From: Cytophagales bacterium
Lineage (GTDB): Bacteria > Bacteroidota > Bacteroidia > Cytophagales > Cyclobacteriaceae
Direction: 5' to 3'
NCBI GenBank assembly: GCA_020402945.1
Contig: JADBYQ010000016.1
Location: forward strand, 1 to 64,000
DNA length: 64,000 bases
The first letter of the stretch is position 1; the number at the start of each line of letters is the position of its first letter. Both the position numbers and the translations under genes were made by a program. The notes beneath the pieces were generated by a model, which saw only the letters and a program-made list of their open reading frames with translations, ran no database searches and was not told where the DNA came from. Shown here in pieces: positions 1-64,000 of the stretch.

Positions 1-1
1 A

Positions 2-91
2 CTATCTGAAGATTACAAGTATAGCTCTGCAAGTTTCTATGACACTGGTGAAGACAGATTTGGGTTTCTTACGCATTATTCAGAAATTTAA
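2..91 (+). CDS. 3' end of a REP-associated tyrosine (Y1) transposase, partial
   Basis: The frame that is open from the left edge encodes the C-terminal tail LSEDYKYSSASFYDTGEDRF and ends at TAA 89-91. The 'EDYKYSSA' string is typical of the C-terminus of Y1_Tnp/RAYT single-strand transposases. The catalytic HUH domain would lie left of the window, so I cannot tell whether the gene is intact. The same tail recurs in the 295-501 remnant, with only a few base differences. It is followed at once by a REP-type hairpin (93-116), the usual setting for such genes. Confidence 0.5.
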   Translation, partial: LSEDYKYSSASFYDTGEDRFGFLTHYSEI

Positions 92-92
92 A

Positions 93-116
93 ATTGTTGG
101 TCGGGAGACCAACAAT
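93..116. repeat. REP-like hairpin, GGGA loop
   Basis: Perfect 10-bp stem ATTGTTGGTC / GACCAACAAT with a GGGA loop. Identical hairpins occur at 503-526 (same orientation) and 246-269 (inverted, TCCC loop). Confidence 0.8.
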
Positions 117-245
117 AACAAGGGGGACTAGGACAAATGATTCTTGGTGATATTAAAATCAAAACAATTCAGCCTTTCGAGCAGCGAATTAAAATCCTTA
201 CTCCTTATATGACACCTTAGTTGTCGTTGGTCAAAATATTTTGTT

Positions 246-269
246 ATTGTTGGTCTCCCGACCAACAAT
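246..269. repeat. REP-like hairpin, inverted orientation
   Basis: Same 10-bp stem as at 93-116 but with loop TCCC, the reverse complement of GGGA. With the 503-526 hairpin it forms an inverted pair that brackets the transposase remnant, the usual REP/BIME arrangement. Confidence 0.8.
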
Positions 270-294
270 CTTGGTGTTGCTGAAGGACAGGACA

Positions 295-501
295 TTTCAG
301 ATTTGGAAGCGGAATTCTATGAGCATTGATTTAATACACGATTGGTTCTTCAAGCAAAAGTTTGAGTATCTTCACAACAATCCTTGCCAGCCGCATTGGC
401 AGCTGGAAACACTATCTGAAGATTACAAGTATAGCTCTGCAAGTTTCTATGACACTGGTGAAGACAGATTTGGGTTTCTTACACATCATTCAGAAATTTA
501 A
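295..501 (+). pseudogene. C-terminal remnant of REP-associated Y1 transposase
   Basis: The translated segment FQIWKRNS ... EYLHNNP ... EDYKYSSA resembles the C-terminal third of RAYT transposases. The N-terminal HUH catalytic motif is absent: the upstream sequence is the hairpin at 246-269 and unrelated DNA. The longest open frame starts at 241 inside the hairpin, so a functional start is unlikely. The remnant sits between inverted REP-like hairpins (246-269 and 503-526), so it looks like a decayed RAYT unit with its cognate ends. Family assignment rests on motif resemblance only. Confidence 0.6.
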
Positions 502-536
502 GATTGTTGGTCGGGAGACCAACAATAACAAGGGGT
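411..536 (+). repeat. Direct repeat copy 2
   Basis: Second copy of the 126-bp repeat seen at 1-126. It covers the end of the transposase remnant and the 503-526 hairpin; similarity stops just after the CAAGGGG that follows the hairpin. Confidence 0.85.
503..526. repeat. REP-like hairpin, GGGA loop
   Basis: Stem ATTGTTGGTC / GACCAACAAT with loop GGGA, identical to 93-116. It starts 2 bp after the stop codon of the transposase remnant. Confidence 0.8.
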
Positions 537-1058
537 ATGCCCGGCCATGGAAACGGATTTTTCTTTTTTCTCAGAAGTAGCAGCAGCCATCGGAAAGCGG
601 TTTTAGGCCTCAAAAGTACGGATTACGTGTTTATTTAGCTAACGGGTGGTAGCCTGTCTAACGTAGCCTTTTTAGCCACCGTAGCTTAAGCGAAGATGGT
701 GGCGAAGTTGGACTTGTCCACAGTCGCCAGATCGCTAAAGATCCGAGCGAAAAGGCAGTCGGACGACTTTGGTTTTTGTTAGTAAGTATTTTGTGTGGAC
801 AGGTCTTCTGACCTGACTCTTTAAAAGAGTTTGCTTTAATTGCCCGAGGAATTGAGTTGTTGATTTTGTCTTGAGAAATTTGGTGGCCTGGATTTGCGCT
901 TTCAAAACGTCAGGTCGAAGGAGCCGGCAGCACAGTTTATGGACTAGACTTTATGATGCAAACCATGGCCAACCAAGAGAAATGCTGTGAGAGTTGGAAG
1001 GAGATGTTTTCGTAAGTTTTTTAGAGAACTTTAGCTCTCTCTGATATGTCAATAAATC
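537..1058. other. Gene-free repeat-rich stretch
   Basis: I see no credible coding frame. The stretch holds a loose GCCACC/GGTGGC hairpin around 673-699 and a REP-like doublet at 800-925 that recurs at 4966-5281. It looks like an accumulation site for small repeats rather than a lost gene. Confidence 0.6.
800..925. repeat. REP-like doublet, copy A (uninterrupted)
   Basis: Starts with a hairpin (stem CAGGTC / GACCTG, loop TTCT, 800-815) and ends with a degenerate inverted version near 911-925. The interior from 827 (gagtttgctttaattgcccg...) matches 5183-5281. It contains the sequence TTTAA at 820-824, exactly where copy B at 4966-5281 is interrupted by a 182-bp insertion, so this copy represents the empty site. 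Confidence 0.7.
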
Positions 1059-1094
1059 AAAAAAAGAGACTGCGCTTTTGCGACAGTCTCTTTT
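1059..1094 (-). terminator. Intrinsic terminator of the 1115-1378 gene
   Basis: Perfect 11-bp stem AAAAGAGACTG / CAGTCTCTTTT (1062-1072 and 1084-1094). On the minus strand it is followed by a T-run, about 20 bp after the stop of the minus-strand gene. The flanking A/T runs could let it work in both directions. Confidence 0.8.
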
Positions 1095-1114
1095 AAGATA
1101 GTGCTTCAGGTAGT

Positions 1115-1378
1115 TTAATTTAAGGTTATGCTGTCACCATCTTTACCACCTTTGCATTTAGTTGTACCATTGATTCGATATTTTATTGTGAACCCTTTTA
1201 CGACATATGGGTCTGGATCTTGAATTGAGAAAGATGTCGGATCTATTTTAAAAGAAGTAGTTCCGTTTGACATAAGATCAATACACTGTTCGGTTACGTC
1301 AACTCCCTTATTAGGACTTGCATAAACTGCGCTCAAAACATTAATTGCCATAATTTTAAATTGATTTCTCCTACTCAT
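1115..1378 (-). CDS. Hypothetical protein, 87 aa
   Basis: I do not recognise the family. The frame starts at ATG 1378 (M-S-R-R-N-Q) with an alternative ATG nine codons later; no signal peptide or membrane segment is evident. The middle is rich in Asp, Ser and Thr and there are two cysteines. Support for a real gene comes from the strong intrinsic terminator directly downstream (1059-1094), not from homology. It stands alone among repeats, so it may be strain-specific. Confidence 0.45.
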   Translation of the reverse strand: MSRRNQFKIMAINVLSAVYASPNKGVDVTEQCIDLMSNGTTSFKIDPTSFSIQDPDPYVVKGFTIKYRINGTTKCKGGKDGDSITLN

Positions 1379-1828
1379 CAGGCTTTTCGGAAACCGCCCT
1401 TACACTAAACACCCATGCAAGCAGGTTCGTTTTTTTGAGTGGGTTCTGCTCCACTTATCAATGCGCATTTGATAAGGCAAAAGTGCAGCCGTGAAAGCGT
1501 AACGATAAGAACAGAAATACCCATTTTTAAAAATGAACAAAATGCAGTAGCTACTGGAGTAACTGTGGATTGAATGGTAGGCAATTATTTAGCCGGACGG
1601 TAAGTAGATATGATCTCGGTACTATTACCGAAAGACTAAAAAAGAGAACGAAAGTATGACCATGTTAAATAAAGAAGCGCCAATAGAAATACCTAAAGCT
1701 GAAAACTAGGTAATACTATTGATTTTTTATTTTGGCCTAAGTAGAAATATTGAATTTAAAGCAAGGACGCTTTGCCTTGTAAAACGATTTACTTTATTTG
1801 TATACACTAACCAACTTAACTCAAAATT
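1379..1828. other. Intergenic region without a recognisable gene
   Basis: About 450 bp with only tiny frames. One hairpin is visible (stem CTTATCAA / TTGATAAG, 1454-1476). It should contain the promoters for the divergent genes at 1378 and 1829, but I see no convincing boxes. Confidence 0.5.
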
Positions 1829-2338
1829 ATGGTAAAAAATGTAATCATCGTCCTCCTTGCAATCGCTATTATTTTGCTTGTGATAACTCGGCAAAGTAAC
1901 AACACACCATCTGGGAATACTAGGCCTCCTCTTATGGAGACGTTTGCATTGGATTCAGCAAAAGCAGCAACTCAAAGGTTTCGCTCAGAGTACCAAAAAG
2001 CTTTCAAAGCTGCGGCACCTATAAATTCCTTTACCATGCGTGGCATAGACGCTCTAGAAGTATTGGGGAGAAGGAAGTATTTACCAGCGGACTCACTGGA
2101 TTTCCTCGCCAATACCCTTGCTTTTAGGGTTTACCTTGGCTTGGACGATTCCTTAAGATTCAAGCTTTTTGTGGTCAAAGTTTCAGGTGTGAATTTTAGA
2201 GAAGGAAATATGGGCAAAGATCTACCTTTTATTGAGGGTGCGCAGTCTGGCGCGAAAGGAAAAGGAGTAGGTTCCGAATTCGTTTTGGATGTAAATCAGC
2301 CTTGCCCGAGCACGTGTCCGAAGGATCCGATTTTGTAA
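1829..2338 (+). CDS. Membrane-anchored hypothetical protein, 169 aa
   Basis: Residues 4-20 form a single N-terminal hydrophobic segment, followed by a low-complexity linker and a soluble domain of about 125 residues. It is probably an inner-membrane-anchored periplasmic protein, or a secreted one if the segment is cleaved. The C-terminus contains a CPSTC cysteine pair. I do not recognise the domain. It lies 17 bp upstream of the 7TM-like gene and the histidine kinase, and probably belongs to the same transcript, so a role as an accessory or ligand-sensing component is plausible but inferred only from position. Confidence 0.65.
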   Translation: MVKNVIIVLLAIAIILLVITRQSNNTPSGNTRPPLMETFALDSAKAATQRFRSEYQKAFKAAAPINSFTMRGIDALEVLGRRKYLPADSLDFLANTLAFRVYLGLDDSLRFKLFVVKVSGVNFREGNMGKDLPFIEGAQSGAKGKGVGSEFVLDVNQPCPSTCPKDPIL

Positions 2339-2355
2339 TTGAATAATCTAACTAA

Positions 2356-3009
2356 ATGAACCAGCTTGCAAGTGCCATACTTCAAATTTCTTCGCTACCA
2401 GTGTGGATCACGTGCATTTATAGTTTGATTATTTACAAAAGTTTATTCAAAGAACTGAAAATTGTTGGTGCATTTCTTGTTTTCTCGGGCGTTATTCAAT
2501 TAATCTCAACCTACAGTTGGTATAATTCAATCAACAACATGCCCCTGCTGCATTTATATGTGGCAGGTGGCTTTTTGTTTATTTGTTTGTTTTACCAGCA
2601 ATTGCTTGATGGATTTATCAGCAAAAAAATAATTTGGGGCGTGCTGGCAGGCTTCACAAGTTTCACCGTCATCAACACGATCTTCATCCAGCCCATCAAC
2701 ACCTATAATTCATACGCGGTTGTTGTCGAATCTATTTTAATAATCATTCTTTCGTTGTCCACTTTTATGTTCCTGCTGGACGATATCGTGAAAGAAACCA
2801 AAGGGAAGCTGGCGGTTACCCTTAATTGGATAAATTCAGGTTTGTTCATTTATTACTCGTCCAGCTTGCTTATTTTTTATTTTGGTAATGTTATCACGGG
2901 TTCTTTTTCCGTGGAAATAAGTCAATATCTTTGGGTGATACCGTCCGTTGCATCCATGGCAATGCACATCTGTTTTTTTATAGGCTTATGGAAACGACCA
3001 CAGAAGTAA
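2356..3009 (+). CDS. Polytopic membrane protein, putative sensor partner of the adjacent kinase
   Basis: 217 residues with about six or seven hydrophobic segments spread evenly and almost no soluble part. It has no motif I can name. The last 22 bp overlap the start of the histidine kinase (ATG 2988). The kinase has just one transmembrane helix and no sensory domain, so this protein may be the separate membrane input module of that kinase. The overlap points to translational coupling. The sensor role is an inference from gene order. Confidence 0.7.
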   Translation: MNQLASAILQISSLPVWITCIYSLIIYKSLFKELKIVGAFLVFSGVIQLISTYSWYNSINNMPLLHLYVAGGFLFICLFYQQLLDGFISKKIIWGVLAGFTSFTVINTIFIQPINTYNSYAVVVESILIIILSLSTFMFLLDDIVKETKGKLAVTLNWINSGLFIYYSSSLLIFYFGNVITGSFSVEISQYLWVIPSVASMAMHICFFIGLWKRPQK

Positions 3010-3773
3010 CACTGCTTACCATACTTGTTCCTCTGGCAAGTGTTATCTCAATTATTTCGGTCGGGGTTATTTTACTCAACCAACACTTCCGCAAAAATCT
3101 TTATGAACAAAAACTAGAACAAGAAGAAATAAAAATCCGGCACCAGCAGGAGTTGCTCAGGTCAACCATTGGCGCCCAGGAGCAGGAGCGCCAGCGCATT
3201 GCCAACGATCTGCACGATGAACTGGGTGCCATGCTCTCCATGGCGCGTATGCAAATCAAGCAGTTGCAAAAGCGACCGGGCTCACTAGCTAATTCTTCGC
3301 TGGAAAATTTGCAAGAGATTGTTGAAACATCTCTGGCCTCCACAAAACGAATTTGCTACCAACTCATGCCGCCTCAATTGGAACGGTATGGCTTGGAAAC
3401 TTCACTCGAAGCGCTGGCTGAACAAATCAATGCCGTTGAAAAAACACAGGCTTTTATAACCATTGGTGATAACTTTCCGCGCTTTCCTAATGCCATTGAA
3501 TTGGGGCTTTATAGAATTGTTAGCGAGCTTGCAAACAATACATTAAAGCATTCGGGCGCAACTGAACTCAACGTGTATTTTAGCACTTCCGTGGATGAGA
3601 TTACGTGCAAATATCGCGACAATGGCATTGGGATAAAAGCTGGAGCAAGCACCAAAGGGTTAGGTATGCGCAGCCTGCACGCAAGGGCTGAAGCGTTGGG
3701 TGGAAAGTTTATTGTTTCTGATAACGATCCCGGTTTTAATTGTATCGTACACATCCCCATCAACCTCACATGA
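2988..3773 (+). CDS. Histidine kinase, HisKA_3 / NarX-DegS type
   Basis: 261 aa. One transmembrane helix (about residues 9-31), a short coiled coil, then a HisKA_3 dimerisation domain with phosphoacceptor His76 in NDLHDELGA. The HATPase_c domain shows an N box (Asn184 region, SELANNTLKHSG), DNGIGI at about 211-216 and GLGMRSLHAR at about 224. I chose ATG 2988 because a longer frame from 2931 would lie inside the coding part of the upstream membrane gene and place the N-terminus in an unlikely context. The stop overlaps the response-regulator start (ATGA). Its partner is the LuxR-type regulator at 3770. Confidence 0.9.
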   Translation: METTTEVTLLTILVPLASVISIISVGVILLNQHFRKNLYEQKLEQEEIKIRHQQELLRSTIGAQEQERQRIANDLHDELGAMLSMARMQIKQLQKRPGSLANSSLENLQEIVETSLASTKRICYQLMPPQLERYGLETSLEALAEQINAVEKTQAFITIGDNFPRFPNAIELGLYRIVSELANNTLKHSGATELNVYFSTSVDEITCKYRDNGIGIKAGASTKGLGMRSLHARAEALGGKFIVSDNDPGFNCIVHIPINLT

Positions 3774-4459
3774 CGATGCAAGAAAAGATTTCGATCGGAT
3801 TAATTGAAGACCAATTTCTTTTCAGGAAAGGCATGAAAGCCATTTTAGAAAGTTGGCCAGAATTTGAAGTTGTGCTAGAAGCATCTGAAGGTTATGCTAT
3901 CTTACCGTTGCTAGCCAATACCGATACGCTGCCGCACGTATTGTTAGTAGATTTGTCGCTACCGGCCACTAAAGAAGGCAAACTCTTTGGTGGCCTCGAA
4001 GTTACCAACGCCATCAAAGCACATTATCCATCCATCAAAATCATAATCCTTTCGGTGCATGACGATGATAACTTCATTGCCGAATTAATTTTGAGTGGTG
4101 CGCACGGATACTTGGTAAAGAATAGCGATCCGCAAGAAGTACACGATGCGATTGTTGCTGCACACACGCAAGGTTCTTACATCAATAAACGGTCGCTTAC
4201 TGCGTTGCAGAAAAGAGCTTCCGGAAACAAAGGCGACAAGGCAAAGCTTGATGGTAACATACAACTTACCAAGCGCGAGGTAGAAATACTGCGGCTGGTA
4301 TGCCAAGAGTTTACCACCGAAGAGATTGCCGAAAAACTTTTTATCAGCGTAAAAACAGTGAACAGCCATCGAAACAGCTTGCTACAAAAAATAGGCTGCC
4401 ACAACTCCGTTGGCTTGGTCAACTTTGCAGTGAAGCATAAATTGATTGAGGCTGGTTAA
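3770..4459 (+). CDS. Response regulator, NarL/LuxR family
   Basis: 229 aa: receiver domain with phosphoacceptor Asp61 (LLVDLSLP) and Lys117, then a LuxR-type helix-turn-helix at about 167-221 (LTKREVEILRLV ... AEKLFISVKTVNSHR). The ATG at 3770 overlaps the kinase stop by four bases (ATGA), which fixes the start and implies translational coupling; the frame extends upstream to 3740 but that part lies inside the kinase gene. It is probably the cognate regulator of the kinase. The stop codon lies at the very edge of a degenerate mobile repeat (4456-4627). Confidence 0.92.
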   Translation: MTMQEKISIGLIEDQFLFRKGMKAILESWPEFEVVLEASEGYAILPLLANTDTLPHVLLVDLSLPATKEGKLFGGLEVTNAIKAHYPSIKIIILSVHDDDNFIAELILSGAHGYLVKNSDPQEVHDAIVAAHTQGSYINKRSLTALQKRASGNKGDKAKLDGNIQLTKREVEILRLVCQEFTTEEIAEKLFISVKTVNSHRNSLLQKIGCHNSVGLVNFAVKHKLIEAG

Positions 4460-4627
4460 ACCCAATTTATACATCAGACTACGTTGATGACTTTTTCCTT
4501 CTAGAAAATCAGTGACTTAAGTTCTACACCACATCATAAGAAATGTTTGAAATAAGACTTACACCATATGCTGATTTTTGTCACTGTACCAAGTAATTGG
4601 TTTCTCTAAAGTATAATCTTGGTAAAT
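4456..4627. repeat. Miniature inverted-repeat element, degenerate copy
   Basis: Core 4461-4622 begins CCCAATTTATACATCAG and ends TAATCTTGG. Its interior aligns with the 4717-4880 element (…GATGACTTTTTCCTTCTAGA versus GATAACTTTTTTCTTCCAGA). Flanks are TTAAA and TAAAT, close to the TTTAA target of the better copies. The left flank includes the TAA stop of the response regulator gene. Confidence 0.65.
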
Positions 4628-4711
4628 ACAAAAAAGCCCCGCTTATTTAAGACAGTGGTGCGATGTGTGATCGATGAAAATAACCTTGTTTCTTTAATCC
4701 CTATTTTTTGT

Positions 4712-4885
4712 TTTAACCCAGATTATGCATTAGATGGCATTGATAACTTTTTTCTTCCAGAGAATCAACGACTTAGGTTCTAAAGCCTAGCATTAGAAAG
4801 GTTTAGAATAAAACTTGATGCAAGGCGTACATTTTCAATGATTTACGGGGTGATTGAGATTCTCTAATGCATAATCTGGGTTTAA
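4712..4885. repeat. Miniature inverted-repeat element, best-preserved copy
   Basis: Core 4717-4880 (164 bp) has perfect terminal inverted repeats: AACCCAGATTATGCATTAG at 4715-4733 and its exact reverse complement at 4864-4882. The core is bounded on both sides by TTTAA (4712-4716 and 4881-4885), a perfect 5-bp target duplication. It has no coding capacity, so it would have to be mobilised in trans. Confidence 0.8.
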
Positions 4886-4965
4886 TGTTTATTCTGTTTG
4901 TAGATGTAGCTTCACGCCTTCGCAGTTTGTTCTCGCGCCCCGAGGACTCCGCGTCTTTTATGTTC

Positions 4966-5281
4966 GGTCAGATATTCTGACCTGACTCTTCAACCCAAAC
5001 TATGCATTAGGAATGCATAGTTTGCCCAGCGGGTTGACGAAAACATTGGTTTCCAATGTTTTGTCAAGGTTAAACCCTGACAATGAAAATCACCAACTTG
5101 GTTTTCTTAACTGGGGCTAAATCGTTGATTTTCATTCGTCAATTATGCAATAGAATTTCTATTGCATAATCTGGGTCTAAATGAGTTTGCTTTAATTGCC
5201 CGAGGAATTGAGTTTTTGATTTTGGCATGAGAAATTTGGTGCCTGGATTTGCATTTTCAAAACGTCAGGTCGGAAGACCTG
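4966..5281. repeat. REP-like doublet, copy B (interrupted)
   Basis: Left hairpin GGTCAGA/TCTGACC at 4966-4982, right hairpin CAGGTC/GACCTG at 5266-5281. The outer parts align with 800-925. Between them, 4989-5180 is a mobile element and flank duplication absent from copy A. The two ends are inverted relative to each other: GTCAGGTCGGAAGACCTG on the right is nearly the reverse complement of the left end of copy A. Confidence 0.75.
4989..5180. repeat. Miniature inverted-repeat element inserted into REP-like copy B
   Basis: Core 4994-5175 (182 bp). The ends CCCAAACTATGCATTAG and CTATTGCATAATCTGGG are inverted. The flanks TTCAA and TCTAA each differ by one base from the TTTAA found at the corresponding empty site (820-824). 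Inside are nested hairpins: 4996-5008/5012-5024, 5034-5049/5053-5067 (one bulge), and 5142-5154/5158-5170. It is non-coding. Confidence 0.8.
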
Positions 5282-5336
5282 ATGACACAGCTATAATACT
5301 TTCAACAAGTTTGTACTATTTGGTATATTTCGAATA

Positions 5337-7487
5337 ATGTTAGGTATTTCAAGATCGATCTTCGTGGGTTTACTGTTGTTGTTTCCCACACTTCTTTTGG
5401 CACAAGGAGCAGCTGGTGTTGTGGTTTCCCAACGGAACGGAATTACAGATATCTTAAACGCAGCCGAAGTGGTTCAATCGCAAGAACCTGATCCGGCCAA
5501 AGCAGCAAGCCTGAGTTTTTCAAAGCTTAATGATGAAACGTTTAAAGATTTTAACGGCTGGTTAAGATTTAGTATTTCAAATAAAGATGTGAAGGATTCT
5601 GTTTTTATTCTACAGGATCGGGCTAATAATAATCCCATCTTTAGTCTTTATCAAAAAAGTGTTGATGCTGACTTGTGGCTTCCTATTTCAAACAATGGCC
5701 ACGTTCGTTTTCCTGTTAATGTATTCGGAAGGGCGGTTGTGGTGCCTAAGGGAACTACCCGGCAATTTCTGCTGAGGTTCGCCAGAAACCCATATGAAAA
5801 TATTACCTACCTAGCTGTTATTCCTTTCCATTTACAGTATGATGGCGGCAAGAACCACATTTCAATTTTTCTTGCCATTGCCCTGACCATGATAGCCCTT
5901 TATCATTTTGCCATCTATCTGCTCAGCAAAGTGAGAATGTACATCATTCATGCGCTCTACTCAATTCTTTTTGTTGTATTTATGGTCACTACAAACCCGT
6001 GGCTGTATTATTGGGTAAGCAGCGTTTTTAGTATCAAATTGCTATTTGATATCAATCTCATTTCTTCGGTACTTGTGCTTGGCGCTTACGGGGAATTTGT
6101 TTACGTTTTCTTAGATGCAAAGACCCGGTTCCCCCAATTGCGGAAATGGCATTCAGGATTTCTTATTTTAACCATCTTGTCCACCTTACTAATTATTTAC
6201 ATTCAGGTTCGATACAATGCTTTTTTCATTTCACGCGACATTACTGTTGGGTTTTGTCTTCTCTCGTTTACTACAATAACTGCCTTTCTCTTTGTTGCGT
6301 TTAGAAAAAACGTAAGAGCAGATTATTTTCTACTTATTGGCTCCTTAGTGCTGTGGAGCAGCATACTGTTTGGCATATATATTCTTTACAAAGAATTCTA
6401 TACCGATATTTTTCTGATCATCGCTTATGGGACAATTGTCGAAATCCTAATTTTCGCTTTGGGTATCGGGTACAAGTTGCAGCTAGAATCACGGGCAAGA
6501 ATAGATCAGCAGGTTAAATTTAACCAGGAACTGGAGGAGCAGGTATTGCAACGGACACGTCAGATTCAAGAGCAGAAAGAAGAGATAGTTACACAGAACG
6601 AGGAGTTAATCAGTCAACGCGAAGAAATTGCTGCGCAAAACGAGGAACTAATACAAGGGCAAGAAGAGATAGCCGCCCAGCGTGACCAAATGGCCTATCA
6701 AAATGTGCAACTGAAAGAGGCCCAGACTATTATTGAAGAACAGAATCAGGATATTCTTTTAAGAAATGTGAATTTGGAGGAGGAAGTAAAAAAGAGAACA
6801 AGGGAACTTACCGACTACAATCTTCAATTAGAGCAATTTGCTTTTATTGCATCGCATAACCTTCGTGCGCCTGTAGCAAGGATTCTAGGCTTATCACATT
6901 TGCTTACACTGCAACAGGTAAATCTGACGGAAAAAGAATTGATCATACAGAAAATGATTTTCAGTTGTGCTGAGTTGGACACGATCGTCAAAGACCTTGG
7001 ACAAATCTTGGAGATACGCGAAAACCTCAGCCAAACAATAACGGAAGTTAATCTCCAGAAGGAGTTAGTTATCACATTAAATGGTCTTGAGAATGATATT
7101 CTGCAATCCAAGGCCGTGATAGACATCAACTTTGAAAAGGTTGATACGGTGCATACGATCCGCCCCTATTTGCAAAGCATCCTGCTAAACCTATTGAGCA
7201 ATGCCATCAAGTATCGTCATCCTGATCGACCTCCTCACATACAAATTTCTTCAGCTATTGTAGACAATAAAGTAGAAATTGATTTCCGCGACAATGGGTT
7301 GGGTATAGACTTGCCGCAATACGGAGAAAAGCTTTTTAAGCTATACAACCGATTTCATTTTCATGTGGAAGGCAAGGGCAAAGGATTGTTTCTGGTGAAA
7401 ACCCATGTTGATGCTATGGGTGGAACGCTGGAGGTGCAAAGCAAGGTGAATGAAGGAACAGTCTTTAAGATATTCCTAAAAAATTAG
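5337..7487 (+). CDS. Sensor histidine kinase with 7TMR-DISM sensor region
   Basis: 716 aa. Signal peptide 1-23, a periplasmic beta-rich domain (about 24-170) of 7TMR-DISM extracellular type, seven hydrophobic helices (about 175-380), a long coiled coil (about 390-495), HisKA with His507 in FIASHNLRAPVARI, and HATPase_c with LLNLLSNAIKYRH, DNGLGID and GKGLFLV. The coiled coil repeats the phrase EEIxxQNEEL. No receiver domain or adjacent regulator is present, so the partner must be encoded elsewhere. The gene starts about 50 bp after REP-like copy B, so repeats may affect its promoter region. Confidence 0.9.
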   Translation: MLGISRSIFVGLLLLFPTLLLAQGAAGVVVSQRNGITDILNAAEVVQSQEPDPAKAASLSFSKLNDETFKDFNGWLRFSISNKDVKDSVFILQDRANNNPIFSLYQKSVDADLWLPISNNGHVRFPVNVFGRAVVVPKGTTRQFLLRFARNPYENITYLAVIPFHLQYDGGKNHISIFLAIALTMIALYHFAIYLLSKVRMYIIHALYSILFVVFMVTTNPWLYYWVSSVFSIKLLFDINLISSVLVLGAYGEFVYVFLDAKTRFPQLRKWHSGFLILTILSTLLIIYIQVRYNAFFISRDITVGFCLLSFTTITAFLFVAFRKNVRADYFLLIGSLVLWSSILFGIYILYKEFYTDIFLIIAYGTIVEILIFALGIGYKLQLESRARIDQQVKFNQELEEQVLQRTRQIQEQKEEIVTQNEELISQREEIAAQNEELIQGQEEIAAQRDQMAYQNVQLKEAQTIIEEQNQDILLRNVNLEEEVKKRTRELTDYNLQLEQFAFIASHNLRAPVARILGLSHLLTLQQVNLTEKELIIQKMIFSCAELDTIVKDLGQILEIRENLSQTITEVNLQKELVITLNGLENDILQSKAVIDINFEKVDTVHTIRPYLQSILLNLLSNAIKYRHPDRPPHIQISSAIVDNKVEIDFRDNGLGIDLPQYGEKLFKLYNRFHFHVEGKGKGLFLVKTHVDAMGGTLEVQSKVNEGTVFKIFLKN

Positions 7488-7544
7488 TAGCCTTTGCTAT
7501 CGTCACAAACTATTTAAAATAATTATAATCAGAACTTTCTATAA

Positions 7545-9578
<2,034 letters not shown>

Positions 9579-9592
9579 GTGTTAGTTTAACT

Positions 9593-10843
9593 ATGCTTGT
9601 TAAAAAACTCGCAGCACCTTTAATCAACGAGAAGTTACTGCAACAGGCAGAGCATTGCTACATCGCTTCGGCTTCTATCTCAGAGGCAGGATTTGATTTT
9701 GTCCGTAGCCGGATTCCGCCCAAATGTAAAATGGATATAGTGACAGGATTGGATGTGCCTACGTCACCACAAGTACTCAGACGGATTTGGAGAAACTATC
9801 AAGGGAGAATTACGCTGAACGTGTATACCCACAATGTATTTCACTCGAACGTGTACATTTTCGATTTGCCCTTTCGCAAAGCGGTGGCTTTTATTGGCTC
9901 CGGAGATTTTACGCTGGACGGCATCAAGGATCGGGAAGAACTTTTTTATAAGATCACCGATGCCAAGCAGATCGAAGAACTGAAGTCGTGGTTTACCGGC
10001 TACTTCGAGTTTGCGGAGCCATTGACAGAAGCGCTGATGCAGGAGTATGAATTGCTTTATCCTTCCTTCAAGCAGCGAGAGATAGCTTCGCGGCAAGAGA
10101 AAGAGGAATTCATTTCGCTTACCACTGCTGGATTTAATTGGGAGACCATCAAGTTTAAAAACCAATTTTTTCAAAAGGCACATTACCTCACGTTTGCCAA
10201 TGACAGAGCGAAACTGACTACACAAGAGGTGGTTGCGCAGCGCGAAGAGGCGCGAAACAAACTGGTTCAATTGCATGATTCCGTCAAAGAGCATGTGCAT
10301 AAACTGAATTTGTTTGAAAACGCAGATATTAATTGTCTTGTCAGCAGTGTTGATCCAACTCACTACTCTAACAAAAAGGTAAGGAGCCTTTCGATTAGTT
10401 ATGGAAGGGGAGAAGCTGAGTTGAAAAAGATCAGTCAAGAGATTAAGTTGGAGGATGTAGTTCAGTTTCAACTAAGCATCAAGCTACAATCGATAGAAGT
10501 ATCGTTGTATTGTGGAATAGGAAAAGGCAAAGTAGATCGCGAATATGTGAAGGACAAGATGTTGGAAGAGGAATACCGGAATCAGTTCTTTAAATTATCA
10601 ACTGGGTTAGGTGCAGGGTATTGGATTGAAGTGATGGGGGAGAAGCGAAAAGTCGAAACCTTTCAACAGGCAGAGATGCTGGCGGAGTTTACAAAGTCTG
10701 ATGATTGGCGGTATTACGCTTTTAATGTTGGTAAAAAATATTCACCGGGCGATCCGGCCATTAGTTCGGACAACATTAGCAAAACGATAATGCAGGAGTT
10801 TGATAAACTTGTTTTGCTCTACTCGCACTTATTGAAAGTTTGA
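9593..10843 (+). CDS. PLD-like domain protein with altered HKD motif
   Basis: 416 aa, no signal peptide. The N-terminal 130 residues fit a phospholipase D-like nuclease fold: strand YIASASIS, then FHSNVYIFD (His84-Ser-Asn86) and GSGDFTLDG (102-110) followed by an acidic pair. Active PLD-like nucleases have HxK, but here the Lys position is Asn86, so activity is doubtful or altered. The remaining 280 residues are unfamiliar, with charged helical stretches. It lies 14 bp downstream of fadH and may be co-transcribed. Similar PLD-like domains occur in restriction enzymes and helicases; I cannot assign a role here. Confidence 0.6.
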   Translation: MLVKKLAAPLINEKLLQQAEHCYIASASISEAGFDFVRSRIPPKCKMDIVTGLDVPTSPQVLRRIWRNYQGRITLNVYTHNVFHSNVYIFDLPFRKAVAFIGSGDFTLDGIKDREELFYKITDAKQIEELKSWFTGYFEFAEPLTEALMQEYELLYPSFKQREIASRQEKEEFISLTTAGFNWETIKFKNQFFQKAHYLTFANDRAKLTTQEVVAQREEARNKLVQLHDSVKEHVHKLNLFENADINCLVSSVDPTHYSNKKVRSLSISYGRGEAELKKISQEIKLEDVVQFQLSIKLQSIEVSLYCGIGKGKVDREYVKDKMLEEEYRNQFFKLSTGLGAGYWIEVMGEKRKVETFQQAEMLAEFTKSDDWRYYAFNVGKKYSPGDPAISSDNISKTIMQEFDKLVLLYSHLLKV

Positions 10844-11008
10844 ACGCTTAGCTTTAATTACACCCTGCCAAATTTTGGCGAGCCCATTCGCTGGGATTGG
10901 GTATATTTTAACTCAATTAATTGGTTATGTCAGTCAGATTAAAGCAATTATACAACGTCAGATTGTCTCGTCCTGCAATAGATTTACACGATTTAATGTG
11001 TAAACAAG

Positions 11009-11350
11009 ATGAGAAAATCAGAAAAAACTGTTTAAGAGCGAGAAGCTATGATAGCAGCGTATTTGTTGGGCGATACCACGTATCGTAAATTAGGGGTCAA
11101 ATATGGGGTTGACTTCAGAGCCATCTATCATTGGGTAACAAGATTTCAAGGAAAACCAATGAAGAAAATAAACCCCAAAATCAAATCAGCTGATGAACTT
11201 GCTCAGGATGATTTGCCTACTAATTTAAAGCAATTACAGGAAGAACTTCGCAAAGCAAAGCTGCACAACAAGTTGCTCAATGCTATCATTGACATTGCCG
11301 AGGGGCGACTTAAAATCGATATCCGAAAAAAGCCTGGTACCAAGCAGTAG
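11009..11350 (+). pseudogene. IS3-type transposase OrfA remnant (HTH), with internal stop
   Basis: In one frame from ATG 11009 the sequence reads MRKSEKTV, then TAA (11033-11035), then continues EREAMIAAYLLGDTTYRKLGVKYGVD-like text to 11350. The readable part is a helix-turn-helix (TYRKLGVKYGVDFRAIYHW) followed by a leucine-rich coiled coil, as in IS3-family OrfA. No OrfB/DDE integrase follows. An open frame of 100 aa from 11048 remains but probably represents a dead fragment. Confidence 0.65.
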
Positions 11351-11631
11351 AGCAGGTAGGACAAAGTACGCCTCGTTGTATAAACGAGCTTTGTTGCATT
11401 GTCATCCGAGTAAATTATAAATTGAGAGAGGGAAAGCGCGGAGGGGGTGGCTTTGAGAGTCCAAAAAAATCCTCTTGAATGAGTCAGAATACCAATATTT
11501 TTCAAAAGCTTAATTTTAGTCGGATGACAGTAATTCTATTGCATGATTTGGGTTGAAATTGTTGCGAATAATTTCCTATTTTGTATTGGTTCAGACAACC
11601 CTGTTTAGTATTCACGTAGCATTTTTATACT
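11351..11631. other. Intergenic region with mobile-element debris
   Basis: Contains a 10-bp inverted repeat TGTCATCCGA / TCGGATGACA (11400-11409 and 11520-11529). It also holds an orphan end resembling the miniature element right terminus (CTATTGCATGATTTGGG, 11536-11552, then TTGAA). No matching left end is visible. No gene is recognised. Confidence 0.5.
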
Positions 11632-11910
11632 ATGAACATTTTTGTAGCCCGTTTAAATTTTAAAACCAGACGCGAAGATCTGGAGGCAGCTTTTGCAAAA
11701 TTTGGTCAGGTAACCTCCGCAAAAATTATTAAAGATCGTGACACTGGCCGATCGAAAGGTTTTGGTTTTGTAGAAATGGCAAACGATGCAGAAGCCCAAG
11801 CTGCTATTGCCGCACTTAACGAAACAGAACTGGATGGCCGAGCGATAGCGGTAAAACCCGCCAATCCGAAAACCGAAGGCGGGGGAGCAACCCAGGCACA
11901 ACAATCCTGA
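11632..11910 (+). CDS. RNA-binding protein with one RRM domain
   Basis: 92 aa. RNP-2 is IFVARL (residues 3-8) and RNP-1 is KGFGFVEM (42-49), which make a complete single RRM. A short Gly/Ala/Gln-rich tail follows. Such small RRM proteins are common in Bacteroidota and Cyanobacteria and are presumed to bind single-stranded RNA, often with links to cold or stress responses. It is transcribed alone, about 65 bp before the transporter gene, which may have its own promoter. Confidence 0.9.
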   Translation: MNIFVARLNFKTRREDLEAAFAKFGQVTSAKIIKDRDTGRSKGFGFVEMANDAEAQAAIAALNETELDGRAIAVKPANPKTEGGGATQAQQS

Positions 11911-11974
11911 CAACCTTAACAGTTATATTTGAAGCGAGGGGAAGCCTTCGGTGTTTTATTTTTCTTAGACAACT

Positions 11975-13441
11975 ATGACAAAATCGTTTACTATCGACCG
12001 GCAAAAATTGATTGGCTTTATAGCTGGCCCACTTGTCTTTTTTATTTTGTTGCCCATCATTCCCGATTCATTTATATCGCCCTCAGCAGGTAAAGTTCTG
12101 TCGCTGGCTGCTTGGATTATCATTTGGTGGATGACGGAAGCAGTACCCATTGCCATTACAGCTTTGTTGCCGTTGGTGTTGTTTCCGTTTATGGGAGTGA
12201 TGAAGATGAGTGAGGCTGCAGCACCCTATGCAAATCCGATTGTGTTTTTATTTATGGGTGGATTTATGATTGCCCTCGGTTTAGAAAAACATCGGCTGCA
12301 CGAACGGGTAGCCCTCAACTTGATTAAGATCACTGGTACTTCGGGTAACGGAATAATTTTAGGGTTTATGATTTCTACGGCTTTTATTAGCATGTGGATA
12401 AGCAACACCGCTACCGCCATGATGATGCTGCCCATTGTGCTTTCAGTCATTAACTTATTAAAGAGTGAACCTTCCGCCTCGCACGAGTTACTTCCAAAGG
12501 GCGAACGAAATTTTGCAATTGGGTTGTTGTTGATTGTAGGCTATGGTTCTAGTATTGGCGGCATCGGCACCATCATCGGCACGCCACCCAATGTGGTGTT
12601 TGCGGGGTTGCTTGACCAATTCTATCATCGGAAACTGGATTTTGGAAAATGGATGCTCGTGGGTGTACCCATCATGGTTCTGTTACTGACTTCTATGTAT
12701 TTCTTGATCACGAGAATTTTGTTTAAAAATGGAATCAACAAAGTGAGAGGCAGCGATGAACTGATCAAATCAAAATTACTGGAATTAGGCAGATTGCGTA
12801 AGGAAGAAAAACTGGTAATGGCGATTTTTGGCATCACCTGTCTGCTTTGGATTTTTCAGCAGCCGATCAATATTCTTTTGAAAAAAGAAATGCTGAACGA
12901 CACGAACGTAGCCATGATGGGAGGTATTCTAATGTTTATTGTGCCGGTAGATTGGAAGCAGATGAGTTTTTTGTTGAAGTGGACCGACACAGAGAAGATG
13001 GCTTGGGGCATTTTGATTTTATTTGGAGGTGGTTTGTGTCTGGCTCAAGGTTTGTCAAGTGCGGGTATCATACAAGCGGTGGGCGCAAAAATTGCCGCGA
13101 GCAGTCCTTCTGTTAATTGGTTAATTTTTGGGTTGATTGTAGCTGCTGTTTTTATTACCGAGCTCATGAGCAACGTGGCACTGGTCCAAATCTTTTTACC
13201 TGTGGTGTTTGGTATCGCTACCAACCTTGGCATCGACCCTATTTTGATGGGTATGCCCGTGACTATTGGCGCCAGCATGGCGTTTATGTTTCCGGTAGCG
13301 ACTCCACCGAATGCCATCGTATTTAGTAGCGGTCACATGAAAATGAAGCACATGATGAAGGCCGGCATTTGGCTCAATATTATTTCAATTGCACTAATTT
13401 ATTTGGCTTCGGTTACGTTGATGAGGTGGGTGTATGGTTAG
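11975..13441 (+). CDS. DASS/SLC13-family sodium-coupled anion (dicarboxylate) symporter
   Basis: 488 aa with about 12 transmembrane helices. It carries the two SNT-type substrate/sodium motifs of the family: SNTATAMMMLP (143-153) and MSNVALVQIFLP near residue 395, where Thr is replaced by Val. The conserved TPPNAIVFSSG region lies near the C-terminus. The family imports citrate, succinate or sulfate with Na+; the substrate cannot be read from sequence. It is convergent with the AAA ATPase gene, and a palindrome between them (13513-13555) may terminate both. Confidence 0.88.
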   Translation: MTKSFTIDRQKLIGFIAGPLVFFILLPIIPDSFISPSAGKVLSLAAWIIIWWMTEAVPIAITALLPLVLFPFMGVMKMSEAAAPYANPIVFLFMGGFMIALGLEKHRLHERVALNLIKITGTSGNGIILGFMISTAFISMWISNTATAMMMLPIVLSVINLLKSEPSASHELLPKGERNFAIGLLLIVGYGSSIGGIGTIIGTPPNVVFAGLLDQFYHRKLDFGKWMLVGVPIMVLLLTSMYFLITRILFKNGINKVRGSDELIKSKLLELGRLRKEEKLVMAIFGITCLLWIFQQPINILLKKEMLNDTNVAMMGGILMFIVPVDWKQMSFLLKWTDTEKMAWGILILFGGGLCLAQGLSSAGIIQAVGAKIAASSPSVNWLIFGLIVAAVFITELMSNVALVQIFLPVVFGIATNLGIDPILMGMPVTIGASMAFMFPVATPPNAIVFSSGHMKMKHMMKAGIWLNIISIALIYLASVTLMRWVYG

Positions 13442-13512
13442 TGGATTTTTGCTATTAAAAGCGAACTGTTATCTTTCCTTTTGGTAGAGTGTTAAGTTTT
13501 TAATCCAAAATA

Positions 13513-13555
13513 AACCCCGTTATTTCAAAATTGAATTTCGAAATTACTGGGTTTC
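13513..13555. repeat. 43-bp palindrome, 3' flank of AAA ATPase gene
   Basis: Imperfect palindrome with arms AAACCCCGTTATTTC / GAAATTACTGGGTTT. It aligns without gaps to 14745-14787 (35 of 43 bases identical). It ends 4 bp from the stop codon of the ATPase gene and could also act as a terminator for it. Confidence 0.75.
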
Positions 13556-13558
13556 CTT

Positions 13559-14725
13559 TTACAAATTAGGTAAAAACATTTTCAAGAAGGTTGTTAAGGA
13601 ACAAATTCTCACACCCTGTCCATTCAAATAGTTTTCGGACGAAGGCGTGATCACAAACCCGTTTTTACATTTCAGATCTTGCAAGCCAATGTAAAATCCT
13701 TTTGATAGTATAGGCGCGTTGCTGAATTTTATTTCTACGCATGCCACTACCTTGTTGCCTTTCTCTAGAACTACATCCGTCTCTGCGCCATCGTGCGTCC
13801 GGTAATAGTACATCCTCAATTGGTCAGGTTTTGAATTGTAGATTTGCTCAATCACATATCCTTCCCAGGAGTTACCTATAATTACATTTGATTTTAAATC
13901 TTCGATATCGTCAAAATGCAACAGCCGGTGTAGCACTCCGGAATCTCTTAAGTATAGCTTTGGCGACTTGATCAGTCTCTTTTTTGAATTATGCGAGTAA
14001 GCTGGCAACCGATGGATGATGAATGCGCCCTCCAAAAAATCAAAATACCGCGAGGCTGTCGGGCCCGTAACACCCAATGACCGACTGAAATTCTCAACCT
14101 GTAAAATATTACCATGAAAGTGAGCAATCATCGTCCACATTTTTTGCATGACGCTTCTCGTAAAATTGATGTTGTAAATCAAGTTTAAGTCTCTTTCTAA
14201 ATAGGACTTGATAAAAAAATCTAACCATTGCTTTGCGCTAACCGCTTGCCGTGGCGAATAAGCAGAGGGAAAACCACCCCTGAACCAATGTCTTTCTAAC
14301 ATAGGCTTAGTACCTGTTTCTAAAAGCGAAAAGGGAGATAGTTCAACATATGCAATTCTTCCGGCAAGCGATTCAGAGGCACCTTTAATTAGTTCCGGAG
14401 AGGCAGAGCCTGTTAATATAAACCGACCTGCCATCCGCTTTTCGTCAATCAACGGACGAAGTAGTTGAAAGAGTTCTGGCATAAATTGTACTTCATCAAC
14501 GATAATACATTTATCATGATGTTGAGCCAAGTATGATTCGGCATCTTGTAACTTAAGCCTATCGGTTGGCCTCTCTAGGTCTAGATAAAGAATCGGCTTT
14601 TTGACAATAAGGGCGAGCCGCTTTACTAAAGTAGTTTTGCCCACTTGCCTCGGCCCTAGCACACAAACTGCCGGAAAATGCTTTATCAGTTGCAGCAATT
14701 GCTTTTCTAACTTTCTTTTGATCAT
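13559..14725 (-). CDS. AAA-type ATPase with C-terminal DUF4143
   Basis: 388 aa. Walker A GPRQVGKT (24-31), Walker B CIIVDEVQ (73-80), sensor-1-like FILTGSASP, then a DUF4143 winged-helix/nuclease-like region with YYRTHDGAETDVVLE. This family is abundant and patchy in Bacteroidota and Archaea, and its function is unknown. The gene lies between two copies of one 43-bp palindrome (13513-13555 and 14745-14787), which suggests a small cassette. It separates a DASS transporter from the ATP-grasp operon and shares no transcription unit with them. A second paralogue is at 46416-47711. Confidence 0.88.
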   Translation of the reverse strand: MIKRKLEKQLLQLIKHFPAVCVLGPRQVGKTTLVKRLALIVKKPILYLDLERPTDRLKLQDAESYLAQHHDKCIIVDEVQFMPELFQLLRPLIDEKRMAGRFILTGSASPELIKGASESLAGRIAYVELSPFSLLETGTKPMLERHWFRGGFPSAYSPRQAVSAKQWLDFFIKSYLERDLNLIYNINFTRSVMQKMWTMIAHFHGNILQVENFSRSLGVTGPTASRYFDFLEGAFIIHRLPAYSHNSKKRLIKSPKLYLRDSGVLHRLLHFDDIEDLKSNVIIGNSWEGYVIEQIYNSKPDQLRMYYYRTHDGAETDVVLEKGNKVVACVEIKFSNAPILSKGFYIGLQDLKCKNGFVITPSSENYLNGQGVRICSLTTFLKMFLPNL

Positions 14726-14744
14726 GCTACAAAAGTAAAAATTT

Positions 14745-14787
14745 AACCCCGTAATATCAAAATGCCATTTTGAGATTACGGGGTTTC
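14745..14787. repeat. 43-bp palindrome, 5' flank of AAA ATPase gene
   Basis: Arms AACCCCGTAAT (14745-14755) and ATTACGGGGTT (14775-14785) with additional inner pairing TCAAAAT / ATTTTGA. It lies 20 bp upstream of the ATPase start and 27 bp past the stop of the GCS2 gene. It is 81% identical to 13513-13555. Confidence 0.78.
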
Positions 14788-14813
14788 TATTTTATTGAAT
14801 CTGTCGTTTTTCG

Positions 14814-16055
14814 TTAAGGAATAAACATCTTATTCTGCGCCAGGCATCCGCTCAATTGGCGATAGACTTTTTTGACGGCTTCCTGCGAATGATCTCCATT
14901 CAAGGATTTAATAATACGATCGGAGAGAGAACCCTCTGTTAGAATAACGGATAGCTCAGGCTTCCATTTTTCTAAAGCTGTATTTCCAGAAGCAATCAGT
15001 CGGTCAATGATCTTCTGCCAAACATCTTTTGTAGTGCTTGGGGTGGTAATTCCAAAAGCATGAAGATATTCCAGCGAATCGATTTGAGTTTTTAATCCAT
15101 GAGTGATAGCCCGATCAAAAATAGTTACCAGGGAATCGGTCTTAAACTTCATCTGCTCTTCGAGTGAAATGAATTTTTCGTTCACTAGCGCCTTCAATGT
15201 TTCGATCACTAATTCAATGATGGCCATGTCTGCCGAGGGACATTCTTGTACATCCATTACTCGGATTTCAATGGAACCTCGATCAAAACGAGGAATTGCA
15301 CCCCTGGAGTTTACCCAAATCGGATTTAAGATGTTTGCCTTGTCATACACGGCAATATCGGATTTGATCTTCTCGTAGATTGAGTTCAAATAATTTCTTT
15401 TCGAAAAAATGGCTTCGGGTATTACTTTGCCTGTGATGGATGGAATTTTGGCTTGATTCGTTTTATAAAAATTCAAACGTGTATCAAGCACGCCTGTCAA
15501 TTTCCCATCAAATATGGGCGAACTGGCGCACAAGGCAGGCAGCAGTGGCAAGATTAATCGAACGGCTGCATGTAGCTTTGCGAATTCTTCGTCATCGTAA
15601 AACGGTAAGTTTAGATGAGTGCTTTGTAGGTTTGACCAACCATGCCCTTTGGTATCGAAGATGGTGTCATACAATTCATACACTTCGTTACTGTCGTGTG
15701 GCCACAGTTTTGTTTCCTTTAGTGGATCCATAAACGGATGGGCTGCTGTGGGCATCAGCATGGCATTGTGCTGTCCGAGTATGGCGTTGATTTTTTTGAT
15801 GTCGTCTGCGAAACCATTTTCCAGTGCATTGAAATTTAACTCTGGCCTGGTGGATTTTAGTTCAATCACATGCAGTACCAATTCGTTTGACCACGTAACG
15901 ATCCCATTCTCAAAGTCGCTGCCATACTCACCCAATTCATGTTTGAGCACTTCATCGGTGATGGGCTTCACGGCCAATGTATCTTTGTCTACCATCATGT
16001 ACTCCAGTTCGATGCCGTAGCCTTGGAATAAGTGAATGCGAGAGGGTTGGGTCAT
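14814..16055 (-). CDS. GCS2-family carboxylate-amine ligase (glutamate-cysteine ligase-like)
   Basis: 413 aa, of the glutamate-cysteine ligase 2 / YbdK superfamily. It has the N-terminal metal-binding GIELEYM motif (about 14-20), a central region with HLNLPF and TRLNFY, and the GSIEIRVMDVQECPS motif in the C-terminal half. The family joins an amino group to the gamma-carboxylate of glutamate or a related substrate, using ATP. The start overlaps the stop of the RimK-like gene (ATGA), so the two are co-translated. Together with an ATP-grasp ligase and a C39 peptidase it suggests synthesis or modification of a short peptide. The substrate is unknown. Confidence 0.88.
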   Translation of the reverse strand: MTQPSRIHLFQGYGIELEYMMVDKDTLAVKPITDEVLKHELGEYGSDFENGIVTWSNELVLHVIELKSTRPELNFNALENGFADDIKKINAILGQHNAMLMPTAAHPFMDPLKETKLWPHDSNEVYELYDTIFDTKGHGWSNLQSTHLNLPFYDDEEFAKLHAAVRLILPLLPALCASSPIFDGKLTGVLDTRLNFYKTNQAKIPSITGKVIPEAIFSKRNYLNSIYEKIKSDIAVYDKANILNPIWVNSRGAIPRFDRGSIEIRVMDVQECPSADMAIIELVIETLKALVNEKFISLEEQMKFKTDSLVTIFDRAITHGLKTQIDSLEYLHAFGITTPSTTKDVWQKIIDRLIASGNTALEKWKPELSVILTEGSLSDRIIKSLNGDHSQEAVKKVYRQLSGCLAQNKMFIP

Positions 16056-17500
16056 TTGTCAGCTTTTATTTTGTTCAAAAATACTTCCATAATTGTATCG
16101 TACAATTTGTCTTTCAGTATTTTGTCTTCAATGCCTGCATCGATATTCGGATTGTCATTGATCTCAATTACATAAAATTTGTCATCAATTTCTTTCATGT
16201 CAACTCCGTACAGGCTTTTGCCAATGAGTGAAGTGGCCTTCAGGGCTGTCTTTAATAAGCCGGAAGGTGCTTGGTCAATGGCAATACACTCTACTTCGCC
16301 ATCTCTCGATTTTTCTTTGTTCGCATTCCAGTTAACAATCTGCCAGTGGTGCGAAGCCATAAAGTATTTACACACATAAATAACCTGGCCATCAATGATC
16401 CCAACTCGCCAGTCAAATGGGGTTGGTAAAAATTCCTGGGCAATGAGCAAGTCTGATTTTTCAAACATGCTTTCTCTCACGTTCTTGAACTCTTCCAATG
16501 ACTCAATTTTAAAAACGCCTTTCGAGAATGCGCCATCCGGCTGTTTCAGGATAAAGGGGAAAGCCATCTTTTCTGATAGTTTGTCGCAGTTTTCTTCAGA
16601 AATTACGAAAGACTTTGGTGTGAGAATTTTGTGCGCGCTCAATAATTCATGCATATATACCTTGTTGGTACATTTCAAAATCGACTGAGGGTCATCCATG
16701 ACTACTAATCCAAGCGATTCTGCTTTCTTGGCAAATCGAAAGGTGTGATGATTGACGTTGGTTGTCTCTCTGATAAAAAGTGCATCGTACTGGATCAGCT
16801 GATCGAAATCATTTTTGGTGATGAACTCGGTATTGAACCCTGATTCCAGTGCGGCTTTGTAAAATCTTTTCAATGCCCGGTCATCGGAGGGAGGATTCTT
16901 GTCGTCCGGGTTGACGAGAATAGCGAGATCGTATTTCTTTTTATCCGGTTTATAATCGCGTTTGCGATGCAGGTATTTTTCCAGTGCTTGTGCCAACAAA
17001 GGCTTGTCAGACTCAGGTACTTCTTTGATGCTGATGGGCTTAATATTGTGCAACACCCATTTGTGTTTTCGGGCGAAAGATGCGCGTAGCGAGGGGGCTT
17101 GTACCAACTGAAAGAGTTGCAAGGCCAGTCGGTTTAAGTGCTCGGCCTGTGCATTCCCAAAATAGATATTAAATTCTACTTGCTGGTAAGGTTCATTTTT
17201 AAATGTACTTTGAATCAACTCGTCAAAATCCTGAGAGTCATCGCGCAAGATAGATGGAAAGCGAAGATCCTGAATGGTTGATACGCCAGGAAGTACTTTG
17301 TGATTTCGAGCTTCTGCCAGAAGGGAAACATAGTAGCCTTCGCTTTGGTATTGATACGACTTACATAGGTTAATGACCTTTAGATTTTTTACCGATTGAT
17401 AGGCCTCCTCAGAAATATATTTATCAGGCGTTATTACTTCCACATCTTCCACATTAAACTTCCACGACTCTGGTTTTTCAACTACAATGAGCTTGGGCAT
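16052..17500 (-). CDS. RimK-like ATP-grasp ligase with RLAN N-terminal domain
   Basis: 482 aa. The N-terminal half (about 20-170) fits the RimK-like ATP-grasp N-terminal (RLAN) domain. The C-terminal half (about 250-478) is an ATP-grasp fold with FPFILKQPDGAFSKGVFKIE, a DWRVGIIDGQVIYVCKYF strand pair and the metal-binding end FYVIEINDNPNIDAG. Such enzymes form amide bonds through acyl-phosphates, typically adding amino acids to a carboxylate. It is the third gene of the RMD1/C39/RimK/GCS2 set, with a 155-bp AT-rich gap upstream and a 4-bp overlap downstream. Product and acceptor are unknown. Confidence 0.88.
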   Translation of the reverse strand: MPKLIVVEKPESWKFNVEDVEVITPDKYISEEAYQSVKNLKVINLCKSYQYQSEGYYVSLLAEARNHKVLPGVSTIQDLRFPSILRDDSQDFDELIQSTFKNEPYQQVEFNIYFGNAQAEHLNRLALQLFQLVQAPSLRASFARKHKWVLHNIKPISIKEVPESDKPLLAQALEKYLHRKRDYKPDKKKYDLAILVNPDDKNPPSDDRALKRFYKAALESGFNTEFITKNDFDQLIQYDALFIRETTNVNHHTFRFAKKAESLGLVVMDDPQSILKCTNKVYMHELLSAHKILTPKSFVISEENCDKLSEKMAFPFILKQPDGAFSKGVFKIESLEEFKNVRESMFEKSDLLIAQEFLPTPFDWRVGIIDGQVIYVCKYFMASHHWQIVNWNANKEKSRDGEVECIAIDQAPSGLLKTALKATSLIGKSLYGVDMKEIDDKFYVIEINDNPNIDAGIEDKILKDKLYDTIMEVFLNKIKADK

Positions 17501-17655
17501 AGTTCAAATTTGAAAATGTGATGAGTTGAAGATTTGAAAATTGACTTGGTTAAAATTAGCAGGGCATTCTTTTGAAAAGACTAATTTGAAAATTGAGCAA
17601 TTACGCCTCGTATCATTTTCAAATTTACAAATTTTCAAATTTTCAAATCCCGGGA
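17501..17655. repeat. AT-rich gap with repeated CAAATTTTCAAAT motifs
   Basis: Between the C39 peptidase stop and the RimK start. Several copies of TTTGAAAAT / ATTTTCAAA occur in both orientations (for example 17505-17515 and 17616-17647). It could form secondary structure in the operon mRNA or be a decayed repeat. No gene is present. Confidence 0.5.
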
Positions 17656-18372
17656 TCATTTTTTTGGTTCAATGACTAGTAAGTTAGCATCATAGGTAAC
17701 AATCCCCAGCATAATGCTGTTGATCAGTCGATCAAAGCTGACGCTATAATACTGGCTTTGTAATGGATTGGGGTTCATGGGATCTGCCAGATAAATCGTA
17801 TTAGTAGCTTCTTCGTAACCGTTGATGATTACAAAATGTCCCACAGGCTCGCCTTTGATGCTATCGTATTTATTAGTGGCAGGTATCTCACGCTGTGTTC
17901 CGTACAAATAAGTAGCGCTTAATCCAGTAAGTATAGGAGTTGATTTTTTAAGATACTTTTTCAATAGGTGGTGATCCAATTCTGTTTGCTGAATGGTGCC
18001 ACCTGATTCAATAAACTTGATATAGGCTTTTGAGGCCACTAGTAATTTTTTACTGCGAAACTTATACCTCATTTGTTTTTTGAGGTTGTCGATCATTTTG
18101 TTTTGTGAAAGTGAGAACCAGGAAGGATCGAACACATTCAAATTGTAAGTATAAATATGTGCTTTATAGCCGCGTTTCAACGCATGATTGCCGAGCATAA
18201 CGGCCAGCGTGCCTCCGGTTTTTAAGCTTTTAACCTCATTGACTACGTCCTTCAAAGGAATATCGTCATGATAATATTGGTAGATGGCATGTAGACAAGT
18301 GGGGCCACAAGTAATGTCATCCGGCTGAGCCTTTATATCAAAATTAAGAAACAGGGCCTGCCGATCAGACAT
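17656..18372 (-). CDS. C39-like cysteine peptidase
   Basis: 238 aa, no signal peptide. The catalytic Cys is expected at Cys22 in DDITCGPTCLHA, His in GHFVIINGY (about 183), and Asp in YLADPMNP (about 199), matching the papain-like peptidase C39 arrangement. C39 domains usually cleave leader peptides after double-glycine motifs; this one is free-standing and cytoplasmic, not fused to an ABC exporter. Its start overlaps the RMD1 gene by 8 bp. In this operon it could process a peptide substrate or remove amino acids added by the two ligases; that role is inferred. Confidence 0.82.
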   Translation of the reverse strand: MSDRQALFLNFDIKAQPDDITCGPTCLHAIYQYYHDDIPLKDVVNEVKSLKTGGTLAVMLGNHALKRGYKAHIYTYNLNVFDPSWFSLSQNKMIDNLKKQMRYKFRSKKLLVASKAYIKFIESGGTIQQTELDHHLLKKYLKKSTPILTGLSATYLYGTQREIPATNKYDSIKGEPVGHFVIINGYEEATNTIYLADPMNPNPLQSQYYSVSFDRLINSIMLGIVTYDANLLVIEPKK

Positions 18373-19159
18373 ATTTAAAAAGTTTGGTGATCAGCAAGTC
18401 AAATACTTCTACTAAAATAAGTGCAATGATAATCCATTCGAGGATGCTACTTTCTCTCTGGTTCGAAATCTCTCGAAACACACTCAAGTTATCTTCAATA
18501 ATTCGTAGCGTGTATTCGATCTCACTAAAACGAACACGCAAGTCGAAGTGTTTCATCAGGCCTTTGTGGAGTTTATCGAGGTATTCATCATCCCAAACTT
18601 GTTCGGGGGCATCAAAAATGTAGATGTTATCGGCAATATCATTTTGGGTGTTCAGGGCTTTGCCGATGAACTTGATCATGTCTTTGCGATTGATGCTTAA
18701 TTTGCCGGTGCGCTCAAGGTCGCGGGTAAAGCCTTTTATTTCGGTTAGCAGATTTTCGGTTATGTTGTGGTAGTAGTCTAGCGCTACGGACTGTGCTAAG
18801 TTAAACATGGCAATCCGAACCACTTTTACATCTAGCCGATCGACAATCAATTGGTTAAACTCAAACTCCATTTCTCCCTCCTGCACACTGATCTCGTGGT
18901 CATCACGCAGCCAGTTGTTGTTGGGGTCTTTGAGGTAAGGCTGAATTGCTTTTACGGCAATTTTAATCTCTTCTTCCGAATGCCCCGAGAAAACGATCAC
19001 TCCAAAATTGAAGTAGTATTGATAGCGATCATTGCCAAATGCGTAGAGTAATTCGGTGGAGGATTCGGAAGCCGTTTTTACCTCCAAAAATGCTTTGATG
19101 CCTTTGATGTCAAGCTGGTTGGCCACCAAAAGGGCTGACAGTTTTATAGTCTTCTCCAT
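18365..19159 (-). CDS. RMD1/YagE family (DUF155) protein
   Basis: 264 aa. The central part follows the DUF155 pattern (ALDYYHNITENLLTEI, about 125-145; LSVFREISNQRESSILEWIII near the end) and ends in one transmembrane helix (about 238-258). Eukaryotic RMD1/RMND1 relatives are membrane-tethered mitochondrial proteins with a role in translation; the bacterial function is unknown. It is the first gene of the operon with the C39 peptidase (8-bp overlap), the RLAN-RimK ligase and the GCS2 ligase, and may anchor the system at the membrane. Confidence 0.82.
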   Translation of the reverse strand: MEKTIKLSALLVANQLDIKGIKAFLEVKTASESSTELLYAFGNDRYQYYFNFGVIVFSGHSEEEIKIAVKAIQPYLKDPNNNWLRDDHEISVQEGEMEFEFNQLIVDRLDVKVVRIAMFNLAQSVALDYYHNITENLLTEIKGFTRDLERTGKLSINRKDMIKFIGKALNTQNDIADNIYIFDAPEQVWDDEYLDKLHKGLMKHFDLRVRFSEIEYTLRIIEDNLSVFREISNQRESSILEWIIIALILVEVFDLLITKLFKYV

Positions 19160-19367
19160 AACAAGTAAATCAAAGTTACGATGATTTTATGAACCGTGCG
19201 AAGCATACTGCCAAAGGAGCGAATTGGGTAGGTTTAACCCTGACAAAGCTTTGCTTTCATCTGCTCGAAGAGCTAATTGTGCTAATGCGAAATTTGCGTT
19301 AAATCTTAGCCAAGAAATCGGGGCATGAACCTAAATTGAGCATCTTTGAGGTAAAATGTAGATATCT

Positions 19368-20132
19368 ATGAAACAGTTTTTTGTATTGATGTTAACGAGT
19401 TGTTTGGTGTTTACCCAATCTTTTGGTTGGGGGGTAACGGGGCACCGTGCGATTGGACTAGTGGCTGAAAAACACCTTTCGGCAAAGGCGAAGAAGAAGT
19501 TGAAACTACTCATGGGACAGGAATCCCTGGCAATGATGAGTACCTGGATGGACGAAGTTAGATCTGATTCAACGTATAATTACACAGCAGACTGGCATTG
19601 GGTAACCATTGAAACGGGAAAAAACTATTCGGACTCGCCTAAGAACCCGAATGGTGATGTGATTATGACATTGGAACGATTGATTGCCGAATTGAAAACC
19701 AAAAAGCTGGATCGAAAAAGGGAAATTGAGTATATCAAAATGATAGTTCATCTCGTGGGAGACATTCATCAGCCTTTGCATGTAGGTTGCTGTGACGACC
19801 GCGGGGGCAACAGCGTGAAAGTAAAATGGTTTCGGAATGAGACCAACCTGCATAGTGTCTGGGACAGTAATATGATTGATGATACTAAGCTAAGTTATAC
19901 CGAATTGGCAGGCGCGCTAGAAGAACCAACTGCGGAGGTGTTAGCGCGGTGGCAAAAGGCAAGCGTGAGAGACTGGGCAACAGAGTCGATGACTTACAGA
20001 AAGCAAGTGTACGCAGTTGGCGATGGCAATTTGAGTTTTAAATATTCTTTTAAAAACTTAGATGCAGTGAAACTTCGCCTTGAGCAAGCCGGTATTCGAT
20101 TGGCTGGCGTTTTGAACGAAATTTACAAATAG
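19368..20132 (+). CDS. Secreted S1/P1-type zinc nuclease
   Basis: 254 aa. Signal peptide 1-20; the mature protein would start at Trp21 (WGVTGHRAIG), and an N-terminal Trp is a zinc ligand in S1/P1 nucleases. Further ligands are in the MSTWMDEVR, WHWVTIE, HLVGDIHQPLHVG and HSVWDSNMI motifs. These enzymes cut single-stranded DNA or RNA and remove 3' phosphates, probably in the periplasm or medium for phosphate scavenging. It is followed after 5 bp by a secreted DUF4440 protein, so the two form an operon. Confidence 0.92.
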   Translation: MKQFFVLMLTSCLVFTQSFGWGVTGHRAIGLVAEKHLSAKAKKKLKLLMGQESLAMMSTWMDEVRSDSTYNYTADWHWVTIETGKNYSDSPKNPNGDVIMTLERLIAELKTKKLDRKREIEYIKMIVHLVGDIHQPLHVGCCDDRGGNSVKVKWFRNETNLHSVWDSNMIDDTKLSYTELAGALEEPTAEVLARWQKASVRDWATESMTYRKQVYAVGDGNLSFKYSFKNLDAVKLRLEQAGIRLAGVLNEIYK

Positions 20133-20137
20133 AAAAA

Positions 20138-20569
20138 ATGAAGAAGTTGTGCCTTTTCACGTTTGCTATTTTTCAACTTTCCAACCTTGCCTTTGCGCAA
20201 CGGCCAAACCAAGAACAACAAGTTATTCAACTTTCAAAACGGAAATTTGAATGGTTAGTCACTAAAAATATTGATTCGTTAAAAATGATATTGGATGATC
20301 AAGCTAAGTATGTGCATTCCAACGGATGGATTCAAACGAAGCAGGAGGTGTTAGATGATGTAGTCAGCGGTAAACTTGACTATCGGGAAGTGATTGTAAG
20401 CGAAGCAAACGTACGAGTGTATCCGGGTCTGGCCATTTTGCTTGGGAAAGGAAAGTTTTCGGGCATTGTTAATGCGAATCTATTTTCTATGGAACTATTG
20501 TATACCGAAGTATACGTGAAAAAAGGAGAGAAATGGCTATTGACTTCTCGTCATGCCAATAGAATGTAG
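20138..20569 (+). CDS. Secreted DUF4440 / NTF2-like protein
   Basis: 143 aa. Signal peptide 1-20 (ending FAFAQ-like text). The body fits an NTF2-like cone fold: helix KRKFEWLVTKNIDSLKMIL, HSNGWIQTKQEVLDDV, and the final strand GEKWLLTSRHANRM. Such domains bind small ligands or act as weak enzymes; there is no specific assignment. It is 5 bp downstream of the nuclease gene and 18 bp upstream of the VF530 gene. Confidence 0.82.
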   Translation: MKKLCLFTFAIFQLSNLAFAQRPNQEQQVIQLSKRKFEWLVTKNIDSLKMILDDQAKYVHSNGWIQTKQEVLDDVVSGKLDYREVIVSEANVRVYPGLAILLGKGKFSGIVNANLFSMELLYTEVYVKKGEKWLLTSRHANRM

Positions 20570-20587
20570 GATTTTTTAGGGCTTAGC

Positions 20588-20800
20588 ATGGAACAAAAGA
20601 ATAACCCGTTACACGGTAAAACATTAGAGATGATTCTACAGCATTTGGTAGATCTCTACGGGTGGGAAGACCTAGGGAGCATTGTTAAAATCAACTGCTT
20701 TAATTTTGATCCCAGCATCAAATCCAGTTTGACATTTTTAAGAAAGACGCCCTGGGCGCGCAAGAAAGTGGAGGATTTGTATATTGATTCACTCAGGTGA
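20588..20800 (+). CDS. VF530 family (DUF2132) small protein
   Basis: 70 aa. [40 protein letters not shown] and [11 protein letters not shown] match the VF530 family. That family has a solved structure resembling a DNA-binding fold but no proven function. The length is normal. It is the third gene of the S1/P1 nuclease run and is convergent with asnB. Confidence 0.9.
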
Positions 20801-20830
20801 TTCAATATTCAAAATTTGCTATTTCAACAT

Positions 20831-22732
20831 TCAGACTTTAACATTTTTCTTCCACCACCATTGAAACACGATGAGCCCCCAAATCCGTGCATGGATGTCA
20901 CCGGGGTTCGAAGAAAACAATTGGTTTTTCAGTTTTTCGATTTCTGCGTAGTTGAAAATACCCTGCTCTTCAATGAGTTTCTTCGAAAGTAAATCATCCA
21001 CTATCAATGATTTCATTTCATTTCTAAACCATTTCAGCAAGGGCACTTCAAATCCCTTTTTAGGCCGATTGTAAAGTTGAGATGGCAATAGCTCTTCGAA
21101 GGTATCTTGTAAAATTCGTTTTCGAATTTTTGAGTTAATTTTAAAATCTCCGGGAAGTGAGAATATAAAGTTAACCACCTCGTAGTCAAGAAAGGGAACA
21201 CGCACTTCTAAAGCGTTGCCCATGCTCATCATATCAACTTTGGTAAGCATATCATTTGGCAAGACCAGATTCACGTCCGTTAGTAGGACATCATTAATGC
21301 CCGCATCTGAAGAAATTGTTTTCAGTATTTCTAGTTTGCGGCCATTATATTCCTCACTTTGAAATTTTTCCTTGCTTGCACTGCTGAGCAATGAGTGGAC
21401 TTCGTTCTCGTTGGCGAACCGTGCCCAATGCCAATACCGATGCGCGGGAGGCAGCTTCATGCCTTCACCAAATCTTTTTAGTTGACGAATTTTATTGGAG
21501 ATGGGACTATTACGGGACGAAGGAAAGGCGTTCCAAACGGGTAATAAATGCTTGGCAATATTTTCTTTTAATCCGGGTTTAAATGATTTTAGAAAAGCCT
21601 CATGCTTATTGTAGCCGGCCAGTAGCTCATCGGCTCCATCGCCTGATAATGCAACAGTAGTATGCTTGCGTGTTTCCTGACTTAGAATATAAACCGCTAT
21701 GGCAGACGAATCTGCAAAGGGCTCATCGATATAATCTAATATGGAATGCACATGGCGATATAAATCGTCATTCGTCAATGAGAAAACCGTGTGTTCGGTG
21801 TTGAAATGCTTGGCCACCAGACGGGCATACTCGGTTTCATCAAAAAAGGCTTCGTCACGAAACCCGATAGAGTATGTGTGCAGATCAGGTTTGTGTCTAC
21901 TTGCCAAACCCACAATCACAGATGAATCAATCCCTCCACTTAGAAAGGCACCCAGCGGAACATCAGCAATCAATCTTCGTTGTACGGATGCCTCCAGCAA
22001 CGATTGAAGATTTTTCTTGGCGTCATCGTAAGAAATGTGGCTAAGCGAATTTCTTTCGTAGGGAATTTGGTAGTAGCAACCAACGGTGAAATGCTTTTTG
22101 CCGATAGTCGCATAGTGCCCCGGCATTAATTTTTTGACATTTGTAAAAATGGTGTCTGGAGCGGGAATGTAGTTCAATTGCAGATAGGTATTCAGGGAAG
22201 AATAGTCTAATGTCTTTTCAATTCCATACGCTAGCATGGATTTCATTTCCGAAGCGAAGATGAATTTGTCTTCGTCAAACAAATAGAGCAATGGCTTGAT
22301 GCCGTAGCGATCACGCGCTACGAAAAAAGTTTGTTCTTGCTTATCATAGATACAAAATGCAAAGAACCCATTCAGTTTGTTAAGACACTTTTCTTTTTCT
22401 GCTAGGTAGAGCTTCAATAAAACTTCAGTATCTGACTGTGTAGTGAAGGTTACACCTTTTGCCTCGAGTTCTTTTTTTAATTCTTGAAAATTAAAGATCT
22501 CTCCATTGAATATGATGCTGTATCTCTGATTTTCATCCCACATCGGTTGGTGAGCCGCGGCACTCGTATCAATGATTGAAAGCCTGCGGTGCCCAAGCCC
22601 AACAAATTGATCAGTATAAAGTCCCTGATGATCAGGCCCGCGTTTACTTAATGCAGCCGTGGCAGCTGTGACATTGATAAGATTGAATTTGCCGACTAGG
22701 TTGAATGCAAATATTCCGGTAATGCCGCACAC
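20831..22732 (-). CDS. asnB: Asparagine synthase, glutamine-hydrolysing
   Basis: 633 aa. An N-terminal class II glutamine amidotransferase domain starts with catalytic Cys2 (MCGITGIFAF) and contains NGEIFNF and DRYGIKPLLY. The C-terminal synthetase has the PP-loop SGGIDSS (about 265) and FADSSAIAVY. It makes asparagine from aspartate, glutamine and ATP. This length and layout also fit exopolysaccharide-associated relatives that amidate other acids, but no glycan genes are adjacent. It is monocistronic or followed by nothing obvious on its strand. Confidence 0.88.
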   Translation of the reverse strand: MCGITGIFAFNLVGKFNLINVTAATAALSKRGPDHQGLYTDQFVGLGHRRLSIIDTSAAAHQPMWDENQRYSIIFNGEIFNFQELKKELEAKGVTFTTQSDTEVLLKLYLAEKEKCLNKLNGFFAFCIYDKQEQTFFVARDRYGIKPLLYLFDEDKFIFASEMKSMLAYGIEKTLDYSSLNTYLQLNYIPAPDTIFTNVKKLMPGHYATIGKKHFTVGCYYQIPYERNSLSHISYDDAKKNLQSLLEASVQRRLIADVPLGAFLSGGIDSSVIVGLASRHKPDLHTYSIGFRDEAFFDETEYARLVAKHFNTEHTVFSLTNDDLYRHVHSILDYIDEPFADSSAIAVYILSQETRKHTTVALSGDGADELLAGYNKHEAFLKSFKPGLKENIAKHLLPVWNAFPSSRNSPISNKIRQLKRFGEGMKLPPAHRYWHWARFANENEVHSLLSSASKEKFQSEEYNGRKLEILKTISSDAGINDVLLTDVNLVLPNDMLTKVDMMSMGNALEVRVPFLDYEVVNFIFSLPGDFKINSKIRKRILQDTFEELLPSQLYNRPKKGFEVPLLKWFRNEMKSLIVDDLLSKKLIEEQGIFNYAEIEKLKNQLFSSNPGDIHARIWGLIVFQWWWKKNVKV

Positions 22733-22778
22733 GCTGATTCAAAATTCAAGAATGAAACCAAGTACGTTCACAAAACGA

Positions 22779-23471
22779 TTAGGGAAGTTTTGCAATGTAA
22801 ATATTTTTAAACCATACTTCGCCACCGTGATCTTGCAAACAAATGTGACCTTTCTTGGCAGCGCCATAGCCGATCGCTTCGTTCCATTTGCTGGTTGTTT
22901 TTCGTTTTTTCCAATCTTCCGAACCGATTTCGTATTCGACCACTTTTGTAGCGTTCAGCCAATATTCAACATGGTTACCGTTGGCGATGATCTTTGAAGA
23001 GTTCCATTCGCCCACCGGCTTCGGCTTTGCATCAGGTGCCGTGTACATTCCATAGTCAGCTGCAGTTTTTTGCCAATCTTCGATTTTACCAGGGTATCCG
23101 ATATCATCTAGCAGTTGATACTCAGGCCCACTCAAATAGGGTTCGTCAAATTCTTCTGTCACCCGAAACATCACGCCACTGTTTCCCTGTGGCGAGATCT
23201 TCCACTCCCAATTGAGTTCAAAGTTTTCATATTGATCAACTGAGATCAAGTTAGCACGTTTTTCATTCCCGTCAAATGGCTTGCAATGGAGTGTGCCATC
23301 GGCTGCCACTTCCCAGCTATTGTTCTCTTTGTATTTGAAGAATCGCCAACCGTCTAAATTTCTGCCGTTGAATAGGTTAGCCGCGTTTTCGTTTTCTGTA
23401 GCTTTTGGCTGGCAGCAAAAAAGAATTGTGCCAACCAGCAGGATCGATGGATGGTGTCGTAGTTTTCTCAT
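22779..23471 (-). CDS. DUF1080 lipoprotein (3-keto-disaccharide hydrolase-like)
   Basis: 230 aa. Lipoprotein signal with Cys near residue 19 (TILFCCQP). The rest is a concanavalin-like DUF1080 fold: LFNGRNLDGWRFF, LNWEWKISPQGNSGVMFR, EYQLLDD, and the C-terminal ICLQDHGGEVWFKNIYI. Characterised members act on 3-keto-glycosides; many are simply carbohydrate-binding. Its start overlaps the vsr stop by four bases (ATGA), an odd partner that probably reflects insertion of the restriction-modification island next to it. Confidence 0.88.
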   Translation of the reverse strand: MRKLRHHPSILLVGTILFCCQPKATENENAANLFNGRNLDGWRFFKYKENNSWEVAADGTLHCKPFDGNEKRANLISVDQYENFELNWEWKISPQGNSGVMFRVTEEFDEPYLSGPEYQLLDDIGYPGKIEDWQKTAADYGMYTAPDAKPKPVGEWNSSKIIANGNHVEYWLNATKVVEYEIGSEDWKKRKTTSKWNEAIGYGAAKKGHICLQDHGGEVWFKNIYIAKLP

Positions 23472-23986
23472 TGGGTAAAGTTGGCAAAATCTTGGTCGGG
23501 TTCAAAATTGTTTCTTTTGAGGAAGGGAGTTCGCGCGATTGCCTCAACGACCAGGGCCGAGCCTTTGAGATCCTTGGTAATTTTATGTTCCCAAAATCGT
23601 ACTACAGTCCAACCGAGTTCCTCCAGTCGTTCATTGACTTCATCATCGCGCTGTATATTCCGTTCAATTTTGGGCAGCCAGAAGCCGCGGTTAGTTTTTA
23701 TTTTTTGTTTCTTTTCATCCCAACGATGGCCGTGCCAGAATTCTCCGTCTACAAAAATAACTAATTGATATTTTGAGATCACAATGTCGGGCCGACCGGG
23801 TAGTGCTTTTACGTCAATGCGATAGCGATAGCCGCGTTTCCACAATTCTTTCCGAAGCAGGATTTCTGGCTTAGTGTTCCGAGACTTAATCGTACCCATA
23901 AGCCTTGATCGATTTTCTGTGGTGTAGAAACCCGCTGCCTCTTCAAATCGAGGGACTTTGATCGCTTTTTGTTTGTAATTCTTCAC
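23468..23986 (-). CDS. vsr: Very short patch repair endonuclease (Vsr)
   Basis: Vsr nicks next to T:G mismatches that arise from deamination of 5-methylcytosine. Visible motifs are ENRSRLMGTIKSRNTKPE, KALPGRPDIV (active-site Asp region) and VDGEFWHGHRW. I use GTG 23986 (reads VKNYKQKAIKVPRFEEAAGF); the frame continues to TTG 24019, which would overlap the operator-like repeat. It is divergent from the DUF6471/methylase pair, and the nearby C5-methylase explains its presence. Confidence 0.88.
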   Translation of the reverse strand: MKNYKQKAIKVPRFEEAAGFYTTENRSRLMGTIKSRNTKPEILLRKELWKRGYRYRIDVKALPGRPDIVISKYQLVIFVDGEFWHGHRWDEKKQKIKTNRGFWLPKIERNIQRDDEVNERLEELGWTVVRFWEHKITKDLKGSALVVEAIARTPFLKRNNFEPDQDFANFTQ

Positions 23987-24012
23987 TTTAGAAAACAAAT
24001 CTAAACCGCTTA

Positions 24013-24032
24013 TTGTCAATAAACTATGACAA
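24013..24032. promoter_or_regulatory. Possible second operator (TTGTCA-N8-TGACAA)
   Basis: Half-sites TTGTCA (24013-24018) and TGACAA (24027-24032) match the half-sites of the strong palindrome at 24076-24101 but in the opposite order. It lies just upstream of the likely vsr start. It may be a site for the same regulator. Confidence 0.4.
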
Positions 24033-24075
24033 AAACCGAAATTTAAATTATTGGCATTAACGACATTTTATTTGC

Positions 24076-24101
24076 ATATATGACAATATTTTGTCATATA
24101 T
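24076..24101. promoter_or_regulatory. Palindromic operator upstream of the R-M regulator gene
   Basis: Perfect 11-bp inverted repeat ATATATGACAA / TTGTCATATAT with a 4-bp spacer, 4 bp upstream of the ATG at 24106. The position in the divergent vsr/DUF6471 region fits autoregulation of a restriction-modification operon by a small HTH protein. No binding data exist here. Confidence 0.6.
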
Positions 24102-24105
24102 TTGA

Positions 24106-24417
24106 ATGATGAAGCAAACAGATTGGAATGAGAAAGTAAAGCGACTTCTCAAATCAGAATTGGTAAAGAGAGGCATCACTACAGAAAATTTGGTTGATCT
24201 GCTGAACCATATTGGGGTAAAGGAGACTAAAGCGAGTATTGATAGCAAGATTAGTCGAGGCACTTTCGGTGCAACTTTTTTGATTCAATGCCTTCAAGCA
24301 ATTGGGTGCAAAAATTTTGTTCCTGAAGTGGAGGCAAGTATGATCATCGCTGCGGAACCCGAGTCAGTTTACAAGAAAGCAAAGAAGAATAAAGTTAAAG
24401 AGTATGCAAGAAGTTAG
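24106..24417 (+). CDS. Small DUF6471-like HTH protein, putative R-M regulator
   Basis: 103 aa. WNEKVKRLLKSELVKRGIT ... LVDLLNHIGV ... SIDSKISRGTFGATFLIQCL resembles a phage-repressor-like helix-turn-helix (DUF6471). The tail is rich in lysine. It overlaps the methylase start by 14 bp and sits just behind a perfect palindrome, so it is the best candidate for a control protein of the restriction-modification system. Function is inferred from position and fold. Confidence 0.75.
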   Translation: MMKQTDWNEKVKRLLKSELVKRGITTENLVDLLNHIGVKETKASIDSKISRGTFGATFLIQCLQAIGCKNFVPEVEASMIIAAEPESVYKKAKKNKVKEYARS

Positions 24418-25744
24418 GTTCATTGATCTATTTGCCGGCATAGGCGGCTTGCGTTTGGGATTTGAGGAGGCTTTTAAATCAAAGGGCTTGAAACCAGTAT
24501 GTGTCATGACCTCAGAAATAAAGCCGCATGCGCTGAAAGTGCTACAACACAATTTTTCCCACGACTTTTTGGTGGGCGATATCACAAAAGTGAAGAACAA
24601 CCAAATACCCGATTTTGATTTTCTGCTTGGCGGATTCCCCTGTCAGCCGTTTAGTGCGGGCGGAAAAAGACATGGCTTTATTGACACGAGAGGTACTTTA
24701 TTTTTTGAAATTGAACGAATTATTGCGGCAAAAAAACCGTATGGTTTTGTTCTTGAAAACGTAGAGGGTCTTGTTAAACATGACCTGGAGGAAAAAAATG
24801 AACCGATTGGGAAAACGTTGCGTGTGATTTTAGAAAAGCTACAGGCTTTAGGATATTGTGTTACGTGGAAGGTTTTAAATTCCGCCAATTTTGGTTTGCC
24901 TCAAGCACGGAAAAGGGTTTTTATAGTTGGTACGTTGGATCGCGAAGTTAATTTGGTAGGATTTGAAAAAAAGCATCAATCGCTTAGCGCAATTCTCGAG
25001 AAGGGTTTACCAACGATGCAGACAAAATTTACAAAACTGCTATTGAAACATTTCTCTTTACCCGATCTATTTGGTAAATCTATTAAGGATAAGCGTGGAG
25101 GAGATGACAACATTCACAGTTGGGATATTGGTTTGAAGGGAGTTGTCTCTAAAGAACAGTCCATTTTGTTGAGTAAGTTGTTTAGAGAGAGAAGAAGAAA
25201 ACACTGGGCAAAAGAAATTGGTATCAAGTGGATGGATGGTATGACGTTGACCCTAAAGCAGATCAAAACGTTCCATGAGTCACCAAAGCTGAAAGAGATG
25301 TTGGATGATTTGGTTCAAAAGGGATATCTCAAATTTGAGCATCCCAAAAGTTTAATCAGTGAAGAGACTATCTTTGGCTCAAAAAATTATAGGTTGGAAA
25401 ACAAAGCTTTAAAACCTGGGTATAACATTGTAACAGGTAAACTTAGTTTTGAAATCAATAAAATTCTGGATCCGGATGGAATTGCACCAACACTAGTTGC
25501 AACCGACATGGCTCGTTTAGTTGTACCTGATGGAGAGGGCTTAAGAAGAATGACTTTACGCGAAGGGCTTCGACTTTTCGGCTACCCTGAGTGGTATCAA
25601 ATGCCTGTAAAATTGGAAGAAGGCTTCGACCTGCTTGGAAATACTGTAGCTGTGAATGTGGTACAAGCAATTGGAGAGAGACTAGCAGAAATCTATCTGC
25701 CTGACTATGCAATTATGAAATCAGAACCAGTTTTTTCTTTGTAA
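24404..25744 (+). CDS. C5-cytosine DNA methyltransferase
   Basis: 446 aa. Motif I DLFAGIGGLRLGFE (8-21), motif IV GGFPCQPFS with catalytic Cys80, motif VI ENVEGL (118-123), motif VIII QARKRVFIVG and motif X GNTVAVNVVQAIGERL near the C-terminus. The recognition region lies between motifs VIII and IX. It transfers a methyl group from SAM to C5 of cytosine within the target site. It is coupled to the small regulator (14-bp overlap), and its last 40 bp overlap the convergent nuclease gene. The NgoBV-like nuclease suggests a GGNNCC-type site, unproven here. Confidence 0.93.
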   Translation: MQEVRFIDLFAGIGGLRLGFEEAFKSKGLKPVCVMTSEIKPHALKVLQHNFSHDFLVGDITKVKNNQIPDFDFLLGGFPCQPFSAGGKRHGFIDTRGTLFFEIERIIAAKKPYGFVLENVEGLVKHDLEEKNEPIGKTLRVILEKLQALGYCVTWKVLNSANFGLPQARKRVFIVGTLDREVNLVGFEKKHQSLSAILEKGLPTMQTKFTKLLLKHFSLPDLFGKSIKDKRGGDDNIHSWDIGLKGVVSKEQSILLSKLFRERRRKHWAKEIGIKWMDGMTLTLKQIKTFHESPKLKEMLDDLVQKGYLKFEHPKSLISEETIFGSKNYRLENKALKPGYNIVTGKLSFEINKILDPDGIAPTLVATDMARLVVPDGEGLRRMTLREGLRLFGYPEWYQMPVKLEEGFDLLGNTVAVNVVQAIGERLAEIYLPDYAIMKSEPVFSL

Positions 25745-26391
25745 TTTTTTAATATTTTTTTTAACCAATGCGCATTGTAGTGGTGTGTTTTTGGGTACTG
25801 ATACCTCGTTTCATTCAGTGCCGAAACAAAATCGCTTTTTGATGCAAAGGCTTTGAATTTTGATTTCTCAGAGTACCAGATGATTGGTCGTATGTTGTAA
25901 ATCACTTTTTTTTTCTCTTGTACTTTGAGAGGATAAGTAGAGCTACCACCGGCAAGTTCCCAGATTTTCTTTAGCCAAATATCTTTAATGGTTATCTCGG
26001 AGCCATTCATTTGGTAGGCGATTATTAGATAATCTGAATCCAGCCGATGTGCATTTTCAAGAAGAGAATTACAGTAAGAATCAAAATTAGCAAGATCAAA
26101 TCCGGGACCTCTATTGAAATCGAAAGTTTTGATCTCAAGCAATCCTTTCGTTTTATCCTCCACGTTGAGATAGATATCGGGAAAGGCTTGTGAATTTTTG
26201 TTTTCTTCAAATTCAATTTTCTCTTTCTTCATCCATTCCTTCAACCACTCTTGTATGAGATTTCCTATTGTGTCCTTCGTTTCAATCTTAATGGTCAAAT
26301 CCTTTAAGGTAAACTGGATAATTCCAGTTTGGCCGATCAGGTGATAATCTTCGACTATTTTTTTGAAAAGTTGATTCGATGTTAGTTTCAT
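25705..26391 (-). CDS. Type II restriction endonuclease, NgoBV-like
   Basis: 228 aa. A PD-(D/E)xK core is visible: FPDIYLN (Pro71-Asp72) and LLEIKTF (Glu86-x-Lys88). The gene order with a C5-methylase and Vsr, plus GPGFDLANFDSY and IWYSEKSKFKAF, reminds me of the NgoBV restriction enzyme family; I am fairly but not fully sure. The 3' end overlaps the 3' end of the methylase gene by 40 bp on the opposite strand. It starts 8 bp after the stop of the GlcD-like gene upstream. Confidence 0.68.
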   Translation of the reverse strand: MKLTSNQLFKKIVEDYHLIGQTGIIQFTLKDLTIKIETKDTIGNLIQEWLKEWMKKEKIEFEENKNSQAFPDIYLNVEDKTKGLLEIKTFDFNRGPGFDLANFDSYCNSLLENAHRLDSDYLIIAYQMNGSEITIKDIWLKKIWELAGGSSTYPLKVQEKKKVIYNIRPIIWYSEKSKFKAFASKSDFVSALNETRYQYPKTHHYNAHWLKKILKNYKEKTGSDFIIA

Positions 26392-26399
26392 TGCTGATG

Positions 26400-27842
26400 T
26401 TAAAAAATCTTCCCCGGATTTAAAATCCCATTGGGATCAAATACTTTTTTAATCCCCCGCATGAGATTCAAATTTACTTCACTCATAGCAATGGACATGT
26501 AGGGTCTCTTCGCAATGCCAATCCCATGTTCTCCAGAAAGTGTTCCGCCTAAACTTACTGTGAGTTTAAAGATTTCTCCAATGCCTTCGTTGACTTTCGT
26601 ATTCCAATATTCTTCACTCAATCCTTCTTTTAAAATGTTTACGTGCAAGTTGCCATCGCCTAAATGGCCAAAACAAACGGTATTAAAGTTATAGCGCTTA
26701 CCGATTTCTTTAATACCATTGATGAGCTTCGGCAAATTCGCCCGAGGCACTACCACGTCATCTGATTTGGTCAACGTATACCAGTTAACAGCAGGAGAAA
26801 TATTCTTTCTAATTTTCCAAAGCTCGGCTTTTTGCGCATCTGTATCGGCAAATAGAATTTCACCGCTTTCAAATTTCTCTACCACACCCATCACTCGTTC
26901 AGCATCTCGCATCAACACTTCTTCATCGTTGCCGTCCAATTCACAAAGCAAGTAGGCGTTCATGCCTTCGGTGAGTTTAGTTGTCACAGGGCGGTTCAAC
27001 ACCTTTTCGCAATAGTCAAATGTTTTTGCTGCTGCTTCTTTTTCGAAGAATTCCATTCCTGATGGAGTGATACCCTCCACATAAATTGCGGCAATGGCCT
27101 TACAGGCTTCCTCATTACTGCTGAGAGGAATCATCATCAACACGTTCTTCTTGGGATAGCCGCGTAGTTTGAAAACTATTTTGGTGATGATGCCCAAAGT
27201 GCCTTCACTTCCACACATTAATTGTGTCAAATTGTAGCCCGTTGAATTCTTCAGGACATTGGCTGCAGTCCAAATGATTTCTCCAGTGGGCAACACCATC
27301 TCCATGTTCAACACATAGTCACGCGTAACGCCATATTTTACCGCCTTAGGCCCACCCGAGTTATTGGCAAGATTTCCGCCCAAAAAGCAAGAGCCTCCAC
27401 TGGCAGGGTCGGGTGGATAGAACAATCCTTTTTCTTTTACTGCATTTTGGAATACTTCAGTAATTACACCAGGCTCTACCGTAGCTTGTAAATTCAATTC
27501 ATCAATCTGAATGATTTTATTGAACCGTTCCATGGAGATCACAACTCCTTTTTTCACTGGTAACGCGCCACCACTCAACCCTGTTCCCGCTCCACGAGGT
27601 GTGGTGGGGAGTTTATACTGATTGCAAATTTTTAATAACTCGCTCACTTCATTTGTATTCGCTGGACGCAGAACGACATCTGGCATGAACTGGTAGTCTT
27701 CCGTTTTATCATGTCCATAATCGGTTCTTCGCTCGGTGTCTTCGATCACATGATCTTCGCCCACAATTGATTTAAATTTATCAATGATTAATTCTTCGAT
27801 GGGTAGTGTTTCTATTGCCTCCATTTCTTTTACGTATGCCAT
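26400..27842 (-). CDS. FAD-linked oxidase, GlcD / D-lactate dehydrogenase type
   Basis: 480 aa. FAD_binding_4 domain with PRGAGTGLSGGALP (about 80-94) and GGNLANNSGGPKAVKYG, followed by the FAD-oxidase C-terminal domain with HLGDGNLHVN and GTLSGEHGIGIAKRP. It oxidises glycolate, D-lactate or another 2-hydroxyacid; no GlcE/GlcF partners are adjacent, so it may be a single-subunit enzyme. It is divergent from the NlpC/P60 gene with only about 20 bp between starts. The nuclease gene follows 8 bp downstream on the same strand, possibly after island insertion. Confidence 0.9.
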   Translation of the reverse strand: MAYVKEMEAIETLPIEELIIDKFKSIVGEDHVIEDTERRTDYGHDKTEDYQFMPDVVLRPANTNEVSELLKICNQYKLPTTPRGAGTGLSGGALPVKKGVVISMERFNKIIQIDELNLQATVEPGVITEVFQNAVKEKGLFYPPDPASGGSCFLGGNLANNSGGPKAVKYGVTRDYVLNMEMVLPTGEIIWTAANVLKNSTGYNLTQLMCGSEGTLGIITKIVFKLRGYPKKNVLMMIPLSSNEEACKAIAAIYVEGITPSGMEFFEKEAAAKTFDYCEKVLNRPVTTKLTEGMNAYLLCELDGNDEEVLMRDAERVMGVVEKFESGEILFADTDAQKAELWKIRKNISPAVNWYTLTKSDDVVVPRANLPKLINGIKEIGKRYNFNTVCFGHLGDGNLHVNILKEGLSEEYWNTKVNEGIGEIFKLTVSLGGTLSGEHGIGIAKRPYMSIAMSEVNLNLMRGIKKVFDPNGILNPGKIF

Positions 27843-27865
27843 GAATTACTAACTTTGATTTGAAT

Positions 27866-28405
27866 ATGAATGTTTTACCAAACCGCAAAATTAGGCAATT
27901 ACTTGTACTACGTAGCTCTGGCGTAGTTGTAACTTTTCAAAGGCTTGGTATTTTTGTCTTGATTTTGGTGTTGCTAAGTGGCTGTGCAGCATCTAGAAAA
28001 GCCAAAATACGCGACAAACAAGTAGATGAAGTAATTCGTGCCGCAAGAGCCTTCACTGGAACGCCTTATAAATGGGGTGGTACGACACGCTCCGGCATTG
28101 ATTGTTCGGGGTTAACCACCAATGCCTATCGGAAAATTGATTTAACACTGCCGCGAACGGCTGATGCACAAGCACTAGTAGGAGAGAAAATTAAGATTAA
28201 AGATCTTCGGCCTGGAGATCTTGTTTTTTTTGCAACAGGAAAGAAGAAAAGAGAGATTACCCATGTGGGTATTGTGACTGCCATAAAGGGAAAAGAAGAA
28301 GTTAAGTTTATACATGCGTCTACTTCGCTGGGCGTGGTAGAGACTAATTTGTTTTCGGACTATTACATCAAAAGATTTCGCTCCGCTAGGCGGATTATTG
28401 ACTAA
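27866..28405 (+). CDS. NlpC/P60 family cell-wall peptidase, lipoprotein
   Basis: About 179 aa from ATG 27866 (a TTG two codons earlier is also possible). A hydrophobic stretch ends in the lipobox LLSGC at about residue 40, so the signal region is unusually long and the true start may be internal. The NlpC/P60 domain has catalytic Cys in GIDCSGLTTNAY, His in ITHVGIVT and the third residue in FIHAST. It cleaves peptidoglycan stem peptides and is probably attached to the outer or inner membrane. It is followed 10 bp later by the asparaginase gene. Confidence 0.9.
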   Translation: MNVLPNRKIRQLLVLRSSGVVVTFQRLGIFVLILVLLSGCAASRKAKIRDKQVDEVIRAARAFTGTPYKWGGTTRSGIDCSGLTTNAYRKIDLTLPRTADAQALVGEKIKIKDLRPGDLVFFATGKKKREITHVGIVTAIKGKEEVKFIHASTSLGVVETNLFSDYYIKRFRSARRIID

Positions 28406-28415
28406 ACCATTTTAA

Positions 28416-29375
28416 GTGAAGACGACCCGTAGAAAATTTTTACAACTCAGCGCAGCAGCATCCGCATTGCCCATTGCATCTGCTTTTGCTAAACAAGCGA
28501 GAGTGACGAAGCCCATCGTGATTTCTACTTGGAACTTCGGTTTGCGAGCAAACGAAGAAGCATGGAAAATTTTAGCCAAGGGTGGAAGATCATTAGATGC
28601 TGTCGAGGCTGGGGCGAGGGTTCCGGAGGGAGACCCTAAGGAAACCTCGGTCGGGCTAGGCGGCCTACCTGATCGCGATGGCAAGGTTACGTTAGATGCC
28701 TGCATCATGGATGAGAATGGAAATATAGGATCAGTGGCATTTTTGGAGCATGTCGTTCATCCGGTGTCAGTCGCACGAATGGTGATGGAAAAGACACAAC
28801 ATGTCATGTTAGTGGGAGAGGGTGCGCTGCAATTTGCGCTCGCAAATGGATTCAAAAAGGAAAAATTGTTAACCAAAGAATCTGAGAAAGCCTGGAAAGA
28901 ATGGTTGAAAGAAGGTAAGTACAAGCCTATTGCTAATATTGAAAATCATGATACAATAGGGATTCTGGCTTTAGATGAAAAAGGGAATCTTTCAGGTGCA
29001 TGCACTACCAGTGGAATGGCTTACAAAATGCGCGGCAGGGTAGGAGACTCACCGATCATTGGAGCAGGATTGTATGTGGACAATGAAATTGGTGCAGCCA
29101 CTTCTACGGGCGTTGGTGAAGAAGTTATCCGTATTGTGGGCTGCCATCTAGTCGTTGAGCTAATGCGACAAGGAAATTCACCCGAACAAGCGTGTAAACT
29201 AGCGGTCGAGCGAATCATTCAAAAAAATCCAGAAAAGGTAAAAGTTATTCAGGTTGGCTTTTTGGCGTTGAGCAAGAATGGAGAATTTGGAGCGTATTGT
29301 TTACAAAAGGGATTTACGTTTGCGGTTCATGATGTAAATGAAAATAAATTGTACAACTCGACTAGTAGATTTTGA
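28416..29375 (+). CDS. N4-(beta-N-acetylglucosaminyl)-L-asparaginase (glycosylasparaginase)
   Basis: 319 aa starting at GTG. Twin-arginine signal TTRRKFLQLSAAASAL (3-18), so it is exported folded. It is an Ntn-hydrolase: the autoproteolysis site and N-terminal nucleophile is Thr180 in NHDTIGILAL, with GDSPIIGAG and TSTGVGEEV (substrate-binding loops) in the beta chain. It cuts the GlcNAc-Asn bond of glycopeptides; Cytophagales/Flavobacteria make similar secreted enzymes. It lies in a tight run NlpC/P60, this gene, cutC (2-bp gap). Confidence 0.92.
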   Translation: MKTTRRKFLQLSAAASALPIASAFAKQARVTKPIVISTWNFGLRANEEAWKILAKGGRSLDAVEAGARVPEGDPKETSVGLGGLPDRDGKVTLDACIMDENGNIGSVAFLEHVVHPVSVARMVMEKTQHVMLVGEGALQFALANGFKKEKLLTKESEKAWKEWLKEGKYKPIANIENHDTIGILALDEKGNLSGACTTSGMAYKMRGRVGDSPIIGAGLYVDNEIGAATSTGVGEEVIRIVGCHLVVELMRQGNSPEQACKLAVERIIQKNPEKVKVIQVGFLALSKNGEFGAYCLQKGFTFAVHDVNENKLYNSTSRF

Positions 29376-29377
29376 CC

Positions 29378-30136
29378 ATGACGATCGAAGTTGTTGTCTA
29401 TAACATCGAGTCGGCATTGAAAGCCCAAGAAGGTGGTGCCGATCGTATTGAATTGTGCGATAACCCCAGCGAAGGCGGAACCACGCCTTCCTTTGCAACG
29501 ATTGAATCGGTCCGCCAAAATGTAAGCATGGACGTGTACGTTATGATCCGCCCTCGTGGTGGTGATTTTCTGTATTCCAATTATGAATTCCATTCCATGA
29601 AGCGCGACATATTGCAATGCCAGAAGTTAAGTGTAGATGGAATTGTTTTTGGGATATTAAATCCAGATGGTACAATCGACAAAAAGCGCTGCAAAGAGTT
29701 GATCGATAAAGCCCGTCCGCTGAAAGTTACATGTCACCGTGCTTTTGATATGACGCGCGATCCATTTGAAGCATTAGAAGATTGTATTGAAGTGGGCTTT
29801 GATCGAATTTTAACGGCAGGGCAACAAGCAAAGGCATCACAAGGAGCCGAACTGATCGGCCAACTGATTGACAAAGCCAATGGACGGATTGCTATAATGC
29901 CCGGATCGGGTGTCAATGAAGAAACGGTTGAAGAGATCATCAAAAAATCCGGTGCAAAGGAGATCCATTTCTCTGCCACAGCTTTTAGGGAAAGCGGCAT
30001 GGCATTCAAGAATCAGCAAATAGCTGGAATGGGATCGGACGAGGGGAGTGAGTTTAAATTGCGAACGGTTGATCCGCAACGTGTGAGGATTATGCGTAAG
30101 TTGGCCGAAAGTGCTGAAGGTTTGCGCGTTTCTTAA
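29378..30136 (+). CDS. cutC: CutC family protein
   Basis: 252 aa TIM-barrel protein: EVVVYNIESALKAQEGGADRIELCDN, GGTTPSF, VMIRPRGGDFLYS, VTCHRAFDM, DRILTAGQ, IMPGSGV and EIHFSAT are all typical. It was first linked to copper homeostasis, but its enzymatic role is unsettled. I chose ATG 29378; the frame starts at TTG 29372 inside the previous stop region. It is the last gene of the NlpC/P60-asparaginase-CutC run. Confidence 0.93.
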   Translation: MTIEVVVYNIESALKAQEGGADRIELCDNPSEGGTTPSFATIESVRQNVSMDVYVMIRPRGGDFLYSNYEFHSMKRDILQCQKLSVDGIVFGILNPDGTIDKKRCKELIDKARPLKVTCHRAFDMTRDPFEALEDCIEVGFDRILTAGQQAKASQGAELIGQLIDKANGRIAIMPGSGVNEETVEEIIKKSGAKEIHFSATAFRESGMAFKNQQIAGMGSDEGSEFKLRTVDPQRVRIMRKLAESAEGLRVS

Positions 30137-30157
30137 ATTGAAATATATTTGCAGTCC

Positions 30158-30238
<81 letters not shown>

Positions 30239-30244
30239 ACCTCC

Positions 30245-30268
30245 AGTCTGCTTTGTGCAGACTTTTTT
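30245..30268 (+). terminator. Intrinsic terminator after tRNA-Ala
   Basis: Stem AGTCTGC / GCAGACT (30245-30251 and 30257-30263) with loop TTTGT, followed by six T. It directly follows the tRNA. Confidence 0.88.
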
Positions 30269-30271
30269 ATT

Positions 30272-31198
30272 TTACCTTGTTCTTTCCACGGGGAAAATCC
30301 CGACATTCAATAACTCAGTATGCCTGACTACCGATATATCAATCATCGTTAATATCTCTTTCTTGGTCAGTTCCTTAAAAAGTTGATTGAGCGTGTTAAC
30401 TGGTTTATTGTTGAACGAAATAATTAAATCGCCTGCTTTTATTTGTGATCTCGAGCCGGGTGAATTTTCCTCAATACTGACAACGAAAAGAGCTTTTTCA
30501 TTAGGCAGGTGGTAGTGCCTCTTCACTTTTGGGTTGATGGTCACCTCTTGTAGTTGAAAACCCAAATAGGCCTTAAATACTTTTCCGTTTTTTACCAATT
30601 GACTTCCAATTTCTTTGGCGGTGTTGATGTCTACCGAAAAACTGAGGCCATTGGCCCCTTGAATGATGGCTGTATTTACACCCACCACTTCCCCCTCGGT
30701 GTTGATCAGTGGCCCACCCGAGTTCCCAGGATTTAGTGCAGCATCCGATTGAATGACGTTATCAACCAGCATCCCATTTTGTGATCTTAGGGTTCTACCC
30801 AGCGCGCTCACAACTCCGGTGGTAACGGTATGTTGATAGCCTAGCGGATTGCCGATGGCAATGACGAATTGGCCAATTTGTAGTTGCTCAGAATCCCCCA
30901 ATTTTGATGTCGAGTACCCATCTGCGTAAATTTTAAGAATCGCGAGATCTGTATCCGGGTCTTTTCCGAGCAAGGTGGCCTCAATTTCGTTTTCGTTCAG
31001 CAATGAGACCATGATTTTTTCGGCATCATTGATTACATGACAGTTGGTGAAAATCAGGCCATCCGAGGAAAAAATGAAGCCAGACCCTGACCCTGCAGCA
31101 CGAAGCTTTCCGTTGGTGGTTTTGTAAACGTCAATTTTGACAACCGAATTCTTAATCGATCCAACAGCATCAATAATCATTTGCGAGAACGAGTCCAT
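30272..31198 (-). CDS. HtrA-like serine protease without signal peptide
   Basis: 308 aa. Trypsin-like triad His54 (TNCHV), Asp84 (DTDLAIL) and Ser160 (GNSGGPL), then one PDZ domain (about 205-300). No signal peptide or membrane anchor is visible, unlike the paralogue at 34866-36296, so this protease would be cytoplasmic unless exported another way. HtrA proteases degrade misfolded proteins. The gene ends next to the tRNA terminator and is divergent from 31348. Confidence 0.88.
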   Translation of the reverse strand: MDSFSQMIIDAVGSIKNSVVKIDVYKTTNGKLRAAGSGSGFIFSSDGLIFTNCHVINDAEKIMVSLLNENEIEATLLGKDPDTDLAILKIYADGYSTSKLGDSEQLQIGQFVIAIGNPLGYQHTVTTGVVSALGRTLRSQNGMLVDNVIQSDAALNPGNSGGPLINTEGEVVGVNTAIIQGANGLSFSVDINTAKEIGSQLVKNGKVFKAYLGFQLQEVTINPKVKRHYHLPNEKALFVVSIEENSPGSRSQIKAGDLIISFNNKPVNTLNQLFKELTKKEILTMIDISVVRHTELLNVGIFPVERTR

Positions 31199-31347
31199 AA
31201 CTTACTTTTACCATATGTAATCAAAAATCCCTCCGAGGCTGAAATTCGGAAAAATTGACAATTTTTCCCTGCCAATTCGGTTTGCCTGCTAGGGTTTTAT
31301 TGCTTTGATTTGATAAATTCATAATCTTTATAAGTTAATGTCTGTGT

Positions 31348-32802
31348 ATGGCTAAGTTAAAAAACATCATTAAACAGCTTTCTGAAAAGGATTTCAAAGA
31401 GATTTACGATTCTCTAATGGAAAGTAATGCTGAAAAGTCAGCTTATCTATTAAAGGCCTTGCGCGAACGGCAATTGTCCGATAGCAAGATCATGGTAGAA
31501 TTGGACGTAAATGCCAATGCCTACTACACACTTCGATCTCGTTTGAATCAAAAAATTGAAGAACATCTTCTTCAACAAATGGAGAGTCCCAGAACGGATA
31601 TTCTGCGAAAAGTGGCTAATTTAAATGAGATGCTGTTCTCTAAAAAAAGAACCATCTCCATTGCGACACTAAAAAAGCTAGAGAAGGAGCTGTTGGACTA
31701 CGATTTGGCCAACGAGTTGACTGTGGTTTATAAGTCTTTGAAGAAGTTGCATATCAACACGCCCGACTATTTCACCTATTCGCAGCTTTACAACAGGCAC
31801 GTAGCATATATGCTGGCAGTAGACAAAGCGGAGGATCTGTTAGCAGACTACTTTAGAAAGTATGGAAGTTTTTACTTGACTGCTGACGAAACAGAGAAAT
31901 TGGGACTGACATTATTGCTCAAGGAGATGCAAAATGTAGCAAAACTTTACGAGTCGCACCGACTATACACTTATCAAAGCTTGATGGTGATTTATCATCG
32001 TCTTTTTGTAGAGACGGATGATAACCTACATCAGGAGGGAGAATCGATTGAAGATATTTTTGCGCACACACAGAAGATATTTGAAACCTATAACCTCGAT
32101 CCCCTTTATTTCCATCTCAATTTGGTGTTTGAGTTTTTGAGACTGGAATACTACAATCATTACAAAGTATATCGGCAGGCAGAGAAGTATTTTGAGGAGG
32201 TAAATGATGCTGCCGCCAATTTGTTAGTCAACTACCCAACGCTTACTTTTTCAGTCCAGTTTTTTGTTTCCAAGCTTGAGCGAAATCTGCGATTAGGAAC
32301 CGAAAAGGAATTGTATTCCGAAAATGAGCGGATATTTTCAGATATCGAGCCAGACACGATGGACATTCCAAAGCATTTGATTTACATTACGTATCGTGCA
32401 TTAAGTTGCTATTATGTAGAAAAATATGAAGAAGCTGCGAAGCTGATCAATAGTCTGATCAATGATGTGAGTTTGAAAAAGTACCCGTTTGCACAAATGG
32501 AGGTTAAGGCATTGTTGGCCTTGCAGTATTGTTTGCTTCGGGATTTCGAGTTGTTTAACCAGCATTCAAATAGTATTCAAAGACAGATTCGACTGTTCGG
32601 CAAGGACGAATGCGAGAATGTACTCCTGTTCTTAAAGATTTTAAAAATTGCAACGAGCGAGGCTAAAAAAGATAAGCCAAAGAAGATTGCTGCCCTTATT
32701 CCAAAACTTAAGGAAATCAAAGTGGCTTATTTTGCGCCCACCTCCCTCATCAATATGGACGAGGAGTTTGTTAAGAAACTGACGGCAATCGAAACGGATT
32801 AG
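31348..32802 (+). CDS. Hypothetical alpha-helical protein, 484 aa
   Basis: All-helical, charged, cytoplasmic. The second half has pairs of amphipathic helices of about 35 residues (for example HYKVYRQAEKYFEEVNDAA and ALSCYYVEKYEEAAKLINSL), like TPR or SEL1-type repeats. Similar proteins occur widely in Cytophagales and Chitinophagales but I know no function. It is convergent with a response-regulator gene, overlapping it by 4 bp. Confidence 0.7.
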   Translation: MAKLKNIIKQLSEKDFKEIYDSLMESNAEKSAYLLKALRERQLSDSKIMVELDVNANAYYTLRSRLNQKIEEHLLQQMESPRTDILRKVANLNEMLFSKKRTISIATLKKLEKELLDYDLANELTVVYKSLKKLHINTPDYFTYSQLYNRHVAYMLAVDKAEDLLADYFRKYGSFYLTADETEKLGLTLLLKEMQNVAKLYESHRLYTYQSLMVIYHRLFVETDDNLHQEGESIEDIFAHTQKIFETYNLDPLYFHLNLVFEFLRLEYYNHYKVYRQAEKYFEEVNDAAANLLVNYPTLTFSVQFFVSKLERNLRLGTEKELYSENERIFSDIEPDTMDIPKHLIYITYRALSCYYVEKYEEAAKLINSLINDVSLKKYPFAQMEVKALLALQYCLLRDFELFNQHSNSIQRQIRLFGKDECENVLLFLKILKIATSEAKKDKPKKIAALIPKLKEIKVAYFAPTSLINMDEEFVKKLTAIETD

Positions 32803-33206
32803 ACCGCTAGGTTAATGATGCTGTCGTGAGACAATGGCTTGTTTAAGTAGAGCCGTACGTTGGTATACTTTTTTGATCTACTGAAATCTTGTGGATTGAT
32901 GGACGAAGTGAGCATAATGATTTTGCACTTCGTCTTGGTAACGTTCGTCAATTTTTCAAACTCATCTAAAAATTGAAACCCATCCATCAGCGGCATGTCG
33001 ATGTCAAGAAAAATGATATCAGGAAGCACCTTAGCGGCCTCGTCTATCTTTTCCATATTTTTCAAGAATTCAATAGCACTTTTTGCTCCCGTGTGCGTGT
33101 AAATGTTTTCGGTGATGGAGGCGGCCTCAATCATTTTTTGGTTGATCAGGTTATCGATTTCATTATCATCGATCAACATAATTGTTTTGTATTTCGGGGC
33201 AGCCAT
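32799..33206 (-). CDS. Single-domain response regulator (Rcp1-like)
   Basis: 135 aa, receiver domain only. Phosphoacceptor Asp in IIFLDIDMPLMDG (about residue 68), Thr/Ser in IIMLTSS, Lys in LYLNKPLS. Such stand-alone receivers usually pass signals to other proteins or act as phosphate sinks for multi-domain kinases. The cognate kinase is not adjacent; the DISM kinase at 5337 lacks a receiver, but any pairing would be speculation. Confidence 0.9.
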   Translation of the reverse strand: MAAPKYKTIMLIDDNEIDNLINQKMIEAASITENIYTHTGAKSAIEFLKNMEKIDEAAKVLPDIIFLDIDMPLMDGFQFLDEFEKLTNVTKTKCKIIMLTSSINPQDFSRSKKYTNVRLYLNKPLSHDSIINLAV

Positions 33207-33261
33207 AGTGTTGTTTTAGTTAGGTGAAATTAAGGGTATTGTTGATGTTTTCCAAAAATGG

Positions 33262-34803
33262 TTAGATATCAAATCTGATCCCCTGCGCCAAAGGAAGAGT
33301 CTCTCCAAAGTTAATGGTATTGGTTTGGCGTCTCATATAGACTTTCCATGAGTCCGAACCCGATTCGCGACCTCCTCCAGTTTCTTTTTCGCCACCAAAA
33401 GCGCCTCCAATTTCAGCTCCAGATGTGCCAATGTTGACGTTAGCAATGCCGCAGTCCGAGCCGCCATGAGAAAGAAATTTTTCCATTTCTTGCATGTGGT
33501 TCGTCATAATGGATGAGGACAATCCCTGCTTCACCCCGTTCTGAAGCTCAATCGCTTCTTCTATCGTTTTATATTTGATCAAGTAGAGTATGGGAGCAAA
33601 GGTCTCTTGCTGCACAATAGTAAAATGATTTTTTACTTCTGCGATAGCCGGCTTTACATAACACCCGGATGTAAAGCCTTTGCCAGTTAAAACACCACCA
33701 TCGACCACGAAACTGCCACCTTCGTCTTTCACTTTTCGCAGCGCACTTCTGTAAGTCTCAACGGCCAATTGATCGATCAATGGACCGACATGATTGGATG
33801 AATCAAGTGGATTGCCAATTTGAAGTTGTGCATATGCTTTTTTGAGACGAACCTTCACTTCCTCATAGATCGTCTCATCAATAATCAACCTGCGAGTAGA
33901 CGTGCAACGTTGTCCGGCTGTTCCTACTGCACCAAACAGGGCCCCCCGGATAGCGATATCCAGATTAGCATTGGCAGTAATGATGATCGCATTGTTGCCG
34001 CCAAGCTCTAGCAACGCCCGCCCCAAACGTTCACTTACCGTTTTACCAACCGCTTTACCCATTCGAACAGATCCAGTGGCAGAAACCAGTGCGATGTTTT
34101 CGTTCGCACACATTACCTGGCCAATTTTATAGTCTCCGTTTACAATGCATGAAACGCCTTCAGGCACATTGTTTTTCGCAAAAACTTTTGCAACGATGTT
34201 TTGACAAGCGATGCTACACAGTGGTGTTTTTTCAGAGGGCTTCCAAATACACACATCACCACAAACCCAGGCAAGCATTGAGTTCCATGCCCAGACGGCT
34301 ACCGGAAAATTAAATGCGGAAATAATCCCCACAATTCCCAATGGATGGTATTGCTCGTACATACGGTGCAACGGCCGTTCAGAATGCATAGTCAATCCAT
34401 TGAGTTGACGAGATAGCCCAACTGCAAAATCGCAGATGTCGATCATTTCTTGTACTTCTCCCAATCCTTCTTGGTAGGATTTCCCCATTTCGTAGGAAAC
34501 TAATTTTCCAAGATCTTCTTTATTCCTGCGCAGTGCATCTCCAATTTGCCGCACCACTTCACCACGTTTCGGGGCGGGTACCTGTCGCCATTCTTTGAAT
34601 GCAATTTGTGCCTGCGTTACTATTTTATGAAAGGTTTTTTCGTCCGTTGCCTGAACACGACCGATGATTTTTCCATCAACGGGCGAATACGAGATAATGG
34701 ACGACCCAGCAGATCGCAACCATTTCTTTCCGGTAGACGCACCTAGATTAGTTGAATTGACCCCAAGTTTGGTAAGGGCTTCCTGAATGCCGAAGTTTTG
34801 CAT
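33262..34803 (-). CDS. Aldehyde dehydrogenase, ALDH7 (antiquitin-like) family
   Basis: About 513 aa. Cofactor-binding SAFNFPVAVWAWN, catalytic Glu in LELGGNN, catalytic Cys in GTAGQRCTSTRR, and the C-terminal GGESGSD-like region. Sequence order fits ALDH7A1/AmaB, which oxidises alpha-aminoadipic semialdehyde in lysine degradation; other aldehydes are possible. I use ATG 34803 (MQNFGIQEAL); the frame runs up to 34860, but the extra N-terminus is rich in Thr and Arg and lacks family similarity. It lies 62 bp downstream of the HtrA gene. Confidence 0.9.
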   Translation of the reverse strand: MQNFGIQEALTKLGVNSTNLGASTGKKWLRSAGSSIISYSPVDGKIIGRVQATDEKTFHKIVTQAQIAFKEWRQVPAPKRGEVVRQIGDALRRNKEDLGKLVSYEMGKSYQEGLGEVQEMIDICDFAVGLSRQLNGLTMHSERPLHRMYEQYHPLGIVGIISAFNFPVAVWAWNSMLAWVCGDVCIWKPSEKTPLCSIACQNIVAKVFAKNNVPEGVSCIVNGDYKIGQVMCANENIALVSATGSVRMGKAVGKTVSERLGRALLELGGNNAIIITANANLDIAIRGALFGAVGTAGQRCTSTRRLIIDETIYEEVKVRLKKAYAQLQIGNPLDSSNHVGPLIDQLAVETYRSALRKVKDEGGSFVVDGGVLTGKGFTSGCYVKPAIAEVKNHFTIVQQETFAPILYLIKYKTIEEAIELQNGVKQGLSSSIMTNHMQEMEKFLSHGGSDCGIANVNIGTSGAEIGGAFGGEKETGGGRESGSDSWKVYMRRQTNTINFGETLPLAQGIRFDI

Positions 34804-34865
34804 AGTTGTTTTTGTAGTGGTCGCAAAGCTAAACAGTTTTTTTGGTAGCCGAATAGGCAAGCGTG

Positions 34866-36296
34866 CTACCAGTCCATGCCAAAAATCTTCTTTTCTCCAT
34901 GTTGGTTTACGCCTTCCACCAAAATGCCACCTTTCTTCATTTCAAGTATTCGGTTTAGGTCGGCTACGTTGTCAATCGAGAGTTTGTCGATGTGTGTGAT
35001 AATCTGCTCTTCTTCTGCACCGGCTTTTTTCCACTTTCCATTGCTCAATTTTTTTAATCTAACGCCCCCCTCTAACCCAAGAAGCGTAAGTTTTGGGTAA
35101 GGCACATCTTCAAACTCTGCCCCTTCGAGTTGGTAGCTCACCTCTCGCTTATTCATCTCTTGAGAGCCATCTATCTTTTTTAGAATTGCATCTACCAGAT
35201 GGTTCTCTCCTTTTCTACGATAGGTAACTTGAATAGATTGTCCTGGACGGTTTCTCGCCACCCATTCTTGCATCTCAGAAACACCAGCCACCTCGTGACC
35301 GTTGATCGCGGTGATCACATCTCCCTCTTTGATGCCTGATTTTTCTGCGGCACTGCCTTTGTTCACAGATCGAACAAATACACCCTGCAACAAATCCAGT
35401 TTTTCATTTTCCGCAAGATCGGCCGTGACATCTGCGATCTGCACTCCCAATAAGCCACGTTGTACCTGTCCGAATTCTAACAAATCATCCATGATCTTTT
35501 TTACAAGACTGACAGGGATTGCGAATGAATATCCTGAGTAACTTCCGGTTGCGGTGGCAATGGCAGAATTGATTCCGATCAACTCACCTTGGAGGTTGAC
35601 CAAGGCACCACCACTGTTTCCAGGGTTGACAGCCGCATCGGTCTGGATGAATGATTCGATTTGCAGATTGTTTTTGTCGCGGAGAATACCAATGTTTCTG
35701 GCGCGTGCACTTACGATTCCTGCTGTTACGGTTGAATTCAAATCGAACGGGTTGCCAATAGCAAGTACCCACTCGCCTAATTTAATCTGATCGGAATTTC
35801 CATATTTCACGAAGAGAAGATTTTTAGCCTTTATTTTTAGTAAGGCCAGATCAGTACTGGGATCCTGGCCAATCAATTTCGCGAAGAAGCGCTGGTTGTT
35901 ACTCATCACCACTTCGATAGAGTTGGCATCTTCAATCACATGATGGTTGGTAACAATGTAACCATCATCTGAGATGACTACACCAGAACCAGATGATTGG
36001 GCATGTGGATTTAAGTAATTGTCTAGCGCATTCAGGCTGAAACCGGTTAATCCATAAGAGGTTCGAATATGGACGACAGCTGGAATCACAGACTTGGCCG
36101 CTGATTCAAAATTTAATGCGGATGGAACACGGTAAGAAGTATCTTTCGAAAAACGAACCGATTTCACATTTTGTCGTTGCTCTATGGATTGATAGGCGGG
36201 CGCTTGCGCCAGGTAGTTTATTGTAAACAGGGTGCCTGCAATTGCGCCTATAAATGCCGAAACAATTACCACCAACACGAGCAATGAACGCTTCAT
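34866..36296 (-). CDS. Periplasmic HtrA/DegQ-type serine protease with two PDZ domains
   Basis: 476 aa. N-terminal signal/anchor (about 4-30), trypsin-like domain with His119 (TNHHV), Asp149 (STDLALLK) and Ser near 225 (GNSGGAL), then a PDZ domain (about 280-365) and a degenerate second PDZ. The Deg proteases combine chaperone and protease activity against misfolded envelope proteins. The neighbouring Hsp20 gene supports a stress setting. It probably forms a transcript with the ALDH gene. Confidence 0.92.
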   Translation of the reverse strand: MKRSLLVLVVIVSAFIGAIAGTLFTINYLAQAPAYQSIEQRQNVKSVRFSKDTSYRVPSALNFESAAKSVIPAVVHIRTSYGLTGFSLNALDNYLNPHAQSSGSGVVISDDGYIVTNHHVIEDANSIEVVMSNNQRFFAKLIGQDPSTDLALLKIKAKNLLFVKYGNSDQIKLGEWVLAIGNPFDLNSTVTAGIVSARARNIGILRDKNNLQIESFIQTDAAVNPGNSGGALVNLQGELIGINSAIATATGSYSGYSFAIPVSLVKKIMDDLLEFGQVQRGLLGVQIADVTADLAENEKLDLLQGVFVRSVNKGSAAEKSGIKEGDVITAINGHEVAGVSEMQEWVARNRPGQSIQVTYRRKGENHLVDAILKKIDGSQEMNKREVSYQLEGAEFEDVPYPKLTLLGLEGGVRLKKLSNGKWKKAGAEEEQIITHIDKLSIDNVADLNRILEMKKGGILVEGVNQHGEKKIFGMDW

Positions 36297-36341
36297 AAAA
36301 AATATTTTCAGGAAGGTACTCTCTTCTATGAATAATTAAAA

Positions 36342-36373
36342 GCAAAAAGGCGCCCCCTTTCGAGGAACGCCTT
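36342..36373 (-). terminator. Intrinsic terminator of the hsp20 gene
   Basis: On the minus strand: arms AAGGCG...CGCCTT with an inner CCTC/GGGG stem around a GAAA loop, then TTTTTGCTTTT. It lies 20 bp past the hsp20 stop codon. Confidence 0.8.
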
Positions 36374-36392
36374 ACCCCACCACCTAAACTGA

Positions 36393-36821
36393 TTAAATTA
36401 CTTTGATAGTTTGCTTTAGTGTTTTCTTTTCGTCTTTTGGAATCGTTAATTCCAAAATACCTTTATCATATTTTGCATTCGCTTTGGAGGCGTCTACATT
36501 TTCTGGCAATGCAAATGCACGGCTAAAGGATCCGTAGTTGATTTCAATGGTGTGGAAATTCTTTTCCTTTTTTTCATTGGAAAGTTTACGCTCGCCACTT
36601 ACAGTTAAATAGTTGTCTTTCAATTCGATGTTGAAATCTTCTTTGTTAAGACCGGGCACAGCGAAATGAATTTCATACGAAGCTTCATTTTCGATGATGT
36701 CCACTTTAGGTACGAAGGTGCTGCCGCCACTACGTGCTACAGATTCATTGAAGAAGCGGTCTACTAGGTTGCTGAATGATGTCGGTACGAAATCATTCGC
36801 ATTGTAACGGATGATGCTCAT
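36393..36821 (-). CDS. Hsp20 / alpha-crystallin family small heat-shock protein
   Basis: 142 aa from ATG 36821 (MSIIRYN); an in-frame ATG at 36848 and a longer frame to 36899 exist but lack family support. The alpha-crystallin domain (about 38-135) shows VDIIENEASYEIHFAVPG, the Gly-Leu-containing KYDKGILELTIPK and a C-terminal IKVI anchor. These proteins hold unfolding clients in large oligomers. An inverted repeat upstream (36905-36956) could be a regulatory site. Confidence 0.93.
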   Translation of the reverse strand: MSIIRYNANDFVPTSFSNLVDRFFNESVARSGGSTFVPKVDIIENEASYEIHFAVPGLNKEDFNIELKDNYLTVSGERKLSNEKKEKNFHTIEINYGSFSRAFALPENVDASKANAKYDKGILELTIPKDEKKTLKQTIKVI

Positions 36822-36904
36822 AGTATTTGTTTGTTTTTGGTTTGACATTGATTTTAATTCCATGCTAACCCTTCCATGAAAAAATGTGCCGATCAGCATA
36901 AATA

Positions 36905-36956
36905 GCCATATTGTCTTATTTTCACAGTGTTTAACAACAAATTAAGCCAATATGGC
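36905..36956. promoter_or_regulatory. 9-bp inverted repeat upstream of hsp20
   Basis: GCCATATTG (36905-36913) and CAATATGGC (36948-36956), spaced by 34 bp, in the intergenic region between the hsp20 start and the 3' end of the neighbouring protease gene. It does not match the CIRCE element. It may be an operator. Confidence 0.35.
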
Positions 36957-37011
36957 ATTAATTTGCGTTAATAGCTAAGTGCAAAACGTCAATACGGCAA
37001 GAGCCGTAGCA

Positions 37012-39981
37012 TTAAAAAGGTATGTTCCCGATTAGGAATTCAATGACAGAGCCGCTGTTATTAAAGCTATTTTTAGTGATATAAGTGGCTCGTACTCCTA
37101 ACTCAAATTGTGGTAAGAATCGCATTATATTGACGTCAAAAGTCAGCTCTGCTCCCAGAGAAAGATAGTTGGCTGTAGCATCGGAGAAATAGATTCTTGT
37201 TGTATTGTTGTTCAGTGGTTGATAAAAATAGGAGCGACCTTTTCCAATTCCGCCATCCAAAAACAGATTGGTTTTGATACGCTGAATGTTCAACAGTGGA
37301 CCAATCGCCAAATCCGGGTAAACAAGTGGAAGTGCGTAATTGGCTGAAAACATTATAAACTCATTATCGCGAGGGTAAGCATAACCACGTGGTTTGAATA
37401 TTCGATTTCTAAACTGATAAATATTTAAGTCTGTGCTGTTGATAGAACTTTGATAGCCACCTCGAAAGTAGAGTGAATGGTGTTTGAATAGGCCAGGAAA
37501 ATACAGAGCTGCACGAATAGCAGTCAATCCTCCGCGAAGGTCTCCGCCAAATGGAGTTGAATAATTTTCGAAGGTTAGAAACTGTGCCCATTTCGGATTG
37601 AAATCTCTTCTACTGGTTTTCAACGAATGTGAATAGGAGATCGTAAATTGATTAGAAATTAGCTGCCCACTGCTAACTCTGTCGTTGAAGCCAAAAAAGA
37701 GGGAATCGTTGGCCGGCACAAACCGGCTGGTGCCAGTAGTGATGATCGTTCCATTTTGACTCACTTCATTTTTAAACGAGGAAACTTGTGTTAATCCAAT
37801 CGAATTGGAAATATCGATTTCAGAAAAATATTTCGACCGGGTCAAAAGAAACGGTAAGCGCAAACCCCCTACGAAGCCAGTCTCTGACCAATTGAATTTT
37901 ACATCTCTACTAAACACACTTGTTTTGACTTCTCTGGTTCCGGTGAAAACTTGTGCATCGATAATCGGATAAAAACCTTGGTAGCTCACACCCGCTGTCC
38001 AAGAGCCAGTACGTTCATTTAAATCATACGTATATCCTGCGTTGATATTGGTGGTGCTTAAAATGTCCTTGGACGAAACACCAATATTTGCCTGCGACAG
38101 GCTATTACTAAAATAGGTTCCCCAACTATACGGGTTAATGATTCCTTTCAGCCGCGAGTATTTTTTTATTTTCAGTGTTTCTTCCGGTATGGTCTTTAAT
38201 AAATCAGGCACACCTTCTTGCTCTACCAAGTGGGCAAACGAATAACCGGGTTGTTCCCCCTTGGTCCAAGGCTTCCACTGCGAGGGGTCAAAGTTGATTT
38301 TCACAATGTCGAGTCCGTTTTTGCCTTGGTTATTATAGTAAATTGTTTTTCCATCGGCTGAAACGCAGGGGTTGTAAGCAGCATATTTACTACAGGTAAT
38401 TTGGTAGCGCATTTTGGTTTCAACATCTAATGCATAAATGTTATCAATACCACTTGTAGGCGAGTTGTATAAGACATATTTCCCAAACGGAACAGGGTGA
38501 CCATAATTCTCATTGGAAAAATCAGTAAGATCGTTGGATTGCCCAGATGAAACATCGAATTGACTGATGGCTTTGCCTTGCTTATTTGTTTTGAGGGCGA
38601 CTATGGATTTTCCATCGGTTGACCAGCGGGGCATAGAGATAAAATCGTTGCCAGGATTGCTGAATTCTTTCAGCACTTTTCCGCTGAAGTAGTCGAGTAC
38701 AATTAATTTAGTTTGATAGTCGGTGGTTGTCTCAACAGTAGCCACTTGATAGCCATCTGGCGAGAGAGCCGCGGAGGCATATCTACCTTTGTTGGCGACC
38801 ACCAATTTGATCTTGGAATCAACATCATAACCTACTATGGCAGAATAATTTTTTACTCTCCAACGTGGATCAAAACGGTATTCATTCCACACCACCCTGT
38901 TATGTGCAACAGACATCATTCCTGTGGAATTCATGGGGCCTTGAACAAAGGCTTTTTTCTCCCGGCCATTTTTTATCACCACTAGTGTCTCGATATCTCC
39001 GATGCCAGATTTTTGAGCCAATAGGCTGCCGTCTTCCAGCACTTGTGGAAATTTATAATCGGTGTAGGCATTGGTGGTTCGTGGGTTGACTCGTTCAAAA
39101 GATGTTAATTGAAGAGTGTCTAACTGGGCTTGCCAATCTTTCTTTAGTTGAGCGGCCATATCACGGTAATAACTCATTAAATACATGCCGCTTTCTTTTT
39201 TCAAAGAAGTAGAGAAGGTGAATGGTATAAAAGGCACGTTCCAGGCGCGCTTCGTAATATTTTCCCATACTTCAGGGTTACCGGTTTTTTTTCGCAAATG
39301 CGAAATCATTTGATAGCCTAGTACATAGTGATCAGGCATATAGTGTTTATACGAACGCAAATATTGTTTGTGGTAATTGAAGGTGCGCCCTTCCATCAGG
39401 TTGGTACGAAACACCAAGTCAAAATTGGGTATGCGCCCTCTTCCACTCTGCGTAAAAGCCGTTTCAGTGGCGACCGCATCGCCCTCCCAAAACCACTGAG
39501 GCGCTGCCACATAACTCATAGCGGCAACCACATTGTTTCCAAAGGCATAGTAAAACAGGCGGTTGAAGCCTCTGGTGGCATGCTGAAACTGAACCATGTG
39601 TCGATATTCGTGCGTAGCCAACAGATCCAGCCAATCGTTGTTTCCCTGAAAGTTATAGTTCTGCGAAGGCATCCCGTAAAACTCAGACCTGCGTGGCGTG
39701 ATCGAGACAAAGCCATTAGATACCGAGGATTGGTTCTGCAGAATGACAGAAATTTTTTTGGCTCTTCCACCCATCGTGCGCGACTCGGGTTCATGAATAT
39801 GTTCTAGCGTGTTGGCCATCCGTTGCGCCTGAGCATCGAATCCAGTAGGGTACAATACACGAAAATGCTTCGTGTTGAGTTGATACCATTTTAGCGAAGG
39901 AGGGTTATTATCGTTGACGAGTGTTTCTTGTGCGAGAGAAGTAAAACTGACAAAAACTACGAACAGATAAAATACTCTCAT
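37012..39981 (-). CDS. Secreted HExxH metalloprotease fused to PD40/TolB propeller and C-terminal barrel
   Basis: 989 aa. Signal peptide 1-17. The first domain has THEYRHMVQF, an HExxH zinc motif (His124, Glu125, His128), with a third ligand likely at Glu166 (WFWEGDAV), a gluzincin arrangement. Residues about 300-560 are a beta-propeller with TolB/PD40 blades (for example SADGKTIYYNNQGKNGLDI, DVSSGQSNDLTDF). The C-terminal 380 residues are rich in alternating aromatic strands and end in a short FLIGNIPF, like an outer-membrane beta-barrel. It is probably an outer-membrane-anchored peptidase. It starts 2 bp after the toxin gene, an operon-like spacing. Confidence 0.8.
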   Translation of the reverse strand: MRVFYLFVVFVSFTSLAQETLVNDNNPPSLKWYQLNTKHFRVLYPTGFDAQAQRMANTLEHIHEPESRTMGGRAKKISVILQNQSSVSNGFVSITPRRSEFYGMPSQNYNFQGNNDWLDLLATHEYRHMVQFQHATRGFNRLFYYAFGNNVVAAMSYVAAPQWFWEGDAVATETAFTQSGRGRIPNFDLVFRTNLMEGRTFNYHKQYLRSYKHYMPDHYVLGYQMISHLRKKTGNPEVWENITKRAWNVPFIPFTFSTSLKKESGMYLMSYYRDMAAQLKKDWQAQLDTLQLTSFERVNPRTTNAYTDYKFPQVLEDGSLLAQKSGIGDIETLVVIKNGREKKAFVQGPMNSTGMMSVAHNRVVWNEYRFDPRWRVKNYSAIVGYDVDSKIKLVVANKGRYASAALSPDGYQVATVETTTDYQTKLIVLDYFSGKVLKEFSNPGNDFISMPRWSTDGKSIVALKTNKQGKAISQFDVSSGQSNDLTDFSNENYGHPVPFGKYVLYNSPTSGIDNIYALDVETKMRYQITCSKYAAYNPCVSADGKTIYYNNQGKNGLDIVKINFDPSQWKPWTKGEQPGYSFAHLVEQEGVPDLLKTIPEETLKIKKYSRLKGIINPYSWGTYFSNSLSQANIGVSSKDILSTTNINAGYTYDLNERTGSWTAGVSYQGFYPIIDAQVFTGTREVKTSVFSRDVKFNWSETGFVGGLRLPFLLTRSKYFSEIDISNSIGLTQVSSFKNEVSQNGTIITTGTSRFVPANDSLFFGFNDRVSSGQLISNQFTISYSHSLKTSRRDFNPKWAQFLTFENYSTPFGGDLRGGLTAIRAALYFPGLFKHHSLYFRGGYQSSINSTDLNIYQFRNRIFKPRGYAYPRDNEFIMFSANYALPLVYPDLAIGPLLNIQRIKTNLFLDGGIGKGRSYFYQPLNNNTTRIYFSDATANYLSLGAELTFDVNIMRFLPQFELGVRATYITKNSFNNSGSVIEFLIGNIPF

Positions 39982-39983
39982 GA

Positions 39984-40310
39984 TTAGGGTATAAGATTGA
40001 GTAGACCACTCAGATCGGAAGGCTGGATGCTCTCCATTTCTGACTTGTCATAAATAGAAACCAAATAAACCGTATTCTTGGAAACTTGCACATGTGTGAT
40101 CACTCTGCCGCCTCCCGATTTCCCTTTTGATTTAGAAGCAATGGAAAGACGAATTTTATAGCAGCCTCTCCCGATCATGGTTCCCTGAGTCGGAGATTTT
40201 TCTAGAGAGGAAATGAGTTCTCTGAGTTCACTAGGGAGCGATGGGTATTTCTTAGCGAGTCTTTTGGCTTGCTTTTTGAAACAAAGTGTTACTTCAACCT
40301 CAAAGTTCAT
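39984..40310 (-). CDS. RelE/ParE-like toxin, putative
   Basis: 108 aa. FKKQAKRLAKKYPSLPSELREL, then CYKIRLSIASKSKGKSGGGRVITHV and VYLVSIYDKSEM resemble the RelE/HigB fold of ribosome-dependent mRNA interferases or ParE-like gyrase inhibitors. The start overlaps the upstream antitoxin gene by 11 bp and the stop lies 2 bp before the metalloprotease start. Toxin identity is based on fold-like similarity and gene order. Some RelE-like proteins in this size class carry this KSGGGRVI string. Confidence 0.78.
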   Translation of the reverse strand: MNFEVEVTLCFKKQAKRLAKKYPSLPSELRELISSLEKSPTQGTMIGRGCYKIRLSIASKSKGKSGGGRVITHVQVSKNTVYLVSIYDKSEMESIQPSDLSGLLNLIP

Positions 40311-40506
40311 TTAAGAATTCTCGAGCCGATTGGAGCTTTAGCTTTCCTTTTTTTGCGAGAGACACTTCGGCCACGGATTTTTTCAGCTCCTCTAAGAACT
40401 GTGCCTTTTGAGGCGTGATTGTTTTTGTTTTGACGAACGGAAGACTATCAAGTAATTCTTTTACAAAATCGGCTCTTTTATCGGCCACTTCAATAATCAG
40501 TTTCAT
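40300..40506 (-). CDS. Putative antitoxin of the RelE-like toxin
   Basis: 68 aa, highly charged. Its N-terminal strand MKLIIEVADKRADFVKELLDSLPFV is followed by a helical region with Lys and Glu, typical of small antitoxins with a strand-helix-helix or unstructured toxin-binding tail. It precedes the toxin and overlaps it by 11 bp, the usual antitoxin-first order. Confidence 0.75.
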   Translation of the reverse strand: MKLIIEVADKRADFVKELLDSLPFVKTKTITPQKAQFLEELKKSVAEVSLAKKGKLKLQSAREFLNEL

Positions 40507-40575
40507 TTCCCCTTTTGTCTGTAAAAATAGCTTGATAACCGATTGAAAGCAAATGGCTACTTTTGGGGACGAAGA

Positions 40576-40710
40576 ATGGAATCTATATTCAAGAGATGGG
40601 TGGCTATGTATCAGAAATACAAAGACTACGTTCGCGTAGATTTGATCATGTATACCGTCATGATTTTGATGATTATTATTTATGCTATTTGGACACTAGC
40701 TGCAGGTTGA
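40576..40710 (+). CDS. Small single-pass membrane protein, 44 aa
   Basis: A short frame starting ATG 40576 reads MESIFKRWVAMYQKYKDYVR and then a hydrophobic stretch (about residues 22-42) ending WTLAAG. It has a positively charged N-terminus and one helix, so it is probably inner-membrane. No other gene is known here: 126 bp downstream starts a secreted protein on the same strand. Coding potential is suggested by composition only. Confidence 0.55.
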   Translation: MESIFKRWVAMYQKYKDYVRVDLIMYTVMILMIIIYAIWTLAAG

Positions 40711-40836
40711 AATTTTAATTGACTTAATGTTATTTACATTTTAGAAAGTAAAAACAGGATGGTCTTTTGAAACAGCCTCTTTTTTTACCAATATCACACA
40801 TCATTTCTTACTTTTACACGGTTTTATTTTAATCCA

Positions 40837-41610
40837 ATGAGATATTTATTCCTATTATTCTTTGTTTTTTGCGCTGCTGACTTGCTTGCTCAAGCAGATT
40901 ATGCGGTTACTTCAAAGGGAGATACCCTAAGAGGCGCGACCAAAATACTAACCTACGACTTGCTCGATCGGGTGCAGGTGAAAATAAACAAGAAGAAAAA
41001 GGTTTATACCGCACTCGAGGTAAAGGCTGTTTTTATTGATGGGGTAATCTATCACACAGTCAAGTATGACAAAGGATTTAGGTATATGAAGCTGATCAAA
41101 GCCGGCTTTTTGAGTCTATATGGATTTAGGCAGCCTAATCAGTCAGCTTACGATGGGCAGTTCTTGGTGATGAAGAATGGCAAAAGCATGGAAGTGCCCA
41201 ACCTCACATTTAAAAAGAGTATGGGCAACTTTTTAGCAGACTGCGCAGAGGTTACTGAGAGAATCAAAAACGGTGATTTGGGAAAGCGAGATATGGATCA
41301 AATTATCGATCGCTACAACAGCTGCCTGCAATTTAAGACAGAGCAAAAGATTGAAACAATAGCAGCTCCAACTGCAGTTGAAACCGAGAAAATGGTAGCT
41401 GTAAATTCGATGATTTCAAAAGTGGAAGCAGCTTCAGATTTCGCTGAAAAAACAGATGTCTTAGACTTGTTGAAAGACTTACGATCGAAGGTAGGCCGAA
41501 ATGAGATTTTGCCGAATTACCTTACTAAGGACATAAAAAAGTATTTAGGAGGCCAACAGCAATTTGCGGAAGATCTTGATAAGTTATTTGCTGCGTTGGC
41601 AAAGAGGTAG
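40837..41610 (+). CDS. Secreted hypothetical protein, 257 aa
   Basis: Signal peptide 1-19 (ends LLAQ). The mature part is basic and lysine-rich (KGDTLRGATKIL ... KINKKKKVYTALEVKAVFI), with a predicted beta-rich N-terminal half and a helical C-terminal half (ASDFAEKTDVLDLLKDLRSKVG). I do not recognise the family. The sequence style (short strands, 'VITSKGDTLRG') is common in Bacteroidota periplasmic proteins. Confidence 0.65.
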   Translation: MRYLFLLFFVFCAADLLAQADYAVTSKGDTLRGATKILTYDLLDRVQVKINKKKKVYTALEVKAVFIDGVIYHTVKYDKGFRYMKLIKAGFLSLYGFRQPNQSAYDGQFLVMKNGKSMEVPNLTFKKSMGNFLADCAEVTERIKNGDLGKRDMDQIIDRYNSCLQFKTEQKIETIAAPTAVETEKMVAVNSMISKVEAASDFAEKTDVLDLLKDLRSKVGRNEILPNYLTKDIKKYLGGQQQFAEDLDKLFAALAKR

Positions 41611-41777
41611 AGCAGCAATGAAGGCGAAGGTCATTCGCTGAATTTTGCTTACGTTTTTTAGATTAGCCTAGCTAGATTTGTATAGAGATCACAAGCAGCA
41701 ACGATCTACCAATCGTTGAAATAAAAAGAACCTTTTTGCCACGGTGTGAGAAGGATTTTTGATAAAGAGCTAGCTAT

Positions 41778-42830
41778 CTAAAGTACTCCTGCTTGCTGAG
41801 CCGAACCGACTTTCTTCGCCTCCAAAAAATATTTTTCCAGAAACTGTTTCTTGAAATCGCGATATGTTGATATGCCGCCAATTTTATGAAGAATATAAAT
41901 GTAGACCCACGCTAAGTCAATTTGGTAGGGTAGAAATCCTGCTCGTGCACTGTCTGGGTAAAGATGATGATTGTTGTGCCACTCGCCAGAGAACCATCCG
42001 GGGCGCGATTGATTGATGGATAAATTGCTTCTATCGAAATCAATACCATCGACATGCTTTACTTTTCCACGGCCATGGCCTGTATAGTTAAAGGCACGTA
42101 CCAACACGAACCAAAATAAAGCGGCACTGAACAACGCACACGCCAACGCATGTCCACCCATCAAAAAAAACATTCCATACCAAAACGACCAGTTCAGAAT
42201 CCATAGTCCTACCGTGTACCAAGGCGTTGCGATAGAACCCCACTTCAGGTATTGCTGATACGTATTGAGTTGCACACCCGTGTGGCTGATAAAGTGGGAA
42301 ACCTTTTTGTATTCATCCTCTGTCAAATCTTTTGCGATGGCCTGATGATTAACATCTGAAAGCATGCAATACATTAGACCCGCATGCGCATTGTAGGGGT
42401 CTCCAGGCTTTTCTACTTTCAAATGGTGTACGTGGTGAGACACTACATAAACCTCTTCCGGAAAAGTGCGAAGTGTTAAATTTTGTGTGATAAACCGCCA
42501 AACCGGATTGCTAAACGTAAACGCACGGTGCGTGCTGTATCGATGAAACCATACGGTTGCCGCGGTACTCATGATTACCATGCTGTATACAATAAATGCA
42601 ATTAGCAGTTGCCACGAAAAAAACTTGAATAAAAAAAAGTATAAAAATGGCAACATCGTGATGGCCATAAACCAATTGATAAATGGAATCCAATTCTTTT
42701 TGGTTTTGAAAATATTGATTCGTGAAAATGCTTCGCGGTACAGTCGGCCAACGGTGGGCTTTACTAACTTACCTTGCTGATCGGCCCAGCCATAAGAGGG
42801 CACTTGTAGTACATTGTCGATAAAAGCCAT
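41778..42830 (-). CDS. Acyl-CoA / fatty acid desaturase
   Basis: 350 aa, four to five transmembrane segments. The three histidine boxes are present: HRYSTH (about 93-98), HHVHH (about 130-134) and HNNHH (about 283-287). These bind the di-iron centre of membrane desaturases such as delta-9 enzymes, which introduce a double bond into acyl chains using O2, so the protein would adapt membrane fluidity. Upstream on the same strand is a likely promoter (42905-42912) followed by a terminator-like hairpin (42855-42894) inside the leader. Confidence 0.9.
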   Translation of the reverse strand: MAFIDNVLQVPSYGWADQQGKLVKPTVGRLYREAFSRINIFKTKKNWIPFINWFMAITMLPFLYFFLFKFFSWQLLIAFIVYSMVIMSTAATVWFHRYSTHRAFTFSNPVWRFITQNLTLRTFPEEVYVVSHHVHHLKVEKPGDPYNAHAGLMYCMLSDVNHQAIAKDLTEDEYKKVSHFISHTGVQLNTYQQYLKWGSIATPWYTVGLWILNWSFWYGMFFLMGGHALACALFSAALFWFVLVRAFNYTGHGRGKVKHVDGIDFDRSNLSINQSRPGWFSGEWHNNHHLYPDSARAGFLPYQIDLAWVYIYILHKIGGISTYRDFKKQFLEKYFLEAKKVGSAQQAGVL

Positions 42831-42854
42831 GCTGAATTCTAATGGTGTAGTAGT

Positions 42855-42894
42855 AAAAAAAAGAGTGCAAGACCGCTAAGAAGCGACCTTGCAC
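42855..42894 (-). terminator. Terminator-like hairpin in the desaturase leader
   Basis: Minus strand: stem GTGCAAG / CTTGCAC plus an inner 4-bp stem (around a 4-nt loop), followed by eight T (42862-42855). It lies between the likely promoter box and the desaturase ATG (42830). No other minus-strand gene lies upstream, so the structure can only terminate the desaturase transcript, which suggests attenuation. Confidence 0.6.
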
Positions 42895-42904
42895 CCTCGT
42901 GGCT

Positions 42905-42912
42905 CAAAGATA
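42905..42912 (-). promoter_or_regulatory. TATCTTTG -7 box for the desaturase gene
   Basis: The minus strand reads TATCTTTG, a perfect match to the Bacteroidota TAnnTTTG element. A transcription start is expected just downstream, before the hairpin at 42894. No clear -33 TTTG box is seen. Confidence 0.5.
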
Positions 42913-43038
42913 GTTCTTATTTTAAAGTCTACCTAAATTGTAAACCGGCCAAGGTAAGGGGTCATCCCATTCATTCACCGTTGGTGGAAAGTTCTACATA
43001 CTTTAAAACCGAAAATTTATGTTTAACGTAATCACGGC

Positions 43039-43662
43039 ATGCTTTCCATCAAAAATGTAAGAAAAGAATACGGTGATCATCTAATACTTGACATACATCA
43101 TTTACAATTTGAAAATGGGTTGTTTTGGATAAAGGGCGCCAATGGCTCGGGTAAATCAACGTTGCTAAAGATTATAAGCGGGATGATTCCTTTTGAAGGA
43201 GACGTGACTATTGATGGAGTAGGTTTGAAAAAACAACCTACCGACTACAGAAGGTTAGTCAACTATGTGGAGGCTGAGCCTCTTTTCCCAACTTACCTCA
43301 CAGGTAACGATCTGATTTTATTTTTCTCTTCTACCCGGAAGGCCAAAAAGGAAGAAGTAGAAGCGTTGATTCAGAAATTCAATATTGAGCCATTCATCAA
43401 AAATCCTATTGGTACTTATTCAAGTGGTATGGTGAAAAAACTCTCATTGGTATTGGCCTTCATTGGGAAACCAAAGTACATTTTACTCGATGAACCATTG
43501 GTCACCATCGACAAAGAAAGCGTACCCATACTCTACGATTTAGTGAAACTCTATTTCAATAGGGGGGTAAATTTTATTTTTACCTCACATCAAGCGTTTG
43601 AACTAGCGGATATTGCGGTGAAAGAATTGGAAGTAAAAGACCACACAGTATGGGTGCTGTAG
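43039..43662 (+). CDS. ABC transporter ATP-binding protein
   Basis: 207 aa. Walker A GANGSGKST (about 33-41), signature YSSGMVKKLSL, Walker B KYILLDEPL, and HQAF as the switch His region. It is a short ATPase, typical of exporters of simple design (such as CcmA or bacteriocin-type systems). It overlaps the following membrane gene by 13 bp; the pair forms one minimal exporter-like system. Substrate unknown. Confidence 0.9.
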   Translation: MLSIKNVRKEYGDHLILDIHHLQFENGLFWIKGANGSGKSTLLKIISGMIPFEGDVTIDGVGLKKQPTDYRRLVNYVEAEPLFPTYLTGNDLILFFSSTRKAKKEEVEALIQKFNIEPFIKNPIGTYSSGMVKKLSLVLAFIGKPKYILLDEPLVTIDKESVPILYDLVKLYFNRGVNFIFTSHQAFELADIAVKELEVKDHTVWVL

Positions 43663-44744
43663 TTCGAGTGCTCAATAAGGTGTTGGTCAAAAAATTCTAC
43701 GAACGCAACGTAGGGTTGCTGTTCTTTGTCTTCTTTTTGATGTTTGGTGTAGTCGAATCCAACCAACTCATTAACTACCACTGTTCATTAATTTATGGTA
43801 TACTAACTTCGCCAGTTTTTTTAGCAGGCGTAATGGGTGTTTGGTTGTTGTATAGCGGAAAGTATTTACAATTAGTTCTTTCTGAACTGGCCGAACCTCA
43901 CAATCAATTTTTAAAGGATTATTCGCGACTAACTAAACGGCAACAATTTTGGCCGATGTTGCTCTCTATTGTTATGGTGGATCAGCCTGTGCTGCTTTAT
44001 TCCGTATTCATTGTAGGCGTAGGTACTTTCAGCCATCAGTATGTCGCAGTGTTTTTGGTTTTTGTTTTTCATTTTGCAAAGTTGGTTGGTTGTACCTGGA
44101 TCGTGTTGAGAAGAGTCAATTCATTGCACGAACGAAAGGCAACAAAGCTATTACGGTCCATTCAATGGCCATGGAAAAAATACTTTCCCTTTTTCTACCT
44201 GGGGCATTTTACCAATCAGTTACCGCTCGCGCTTTTATTCACAAAGGCATTTTCACTTTTTGCCATCATTGGCTTCATGCAAATCACAACCGACCACTAC
44301 GAAATCCGAACGGCACTGATGGGCTTACTTTTTGGGCTAATGGCTCACTCCGTCTTTATTTTCGAAAGCAGGCGATTGGAAGAAACCTACCTAACTTTTG
44401 TCAGGGGATTGCCGATATCAATGATCAAACGGTTTCTTTTTCTCGGCTTGTTTTATGGAGTTCTGCTTATACCGGAACTGGTGTTACTGGCAATAAACCA
44501 TATTGTTTGGTTCGATCTTCTGATCATTACTCTTTTTGCCGTTTTCTATTTGGTTTATCAGCATACTCGACTGTTTCGAGGGAGTTTGACGATTGACGCT
44601 CATACCACGTTTACTTTTGGTCTGTTTCTCATTTCGTTTATGCTGGTGTTATTTAAACTGTATTGGTTGGAGGCCATTGCATTAAGTGCTATGGGTTTTT
44701 ATCAGTACAAGCGAGATTATTATAATTTTGAAGCTACCGCTTAA
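43650..44744 (+). CDS. Membrane component of ABC module, 364 aa
   Basis: About ten hydrophobic helices (for example VGLLFFVFFLMFGVV and IGFMQITTDHYEI-flanking segments) without a known motif. It starts at ATG 43650, overlapping the ABC ATPase gene by 13 bp, so the two are translationally coupled. It is the likely transmembrane partner of that ATPase. It contains a conserved-looking FESRRLEETYLTFVRGLP segment, probably a cytosolic coupling loop. Confidence 0.75.
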   Translation: MGAVVRVLNKVLVKKFYERNVGLLFFVFFLMFGVVESNQLINYHCSLIYGILTSPVFLAGVMGVWLLYSGKYLQLVLSELAEPHNQFLKDYSRLTKRQQFWPMLLSIVMVDQPVLLYSVFIVGVGTFSHQYVAVFLVFVFHFAKLVGCTWIVLRRVNSLHERKATKLLRSIQWPWKKYFPFFYLGHFTNQLPLALLFTKAFSLFAIIGFMQITTDHYEIRTALMGLLFGLMAHSVFIFESRRLEETYLTFVRGLPISMIKRFLFLGLFYGVLLIPELVLLAINHIVWFDLLIITLFAVFYLVYQHTRLFRGSLTIDAHTTFTFGLFLISFMLVLFKLYWLEAIALSAMGFYQYKRDYYNFEATA

Positions 44745-44792
44745 CATTATCAGGATGTAGGTGTTTTGTGTACATGAATTAAAAGCACCACT

Positions 44793-44963
44793 ATGTTCTC
44801 ATTTTTAAAAAAAGATCCGATACAGACGCTCGAAAAAAAGCGTAAAAAGCTATTAGAAGAAGCCATGCACGTTCAGCGCTCAGGTGATTTGAAGCTGTAT
44901 GCTGCAAAAATGGAGGCCATCGACAAACTCGAGAAAGAAATTGAAGACCTTCGGACAAAGTAA
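44793..44963 (+). CDS. Lacal_2735 family small protein
   Basis: 56 aa, a frame too short for the usual cutoff. MFSFLKKDPIQTLEKKRKKL is followed by LEEAMHVQRSGDLKLYAAK and a charged coiled coil. It matches the Lacal_2735-type small protein found in many Bacteroidota, whose function is unknown. It is followed 10 bp later by the photolyase gene, and the two may be co-transcribed. Confidence 0.85.
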   Translation: MFSFLKKDPIQTLEKKRKKLLEEAMHVQRSGDLKLYAAKMEAIDKLEKEIEDLRTK

Positions 44964-44973
44964 GCTAAGTGAA

Positions 44974-46275
44974 TTGGTAGACAAAAGCACAACGCTTTTC
45001 TGGTTCAGACGTGATTTGCGGCTGCAAGACAATGCAGGTCTTTTCTATTCGTTGAAAGAAAACAAAGATGTTGTCCCTGTTTTCATCTTTGATTCAGAGA
45101 TTCTAAATAAGTTGGAGGATAAAGCCGATTTGCGGGTTAACTTCATTCATCAATCGCTTGCACTGATCCAAAAGAAATTTGAAGAAATGGGCAGTTCATT
45201 GCTGGTTCTTCATGGCAATCCGATTGTGATTTTTAAGGAGCTAACTCCGAAGTCCGTTTACACCAATCACGATTACGAACCCTACGCTCAGGCCCGCGAT
45301 ACACAGGTGAAAGAGATTTTAGAAAGTAAAGGCGTGACCTTCAAAACATTCAAAGACCAAGTCATTTTTGAAAAAGACGAAATAACCAAAGACGATGGGA
45401 AGCCTTACACCGTCTTTACACCTTACAGCAGAAAGTGGAAAAGTAAATTGGAGGAGTCTACTTTAAAGAGTTTTGCAACTGAAAAGTATTTTGACCATTT
45501 CAAGAAAATAGCTCCGATCGCTTTGCCGACTTTGAAAGATATAGGCTTTCAAGAAACTTTATTCAATTTTCCTGAACGATTGGTGAAGCAATCCATTGTT
45601 GAGCAATACGACAAACAACGAAACTTCCCTGCTGTTGCCGGCACCACCAAATTAAGCGTTCACCTACGGTTTGGGACCGTCAGTATTCGTAAACTGGCGC
45701 AAATAGCAGTAAAGAAAAACGAAACATGGCTGAACGAATTAATCTGGAGAGACTTTTACCATATGATCTTGTGGCATTTTCCTCAGGTAGAAACACAAGC
45801 GTTCAAACCTGCCTACGATAAAATCGAGTGGCGCAACAATGAAAGAGAATTTGCAGCCTGGTGCGAAGGAAAGACAGGTTATCCGATTGTTGATGCTGGC
45901 ATGCGTGAACTGAACACTACGGGCTTTATGCACAACCGTGTACGCATGATTACCGCCAGTTTTCTTACCAAACACTTACTGATTGATTGGCGCTGGGGCG
46001 AAGCATATTTCGCAAAGAAGTTATTAGACTTCGATTTAGCGGCAAACAACGGTGGCTGGCAGTGGGCAGCAAGTTCGGGGTGCGATGCCGCTCCCTACTT
46101 CAGAGTGTTCAATCCCGAGTTGCAAACTGAAAAGTTTGACCCGAAAATGGAGTACATAAAAAAATGGATCCATGAGTTTGGAACAACGTCCTACCCAAAG
46201 CCGATTGTTGATCATAAATTGGCTAGAGAAAGAGTGTTGAAGGTTTATAAAGAGGCGTTGGGAAGTACCCAATAA
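44974..46275 (+). CDS. phrB: Deoxyribodipyrimidine photolyase (CPD, class I)
   Basis: 433 aa from TTG 44974 (reads LVDKSTTLFWFRRDLRLQDN). An ATG at 44899 would overlap the upstream gene by 65 bp, so the TTG start is preferred. The N-terminal antenna-binding photolyase domain and the C-terminal FAD domain are complete: HLRFGTVSIRKLA, LIWRDFYHMIL, HNRVRMITASFLTKHLL, DFDLAANNGGWQWAASSGCD. It repairs cyclobutane pyrimidine dimers using blue light and FADH-. It complements the photolyase-like gene at 60001, which differs in type. Confidence 0.92.
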   Translation: MVDKSTTLFWFRRDLRLQDNAGLFYSLKENKDVVPVFIFDSEILNKLEDKADLRVNFIHQSLALIQKKFEEMGSSLLVLHGNPIVIFKELTPKSVYTNHDYEPYAQARDTQVKEILESKGVTFKTFKDQVIFEKDEITKDDGKPYTVFTPYSRKWKSKLEESTLKSFATEKYFDHFKKIAPIALPTLKDIGFQETLFNFPERLVKQSIVEQYDKQRNFPAVAGTTKLSVHLRFGTVSIRKLAQIAVKKNETWLNELIWRDFYHMILWHFPQVETQAFKPAYDKIEWRNNEREFAAWCEGKTGYPIVDAGMRELNTTGFMHNRVRMITASFLTKHLLIDWRWGEAYFAKKLLDFDLAANNGGWQWAASSGCDAAPYFRVFNPELQTEKFDPKMEYIKKWIHEFGTTSYPKPIVDHKLARERVLKVYKEALGSTQ

Positions 46276-46346
46276 TTGCCTGCCTGTTAGTCCAATAGGG
46301 TCGTCCGATTTAACAATTTCGTTACGAAAAGTGTGATCTTATGCAC

Positions 46347-46403
46347 TTATACGTATGATAAAGTGTAATTTATCTCATTTATACGTATGAAAAAGTGTAA
46401 TTT
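46347..46403. repeat. Two 25-bp direct repeats upstream of AAA ATPase gene
   Basis: TTATACGTATGATAAAGTGT... at 46347-46371 and TTATACGTATGAAAAAGTGT... at 46379-46403, period 32 bp, one mismatch in the first 25. They end 12 bp before the ATG of the second DUF4143 ATPase gene. They could be operator or promoter-duplication sites. Confidence 0.8.
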
Positions 46404-46415
46404 TGATGAATCCCT

Positions 46416-47711
46416 ATGATTGTGAACAGATTATACTTTGAAAAATTGAAAGAGTGGAAGAAAAGCAAAAAGCGGAAGCCTCTTGTCATACAGGGGGCCC
46501 GACAGGTAGGCAAAACATGGTTGATGAAGGAATTTGGAAGGCGCGAATTTGAAACGGTGGTTTATTTGAATTTCGAAAGCAGTAGCCGACTAAGGGAATT
46601 GTTTGTTGCAGATTTTGATATCGAACGAATCATTACCAGCATCGAGATAGAGGCAAATCAAAAAATCATCCCAAGCAAAACGTTGCTTCTCTTTGATGAA
46701 GTGCAAGAGGCCGAAAAGGGGCTCACCGCTTTAAAATATTTCTATGAGCAGGCACCCGAATACTACATTATAGCAGCAGGTTCTCTGTTGGGTGTTTCGA
46801 TGCAGAAGCTGAACTCCTTTCCAGTGGGCAAAGTTGATTTTATAAAATTGCATCCACTAAGTTTTAAAGAGTTTCTGTTAAACCTTGGAGAAGAGAAACT
46901 TTATGAACAGTTAGCAGCAAGAAACTTCGAAGTATTGACGTTGTTTCACCAGAAACTAGTAGAGTATTTGCGCCTCTACTACTTTATTGGAGGAATGCCC
47001 GAGGTGGTTGCTCACTACATCGAACATAAAAATATAGCAGCAGTTCGGGACATTCAGCAAAAAATACTGATAGGTTATGAAAACGATTTTGCAAAACATG
47101 CCCCTCATGAAATCATCCCCAGAATAAAACTAGTATGGAATTCTATTCTCAGCCAATTGGCCATGGAGAACAGGAAGTTTATGTATGGACAAATAAAAAA
47201 GGGCGCAAGAGCCAAAGATTTTGAAATGGCCATAAATTGGTTAGTAGATGCAGGGCTTATTTTAAAAGTAAACAGAATAACAAAACCAACACTTCCACTA
47301 AATGCATATATGGACATGGATGCATTTAAACTATTCCTTGTTGATATTGGTCTACTCAACGCGATGGGCAACTTAGACGCCAGAATATTACTCGAGAAAA
47401 ATAGCATCCTCAAAGAGTACAAAGGCGCGCTGACCGAGCAATTCGTATCTCAACAGCTTACCATGGCACACCAACTATTTTACTGGACAGCCGAATCTTC
47501 CACTGCCGAGATTGATTTTGTGCTGCAATACAAGAACGAAGCAATACCTATCGAAGTTAAAGCAGAAGAAAATTTGAAAGCCAAAAGCTTAAAAATATTC
47601 GTAGAGAAATTCAAAATCAAAACTGCCTTCCGTACTTCCATGAACAAGTACCGAGAGCAAGAGTGGCTCACGAATATACCCCTGTATGCGGTAGAGGAGA
47701 TTTTAACTTGA
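46416..47711 (+). CDS. AAA-type ATPase with C-terminal DUF4143, paralogue
   Basis: 431 aa. Walker A GARQVGKT (about 27-34), Walker B LLLFDEVQEAEKG (about 89), and the sensor region YYIIAAGSLLG. The C-terminal DUF4143 part has a nuclease-like segment EIDFVLQYKNEAIPIEVKAEEN with D-x(n)-ExK residues. It belongs to the same family as the 13559-14725 protein but is only moderately similar. The direct repeats just upstream are specific to this copy. The role is unknown. Confidence 0.88.
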   Translation: MIVNRLYFEKLKEWKKSKKRKPLVIQGARQVGKTWLMKEFGRREFETVVYLNFESSSRLRELFVADFDIERIITSIEIEANQKIIPSKTLLLFDEVQEAEKGLTALKYFYEQAPEYYIIAAGSLLGVSMQKLNSFPVGKVDFIKLHPLSFKEFLLNLGEEKLYEQLAARNFEVLTLFHQKLVEYLRLYYFIGGMPEVVAHYIEHKNIAAVRDIQQKILIGYENDFAKHAPHEIIPRIKLVWNSILSQLAMENRKFMYGQIKKGARAKDFEMAINWLVDAGLILKVNRITKPTLPLNAYMDMDAFKLFLVDIGLLNAMGNLDARILLEKNSILKEYKGALTEQFVSQQLTMAHQLFYWTAESSTAEIDFVLQYKNEAIPIEVKAEENLKAKSLKIFVEKFKIKTAFRTSMNKYREQEWLTNIPLYAVEEILT

Positions 47712-47786
47712 GTCTAAAAAAATCCGTACAACCTTGGTTATACCGCGATAGTAAACATATGTTAGAGAATTCTTCTAGATTGAGTT

Positions 47787-48206
47787 ATGTCACCAATTTT
47801 TGTTCAGTTCATCCGAAAGCCCAAAGCAATTTTCTTAGTTGATGCACTAGGTGCATTTGCGACTGCCTCAATCTTGTTTTTAGTGCAATGGCGGTTCCGG
47901 GAATATTTTGGGATGCCTTGGGAGGTGCTTTCTTTGCTCTCCATGATTGCGTTCATTTTTGCGGTCTATTCTATTTCTTGCTTTTTGTTTCTAAATAAGA
48001 ACTGGCGAATATTTTTGAAGGCAATCATAACTGCCAATTTGCTTTATTGTTGCTTGACAGCAGGGTTAATCATTTTTTACTATTCAACACTTGCGATTCT
48101 TGGGTTAACATACTTCTTGGCTGAGATAGCCGTAATAGTGGGACTAGTATACATCGAATTTCAAACATTGAAGACATCGGTAACAAACATAAAGATGAAC
48201 GCATAG
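47787..48206 (+). CDS. Hypothetical membrane protein, 139 aa
   Basis: Four hydrophobic segments, short loops and no motif I recognise. It starts at ATG 47787, 75 bp after the ATPase gene, and is convergent with the alpha/beta-hydrolase gene. It may be co-transcribed with the ATPase, but that spacing makes it uncertain. Confidence 0.6.
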   Translation: MSPIFVQFIRKPKAIFLVDALGAFATASILFLVQWRFREYFGMPWEVLSLLSMIAFIFAVYSISCFLFLNKNWRIFLKAIITANLLYCCLTAGLIIFYYSTLAILGLTYFLAEIAVIVGLVYIEFQTLKTSVTNIKMNA

Positions 48207-48248
48207 ATAATTGCCTCAAGAAACCTCTGAACAATCAACTTCACTCTA

Positions 48249-49028
48249 CTACTTTCCTTTCAAAAAAGATTTGATATGGCCCTCAAATTCCTCCGGCTTT
48301 TCGATCATGGGTACATGGCCACATTGGTCAATAAATTTGACTTGACTATTGGGAAGCAGGTCATGGAAATGAAGAGCGACCTCTGGCGAGCTGATCTTAT
48401 CTTGTAAACCCCATACCAACAAGACAGGTAACTGCAACCGTGCAACAAAGGATGATACGTTGCTATGAAGAGATGATTGCAGCAGCGAGGTGAGCGCAAA
48501 CCGTTTTGGCGCATCTTGAACGAACTGATAAATTTCCTTTGCCAGACCTGTGGCGACTTCATCAGGATGATGAAAAGCAGTACGTACCTTGTCGTTGATA
48601 AAATCAAAACTGAAAGGAGAAATGGTACCAGAATCTGAAGTGATATCCTTGTCCAACAGGCCTGAACTACTTACCAACACGAGTTTATCAACAACTTCGG
48701 GGTGTTGGTTGGCATAGAATAAGGCGGTCTGCCCTCCCAACGCATGACCGACCAAAGTTACGCCAGAAAGCTGATGCCATTCTACGAAGTCGTGCAGCAC
48801 TCTCACCAATTGTTTGATACTGGTCATCGACATGTGAGAGTCAAATAAAGGAAGCCGAGGGACAATCACACGGTATTCTTTGGATAGTGCTTCGACCACT
48901 GGTGCCCAAATTTTCAAATTGCCAAACAGACCATTTAGCAAAATCACGGGAGCACCTTCACCTTTGTCCACATAGGCCTGACTATAGACTGGTGTCAACG
49001 AGTGCTCAATATTTTTTATGCTACTCAT
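48249..49028 (-). CDS. Alpha/beta-hydrolase fold protein lacking the nucleophile
   Basis: 259 aa. The fold is recognisable: NGLFGNLKIW (oxyanion region), the nucleophile elbow VGHALGGQTALF, WGLQDKIS with Asp210 and CGHVPMIEKPEEF with His238. The elbow Ser is Ala96 (codon GCG), so hydrolysis by the normal mechanism is unlikely. Asp and His are kept. It could be a lyase, a binding protein, or use another residue. It lies 41 bp upstream of the TlpA gene on the same strand, so both may share a transcript. Confidence 0.85.
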   Translation of the reverse strand: MSSIKNIEHSLTPVYSQAYVDKGEGAPVILLNGLFGNLKIWAPVVEALSKEYRVIVPRLPLFDSHMSMTSIKQLVRVLHDFVEWHQLSGVTLVGHALGGQTALFYANQHPEVVDKLVLVSSSGLLDKDITSDSGTISPFSFDFINDKVRTAFHHPDEVATGLAKEIYQFVQDAPKRFALTSLLQSSLHSNVSSFVARLQLPVLLVWGLQDKISSPEVALHFHDLLPNSQVKFIDQCGHVPMIEKPEEFEGHIKSFLKGK

Positions 49029-49069
49029 ATTAAATGTATTTTTTATTCAACTGTCCAAGTCTATCAAGA

Positions 49070-50332
49070 TCAAATTCCATTTTGTTTGCCAATGGGTTCA
49101 CTCAATAAACCATCCACCGTATCATTAAATTCTTTTAAAAATTCCTGATAGTATTTTCCGGTAGCAGGGCCACTATAACCCGTATGCACCTTTCGTACTC
49201 TTCCATTTTTATCTATAAAAATTGTTGTGGGAAATGAAAGAAATGTATTTAACTGCGGCAATTTCTCAGCCACTATTTTCTTATCAGCAATGCCGGCAAA
49301 CAATACTTCATATTCTATCCCAAATCGTTTCTTGAAAGTGCCGATACGTTCTTTTGCAAAGTTAAAATCATCTTTGCGTTCAAACGAAAGTGTCAGCACC
49401 TCCACGCCTTTGCTTTTGTTTTCGTTATACCAGGGAGATAAGAATGACGCTTCATCCACGCAGTTGGGGCACCAGCTTCCCGAAACATTCAGCACCACTA
49501 CTTTCCCTTTGTATCTTTCATCGGTCAACGAAACGGGTTCGCCTTTCAAATTGGGGAATGAAAATGTCAACCGCTCAAACCCGGGCTTTAAAAATGTGAG
49601 TGCGTAAGGGTCTGGCAGATGAGCGGTGTCGCTCTTTGTCGCTTCTAAAATAACTTTACCTCCGGGTGAGATAAACTCACCTTTTAGATGCACGCTATCG
49701 ATAAGAGAGGCTTCAATTAAAGATGGATTCGATCCGCTGAAGGCAGATAATTTTAAATTTGTTCCATCAAGTACACCTTCCAGGTAACGGTAATCGCCTG
49801 TGGTTGTGAGAATTGTTCCCGTTACCCGGTTGCCCTTTTGTTCCAATAAACCAACGGTGTAGCGTGTCGATGGCTTGCCATCCCTCTCACTAATTAAATT
49901 TACCGACCATTTGCCATTTACAGTGTGCGTTGACGTGGAGTCACCAACCGAAAAACGGTAGGTTTGATTGCGTGCCGCACTGAATGGAACACCTTGTTTT
50001 GCACTTTGATTTTTTCTCAAATATCCTTTCAGTGAATCGCCTTTTGCCTTACCAATAAGCACGGCATCATACACGTTGATCGGAATAACGACCGAATCAC
50101 CTTTATAATAAACGCTATCGAGTGACGCTTTTTCATCTGCATTAAGTAGCGAAACGCGCACCAATGCTGCCGTGTCATCTTCTACCACAAAGTTGAACGG
50201 CACCCGATGCGTCTCCAACGCAAATTCTCCGCGCCATTTTCCTTCTTGTAGTTCATGATTTTCTGGTGAAGAGCATGAAGCTGCCAATGCTACAGCTGTG
50301 ATTCCTAAAAGAAGATTTTTGATCGTTTTCAT
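49070..50332 (-). CDS. TlpA-like thiol-disulfide lipoprotein
   Basis: 420 aa from ATG 50332. Lipobox near residue 20 (ALAASCSS). The first 250 residues are beta-rich and unfamiliar. The last 150 are a thioredoxin-like domain with SWCPNCVDE (WCxxC active site) and a cis-Pro loop near FLSFPTTIFID. Such proteins sit in the periplasm attached to a membrane and reduce or oxidise partner thiols, often in heme or cytochrome maturation. The N-terminal half may be a substrate-specificity domain. Confidence 0.87.
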   Translation of the reverse strand: MKTIKNLLLGITAVALAASCSSPENHELQEGKWRGEFALETHRVPFNFVVEDDTAALVRVSLLNADEKASLDSVYYKGDSVVIPINVYDAVLIGKAKGDSLKGYLRKNQSAKQGVPFSAARNQTYRFSVGDSTSTHTVNGKWSVNLISERDGKPSTRYTVGLLEQKGNRVTGTILTTTGDYRYLEGVLDGTNLKLSAFSGSNPSLIEASLIDSVHLKGEFISPGGKVILEATKSDTAHLPDPYALTFLKPGFERLTFSFPNLKGEPVSLTDERYKGKVVVLNVSGSWCPNCVDEASFLSPWYNENKSKGVEVLTLSFERKDDFNFAKERIGTFKKRFGIEYEVLFAGIADKKIVAEKLPQLNTFLSFPTTIFIDKNGRVRKVHTGYSGPATGKYYQEFLKEFNDTVDGLLSEPIGKQNGI

Positions 50333-50391
50333 ATTCAATTTTTTTCAGTGTGGTCTCGAAGCCAGCACGTAGTGTCTGCGGTAGTTCTTCG

Positions 50392-50493
50392 TTAAGATTG
50401 CACCAATAGCGAAAGAATCGTGGCTAAAAACAAAATAAAGTAAGGCAGGTAGGCCTGAAGACTAGCCCGATAAGAATGTAAAATGGTTTTCAT
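50392..50493 (-). CDS. Tiny predicted membrane peptide, 33 aa
   Basis: ATG 50493 to TAA 50392 gives MKTILHSYRASLQAYLPYFI and a hydrophobic tail (about 16-31). It has one likely helix and a basic N-terminus. It sits between the TlpA start and the yceI gene on the same strand. The evidence is only composition, so it could be a chance frame. Confidence 0.3.
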   Translation of the reverse strand: MKTILHSYRASLQAYLPYFILFLATILSLLVQS

Positions 50494-50574
50494 GTTTGAA
50501 TTATTTAATTTTTTTAATGGTCGATAAGTCTGAAGAATACAAATACCTGTGCGGTTTGATCGAGACATCAAAAA

Positions 50575-50730
50575 TCAAACTAACCTCAAATCCTTTTTTA
50601 GCTGTCTCATTAAATAAATTAATAGATGACCATAGCCATACTTCGCTCGAAAAGTTGACTTAGTCGCTAAGAACATTCGAGTAAGTGCACTCTTCAATTT
50701 ACTTATCGTTTTATCATCTATGCCAAACAT
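50575..50730 (-). CDS. Possible small HTH-like ORF or remnant, 51 aa
   Basis: ATG 50730 to TGA 50575 (a TTG at 50751 adds seven codons). The start MFGIDDKTISKLKSALTRMF has a helix-turn-helix flavour, but the frame is short and has no known family match. It may be a remnant of a transposase or regulator. Low confidence. Confidence 0.25.
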   Translation of the reverse strand: MFGIDDKTISKLKSALTRMFLATKSTFRAKYGYGHLLIYLMRQLKKDLRLV

Positions 50731-50758
50731 CTGTCTGACGCTGGCGTTCAACTATTTT

Positions 50759-51379
50759 TTAAGCTCCTGTTTGTAAAGCGGCCACTAACTTCAAATCCAA
50801 TTCAAAATCATCGTAAATAGCCTTGTCGCCCAGGTTGTCGAAAAAAGATTTGGAGCCATAGCGGATGTCAAACTTGGTACGATCCACCACAATCTTGGCG
50901 GTTGCAGTCAGTTTCTTTGAATCGTGAACGATGGTTGCCGGGAACTCTATTTCATTGGTCTTGCCTTTGATCGTGAGCTTGCCTTTTACGGTGAAGTCGT
51001 TGCCTGATTTAGGAGTTACCGAACTGATAACAAATGTTGCTTGCGGAAACTTGGTAGTTCCAAAGAAATCATCAGACTTCAAATGACCGACCAATTTGGC
51101 ATTGCCGTCCCTGTCAGCGATGTCGGTGACAGTTAGTGCGTTTAGGTCAATTTCGAAACTTCCTTCTTTCAGTAATTTACCATCGCTGACCAACTCACCA
51201 GCGGAAATTGGTACTGCACCCGCGTGTTGCCCTGTGATTTTTTTGCCAACCCAAGTAAGAGTACTCGCCTTCGTGTCTACTTTAAATTTGGAAGCCGGGG
51301 GCGGCACAACAAAAGCGAGTAAAGCGAAGGTAGCGGCCATGGCCAGCGGAACGTAATTGAGATTGATTTTTGTTTTCAT
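50759..51379 (-). CDS. YceI family protein
   Basis: 206 aa with an N-terminal hydrophobic signal (about 9-25). The YceI lipocalin-like fold is visible: DTKASTLTWVGKKITGQHAG, GSFEIDLNALTVTD, HLKSDDFFGTTKFPQATF and FDIRYGSKSFFDNLGDKAI. It binds lipids or isoprenoids in the periplasm. Two tandem hairpins (51503-51545) lie in its upstream region. Confidence 0.92.
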   Translation of the reverse strand: MKTKINLNYVPLAMAATFALLAFVVPPPASKFKVDTKASTLTWVGKKITGQHAGAVPISAGELVSDGKLLKEGSFEIDLNALTVTDIADRDGNAKLVGHLKSDDFFGTTKFPQATFVISSVTPKSGNDFTVKGKLTIKGKTNEIEFPATIVHDSKKLTATAKIVVDRTKFDIRYGSKSFFDNLGDKAIYDDFELDLKLVAALQTGA

Positions 51380-51502
51380 GGTTTTTAATTGTTTGAGTTT
51401 AGAAATATATAATTGGTTAAAAATTGGTTACGATATTCTTCCAAATCGCTTTGGAGAATCTGCTTACAGAAGTAGTACTGCAAAGGGTATTAGCAACAGC
51501 AA

Positions 51503-51545
51503 CACTTCTGCTTAGCAGAAGTGGCCTCACAAACAAGAGTTTGTG
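51503..51545. repeat. Tandem hairpins upstream of yceI
   Basis: Hairpin 1: CACTTCTGC / GCAGAAGTG (51503-51511, 51515-51523), loop TTA. Hairpin 2: CACAAAC / GTTTGTG (51528-51534, 51539-51545), loop AAGA. The order suggests a structured leader or a repeat. Confidence 0.6.
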
Positions 51546-51771
51546 CTAAGCTGAAATTCCGGTTGAGAATCAGAATGAAGAGAGATGTGTTTCTTTTTTT
51601 CATATTCATTTCATTTATAGTTCCCGTCTATTGACGGACAGCTTTTGGCACTTATTCAAAAAATTGAATTTTTAAAAGTTGCCAGAGGTTCTTCGAGCCT
51701 GTCTCTCCCCCCTTCTTTATAAATCTGATGCAAACATGGAACATTTTTATTACTCTACCAAAATTATAGAC

Positions 51772-51779
51772 TATATTTG
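51772..51779 (+). promoter_or_regulatory. TATATTTG -7 box for the PhyH gene
   Basis: Match to TAnnTTTG, 80 bp upstream of ATG 51860 in an AT-rich stretch. No clear -33 box. Confidence 0.42.
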
Positions 51780-51859
51780 TAAAAATATTTTTGAACCGCT
51801 TCAAAAGTGGCTCTACTGATATTATTAAGAGGATTTATAAGATTTAATACGGCATCGTT

Positions 51860-52666
51860 ATGTTAAATGACTACAAAAAATTCCTAATAGGAGACACTAT
51901 TACAATAGAGCAACAGGAATTTTTCAACCAGTTTGGATTTATTCACTTTGAGAATTTCATTCCAGCGCATGCGGTAGAAACAATTATACAAGCCTCGCTG
52001 GAAGTACAACAAAAGTGGGTCAGTCAAGGAATTACTAAGATCAATGGCGTGCCCATTAAATATGGAGTTGACTTGGATGGCTCACCGATTGTGCAACGCT
52101 TTGCTTTTATCAACCAGCACCATGCAACACTTTCAGAGTTTTTGTTGGATCCTCGATTTTCTACGTTGTTGGAACTGGCTGGCCCCGGGGCACGACTTGG
52201 AACAGAAGAGAAAGATGGAATGGTATTTAATCATTATGTAAACAGCGAAGGAAGCCAATTCACCCAAATGGGTTGGCATGTAGACGGACTGCGCGATATT
52301 TTTTATGGATTAAAACTAAGTCCGATGCTCAATGTAGGCATCCACCTGAGCAACCTTAAGCCAGAAAATGGGGGGCTGAGGCTGATACCTGGAACCCATA
52401 AACAGGGGCTGAAAAGCATGTTATTCCGGAAAGCTCATTTCATAAACAATGAAGTAGACTCAGAAGAGGTAGCCGTCATTCCAAAGGCCGGTGACCTAAC
52501 CATTCATGATGGACGACTTTGGCATCGCGTGGCAAAGTCATCGGTAATAGGTGAAGAAAGCAGAAGGCGCGTGATCTATATCCCTATAGTGACCGGCAAG
52601 TACGAGCCAAAAAATGAAAACAGTCCTACGCAGCTTTACCAACGCTTTGCTGGCCTTGTGAAATAA
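51860..52666 (+). CDS. Phytanoyl-CoA dioxygenase (PhyH) family protein
   Basis: 268 aa. Fe(II)/2-oxoglutarate dioxygenase fold: FNQFGFIHFENFIP near the start, GWHVDGLRD with the His-x-Asp iron ligands (about 140-142), the 2-oxoglutarate-binding NGGLRLIPGTHKQ, and the distal His in GRLWHRVAKS (about 219). Members hydroxylate acyl-CoA, lipids or small metabolites. Substrate unknown. The tRNA-Cys starts 10 bp downstream. Confidence 0.88.
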   Translation: MLNDYKKFLIGDTITIEQQEFFNQFGFIHFENFIPAHAVETIIQASLEVQQKWVSQGITKINGVPIKYGVDLDGSPIVQRFAFINQHHATLSEFLLDPRFSTLLELAGPGARLGTEEKDGMVFNHYVNSEGSQFTQMGWHVDGLRDIFYGLKLSPMLNVGIHLSNLKPENGGLRLIPGTHKQGLKSMLFRKAHFINNEVDSEEVAVIPKAGDLTIHDGRLWHRVAKSSVIGEESRRRVIYIPIVTGKYEPKNENSPTQLYQRFAGLVK

Positions 52667-52675
52667 CGAAGATTT

Positions 52676-52746
52676 AGTCTCGTGGCCGAGAGGCGAGGCA
52701 GAGCTCTGCAAAAGCTCTTACAGCGGTTCGAATCCGCTCGAGACGT
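52676..52746 (+). tRNA. tRNA-Cys (GCA) with a mismatched first acceptor pair
   Basis: Cloverleaf: acceptor AGTCTCG / CGAGACG (six of seven pairs; position 1-72 is A-G), D-arm GCC...GGC, anticodon stem GAGCT / AGCTC with loop CTGCAAA (anticodon GCA), T-arm AGCGG-TTCGAAT-CCGCT, discriminator T73, which is the Cys identity base. CCA is not encoded. It lies 10 bp after the PhyH stop. Confidence 0.88.
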
Positions 52747-52784
52747 CAAATTGATAATTACTTTTTAAAAATTGTATTATTTCG

Positions 52785-54014
52785 ATGCCGACTTATTTAA
52801 ATCCCATCGCCTTTATTATCCCTGCCTTCTTTGCCTTCTTTGGTCTAGAATATTTAATTGCCAAGCAGCGAAAAAAGGAAATGCTTTTCAATTATGAGGG
52901 TTCCATCGCCAACCTGTCGGTTGGGATTGCCGAGCGTTTGTTGAACCTGTTTATCACAGGAAGTTTCTATTCCCTGTATTATTATGTGTATGAACATTTT
53001 TCGTTTTTCAAATTGTCAACTAGCTGGTGGATGTGGGTCATTTTATTTTTAGCAACTGATTTTGTGTGGTATTGGTATCATCGATTGGGTCATGAAGTGA
53101 ATCTTTTCTGGGGTGCACATATCGTCCACCACCAAAGCGAAGAATTCAATTACACCGTCTCAGCTCGCATTACCACACTACAGTCCTTCATTCGCAATAC
53201 GTTCTGGATTGTTTTGCCGCTTGTTGGTTTTCATCCCGCGATGGTGATAGCTATTTTGGTAGTACATGGTACCTATTCATTTTTCACACATACCCAGATG
53301 GTTGGGAAATTAGGCTGGGCAGAACATATCTTTATTACACCATCGCACCACGGTGTACACCACGCATCCAACGAAAAATACCTGGATAAAAACTACGGTG
53401 ACATTTTTGTTTTTTGGGACAAACTGTTCGGAACGTTTCAGGCTGAAGTGGAGAAACCTGTATATGGCCTTACCCATCCGTTGAAAAGCAAAAGTTTCTT
53501 ATGGCAACATTTTCATTATTATTTCGAATTGGCTGAGGCGTGTAGGCGCTGTGGATCCATTTGGCAGGCTGTAAAAATCATCCTCGGCAAGCCCGCTCAT
53601 CTGAATCCAGACTTACGTCCATTTTTGGAGAGGAAATGGCTTCCCAAAAAAGTTGCGTTTAAATCTTCACTCCGTTTCAAAATTTATTTAAATGCGCAAC
53701 TAGTAACCAGCCTTACAATGCTTTTCGTATTTACTTTGCTATTTGGCACTTTGAACATTTATGAAAAGACATTCTTTGTTTCTTTCATTTTAACTACGCT
53801 TATCAATTGTGGGGCTCTTTTAGAGCAACAAAAGTGGGTTTACCAAATTGAAATTGGTAGACTATTTATCCTGATAGCCTTCGTTTGCATAACACAGCAA
53901 AATTTGTGGTTTTTTATTTTCGGATCAGCGGCCGTGCTATTCGTTTCCATGCTTGAGTCCGTAAAGGTTTTTTATTTTCGATTTATTTACCACCAGGAAG
54001 ACCTTGTAACTTAA
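52785..54014 (+). CDS. Sterol desaturase / fatty-acid hydroxylase superfamily protein
   Basis: 409 aa with about six hydrophobic segments. Di-iron histidine boxes are HRLGHEVN, HIVHHQS and HGVHHASN (about residues 103-205). The family uses O2 to oxidise C-H bonds of lipids such as sterols, carotenoids or ether lipids (the best bacterial case is alkylglycerol monooxygenase-like). Substrate unknown. The downstream genes 54045 and 54492 on the same strand lie 30 bp and 9 bp apart, suggesting an operon. Confidence 0.85.
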   Translation: MPTYLNPIAFIIPAFFAFFGLEYLIAKQRKKEMLFNYEGSIANLSVGIAERLLNLFITGSFYSLYYYVYEHFSFFKLSTSWWMWVILFLATDFVWYWYHRLGHEVNLFWGAHIVHHQSEEFNYTVSARITTLQSFIRNTFWIVLPLVGFHPAMVIAILVVHGTYSFFTHTQMVGKLGWAEHIFITPSHHGVHHASNEKYLDKNYGDIFVFWDKLFGTFQAEVEKPVYGLTHPLKSKSFLWQHFHYYFELAEACRRCGSIWQAVKIILGKPAHLNPDLRPFLERKWLPKKVAFKSSLRFKIYLNAQLVTSLTMLFVFTLLFGTLNIYEKTFFVSFILTTLINCGALLEQQKWVYQIEIGRLFILIAFVCITQQNLWFFIFGSAAVLFVSMLESVKVFYFRFIYHQEDLVT

Positions 54015-54044
54015 CTAGTTCCCATCAATCTAATCCGTACAATC

Positions 54045-54482
54045 ATGAAACAGATACTATTTATTTTTTGCTTTTTTTCCTTTGGATTGCATTACAACAG
54101 TAGCGCACAGAATCCCAAAGACGAAACGTTCACTATCGAAAACTACTATAAAGTAAAGTGGGGCTTCGCTGAGGAATTTCTTTCGCTCTATAAGAAAAAC
54201 CACTACCAGCTTTTGAAAAAGGCACAGGAAAAGGGCGATCTTATCGCCATTCAAATCGAGAAGTCCAGGCAACATGCTTCAGAAGAAAGCCGATGGGACT
54301 ACCGGGTAACTTTAGTCTTCAAGAATGTTCAGGCAGCCTTTGACCCAAACCTGACAGAGCCCTACAAAAAGGCGCTCTATCCCGACCTTGACAAATTAAA
54401 GAAAGACGAACAGCGCAGGTTTGAGATTTTGTTAGCACATTGGGACGTAGAAGTTCAATCCATAGATCCCGACAAACCTTAA
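54045..54482 (+). CDS. Secreted hypothetical protein, 145 aa
   Basis: Signal peptide 1-21 (ends SSAQ). The mature part resembles a ferredoxin-like or ABM fold: ENYYKVKWGFAEEFLSLYKK, then EKSRQHASEESRWDYRVTLVF and an acidic helical end. It has no known family name. It precedes the CpcT-like gene by 9 bp. Confidence 0.65.
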   Translation: MKQILFIFCFFSFGLHYNSSAQNPKDETFTIENYYKVKWGFAEEFLSLYKKNHYQLLKKAQEKGDLIAIQIEKSRQHASEESRWDYRVTLVFKNVQAAFDPNLTEPYKKALYPDLDKLKKDEQRRFEILLAHWDVEVQSIDPDKP

Positions 54483-54491
54483 AATTTCCTG

Positions 54492-55112
54492 ATGATGCAA
54501 CACGCCTCCTACATGGCCGTTTTTTTATTTCAGCTTACCAGTTTGCAGGCGCAAATCACTTCCGAAGTAAAAGAGTTCAGCAAACTAATCCCCGGCTTTT
54601 ATAGTACCGAAGCCATGTGGAAAAAGGACTCCACTTTTTCCAATGTTCAACTCCATATCGTTCCGATCTGGCAAGAGAGCAAAGAAGGCTTTTGGTTTTA
54701 CCTCGAACAGGCCGAAGTAAAAAGTTTACAACGACCCTATCGCCAGGTCATCCTGCATATTACCGCAAACAATAAAAGTGTGATGAGCGCCAATCTGGCC
54801 ATCAAAAACAGATTGAGCTTTGCGGGCGCCTGGAAAGATGCTGCCCTGTTGCAAAGACTTACCAAGGCCGATATTGATTCCATCAATACTTGCAACATTG
54901 TATTCACCCGAATAAGTAAGAAAACTTTTGTGGGTGGCACCACTCAGGGGGGCTGCCCCAACCAATACAAGGGTGCCAGTTATTTTACCAATGAGAGCGC
55001 ATTGACGGAAAGGAGTTTAAAGAGTTGGGATCGTGGCTGGAAAGCCGATGGCCAATTGGCCTGGGGACCTGCCAAACATGGCTATACCTTTGATAAAATT
55101 TCTGGTTTATAA
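54492..55112 (+). CDS. CpcT/CpeT family chromophore-lyase-like protein, secreted
   Basis: 206 aa. Signal peptide 1-21 (ends LQAQ). A CpcT/CpeT barrel is visible: FSKLIPGFYSTEAMW, PIWQESKEGFWFYLEQA, RPYRQVILHI and WGPAKHGYTFDKISG. Cyanobacterial members attach bilins to phycobiliproteins; this bacterium should not have phycobilisomes, so a different ligand or substrate is expected. Secretion also argues against the classic role. It lies 18 bp before the NhaC gene. Confidence 0.8.
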   Translation: MMQHASYMAVFLFQLTSLQAQITSEVKEFSKLIPGFYSTEAMWKKDSTFSNVQLHIVPIWQESKEGFWFYLEQAEVKSLQRPYRQVILHITANNKSVMSANLAIKNRLSFAGAWKDAALLQRLTKADIDSINTCNIVFTRISKKTFVGGTTQGGCPNQYKGASYFTNESALTERSLKSWDRGWKADGQLAWGPAKHGYTFDKISGL

Positions 55113-55130
55113 AACATTTTGGCGGGCAAC

Positions 55131-56441
55131 ATGACAAAAAATGAAACGGGTCGCTTTTGGGCACTACTCCCATTGATTATATTTCTGGTTGTCTATTTGG
55201 TCACTTCTTTAGTGCTCAACGATTTTTATAAAATGCCAATACTTGTGGCGTTTCTGTTTTCCGCCATCGTTGGGTTTCTTCAATATCCAAAGCTTTCATT
55301 TTCCCACAAGACGGAAGAGTTTTCAAAGGGTGCCGGAGATCCAGGGATCATGTTAATGATTCTTATTTTTTTACTGGCCGGTGCTTTCGCAGAATTGAGT
55401 AAAGCCATTGGGGCCGTGCAATCGACCATCAACTTTGCTTTGTCTTATTTATCACCCAACTTATTGATAGCCGGTTTGTTTCTTACAGCCTGTTTTATTT
55501 CGCTGTCGCTGGGCACATCGGTTGGCACTGTCGTGGCACTTGCACCCATTGCTGTTGGGCTTCACGAAACCATCTCGGGCAACCTTGCGGTCTATCTTGC
55601 AGCGGTAGTGGGAGGTGCTATGTTTGGCGATAACCTTTCCATGATCTCAGACACAACCATTGCCGCTACCCGAACACAAGGCGTGGAAATGCTGGATAAA
55701 TTTAAAGTCAATTTTTTAATTGTTCTGCCGGCAGCCATCCTCACATTTCTCCTCTATGTGTTCAGCAGCGATGCGACCCAAACCATGAATAATGCGACCT
55801 ACGACTATTCGATCATTAAAGTATTGCCTTATGTTTTCATTTTCGTAGCAGCCTTACTAGGTTTGAATGTCATCTGGGTGCTGATTTTGGGAATAGTGCT
55901 CACGCTGTTTATTGGCCTTTATTTTAATCTTGAATTCTGGCCGGCATTGGGAGCACTCAATTCCGGAATGGCCTCTATGTTTGAATTGAGCATTATCTGC
56001 ATTTTGATTGGAGGTATAGTCGGCCTCATTCGATACTATGGTGGGATTGATTTTATACTGCATCATGTTTCCCGTAAAGTAAAAAGCGCAAGGGGTGGTG
56101 AACTGGGAATTTTTTCTTTGACTACATTGGTCAATATTGCGTTGGCAAACAATACGATTACAATTCTAATTGTGGGGCCGCTGGCAAAAACCATTTCCGA
56201 TAAAAACAATATTGACCCACGGAGAAGTGCAAGTGTTTTAGATACCACATCATGCTTTGTTCAGGGTGCGCTACCTTATGGAGCACAGTTGTTAGCCGCT
56301 GTTGCAATTGCTAACAATCAGGTAACGGCAGTTGGAATTATGAGATACCTTTACTACCCGTACTTGATTGGAATCAGCACACTTTTGTTCATTCTTTTCC
56401 GCAAACAAAAAAGTACTAGCAATCATTCGTTGTCAAAGTAG
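55131..56441 (+). CDS. NhaC-family Na+/H+ antiporter-like protein
   Basis: 436 aa from ATG 55131 (an earlier in-frame TTG at 55119 lies almost on the previous stop). About 11 to 12 transmembrane helices. GTSVGTVVALAPI and GGAMFGDNLSMISDTTIAATRTQGVEM are NhaC-type motifs, and NIALANNTITILIVGPLAK and TTSCFVQGALPYGAQ are their second-half counterparts. It exchanges sodium, lactate/malate or other ions; the exact substrate cannot be read. It may be co-transcribed with the two preceding genes. Confidence 0.85.
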   Translation: MTKNETGRFWALLPLIIFLVVYLVTSLVLNDFYKMPILVAFLFSAIVGFLQYPKLSFSHKTEEFSKGAGDPGIMLMILIFLLAGAFAELSKAIGAVQSTINFALSYLSPNLLIAGLFLTACFISLSLGTSVGTVVALAPIAVGLHETISGNLAVYLAAVVGGAMFGDNLSMISDTTIAATRTQGVEMLDKFKVNFLIVLPAAILTFLLYVFSSDATQTMNNATYDYSIIKVLPYVFIFVAALLGLNVIWVLILGIVLTLFIGLYFNLEFWPALGALNSGMASMFELSIICILIGGIVGLIRYYGGIDFILHHVSRKVKSARGGELGIFSLTTLVNIALANNTITILIVGPLAKTISDKNNIDPRRSASVLDTTSCFVQGALPYGAQLLAAVAIANNQVTAVGIMRYLYYPYLIGISTLLFILFRKQKSTSNHSLSK

Positions 56442-56518
56442 ATGGCTTCTTATTTTACCGAAAGATTGATTTTTGAAAAACAATCTACTGAATTAGTAGG
56501 TTAATTAAATTCCTTTTT

Positions 56519-56526
56519 TATCTTTG
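56519..56526 (+). promoter_or_regulatory. TATCTTTG -7 box upstream of the SAM-I riboswitch
   Basis: Perfect TAnnTTTG match, 17 bp upstream of the aptamer start. Transcription would begin near 56533 and include the whole riboswitch. Confidence 0.6.
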
Positions 56527-56542
56527 TAGCGCGTTCTTTAAA

Positions 56543-56651
56543 ATCTTATCCAGAAAGACGGAGGGTAGTGGCCCTATGATGTCTTGGCAACCGCTTCAGC
56601 AATGAGGTATGGTGCCAATTCCATCCTTGCTTACGCGAGGAAAGATAAGTT
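56543..56651 (+). ncRNA. SAM-I riboswitch (S-box) aptamer
   Basis: P1 arms CTTATC (56545-56550) and GATAAG (56644-56649). The core follows the S-box consensus: CAGAAAGACGGAGGG, GGCCC, GATGTCTTGGCAACC, and later GGTGCCAATTCC. It senses S-adenosylmethionine and here precedes a terminator (56683-56715) and a trans-sulfuration gene. Confidence 0.93.
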
Positions 56652-56682
56652 TGAAACAGCCTTTGGTTAAATTGAAAATATC

Positions 56683-56715
56683 AAAAGCTCTTCTGACTTG
56701 TCGGAAGAGCTTTTT
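56683..56715 (+). terminator. Riboswitch expression-platform terminator
   Basis: Stem AAAAGCTCTTC / GAAGAGCTTTT (56683-56693, 56704-56714), followed by a short T-run. It begins about 33 bp after the aptamer. It would stop transcription when SAM is bound. An anti-terminator partner was not identified. Confidence 0.85.
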
Positions 56716-56784
56716 ATTGCTCTCCGGCTTGCCTGGTTTAAGGTTTACGAACAAAAAGTTAAACCCTTAAACCTATTCTATTTT

Positions 56785-57957
56785 ATGAAAGAGCAAACCA
56801 GAATTCTTCAAAGCATCCCGGTAGATGAAACCACAGGCGCGGTATCTGTTCCTATTTATCAAACCACAACGTTCGTTCACGATTATCCCGGTCAGCACAA
56901 GGGCTATGATTACACCCGCTCTGGTAATCCTACACGTCAGGTGTTAGAGAAATTGATTGCCGAACTAGAGCAGGGTACCACGGGTGCTGCATTTGCCAGT
57001 GGCATGGCTGCCATTGATGCTGTGCTTCGCTTGTTGCACCTAGGTGATCATGTTATTGCAGGAAATGATATTTATGGAGGAACGTATAGGCTATTGACAA
57101 CCTTGGCCAAACGCGCAGGTGTTGAGACTACCTTCGTGGATTTGCACGATCCAGATGCTATTGAAGATGCCATTCAAAATAATACAAAATTGTTGTGGTT
57201 GGAAACACCCTCGAATCCGCTCTTGCGCATCATTGACATCGCGGCTGTCTCCAAGATCACCAAGAAGCACAACATATTGCTGGCTGCTGATAACACGTTT
57301 GCCTCGCCTGTTGGTCAAAAACCACTAGCGTTAGGTGCTGATATTGTGGTGCACAGTGCTACCAAATATATTGGTGGACATAGCGATGTCATTTCAGGAT
57401 TGGTGGTAACAAAAACAGAAGAGTTGGGCAAGGAGATTCTCTTTGTACAAAATGCTTCGGGTGGAGTACTGAGCCCCTTTGAAAGCTGGTTGCTGATACG
57501 GGGATTAGAAACATTGGAACTTCGTGTGAAGCAACATTCAGAGAATGCGCTAGCGGTAGCTAAATTTCTGGAAACACACTCTGACGTAAAGGAAGTTTTC
57601 TACCCTGGATTAAAAAGTCATCCGCACCATGCGCTGGCCAAATCACAACAAAAATATTTTAGTGGTGTTGTGTCCTTTCGATTGAAAGATGATGATCAGA
57701 AGACAGCTGCTCGCGTGGTTACTTCCACAAAACTATTTAAACTGGCCGAGAGTTTGGGAGGAATTAAAAGCCTCATTAATCACCCAGCTACCATGACCCA
57801 CGCTTCCATCCCTAAAGATCGCCATGCTGACTTTGGCATTTCCGATGGCCTGATCCGCTTGTCGGTTGGCTTGGAAGATGCGGAGGATCTCATTGAGGAT
57901 TTAGATAACGCCTTGAAACAAGTATATGCAGAAATTGAGGAGCACCAATCTGTTTAG
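56785..57957 (+). CDS. Trans-sulfuration PLP enzyme (cystathionine gamma-synthase/lyase family)
   Basis: 390 aa from ATG 56785 (MKEQTR); the frame extends upstream to 56698 but that part lies inside the riboswitch terminator. PLP-binding Lys is in VVHSATKYIGGHSDV (about 201-206). DYTRSGNPTRQVLEKLIA, GMAAIDAVLRLL and LWLETPSNPLLRI are family motifs. It makes or cleaves cystathionine or homocysteine; the SAM riboswitch argues for a biosynthetic role in methionine supply (MetB-like). A gamma-lyase cannot be excluded. Confidence 0.9.
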   Translation: MKEQTRILQSIPVDETTGAVSVPIYQTTTFVHDYPGQHKGYDYTRSGNPTRQVLEKLIAELEQGTTGAAFASGMAAIDAVLRLLHLGDHVIAGNDIYGGTYRLLTTLAKRAGVETTFVDLHDPDAIEDAIQNNTKLLWLETPSNPLLRIIDIAAVSKITKKHNILLAADNTFASPVGQKPLALGADIVVHSATKYIGGHSDVISGLVVTKTEELGKEILFVQNASGGVLSPFESWLLIRGLETLELRVKQHSENALAVAKFLETHSDVKEVFYPGLKSHPHHALAKSQQKYFSGVVSFRLKDDDQKTAARVVTSTKLFKLAESLGGIKSLINHPATMTHASIPKDRHADFGISDGLIRLSVGLEDAEDLIEDLDNALKQVYAEIEEHQSV

Positions 57958-58014
57958 CCGCCAATAACAAATATCGGGTCACAATTTTTATTTGATTCAA
58001 ACCTCTACCTAAAG

Positions 58015-58164
58015 ATGTTATATCAAAATGCAGCAACAGACGACCAAGTAGCTAAAATCGATGGTAGGAAATTAAGCAGCCCAGGGTGCGAAGGAGAAGT
58101 AAGCATTGGGGCTCATGACATTGCAATCCTGCTACGATTTTATACCTTCGGTGGACTAACCTAA
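58015..58164 (+). CDS. Small ORF or remnant, 49 aa
   Basis: ATG 58015 to TAA 58162 gives MLYQNAATDDQVAKIDGRKL, followed by a short strand-rich tail (SIGAHDIAILLRF). I do not recognise it. It could be a remnant of a larger gene. It precedes the DoxX gene by 10 bp. Confidence 0.3.
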   Translation: MLYQNAATDDQVAKIDGRKLSSPGCEGEVSIGAHDIAILLRFYTFGGLT

Positions 58165-58174
58165 AATTGTGCTT

Positions 58175-58546
58175 ATGAAAAACAAAATTCTGTTTGTGCT
58201 GTCCTTGCTTTTCGGATTGTTTTTAATCAATGCCGGATTGAACAAATTTTTCAACTATATGCCGCCTCCTCCCGATGAAGACATCACGAAGTTAATGAGT
58301 GCATTTGCGACCATCGGATGGGTGATGCCATTGGTGGGCGCAGCCGAAGTAGTGGGCGGCATTTTGTTCATTATTCCAAAAGTGCGGGCACTGGGCGCTA
58401 TCGTAGTTTTTCCTGTTATCGTAGGGATTGTACTAACAAATATTATCAACCTGCCAGCTGGATTGCCCATTGCTGCTGTATTTTTTGCAATCAATGTGTG
58501 GGTCATCTACGAGAACCGTGAAAAGTACTTTCCCATGATCCGATAA
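58175..58546 (+). CDS. DoxX family membrane protein
   Basis: 123 aa from ATG 58175 (a GTG two codons earlier is the frame start). Four transmembrane helices and NAGLNKFFNYMPPP, GWVMPLVGAAEVVGGILFI and GAIVVFPVIVGIVLTNI fit DoxX/DoxD-type proteins. These are linked to thiosulfate or redox stress in some species. It is the first of a run reaching the photolyase-like gene at 60001. Confidence 0.82.
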   Translation: MKNKILFVLSLLFGLFLINAGLNKFFNYMPPPPDEDITKLMSAFATIGWVMPLVGAAEVVGGILFIIPKVRALGAIVVFPVIVGIVLTNIINLPAGLPIAAVFFAINVWVIYENREKYFPMIR

Positions 58547-58595
58547 AACTAAGAGCCGGTCGAGAACAAAATAGACCGTCTTTGGTTTGTATGGC

Positions 58596-59294
58596 ATGGC
58601 AAACATATTAATCATTGGCGCCTCTTCAGGAATTGGCGCCTCTCTCGCAAAACAACTGATAGCAGAAGGGCATCAGGTATACGGCACATTCAATAAAACG
58701 ACAGGTACATCGGACGATGGCTTTACTAAATTCCAGTCACTAAATGTTTTGGATGAAAATCCTGACTTCACTTTCTTGCCGGATGCGCTGGATGGGTTGG
58801 TGTATTGCCCTGGTGCGGTGAATTTAAAACCGTTCGCACGTGTCAAACCGGAAGATTTTGTTTCTGATTTTCAATTGCAACTGGTAGGTGCAGTCAAAGT
58901 CATTCAAGCCTGCCTTCCTAAACTAAAAAATGCGAATAGTCCCTCCATCGTATTGTTTTCTACGGTGGCCATGCAAATGGGCTTCAATTTCCATTCGCTG
59001 GTGGCTTCCTCCAAAGGAGCTGTAGAAGGATTGACCAAGGCACTCGCGGCAGAGTTTGCACCTAAGATTCGGGTGAATTGTATTGCCCCCTCAATAACTG
59101 ATACTCCTCTTGCCGGAACTCTCCTCAATACTGATGAGAAGAAAGATGCCAATGCACAGCGCCATCCGCTAAAGAAAATTGGTAAGCCCGAAGATCTTGC
59201 CAACCTTGCTTCTTTCTTACTTTCTGAAAAATCAAGCTGGATAACAGGACAAGTGATACATGCCGATGGTGGCATGTCGAGTTTGAAAGTGTAG
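58596..59294 (+). CDS. SDR-family protein with altered active site
   Basis: 232 aa from ATG 58596. N-terminal NAD(P)-binding GASSGIGASL (8-17) and a NxxG-like VYCPGAVN segment are normal. In the usual YxxxK active site the sequence is V136-A-S-S-K140 (SLVASSKGAVEGL), so Tyr is replaced by Val while Lys stays. The rest (AEFAPKIRVNCIAPSITDTP, WITGQVIHADGG) is typical. The enzyme may be inactive or use another proton donor. It lies 11 bp before the flavin-reductase gene. Confidence 0.88.
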   Translation: MANILIIGASSGIGASLAKQLIAEGHQVYGTFNKTTGTSDDGFTKFQSLNVLDENPDFTFLPDALDGLVYCPGAVNLKPFARVKPEDFVSDFQLQLVGAVKVIQACLPKLKNANSPSIVLFSTVAMQMGFNFHSLVASSKGAVEGLTKALAAEFAPKIRVNCIAPSITDTPLAGTLLNTDEKKDANAQRHPLKKIGKPEDLANLASFLLSEKSSWITGQVIHADGGMSSLKV

Positions 59295-59304
59295 TCCGGT
59301 ATTT

Positions 59305-59778
59305 ATGAAGCGTCCCTGGAATCTACCGAACATTCCGGTATATAGCCTTGCCACGTATGATGAACAAAATGTCAACATGAATATCTGCACGTATGTTTCA
59401 GCTGTAAGCATGAAACCTAAACGGTACATGGTTGCTGTCTATCACGATACCCAGTCACTTCATAACATTCTCCATAGCAAAAACGCGATCCTTCAAGTAT
59501 TGGGCAAACAACACGTCAACCTGGTCAATGTGTTGGGGAAAAAAAGTGGACTGAGTTACGATAAAGAATCGTACCTGAATAAAAAGAAATGCCTCGAACT
59601 GTGGAATGATAAGAAAGTGTTGACCAATTGCGCGGGATTAATTGAGTTAGAAAAATTATGGTCGAAAGATGCAGGCGATCATGTTTTGTTTCTGTTTGAC
59701 GTAAAGAGATTTCAAACTAATCACGAAAACGTTTTGATGCTGGATGATTTACGCGAGAAGGGTTTAATCAGAATTTGA
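59305..59778 (+). CDS. Flavin reductase-like domain protein
   Basis: 157 aa. NICTYVSAVSMKPKRYMVAV, NAILQVLGKQHVNLV and HVLFLFDVKRF fit a split-barrel FMN-binding flavin reductase fold. Such proteins reduce flavin with NAD(P)H for partner enzymes. The SDR upstream and the cryptochrome-like gene downstream are flavin or nicotinamide users, so a supply role is possible. Confidence 0.82.
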   Translation: MKRPWNLPNIPVYSLATYDEQNVNMNICTYVSAVSMKPKRYMVAVYHDTQSLHNILHSKNAILQVLGKQHVNLVNVLGKKSGLSYDKESYLNKKKCLELWNDKKVLTNCAGLIELEKLWSKDAGDHVLFLFDVKRFQTNHENVLMLDDLREKGLIRI

Positions 59779-59791
59779 CACCAGCAAATCT

Positions 59792-59838
59792 GGCCGCAAG
59801 CCACAGGCTACAAGCTTGTGGCGTGAGGCTTGCAGCCT
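59792..59838. repeat. Imperfect palindrome, REP-like
   Basis: Outer arms GGCCGCAAGCC (59792-59802) and GGCTTGCAGCC (59827-59837), 10 of 11 complementary, with an inner ACAAGCTTGT palindrome. It lies between the flavin-reductase stop and the DUF2256 start. Confidence 0.65.
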
Positions 59839-59858
59839 AATTGCAATCAACATCACCC

Positions 59859-59999
59859 ATGCACAAAAAACAAAACCTCCCCACCAAAACTTGCACCGTG
59901 TGCGGGAGGCCATTTGCGTGGCGCAAAAAATGGGAGAAGGTGTGGGAAGAGGTAAAGTACTGTAGCGATAGATGTCGCATAAATAAATCGAAGAAGTAG
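59859..59999 (+). CDS. DUF2256 small zinc-ribbon-like protein
   Basis: 46 aa. [20 protein letters not shown] followed by [20 protein letters not shown] matches the DUF2256 pattern, with four cysteines (Cys12, Cys15, Cys35, Cys39) forming a likely metal site. It is often next to photolyase-like genes. Here it ends one base before the ATG of the cryptochrome-like gene at 60001, so the two are surely co-transcribed. Confidence 0.92.
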
Positions 60000-60000
60000 T

Positions 60001-61485
60001 ATGAGTGCAGTTTCGTTTGTCTTTCCCCATCAGCTTTTTGAGAAGCATCCAGCTATTTCGAATAATCGGTCTATTTTTCTTATAGAGGAACTCCTCTTCT
60101 TTACCCAATACAATTTTCACAAACAAAAGCTGGTCTTTCATCGCGCCAGCATGAAAGCATACCAACATTTTCTGGAGGGTAAAGGGTTTACAGTGAACTA
60201 TATTGAAGCAAGGGAAAAAGTTTCCGACATAAGAGTTCTGCTTACAGATCTCAAGCAAAAGGGTATTTCTGAAATACACTATGCCAATGTGACAGACTAT
60301 TTATTAGAGAAGAGAATAGCTGAACTCTCGCTTAAGTTAAAAATCAAAGTTATTAAAAGTGATTCTCCGCTATTCCTACTTACCGCTCAGCAAGTGGATC
60401 ACTATTTTGTAGGTAAAAAGCGATTCTATCAAACGGACTTCTATACCCAGCAACGCAAACACTTTAAAATTTTAGTCGATGAGAAGCAGCAACCAGAAGG
60501 GGGAAAGTGGACGTTTGACACAGAAAACCGGTTAAAATATCCAAAAGGAAAAAGGCCACCGGAAATAAAATTTCCAAAACCAAATGAATATTGGAACGAG
60601 GCAGCTTGCTATGTAACTGAAAAATTCTCCAAAAATTATGGAGAGATCAGTAAATCATTTATCTATCCCACCACGTTTGCCGAAAGCCGTGCGTGGCTAA
60701 AGCAGTTTTTGCAAAAGCGGTTTGATGAGTTTGGCGCATACGAAGATGCAGTAGTCACTAGCGAAAGCATTTTGCACCACAGTGTATTGACGCCCATGCT
60801 GAATGTAGGATTGCTCACTCCACAAGAAATACTGGATGAAGCGGTTACCCATGCCACCGAAAATAATATCCCACTTAACTCGTGCGAAGGCTTCGTTCGG
60901 CAAATTTTAGGTTGGCGTGAATTTATTCGTGGCGTATATCAAACCAAAGGCACGCAAGAACGCACTACTAATTATTGGAAGTTCAAACGGAAAATTCCAA
61001 AATCATTTTGGAATGGGACTACAGGTATTCTTCCTATTGATCACACTATAAAAAAAGTACTTACCACTGGATACTGCCATCATATTGAACGGCTGATGGT
61101 GCTTGGCAATTTTATGTTGCTGTGCGAGTTTGACCCGGACGAAGTATACAAATGGTTTATGGAACTCTTTATAGATGCCTATGATTGGGTGATGGTTCCC
61201 AATGTGTATGGCATGAGCCAATTTGCCGATGGCGGCTTGATGGCCACCAAACCCTACATCAGCGGAAGCAACTACCTCATGAAAATGAGTGACTACCAGA
61301 AAGGAGATTGGCAACCGATATGGGATGCATTGTTCTGGCGCTTCATGCATACGCACAGAGATTTCTTTTTAAAGAACCCGCGATTGGGCATGTTGGTGAA
61401 AACATTTGATAAGATGCCATCGGCAAAGCAGGAAACGCATATACAAAATGCAAGCGCTTTTTTAGCTGGACTAGACGAGAAGTAG
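60001..61485 (+). CDS. Photolyase-related (CryB/PhrB-like) protein lacking Fe-S cysteines
   Basis: 494 aa. The N-terminal antenna region and FAD domain follow the bacterial (6-4)/FeS photolyase family (for example CEGFVRQILGWREFIRG, YCHHIERLMVLGNFMLL, WVMVPNVYGMSQFADGG). In Fe-S members the C-terminal region carries SDYCKGC and further cysteines; here it reads MSDYQKGDWQPIWD (429-442) and the M-x-C position near 340-350 reads TTGILPID. All expected cluster ligands appear to be missing. It is coupled to DUF2256 and likely binds FAD for DNA repair or light sensing. Confidence 0.9.
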   Translation: MSAVSFVFPHQLFEKHPAISNNRSIFLIEELLFFTQYNFHKQKLVFHRASMKAYQHFLEGKGFTVNYIEAREKVSDIRVLLTDLKQKGISEIHYANVTDYLLEKRIAELSLKLKIKVIKSDSPLFLLTAQQVDHYFVGKKRFYQTDFYTQQRKHFKILVDEKQQPEGGKWTFDTENRLKYPKGKRPPEIKFPKPNEYWNEAACYVTEKFSKNYGEISKSFIYPTTFAESRAWLKQFLQKRFDEFGAYEDAVVTSESILHHSVLTPMLNVGLLTPQEILDEAVTHATENNIPLNSCEGFVRQILGWREFIRGVYQTKGTQERTTNYWKFKRKIPKSFWNGTTGILPIDHTIKKVLTTGYCHHIERLMVLGNFMLLCEFDPDEVYKWFMELFIDAYDWVMVPNVYGMSQFADGGLMATKPYISGSNYLMKMSDYQKGDWQPIWDALFWRFMHTHRDFFLKNPRLGMLVKTFDKMPSAKQETHIQNASAFLAGLDEK

Positions 61486-61531
61486 CGTTTACAAACATTT
61501 CAATTCATATTCTCAATACAAACAACAAGTA

Positions 61532-62170
61532 ATGCAACATTTTTCGATTTCCTCGATCCAAACCTGGGAACGGTTTTATCGCGCCAACTTTGTTAATAGT
61601 CTCACCGGTTTCAAATCAGTTAGCTTGATTGGTACAATTAGTCAAAGTGGGCAAACTAATCTTGCCATCTTTAGTAGCGTGGTACATTTGGGTTCAGATC
61701 CTGCACTTATTGGGTTTATCAATCGGCCCATCAAAGCAGCTCCGCATACACTTGCCAATATTCAATCAACTGGGACTTATACGATTAATCACGTTCATCC
61801 ATCCTTTTTAGAATTGGCACATCAAACAAGTGCCAAATACCCCGAGGAGGTAAGTGAGTTTGACGAACTTGGTCTTACACAGGAATTTTTTGATGCTACA
61901 GCGGCACCTTTTGTAAAAGAGAGTAAAGTAAAGTATGCCTTAACGTTGGAACAAATCATTCCCATAAAAGTCAACAATACGTTTTTGGTAATTGGAAAAC
62001 TACAACACGTAGCAATAGGTGAGAATATTCTTTTATCGGATGGTTTTCTCGAGCTTGATAAGGCCTCATCAATATGCAGCAACGGAATAGACGCTTATTA
62101 TTCAACTCAATTGATTGATCGCTATGAGTATGCTAAGCCCGGGGTAAAACCCGAAACGTTAGCGAAATAG
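61532..62170 (+). CDS. Flavin reductase family protein (flavoredoxin-like)
   Basis: 212 aa. Split-barrel FMN-binding fold: NFVNSLTGFKSVSLIGTI, NLAIFSSVVHLGSDPALIGF (FMN contacts), TGTYTINHV and LVIGKLQHVAIGE are typical. It is 47 bp after the cryptochrome-like gene, so it extends the redox cluster. It could reduce free FMN or act as an electron carrier. Confidence 0.87.
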   Translation: MQHFSISSIQTWERFYRANFVNSLTGFKSVSLIGTISQSGQTNLAIFSSVVHLGSDPALIGFINRPIKAAPHTLANIQSTGTYTINHVHPSFLELAHQTSAKYPEEVSEFDELGLTQEFFDATAAPFVKESKVKYALTLEQIIPIKVNNTFLVIGKLQHVAIGENILLSDGFLELDKASSICSNGIDAYYSTQLIDRYEYAKPGVKPETLAK

Positions 62171-62296
62171 AGTCCGCCAAGATTCTTTTGATAGCCAACA
62201 AAAATGTGCGATTCTATCGCTATTGATTTGTTTTTGCTTGCTTAAAAGACAAAAACGCATTAATTGTGTTTATAAAGCAGGGTGTAAAAGTTTGCC

Positions 62297-63202
62297 ATGA
62301 CAACAATTTCTACCGTATTCAACTCAGTGTATTCAAAAATACTATCCGAAGAAGCTCGCAAAAAAAGTGAAGTCGTCATTGTGATTATCGCTATTGTCAG
62401 CTTCTTGCTTCATCTTTTACTGATCTTTCTAGTTGATTTAAAAGTGGTCGCCTTCGATGGATACAAAGAACTTTTTAATAATCCCATTGCAGCAATCTAT
62501 ACGCCATTTTCTTTCATTTTGATTTATGAAGTTTATCTGCTCATTTACTATCTCCCCAAATCAACCACTACCTACATCGGGAAACAATACGAGATCATGA
62601 CGCTAATTGTGATCAGAAGAATTTTTAAAGACTTATCTCAATTGCAGCTGACACCCGATTGGTTTAAAGTACCCAGCGATCTTCTACTGACTTATGATTT
62701 AATAGCAACTATGGTTCTCTTTTTGTTAATTCTTTTGTTCTATCGGCTTAATCGAAAAAGTGCAGTCGATTCGGAGCCAGGCGAACTTTCATCGGAAATA
62801 GCCCAGTTCATCAAGATGAAAACGATTATCGCTAAGTGCCTTGTGCCCATCTTTGTGCTACTAGCCATCTTTAGTCTGGGCGAGTGGATCTATGATAGTT
62901 TTTTCTCGCCAAACCACCATATGACATCTATTCAAGATGTGAATAAAATATTTTTTGATAACTGCTTTACCATCTTGATTTTAACAGATGTACTACTACT
63001 ATTGATCTCCTTTTTGCACACCGATAAATTCAATAGAGTCATTCGAAATTCAGGCTTTATTATTTCCACTATTCTGATAAAACTTTCCTTTGGAATTGAA
63101 GGCTTGTTAAACATTATCTTGATTGTGGTGGCAGTATTATTTGGGGTGATTATTTTGGCGATTCATAATCAATTTGATAGGCTGAAGCCAAAGCCGCTGT
63201 AG
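62297..63202 (+). CDS. Hypothetical membrane protein, 301 aa
   Basis: About six or seven hydrophobic segments (for example VVIVIIAIVSFLLHLLLIFL, TMVLFLLILLFYRL), with an N-terminal soluble part. I recognise no motif. It may have its own promoter. It ends 2 bp before the stop of the convergent MpaB-like gene. Confidence 0.65.
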   Translation: MTTISTVFNSVYSKILSEEARKKSEVVIVIIAIVSFLLHLLLIFLVDLKVVAFDGYKELFNNPIAAIYTPFSFILIYEVYLLIYYLPKSTTTYIGKQYEIMTLIVIRRIFKDLSQLQLTPDWFKVPSDLLLTYDLIATMVLFLLILLFYRLNRKSAVDSEPGELSSEIAQFIKMKTIIAKCLVPIFVLLAIFSLGEWIYDSFFSPNHHMTSIQDVNKIFFDNCFTILILTDVLLLLISFLHTDKFNRVIRNSGFIISTILIKLSFGIEGLLNIILIVVAVLFGVIILAIHNQFDRLKPKPL

Positions 63203-63204
63203 GT

Positions 63205-64000
63205 TTACGCGATAAACTTCTTCTTCAGTAGTGAGTGCTGCGAAAGCATTTTTTGATAACTATCAGGTTTCACAGATAGCAGGCTTTGCAAGGACTTAAT
63301 TGTACTTACCGTTGCAGCTAACTTGTCTCGAATAGGATCGCTTACAATTCCAATGTATTCTGCCACTTCATTCCCCAGATAAAATCGAATTTGAGAAGAC
63401 ACCAAGTCTGACTGGTCACGGGGAACACTCACTTTATAGTAACTCAATAATTCTTTGGTTAGGATGATCCCCTCTTCTGTCTTTTTGAAATTCCTGATCT
63501 TAATGGTAGTCGCTAATTGCCGTGCCTCTAGAAAGGACGATGGTAGTAGTGCCTCATCGATATTCATCTGATAGCCAATGTATCGCCAGGTAAAAAGAAA
63601 ATCTTCTTTCTCTTTGTCGGAGAGAATATAACCCGATTGCTGCATGCCCAGCAGAATCACATAAGAGAAAGCCAAATTCGTACCCGCCATGTCTTCTTGA
63701 TTAATGGGCACGCCCCACTCCATATTCCAAGTCGGTTGCTTTCTTAAATAGTACCTTGAGAGTGCATGAATCAGCCGCACTTTGTTAATGTGGATGTGAC
63801 CCGTCTCTCCATTTTCTAGAGTTCCTGGAGTTAAGACTGAAATAACGAACGATGCGGTATCTAGCAATCGCTTCCCGGGCGAATTGCGCATCTTGTCTGA
63901 TAAATAAAGTGCTTTATTTCCGGGGGATGCCGCATAGCAATAGGGTAGTGACATTGCGCCAAGCAAAGCCATCATCTCCAAAGCATACTGTTTGAAAATT
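63205..64000 (-). CDS. Oxygenase MpaB / DUF2236-like protein, 5' end missing
   Basis: The frame stays open to the right edge (codons I-F-K-Q-Y-A-L before the internal TTG at 63981), so the gene continues outside. The visible 265 residues contain LLGAMSLPYCYAASPGN, TGHIHINKVRLIHALSRYYL (with the histidines expected for heme binding), INQEDMAGTNLAFSYV and a helical C-terminus. They resemble the C-terminal two thirds of MpaB-like, ER-bound or latex-clearing type oxygenases. These use heme to cleave or oxidise lipids or polymers. Substrate unknown. Confidence 0.78.
   Translation of the reverse strand, partial: IFKQYALEMMALLGAMSLPYCYAASPGNKALYLSDKMRNSPGKRLLDTASFVISVLTPGTLENGETGHIHINKVRLIHALSRYYLRKQPTWNMEWGVPINQEDMAGTNLAFSYVILLGMQQSGYILSDKEKEDFLFTWRYIGYQMNIDEALLPSSFLEARQLATTIKIRNFKKTEEGIILTKELLSYYKVSVPRDQSDLVSSQIRFYLGNEVAEYIGIVSDPIRDKLAATVSTIKSLQSLLSVKPDSYQKMLSQHSLLKKKFIA

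Follow-up and report, generated by a model that had tools for sequence, protein, structure and literature searches.

A 64,000-nucleotide stretch of DNA from a Cytophagales bacterium (hereafter the window) carries two versions of a REP-like doublet, one of which is split by 182 bp of additional DNA. This arrangement raises the question of whether the additional segment is a mobile element that inserted at this site and, if so, what kind of element it is and which enzyme might have moved it. The segment spans 4994–5175 on the plus strand, starts with CCCA and ends with TGGG, and is bounded by 17-bp terminal inverted repeats that are identical at 14 of 17 positions, namely CCCAAACTATGCATTAG at 4994–5010 and, on the minus strand, CCCAGATTATGCAATAG at 5159–5175. 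It is flanked on the left by the pentamer TTCAA (4989–4993, plus strand) and on the right by TCTAA (5176–5180, plus strand), which differs from the left copy at two of five positions. Among the listed ORFs, all of which are at least 90 amino acids long, none overlaps the segment.

A sequence-only reading of the window had proposed a miniature inverted-repeat element (MITE) accompanied by its own empty site, and its coordinates for the core, for the flanks and for the empty-site pentamer TTTAA at 820–824 proved correct when the letters were read again. The interrupted doublet, with limits taken from that reading, covers 4966–5281, and the empty paralogue covers 800–935 (both plus strand), with TTTAA unbroken. 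The claim that the core interrupts a doublet whose flanks then resume is borne out by three partial matches, in which 789–824 aligns with 4958–4993 at 81%, 822–885 with 5178–5241 at 94%, and 877–935 with 5232–5290 at 76%. When the doublet was used as a query against the whole 4.38-Mb, 136-contig genome (E <= 0.001), just two places were returned: 800–935 and the interrupted site.

Relatives within the same genus provide an independent view of the locus. The protein of 5337–7487 has a 96% identical relative in genome G042 and a 93% identical one in G025. The G042 DNA is collinear with window positions 5178–7563, with no break and at 94.7% identity, and directly upstream of this stretch it reads GACCTGACCCCTTAAATGAGTTTCC, a doublet that lacks the 182-bp core; a search of G042 for the element gave no match at E <= 1e-6. 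Given that this orthologous site is empty, the insertion is backed by a relative, beyond the comparison that can be made within the window. The idea that the target was TTTAA fares less evenly, since the paralogue has exactly this pentamer but the G042 pentamer, placed in register by eye, is CTTAA, from which each flank of the element is two changes away. At the same intergenic site, G025 has by eye a single REP-type palindrome, with neither the core nor the doublet interior.

One could instead take the 182-bp segment to be part of a larger REP-type repeat, in which case the empty doublet would be a deletion derivative. REP-like palindromes do flank the segment, palindromes are prone to deletion, and the single palindrome seen by eye in G025 could be viewed in the same light. 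Yet the paralogous and orthologous empty doublets both keep an unbroken junction that contains TTAA, and elsewhere the 182-bp unit has different flanks in which 5 bp are exactly duplicated. We judge the deletion reading to be largely refuted and highly improbable. The related candidate in which doublet and core travel as one unit, which the sequence-only reading had named as a way in which it might be wrong, is ruled out, given that the doublet is empty both at 800–935 and in G042 and that the core stands in other flanks elsewhere. We consider it confirmed that a 182-bp non-coding element was truly inserted at the window site.

The distribution of related copies establishes the family to which this element belongs. 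Matches to the core in its own genome include a full copy on contig C94 (98%), a copy on C28 (89%) and several that are partial or longer, and matches at E <= 1e-6 are present in 18 of 62 genomes of the genus, its own included. The genus scan scored up to 13 candidates per genome, and a per-genome count of 13 is to be read as at least 13. We viewed 47 loci, of which 40 came from the genus matches and seven from the window's own genome; 13 were dropped because one end was absent, ambiguous or truncated at the edge of a contig, and 34 copies were delineated. Removal of G083:C44, whose flanks are the same as those of G036:C40, left 33 independent copies. Several copy boundaries were adjusted by hand, and in one case (G33_53) a shift of one base meant that what had looked like an exact TTTAT pair was scored as unequal.

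Identical 5-bp flanks border 20 of these 33 copies. When the right flanks were shuffled 10,000 times, this number averaged 3.65 and never exceeded 12, and the same copies exhibit no excess of equal flanks at 2, 3, 4, 6, 7 or 8 bp. The boundaries are mostly AT-rich pentamers of the TTNAA type, in keeping with the TTTAA-type boundaries that the sequence-only reading had suggested looking for. Its inference of a 5-bp target duplication is upheld for the family, in which the own-genome copies on C94 and C28 have exact duplications, but the window copy, with flanks that differ at two of five positions, is by itself no proof and falls among the 13 copies without exact flanks. An exact 40-base pattern drawn from hairpins H3 and H4 (described below), which misses divergent copies, was found in 25 stretches of six MAGs titled Cytophagales, Flammeovirgaceae, Cyclobacteriaceae or Bacteroidetes bacterium, a tally that may leave out the window's own genome. 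The element is short and non-coding, has inverted ends, belongs to a family with target duplications and dispersed copies, and is matched by empty sites, and it is on these grounds a MITE.

Recombination between MITE copies was considered as a source of unequal flanks, and one copy in another genome has flanks of mixed origin. At locus L178 (G025:C100:11048-11623), the left flank is that of own contig C28 (200/200) and the right flank is that of G050:C281 (72/72). This combination fits recombination between MITE copies, and it also fits chimeric assembly at a repeat, because 100% identity spans genomes of different species. For the window copy, both flanks are part of the doublet.

The surroundings of the element contain further MITEs and repeats. 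A second MITE of 164 bp, which the sequence-only reading did not mention, lies 113 bp upstream at 4717–4880 (plus strand); it has a different body, inverted ends CCCAGATTATGCATTAGA that agree at 18 of 18 positions, and TTTAA target duplications at 4712–4716 and 4881–4885 (both plus strand). Exact duplications border both of the two copies of this 164-bp family in its own genome, and relatives occur in 6 of the 62 genus genomes. A third MITE family, with ends CCCARATTTTGCA, has exact flanks in five of nine own-genome copies, as counted by eye. Its members are 140–181 bp long and form strong nested hairpins with swapped tips of their own; among them are loci L079, L077, L086 and L083, together with others, on own contigs C46, C87, C131, C35, C47, C99 and C104. 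The right-end remnant of a related MITE, reading TGCATGATTTGGG and then TTGAA, occupies 11534–11552 (plus strand), and the region 11048–11557 holds a fragment that weakly resembles an IS3-type transposase (20.3 bits against NF033516, far under the cutoff) adjoining this remnant.

At the start of the window, positions 1–125, 241–272 and 411–535 hold a 125-bp direct repeat (98%) with palindromes GTTGGTCGGGAGACCAAC, a possible REP/RAYT remnant. A RAYT gene near the REP palindromes at 1–540 seemed likely by eye but found no support in Pfam or NCBIfam: the 60-amino-acid frame at 319–498, RAYT-like by eye, matched no model of either collection up to E = 1. On a separate 3.2-kb contig of the same genome (C58, locus L072), three dispersed GTATTTGCGTCAAGCGGGGTTGACGCGTAATCC repeats accompany a 414-amino-acid frame that appears transposase-like by eye.

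The body of the 182-bp element consists of four hairpins with covariation, which can form on either strand and which the sequence-only reading did not describe. The first (H1, 4996–5024) has an outer arm that overlaps the left terminal repeat, and four of its 13 pairs are changed on both sides. The second (H2, 5034–5067) combines a constant base, TTGAC/GTCAA, with an exchangeable palindromic tip. The third (H3, 5079–5140) has the stem GACAATGAAAATCA/TGATTTTCATTCGTC, in which 98.3% of cells are paired without any double changes, and because this stem is conserved in sequence it says nothing about folding. The fourth (H4, 5142–5170) forms the inner part of the right end; all four are given on the plus strand. 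In the alignment of the 33 copies, standard pairs fill 90.3% of cells versus 84.7% in shuffles, and 121 cells are changed on both sides versus 43. The number of further pair types, one of five measures, was 60 against 57.5 in shuffles, a value reached by 95 of 500 and not significant. Slid structures were at most 43.3% paired, in a control that favours the structure tested, as this was drawn from the window copy. The H2 tip is 67.9% paired within copies but 35.8% when the arms are taken from different copies, whereas the gap is smaller for H1 (83.4 vs 75.1%) and H4 (91.4 vs 85.6%).

Such a fold could also be expected of a structured RNA gene or a regulatory RNA module that was spread by a transposase and retained for its transcript. 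The four hairpins, the fold z-scores of −1.7 to −10.6 (33 copies, 60 shuffles each), the excess of double-changed cells and the near-invariance of H3 would all suit such an RNA, and when the poorly aligned H2 tip is left aside, G-T cells outnumber A-C cells by 44 to 32, which is a mild lean towards the plus strand. Across all five stems, though, the two counts are 48 and 51, just 18 of 33 copies give the better fold on the plus strand (Wilcoxon p = 0.32), and positions 4400–5400 contain no Rfam match up to E = 1. Since the strands fold about equally, G-T and A-C cells are balanced and Rfam offers no match, we do not prefer this interpretation and consider it distinctly unlikely.

The sequence-only reading had also recommended a search for an autonomous transposase with the same ends. 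Such an effort leads to elements of the IS1380 family in the genus, a family which that reading had not named, whose ends are similar and whose connection to the MITE lies in end type and target type. The likeness, as judged by eye, is confined to the ends. An intact G025 element (G025:C122) provides the best match with its right end, CTAATGCATAATCTGGG, whereas its left end, CCCAGATTATTCATTCGG, is less alike. Published reports, in the parts available to us, indicate that ISEcp1, an IS1380 member, produces a 5-bp duplication (PMC2887853) and that this family mobilises resistance genes through ISEcp1 (PMC9330008). G042 contains a sister subtype with CCCAGATTTTGCA-type ends, and 13 of the 15 copies examined, out of 20 full-length copies listed, are bordered by exact duplications of 5 bp, for example TTAAA, TTCAA, TTTAA and ATGAA. 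An intact relative in G034 encodes a 439-amino-acid transposase whose score against the IS1380 model NF033539 is 246.1 bits, where the cutoff is 180; with PF13701, for which the cutoff is 34.7, it reaches 149.6 bits. No solved structure matched this protein by sequence.

In the window's own genome, a search with PF13701 yielded degraded IS1380-like copies on C100 and C57, and contig C2 holds a decayed remnant in which CCCAGATTATGCATTAGAGAA adjoins part of a coding sequence that shares 61% identity with the G025 transposase. Because the own-genome IS1380 with the best-matching end is such a remnant, the window copy of the MITE may no longer move. The IS1380 ends CCCAAATTACGCAATAG and CTAATGCGTAATCTGGG are located at many contig edges of this genome, and at least 8 of 10 long left-end matches are no more than 11 bases away from a contig end, the pattern to be expected if a multi-copy element was collapsed in assembly.

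The MITE might alternatively be moved by a transposase outside the IS1380 family. Of the 18 MITE-positive genomes, 5 have an IS1380 match at E <= 1e-5, as do 5 of the 44 that are MITE-negative, a difference that is not significant (Fisher p = 0.14), and thus 13 of the 18 MITE-positive genomes show no such match, among them G033, for which at least 13 MITE matches are listed. Moreover, the intact IS1380 copy with the best-matching right end, G025:C122, has unequal flanks (TTTAA on the left and ATAAA on the right), as does the copy in G083:C9 (TTTAT and TTAAA). Absence from those 13 genomes is qualified by the possibility that fragmented assemblies hide collapsed IS copies, given that repeats of IS size are easily lost from them, as the left ends at contig ends in the window's own genome illustrate, and the end and target types of the MITE match those of the IS1380 elements in the genus. 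We therefore consider a transposase of another family unlikely. On the basis of these shared end and target types, an IS1380-family enzyme is the likely mobiliser.

A less ordinary characteristic of the family concerns the tips of its hairpins. Seven pairs of copies, in each of which the two members agree at 157 of 159 positions once the tip is left aside, carry unrelated palindromes at the tip of H2, which is of the type AAAACATTGG...CCAATGTTTT (or a one-base variant), ATCCGCC...GGCGGAT, or AATACTGACGG...CCGTCAGTATT. Such wholesale tip replacement is unusual for a miniature transposon that is ordinary in other respects. The third-family MITE L079 likewise contains a 22-mer of the third palindrome, AATACTGACGGTACCGTCAGTA, such that one tip palindrome is common to two MITE families with different ends, and a near match to the same palindrome forms the H4 tip of the copy on own contig C42. 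This C42 copy (locus L088) is 226 bp long, with an extra hairpin module, a different H4 tip and flanks that are inverted rather than direct (ATAAA / TTTAT). In another copy (L196, G033:C55), H2 is wholly absent, the sequence reads GGGTTGACAAGG, and the flanks are exact (TTTAT).

The palindrome TCCGCCTNAGGCGGA is also dispersed outside the MITEs. It is present at six exact places in the window's own genome, two of which are MITE copies (C28 and C42), and at five more places with one mismatch, one of which is a MITE (C111); a reversed control of the pattern found none in the same genome. Neither TCCGCCTNAGGCGGA (up to two mismatches) nor CTGACGGTACCGTCAG (up to three) is present in the window. 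The places outside MITEs are a doublet on C13, tandem tRNA-like repeats at the contig ends of C102 and C114, a cobalamin riboswitch (C59, L309) and, with one mismatch, 23S rRNA (C8, L311). Rfam and ARAGORN confirm the cobalamin riboswitch, the 23S rRNA and one intact tRNA-Met. In the Rfam alignments of the riboswitch and of the rRNA alike, the palindrome falls on a consensus helix, and thus convergence is possible; insertion of a tip palindrome into these two RNAs figures here only as part of the tentative idea on mobile tips given below. In the tRNA-like repeats of C102 and C114 (L310 and L312), which perhaps represent one array split by assembly, TCCGCC..GGCGGA and CCTGCC..GGCAGG appear by eye to replace or interrupt parts of the tRNA, and in L312 the intact tRNA-Met stands beside the repeats.

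It is tempting to view the tips as mobile micro-palindromes of about 15–24 bp that move into the loops of hairpins already present or are copied from one such loop to another. We advance this idea only tentatively and consider it doubtful. If it is true, tip-targeting palindrome mobility would operate on both mobile and host structured sequences.

With these considerations in mind, our verdict is that the element is a new MITE, of the IS1380 type, whose hairpin body is modular. We assign a probability of roughly 85% to the reading in which the MITE inserted into the doublet with a 5-bp duplication, an IS1380-family transposase is the likely mobiliser, and the hairpin tips were swapped as blocks. 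An IS1380-family DDE transposase, supplied in trans, would use the CCCA-type ends and join the element to a TTWAA-like target with a 5-bp stagger; how the ends are recognised and the strands transferred would follow the pattern of the IS1380 family. In this reading the element entered the REP-like doublet centrally, at a pentamer resembling TTTAA or CTTAA, with 5 bp duplicated, and the two flanking copies have diverged since. The four-hairpin body behaves as palindromic DNA whose tips have undergone blockwise replacement, most likely by recombination with, or insertion of, other short palindromes; the main alternative for the tip changes would be template switching at a cruciform.

The main finding is thus a sound and fairly ordinary MITE, probably of the IS1380 type, to which the modular hairpin tips add some interest. 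Filled and empty sites, related copies and a candidate parent element connect IS1380 with a family of MITEs in a genus of Bacteroidota. We met no IS1380-derived MITE in those portions of the literature on IS1380 and on MITEs that were available to us, although one may still be in print. Blockwise replacement of tips with the stems still paired amounts to a natural experiment in the evolution of palindromic DNA, which could separate selection for folding, template switching and the insertion of small palindromes. A short GC-rich palindrome, moreover, is common to MITEs and other structured sequences of one genome.

Several known systems share some of these characteristics. As with the IS1380 family, which includes ISEcp1 and its relatives, target duplications are 5 bp long and AT-rich, and a transposase of the genus scores above the NCBIfam cutoff; the window element, in contrast, has no transposase gene and resembles these insertion sequences by eye only at its ends. 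Small dispersed repeats of cyanobacteria and GC clusters of yeast mitochondria are likewise short palindromes that reside inside structured RNA genes or other repeats, whereas here the palindromes replace the hairpin tips of a MITE and their mobility is only putative. The Correia/NEMIS, ERIC and RUP elements, as covered in the accessible part of a review (PMC2229807), are similar in their length of 100–200 bp, inverted ends, target duplications and strong base-pairing. Judged against that account, the window MITE differs by its 5-bp TTNAA-like duplication in place of TA-type ends, by its several separate hairpins in place of one end-to-end stem, and by its exchangeable tips. BrickBuilt of Porphyromonas, whose terminal inverted repeats resemble ISPg1, ISPg9 and ISPg4 (PMC4596501), and MITECca01 of Cardinium, which resembles an IS982-family element (PMC9769881), are IS-like miniature elements of the same phylum; swappable tips like those of the window MITE were not found for them in the available parts of these two reports. 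REP palindromes and REPINs, as described in the accessible part of PMC3733652, are comparable in being short dispersed palindromes that form doublets. One MITE tip palindrome of the present genome is found outside MITEs too, and the element in the window is set apart from them by its IS1380-like ends and the 5-bp duplications of its family.
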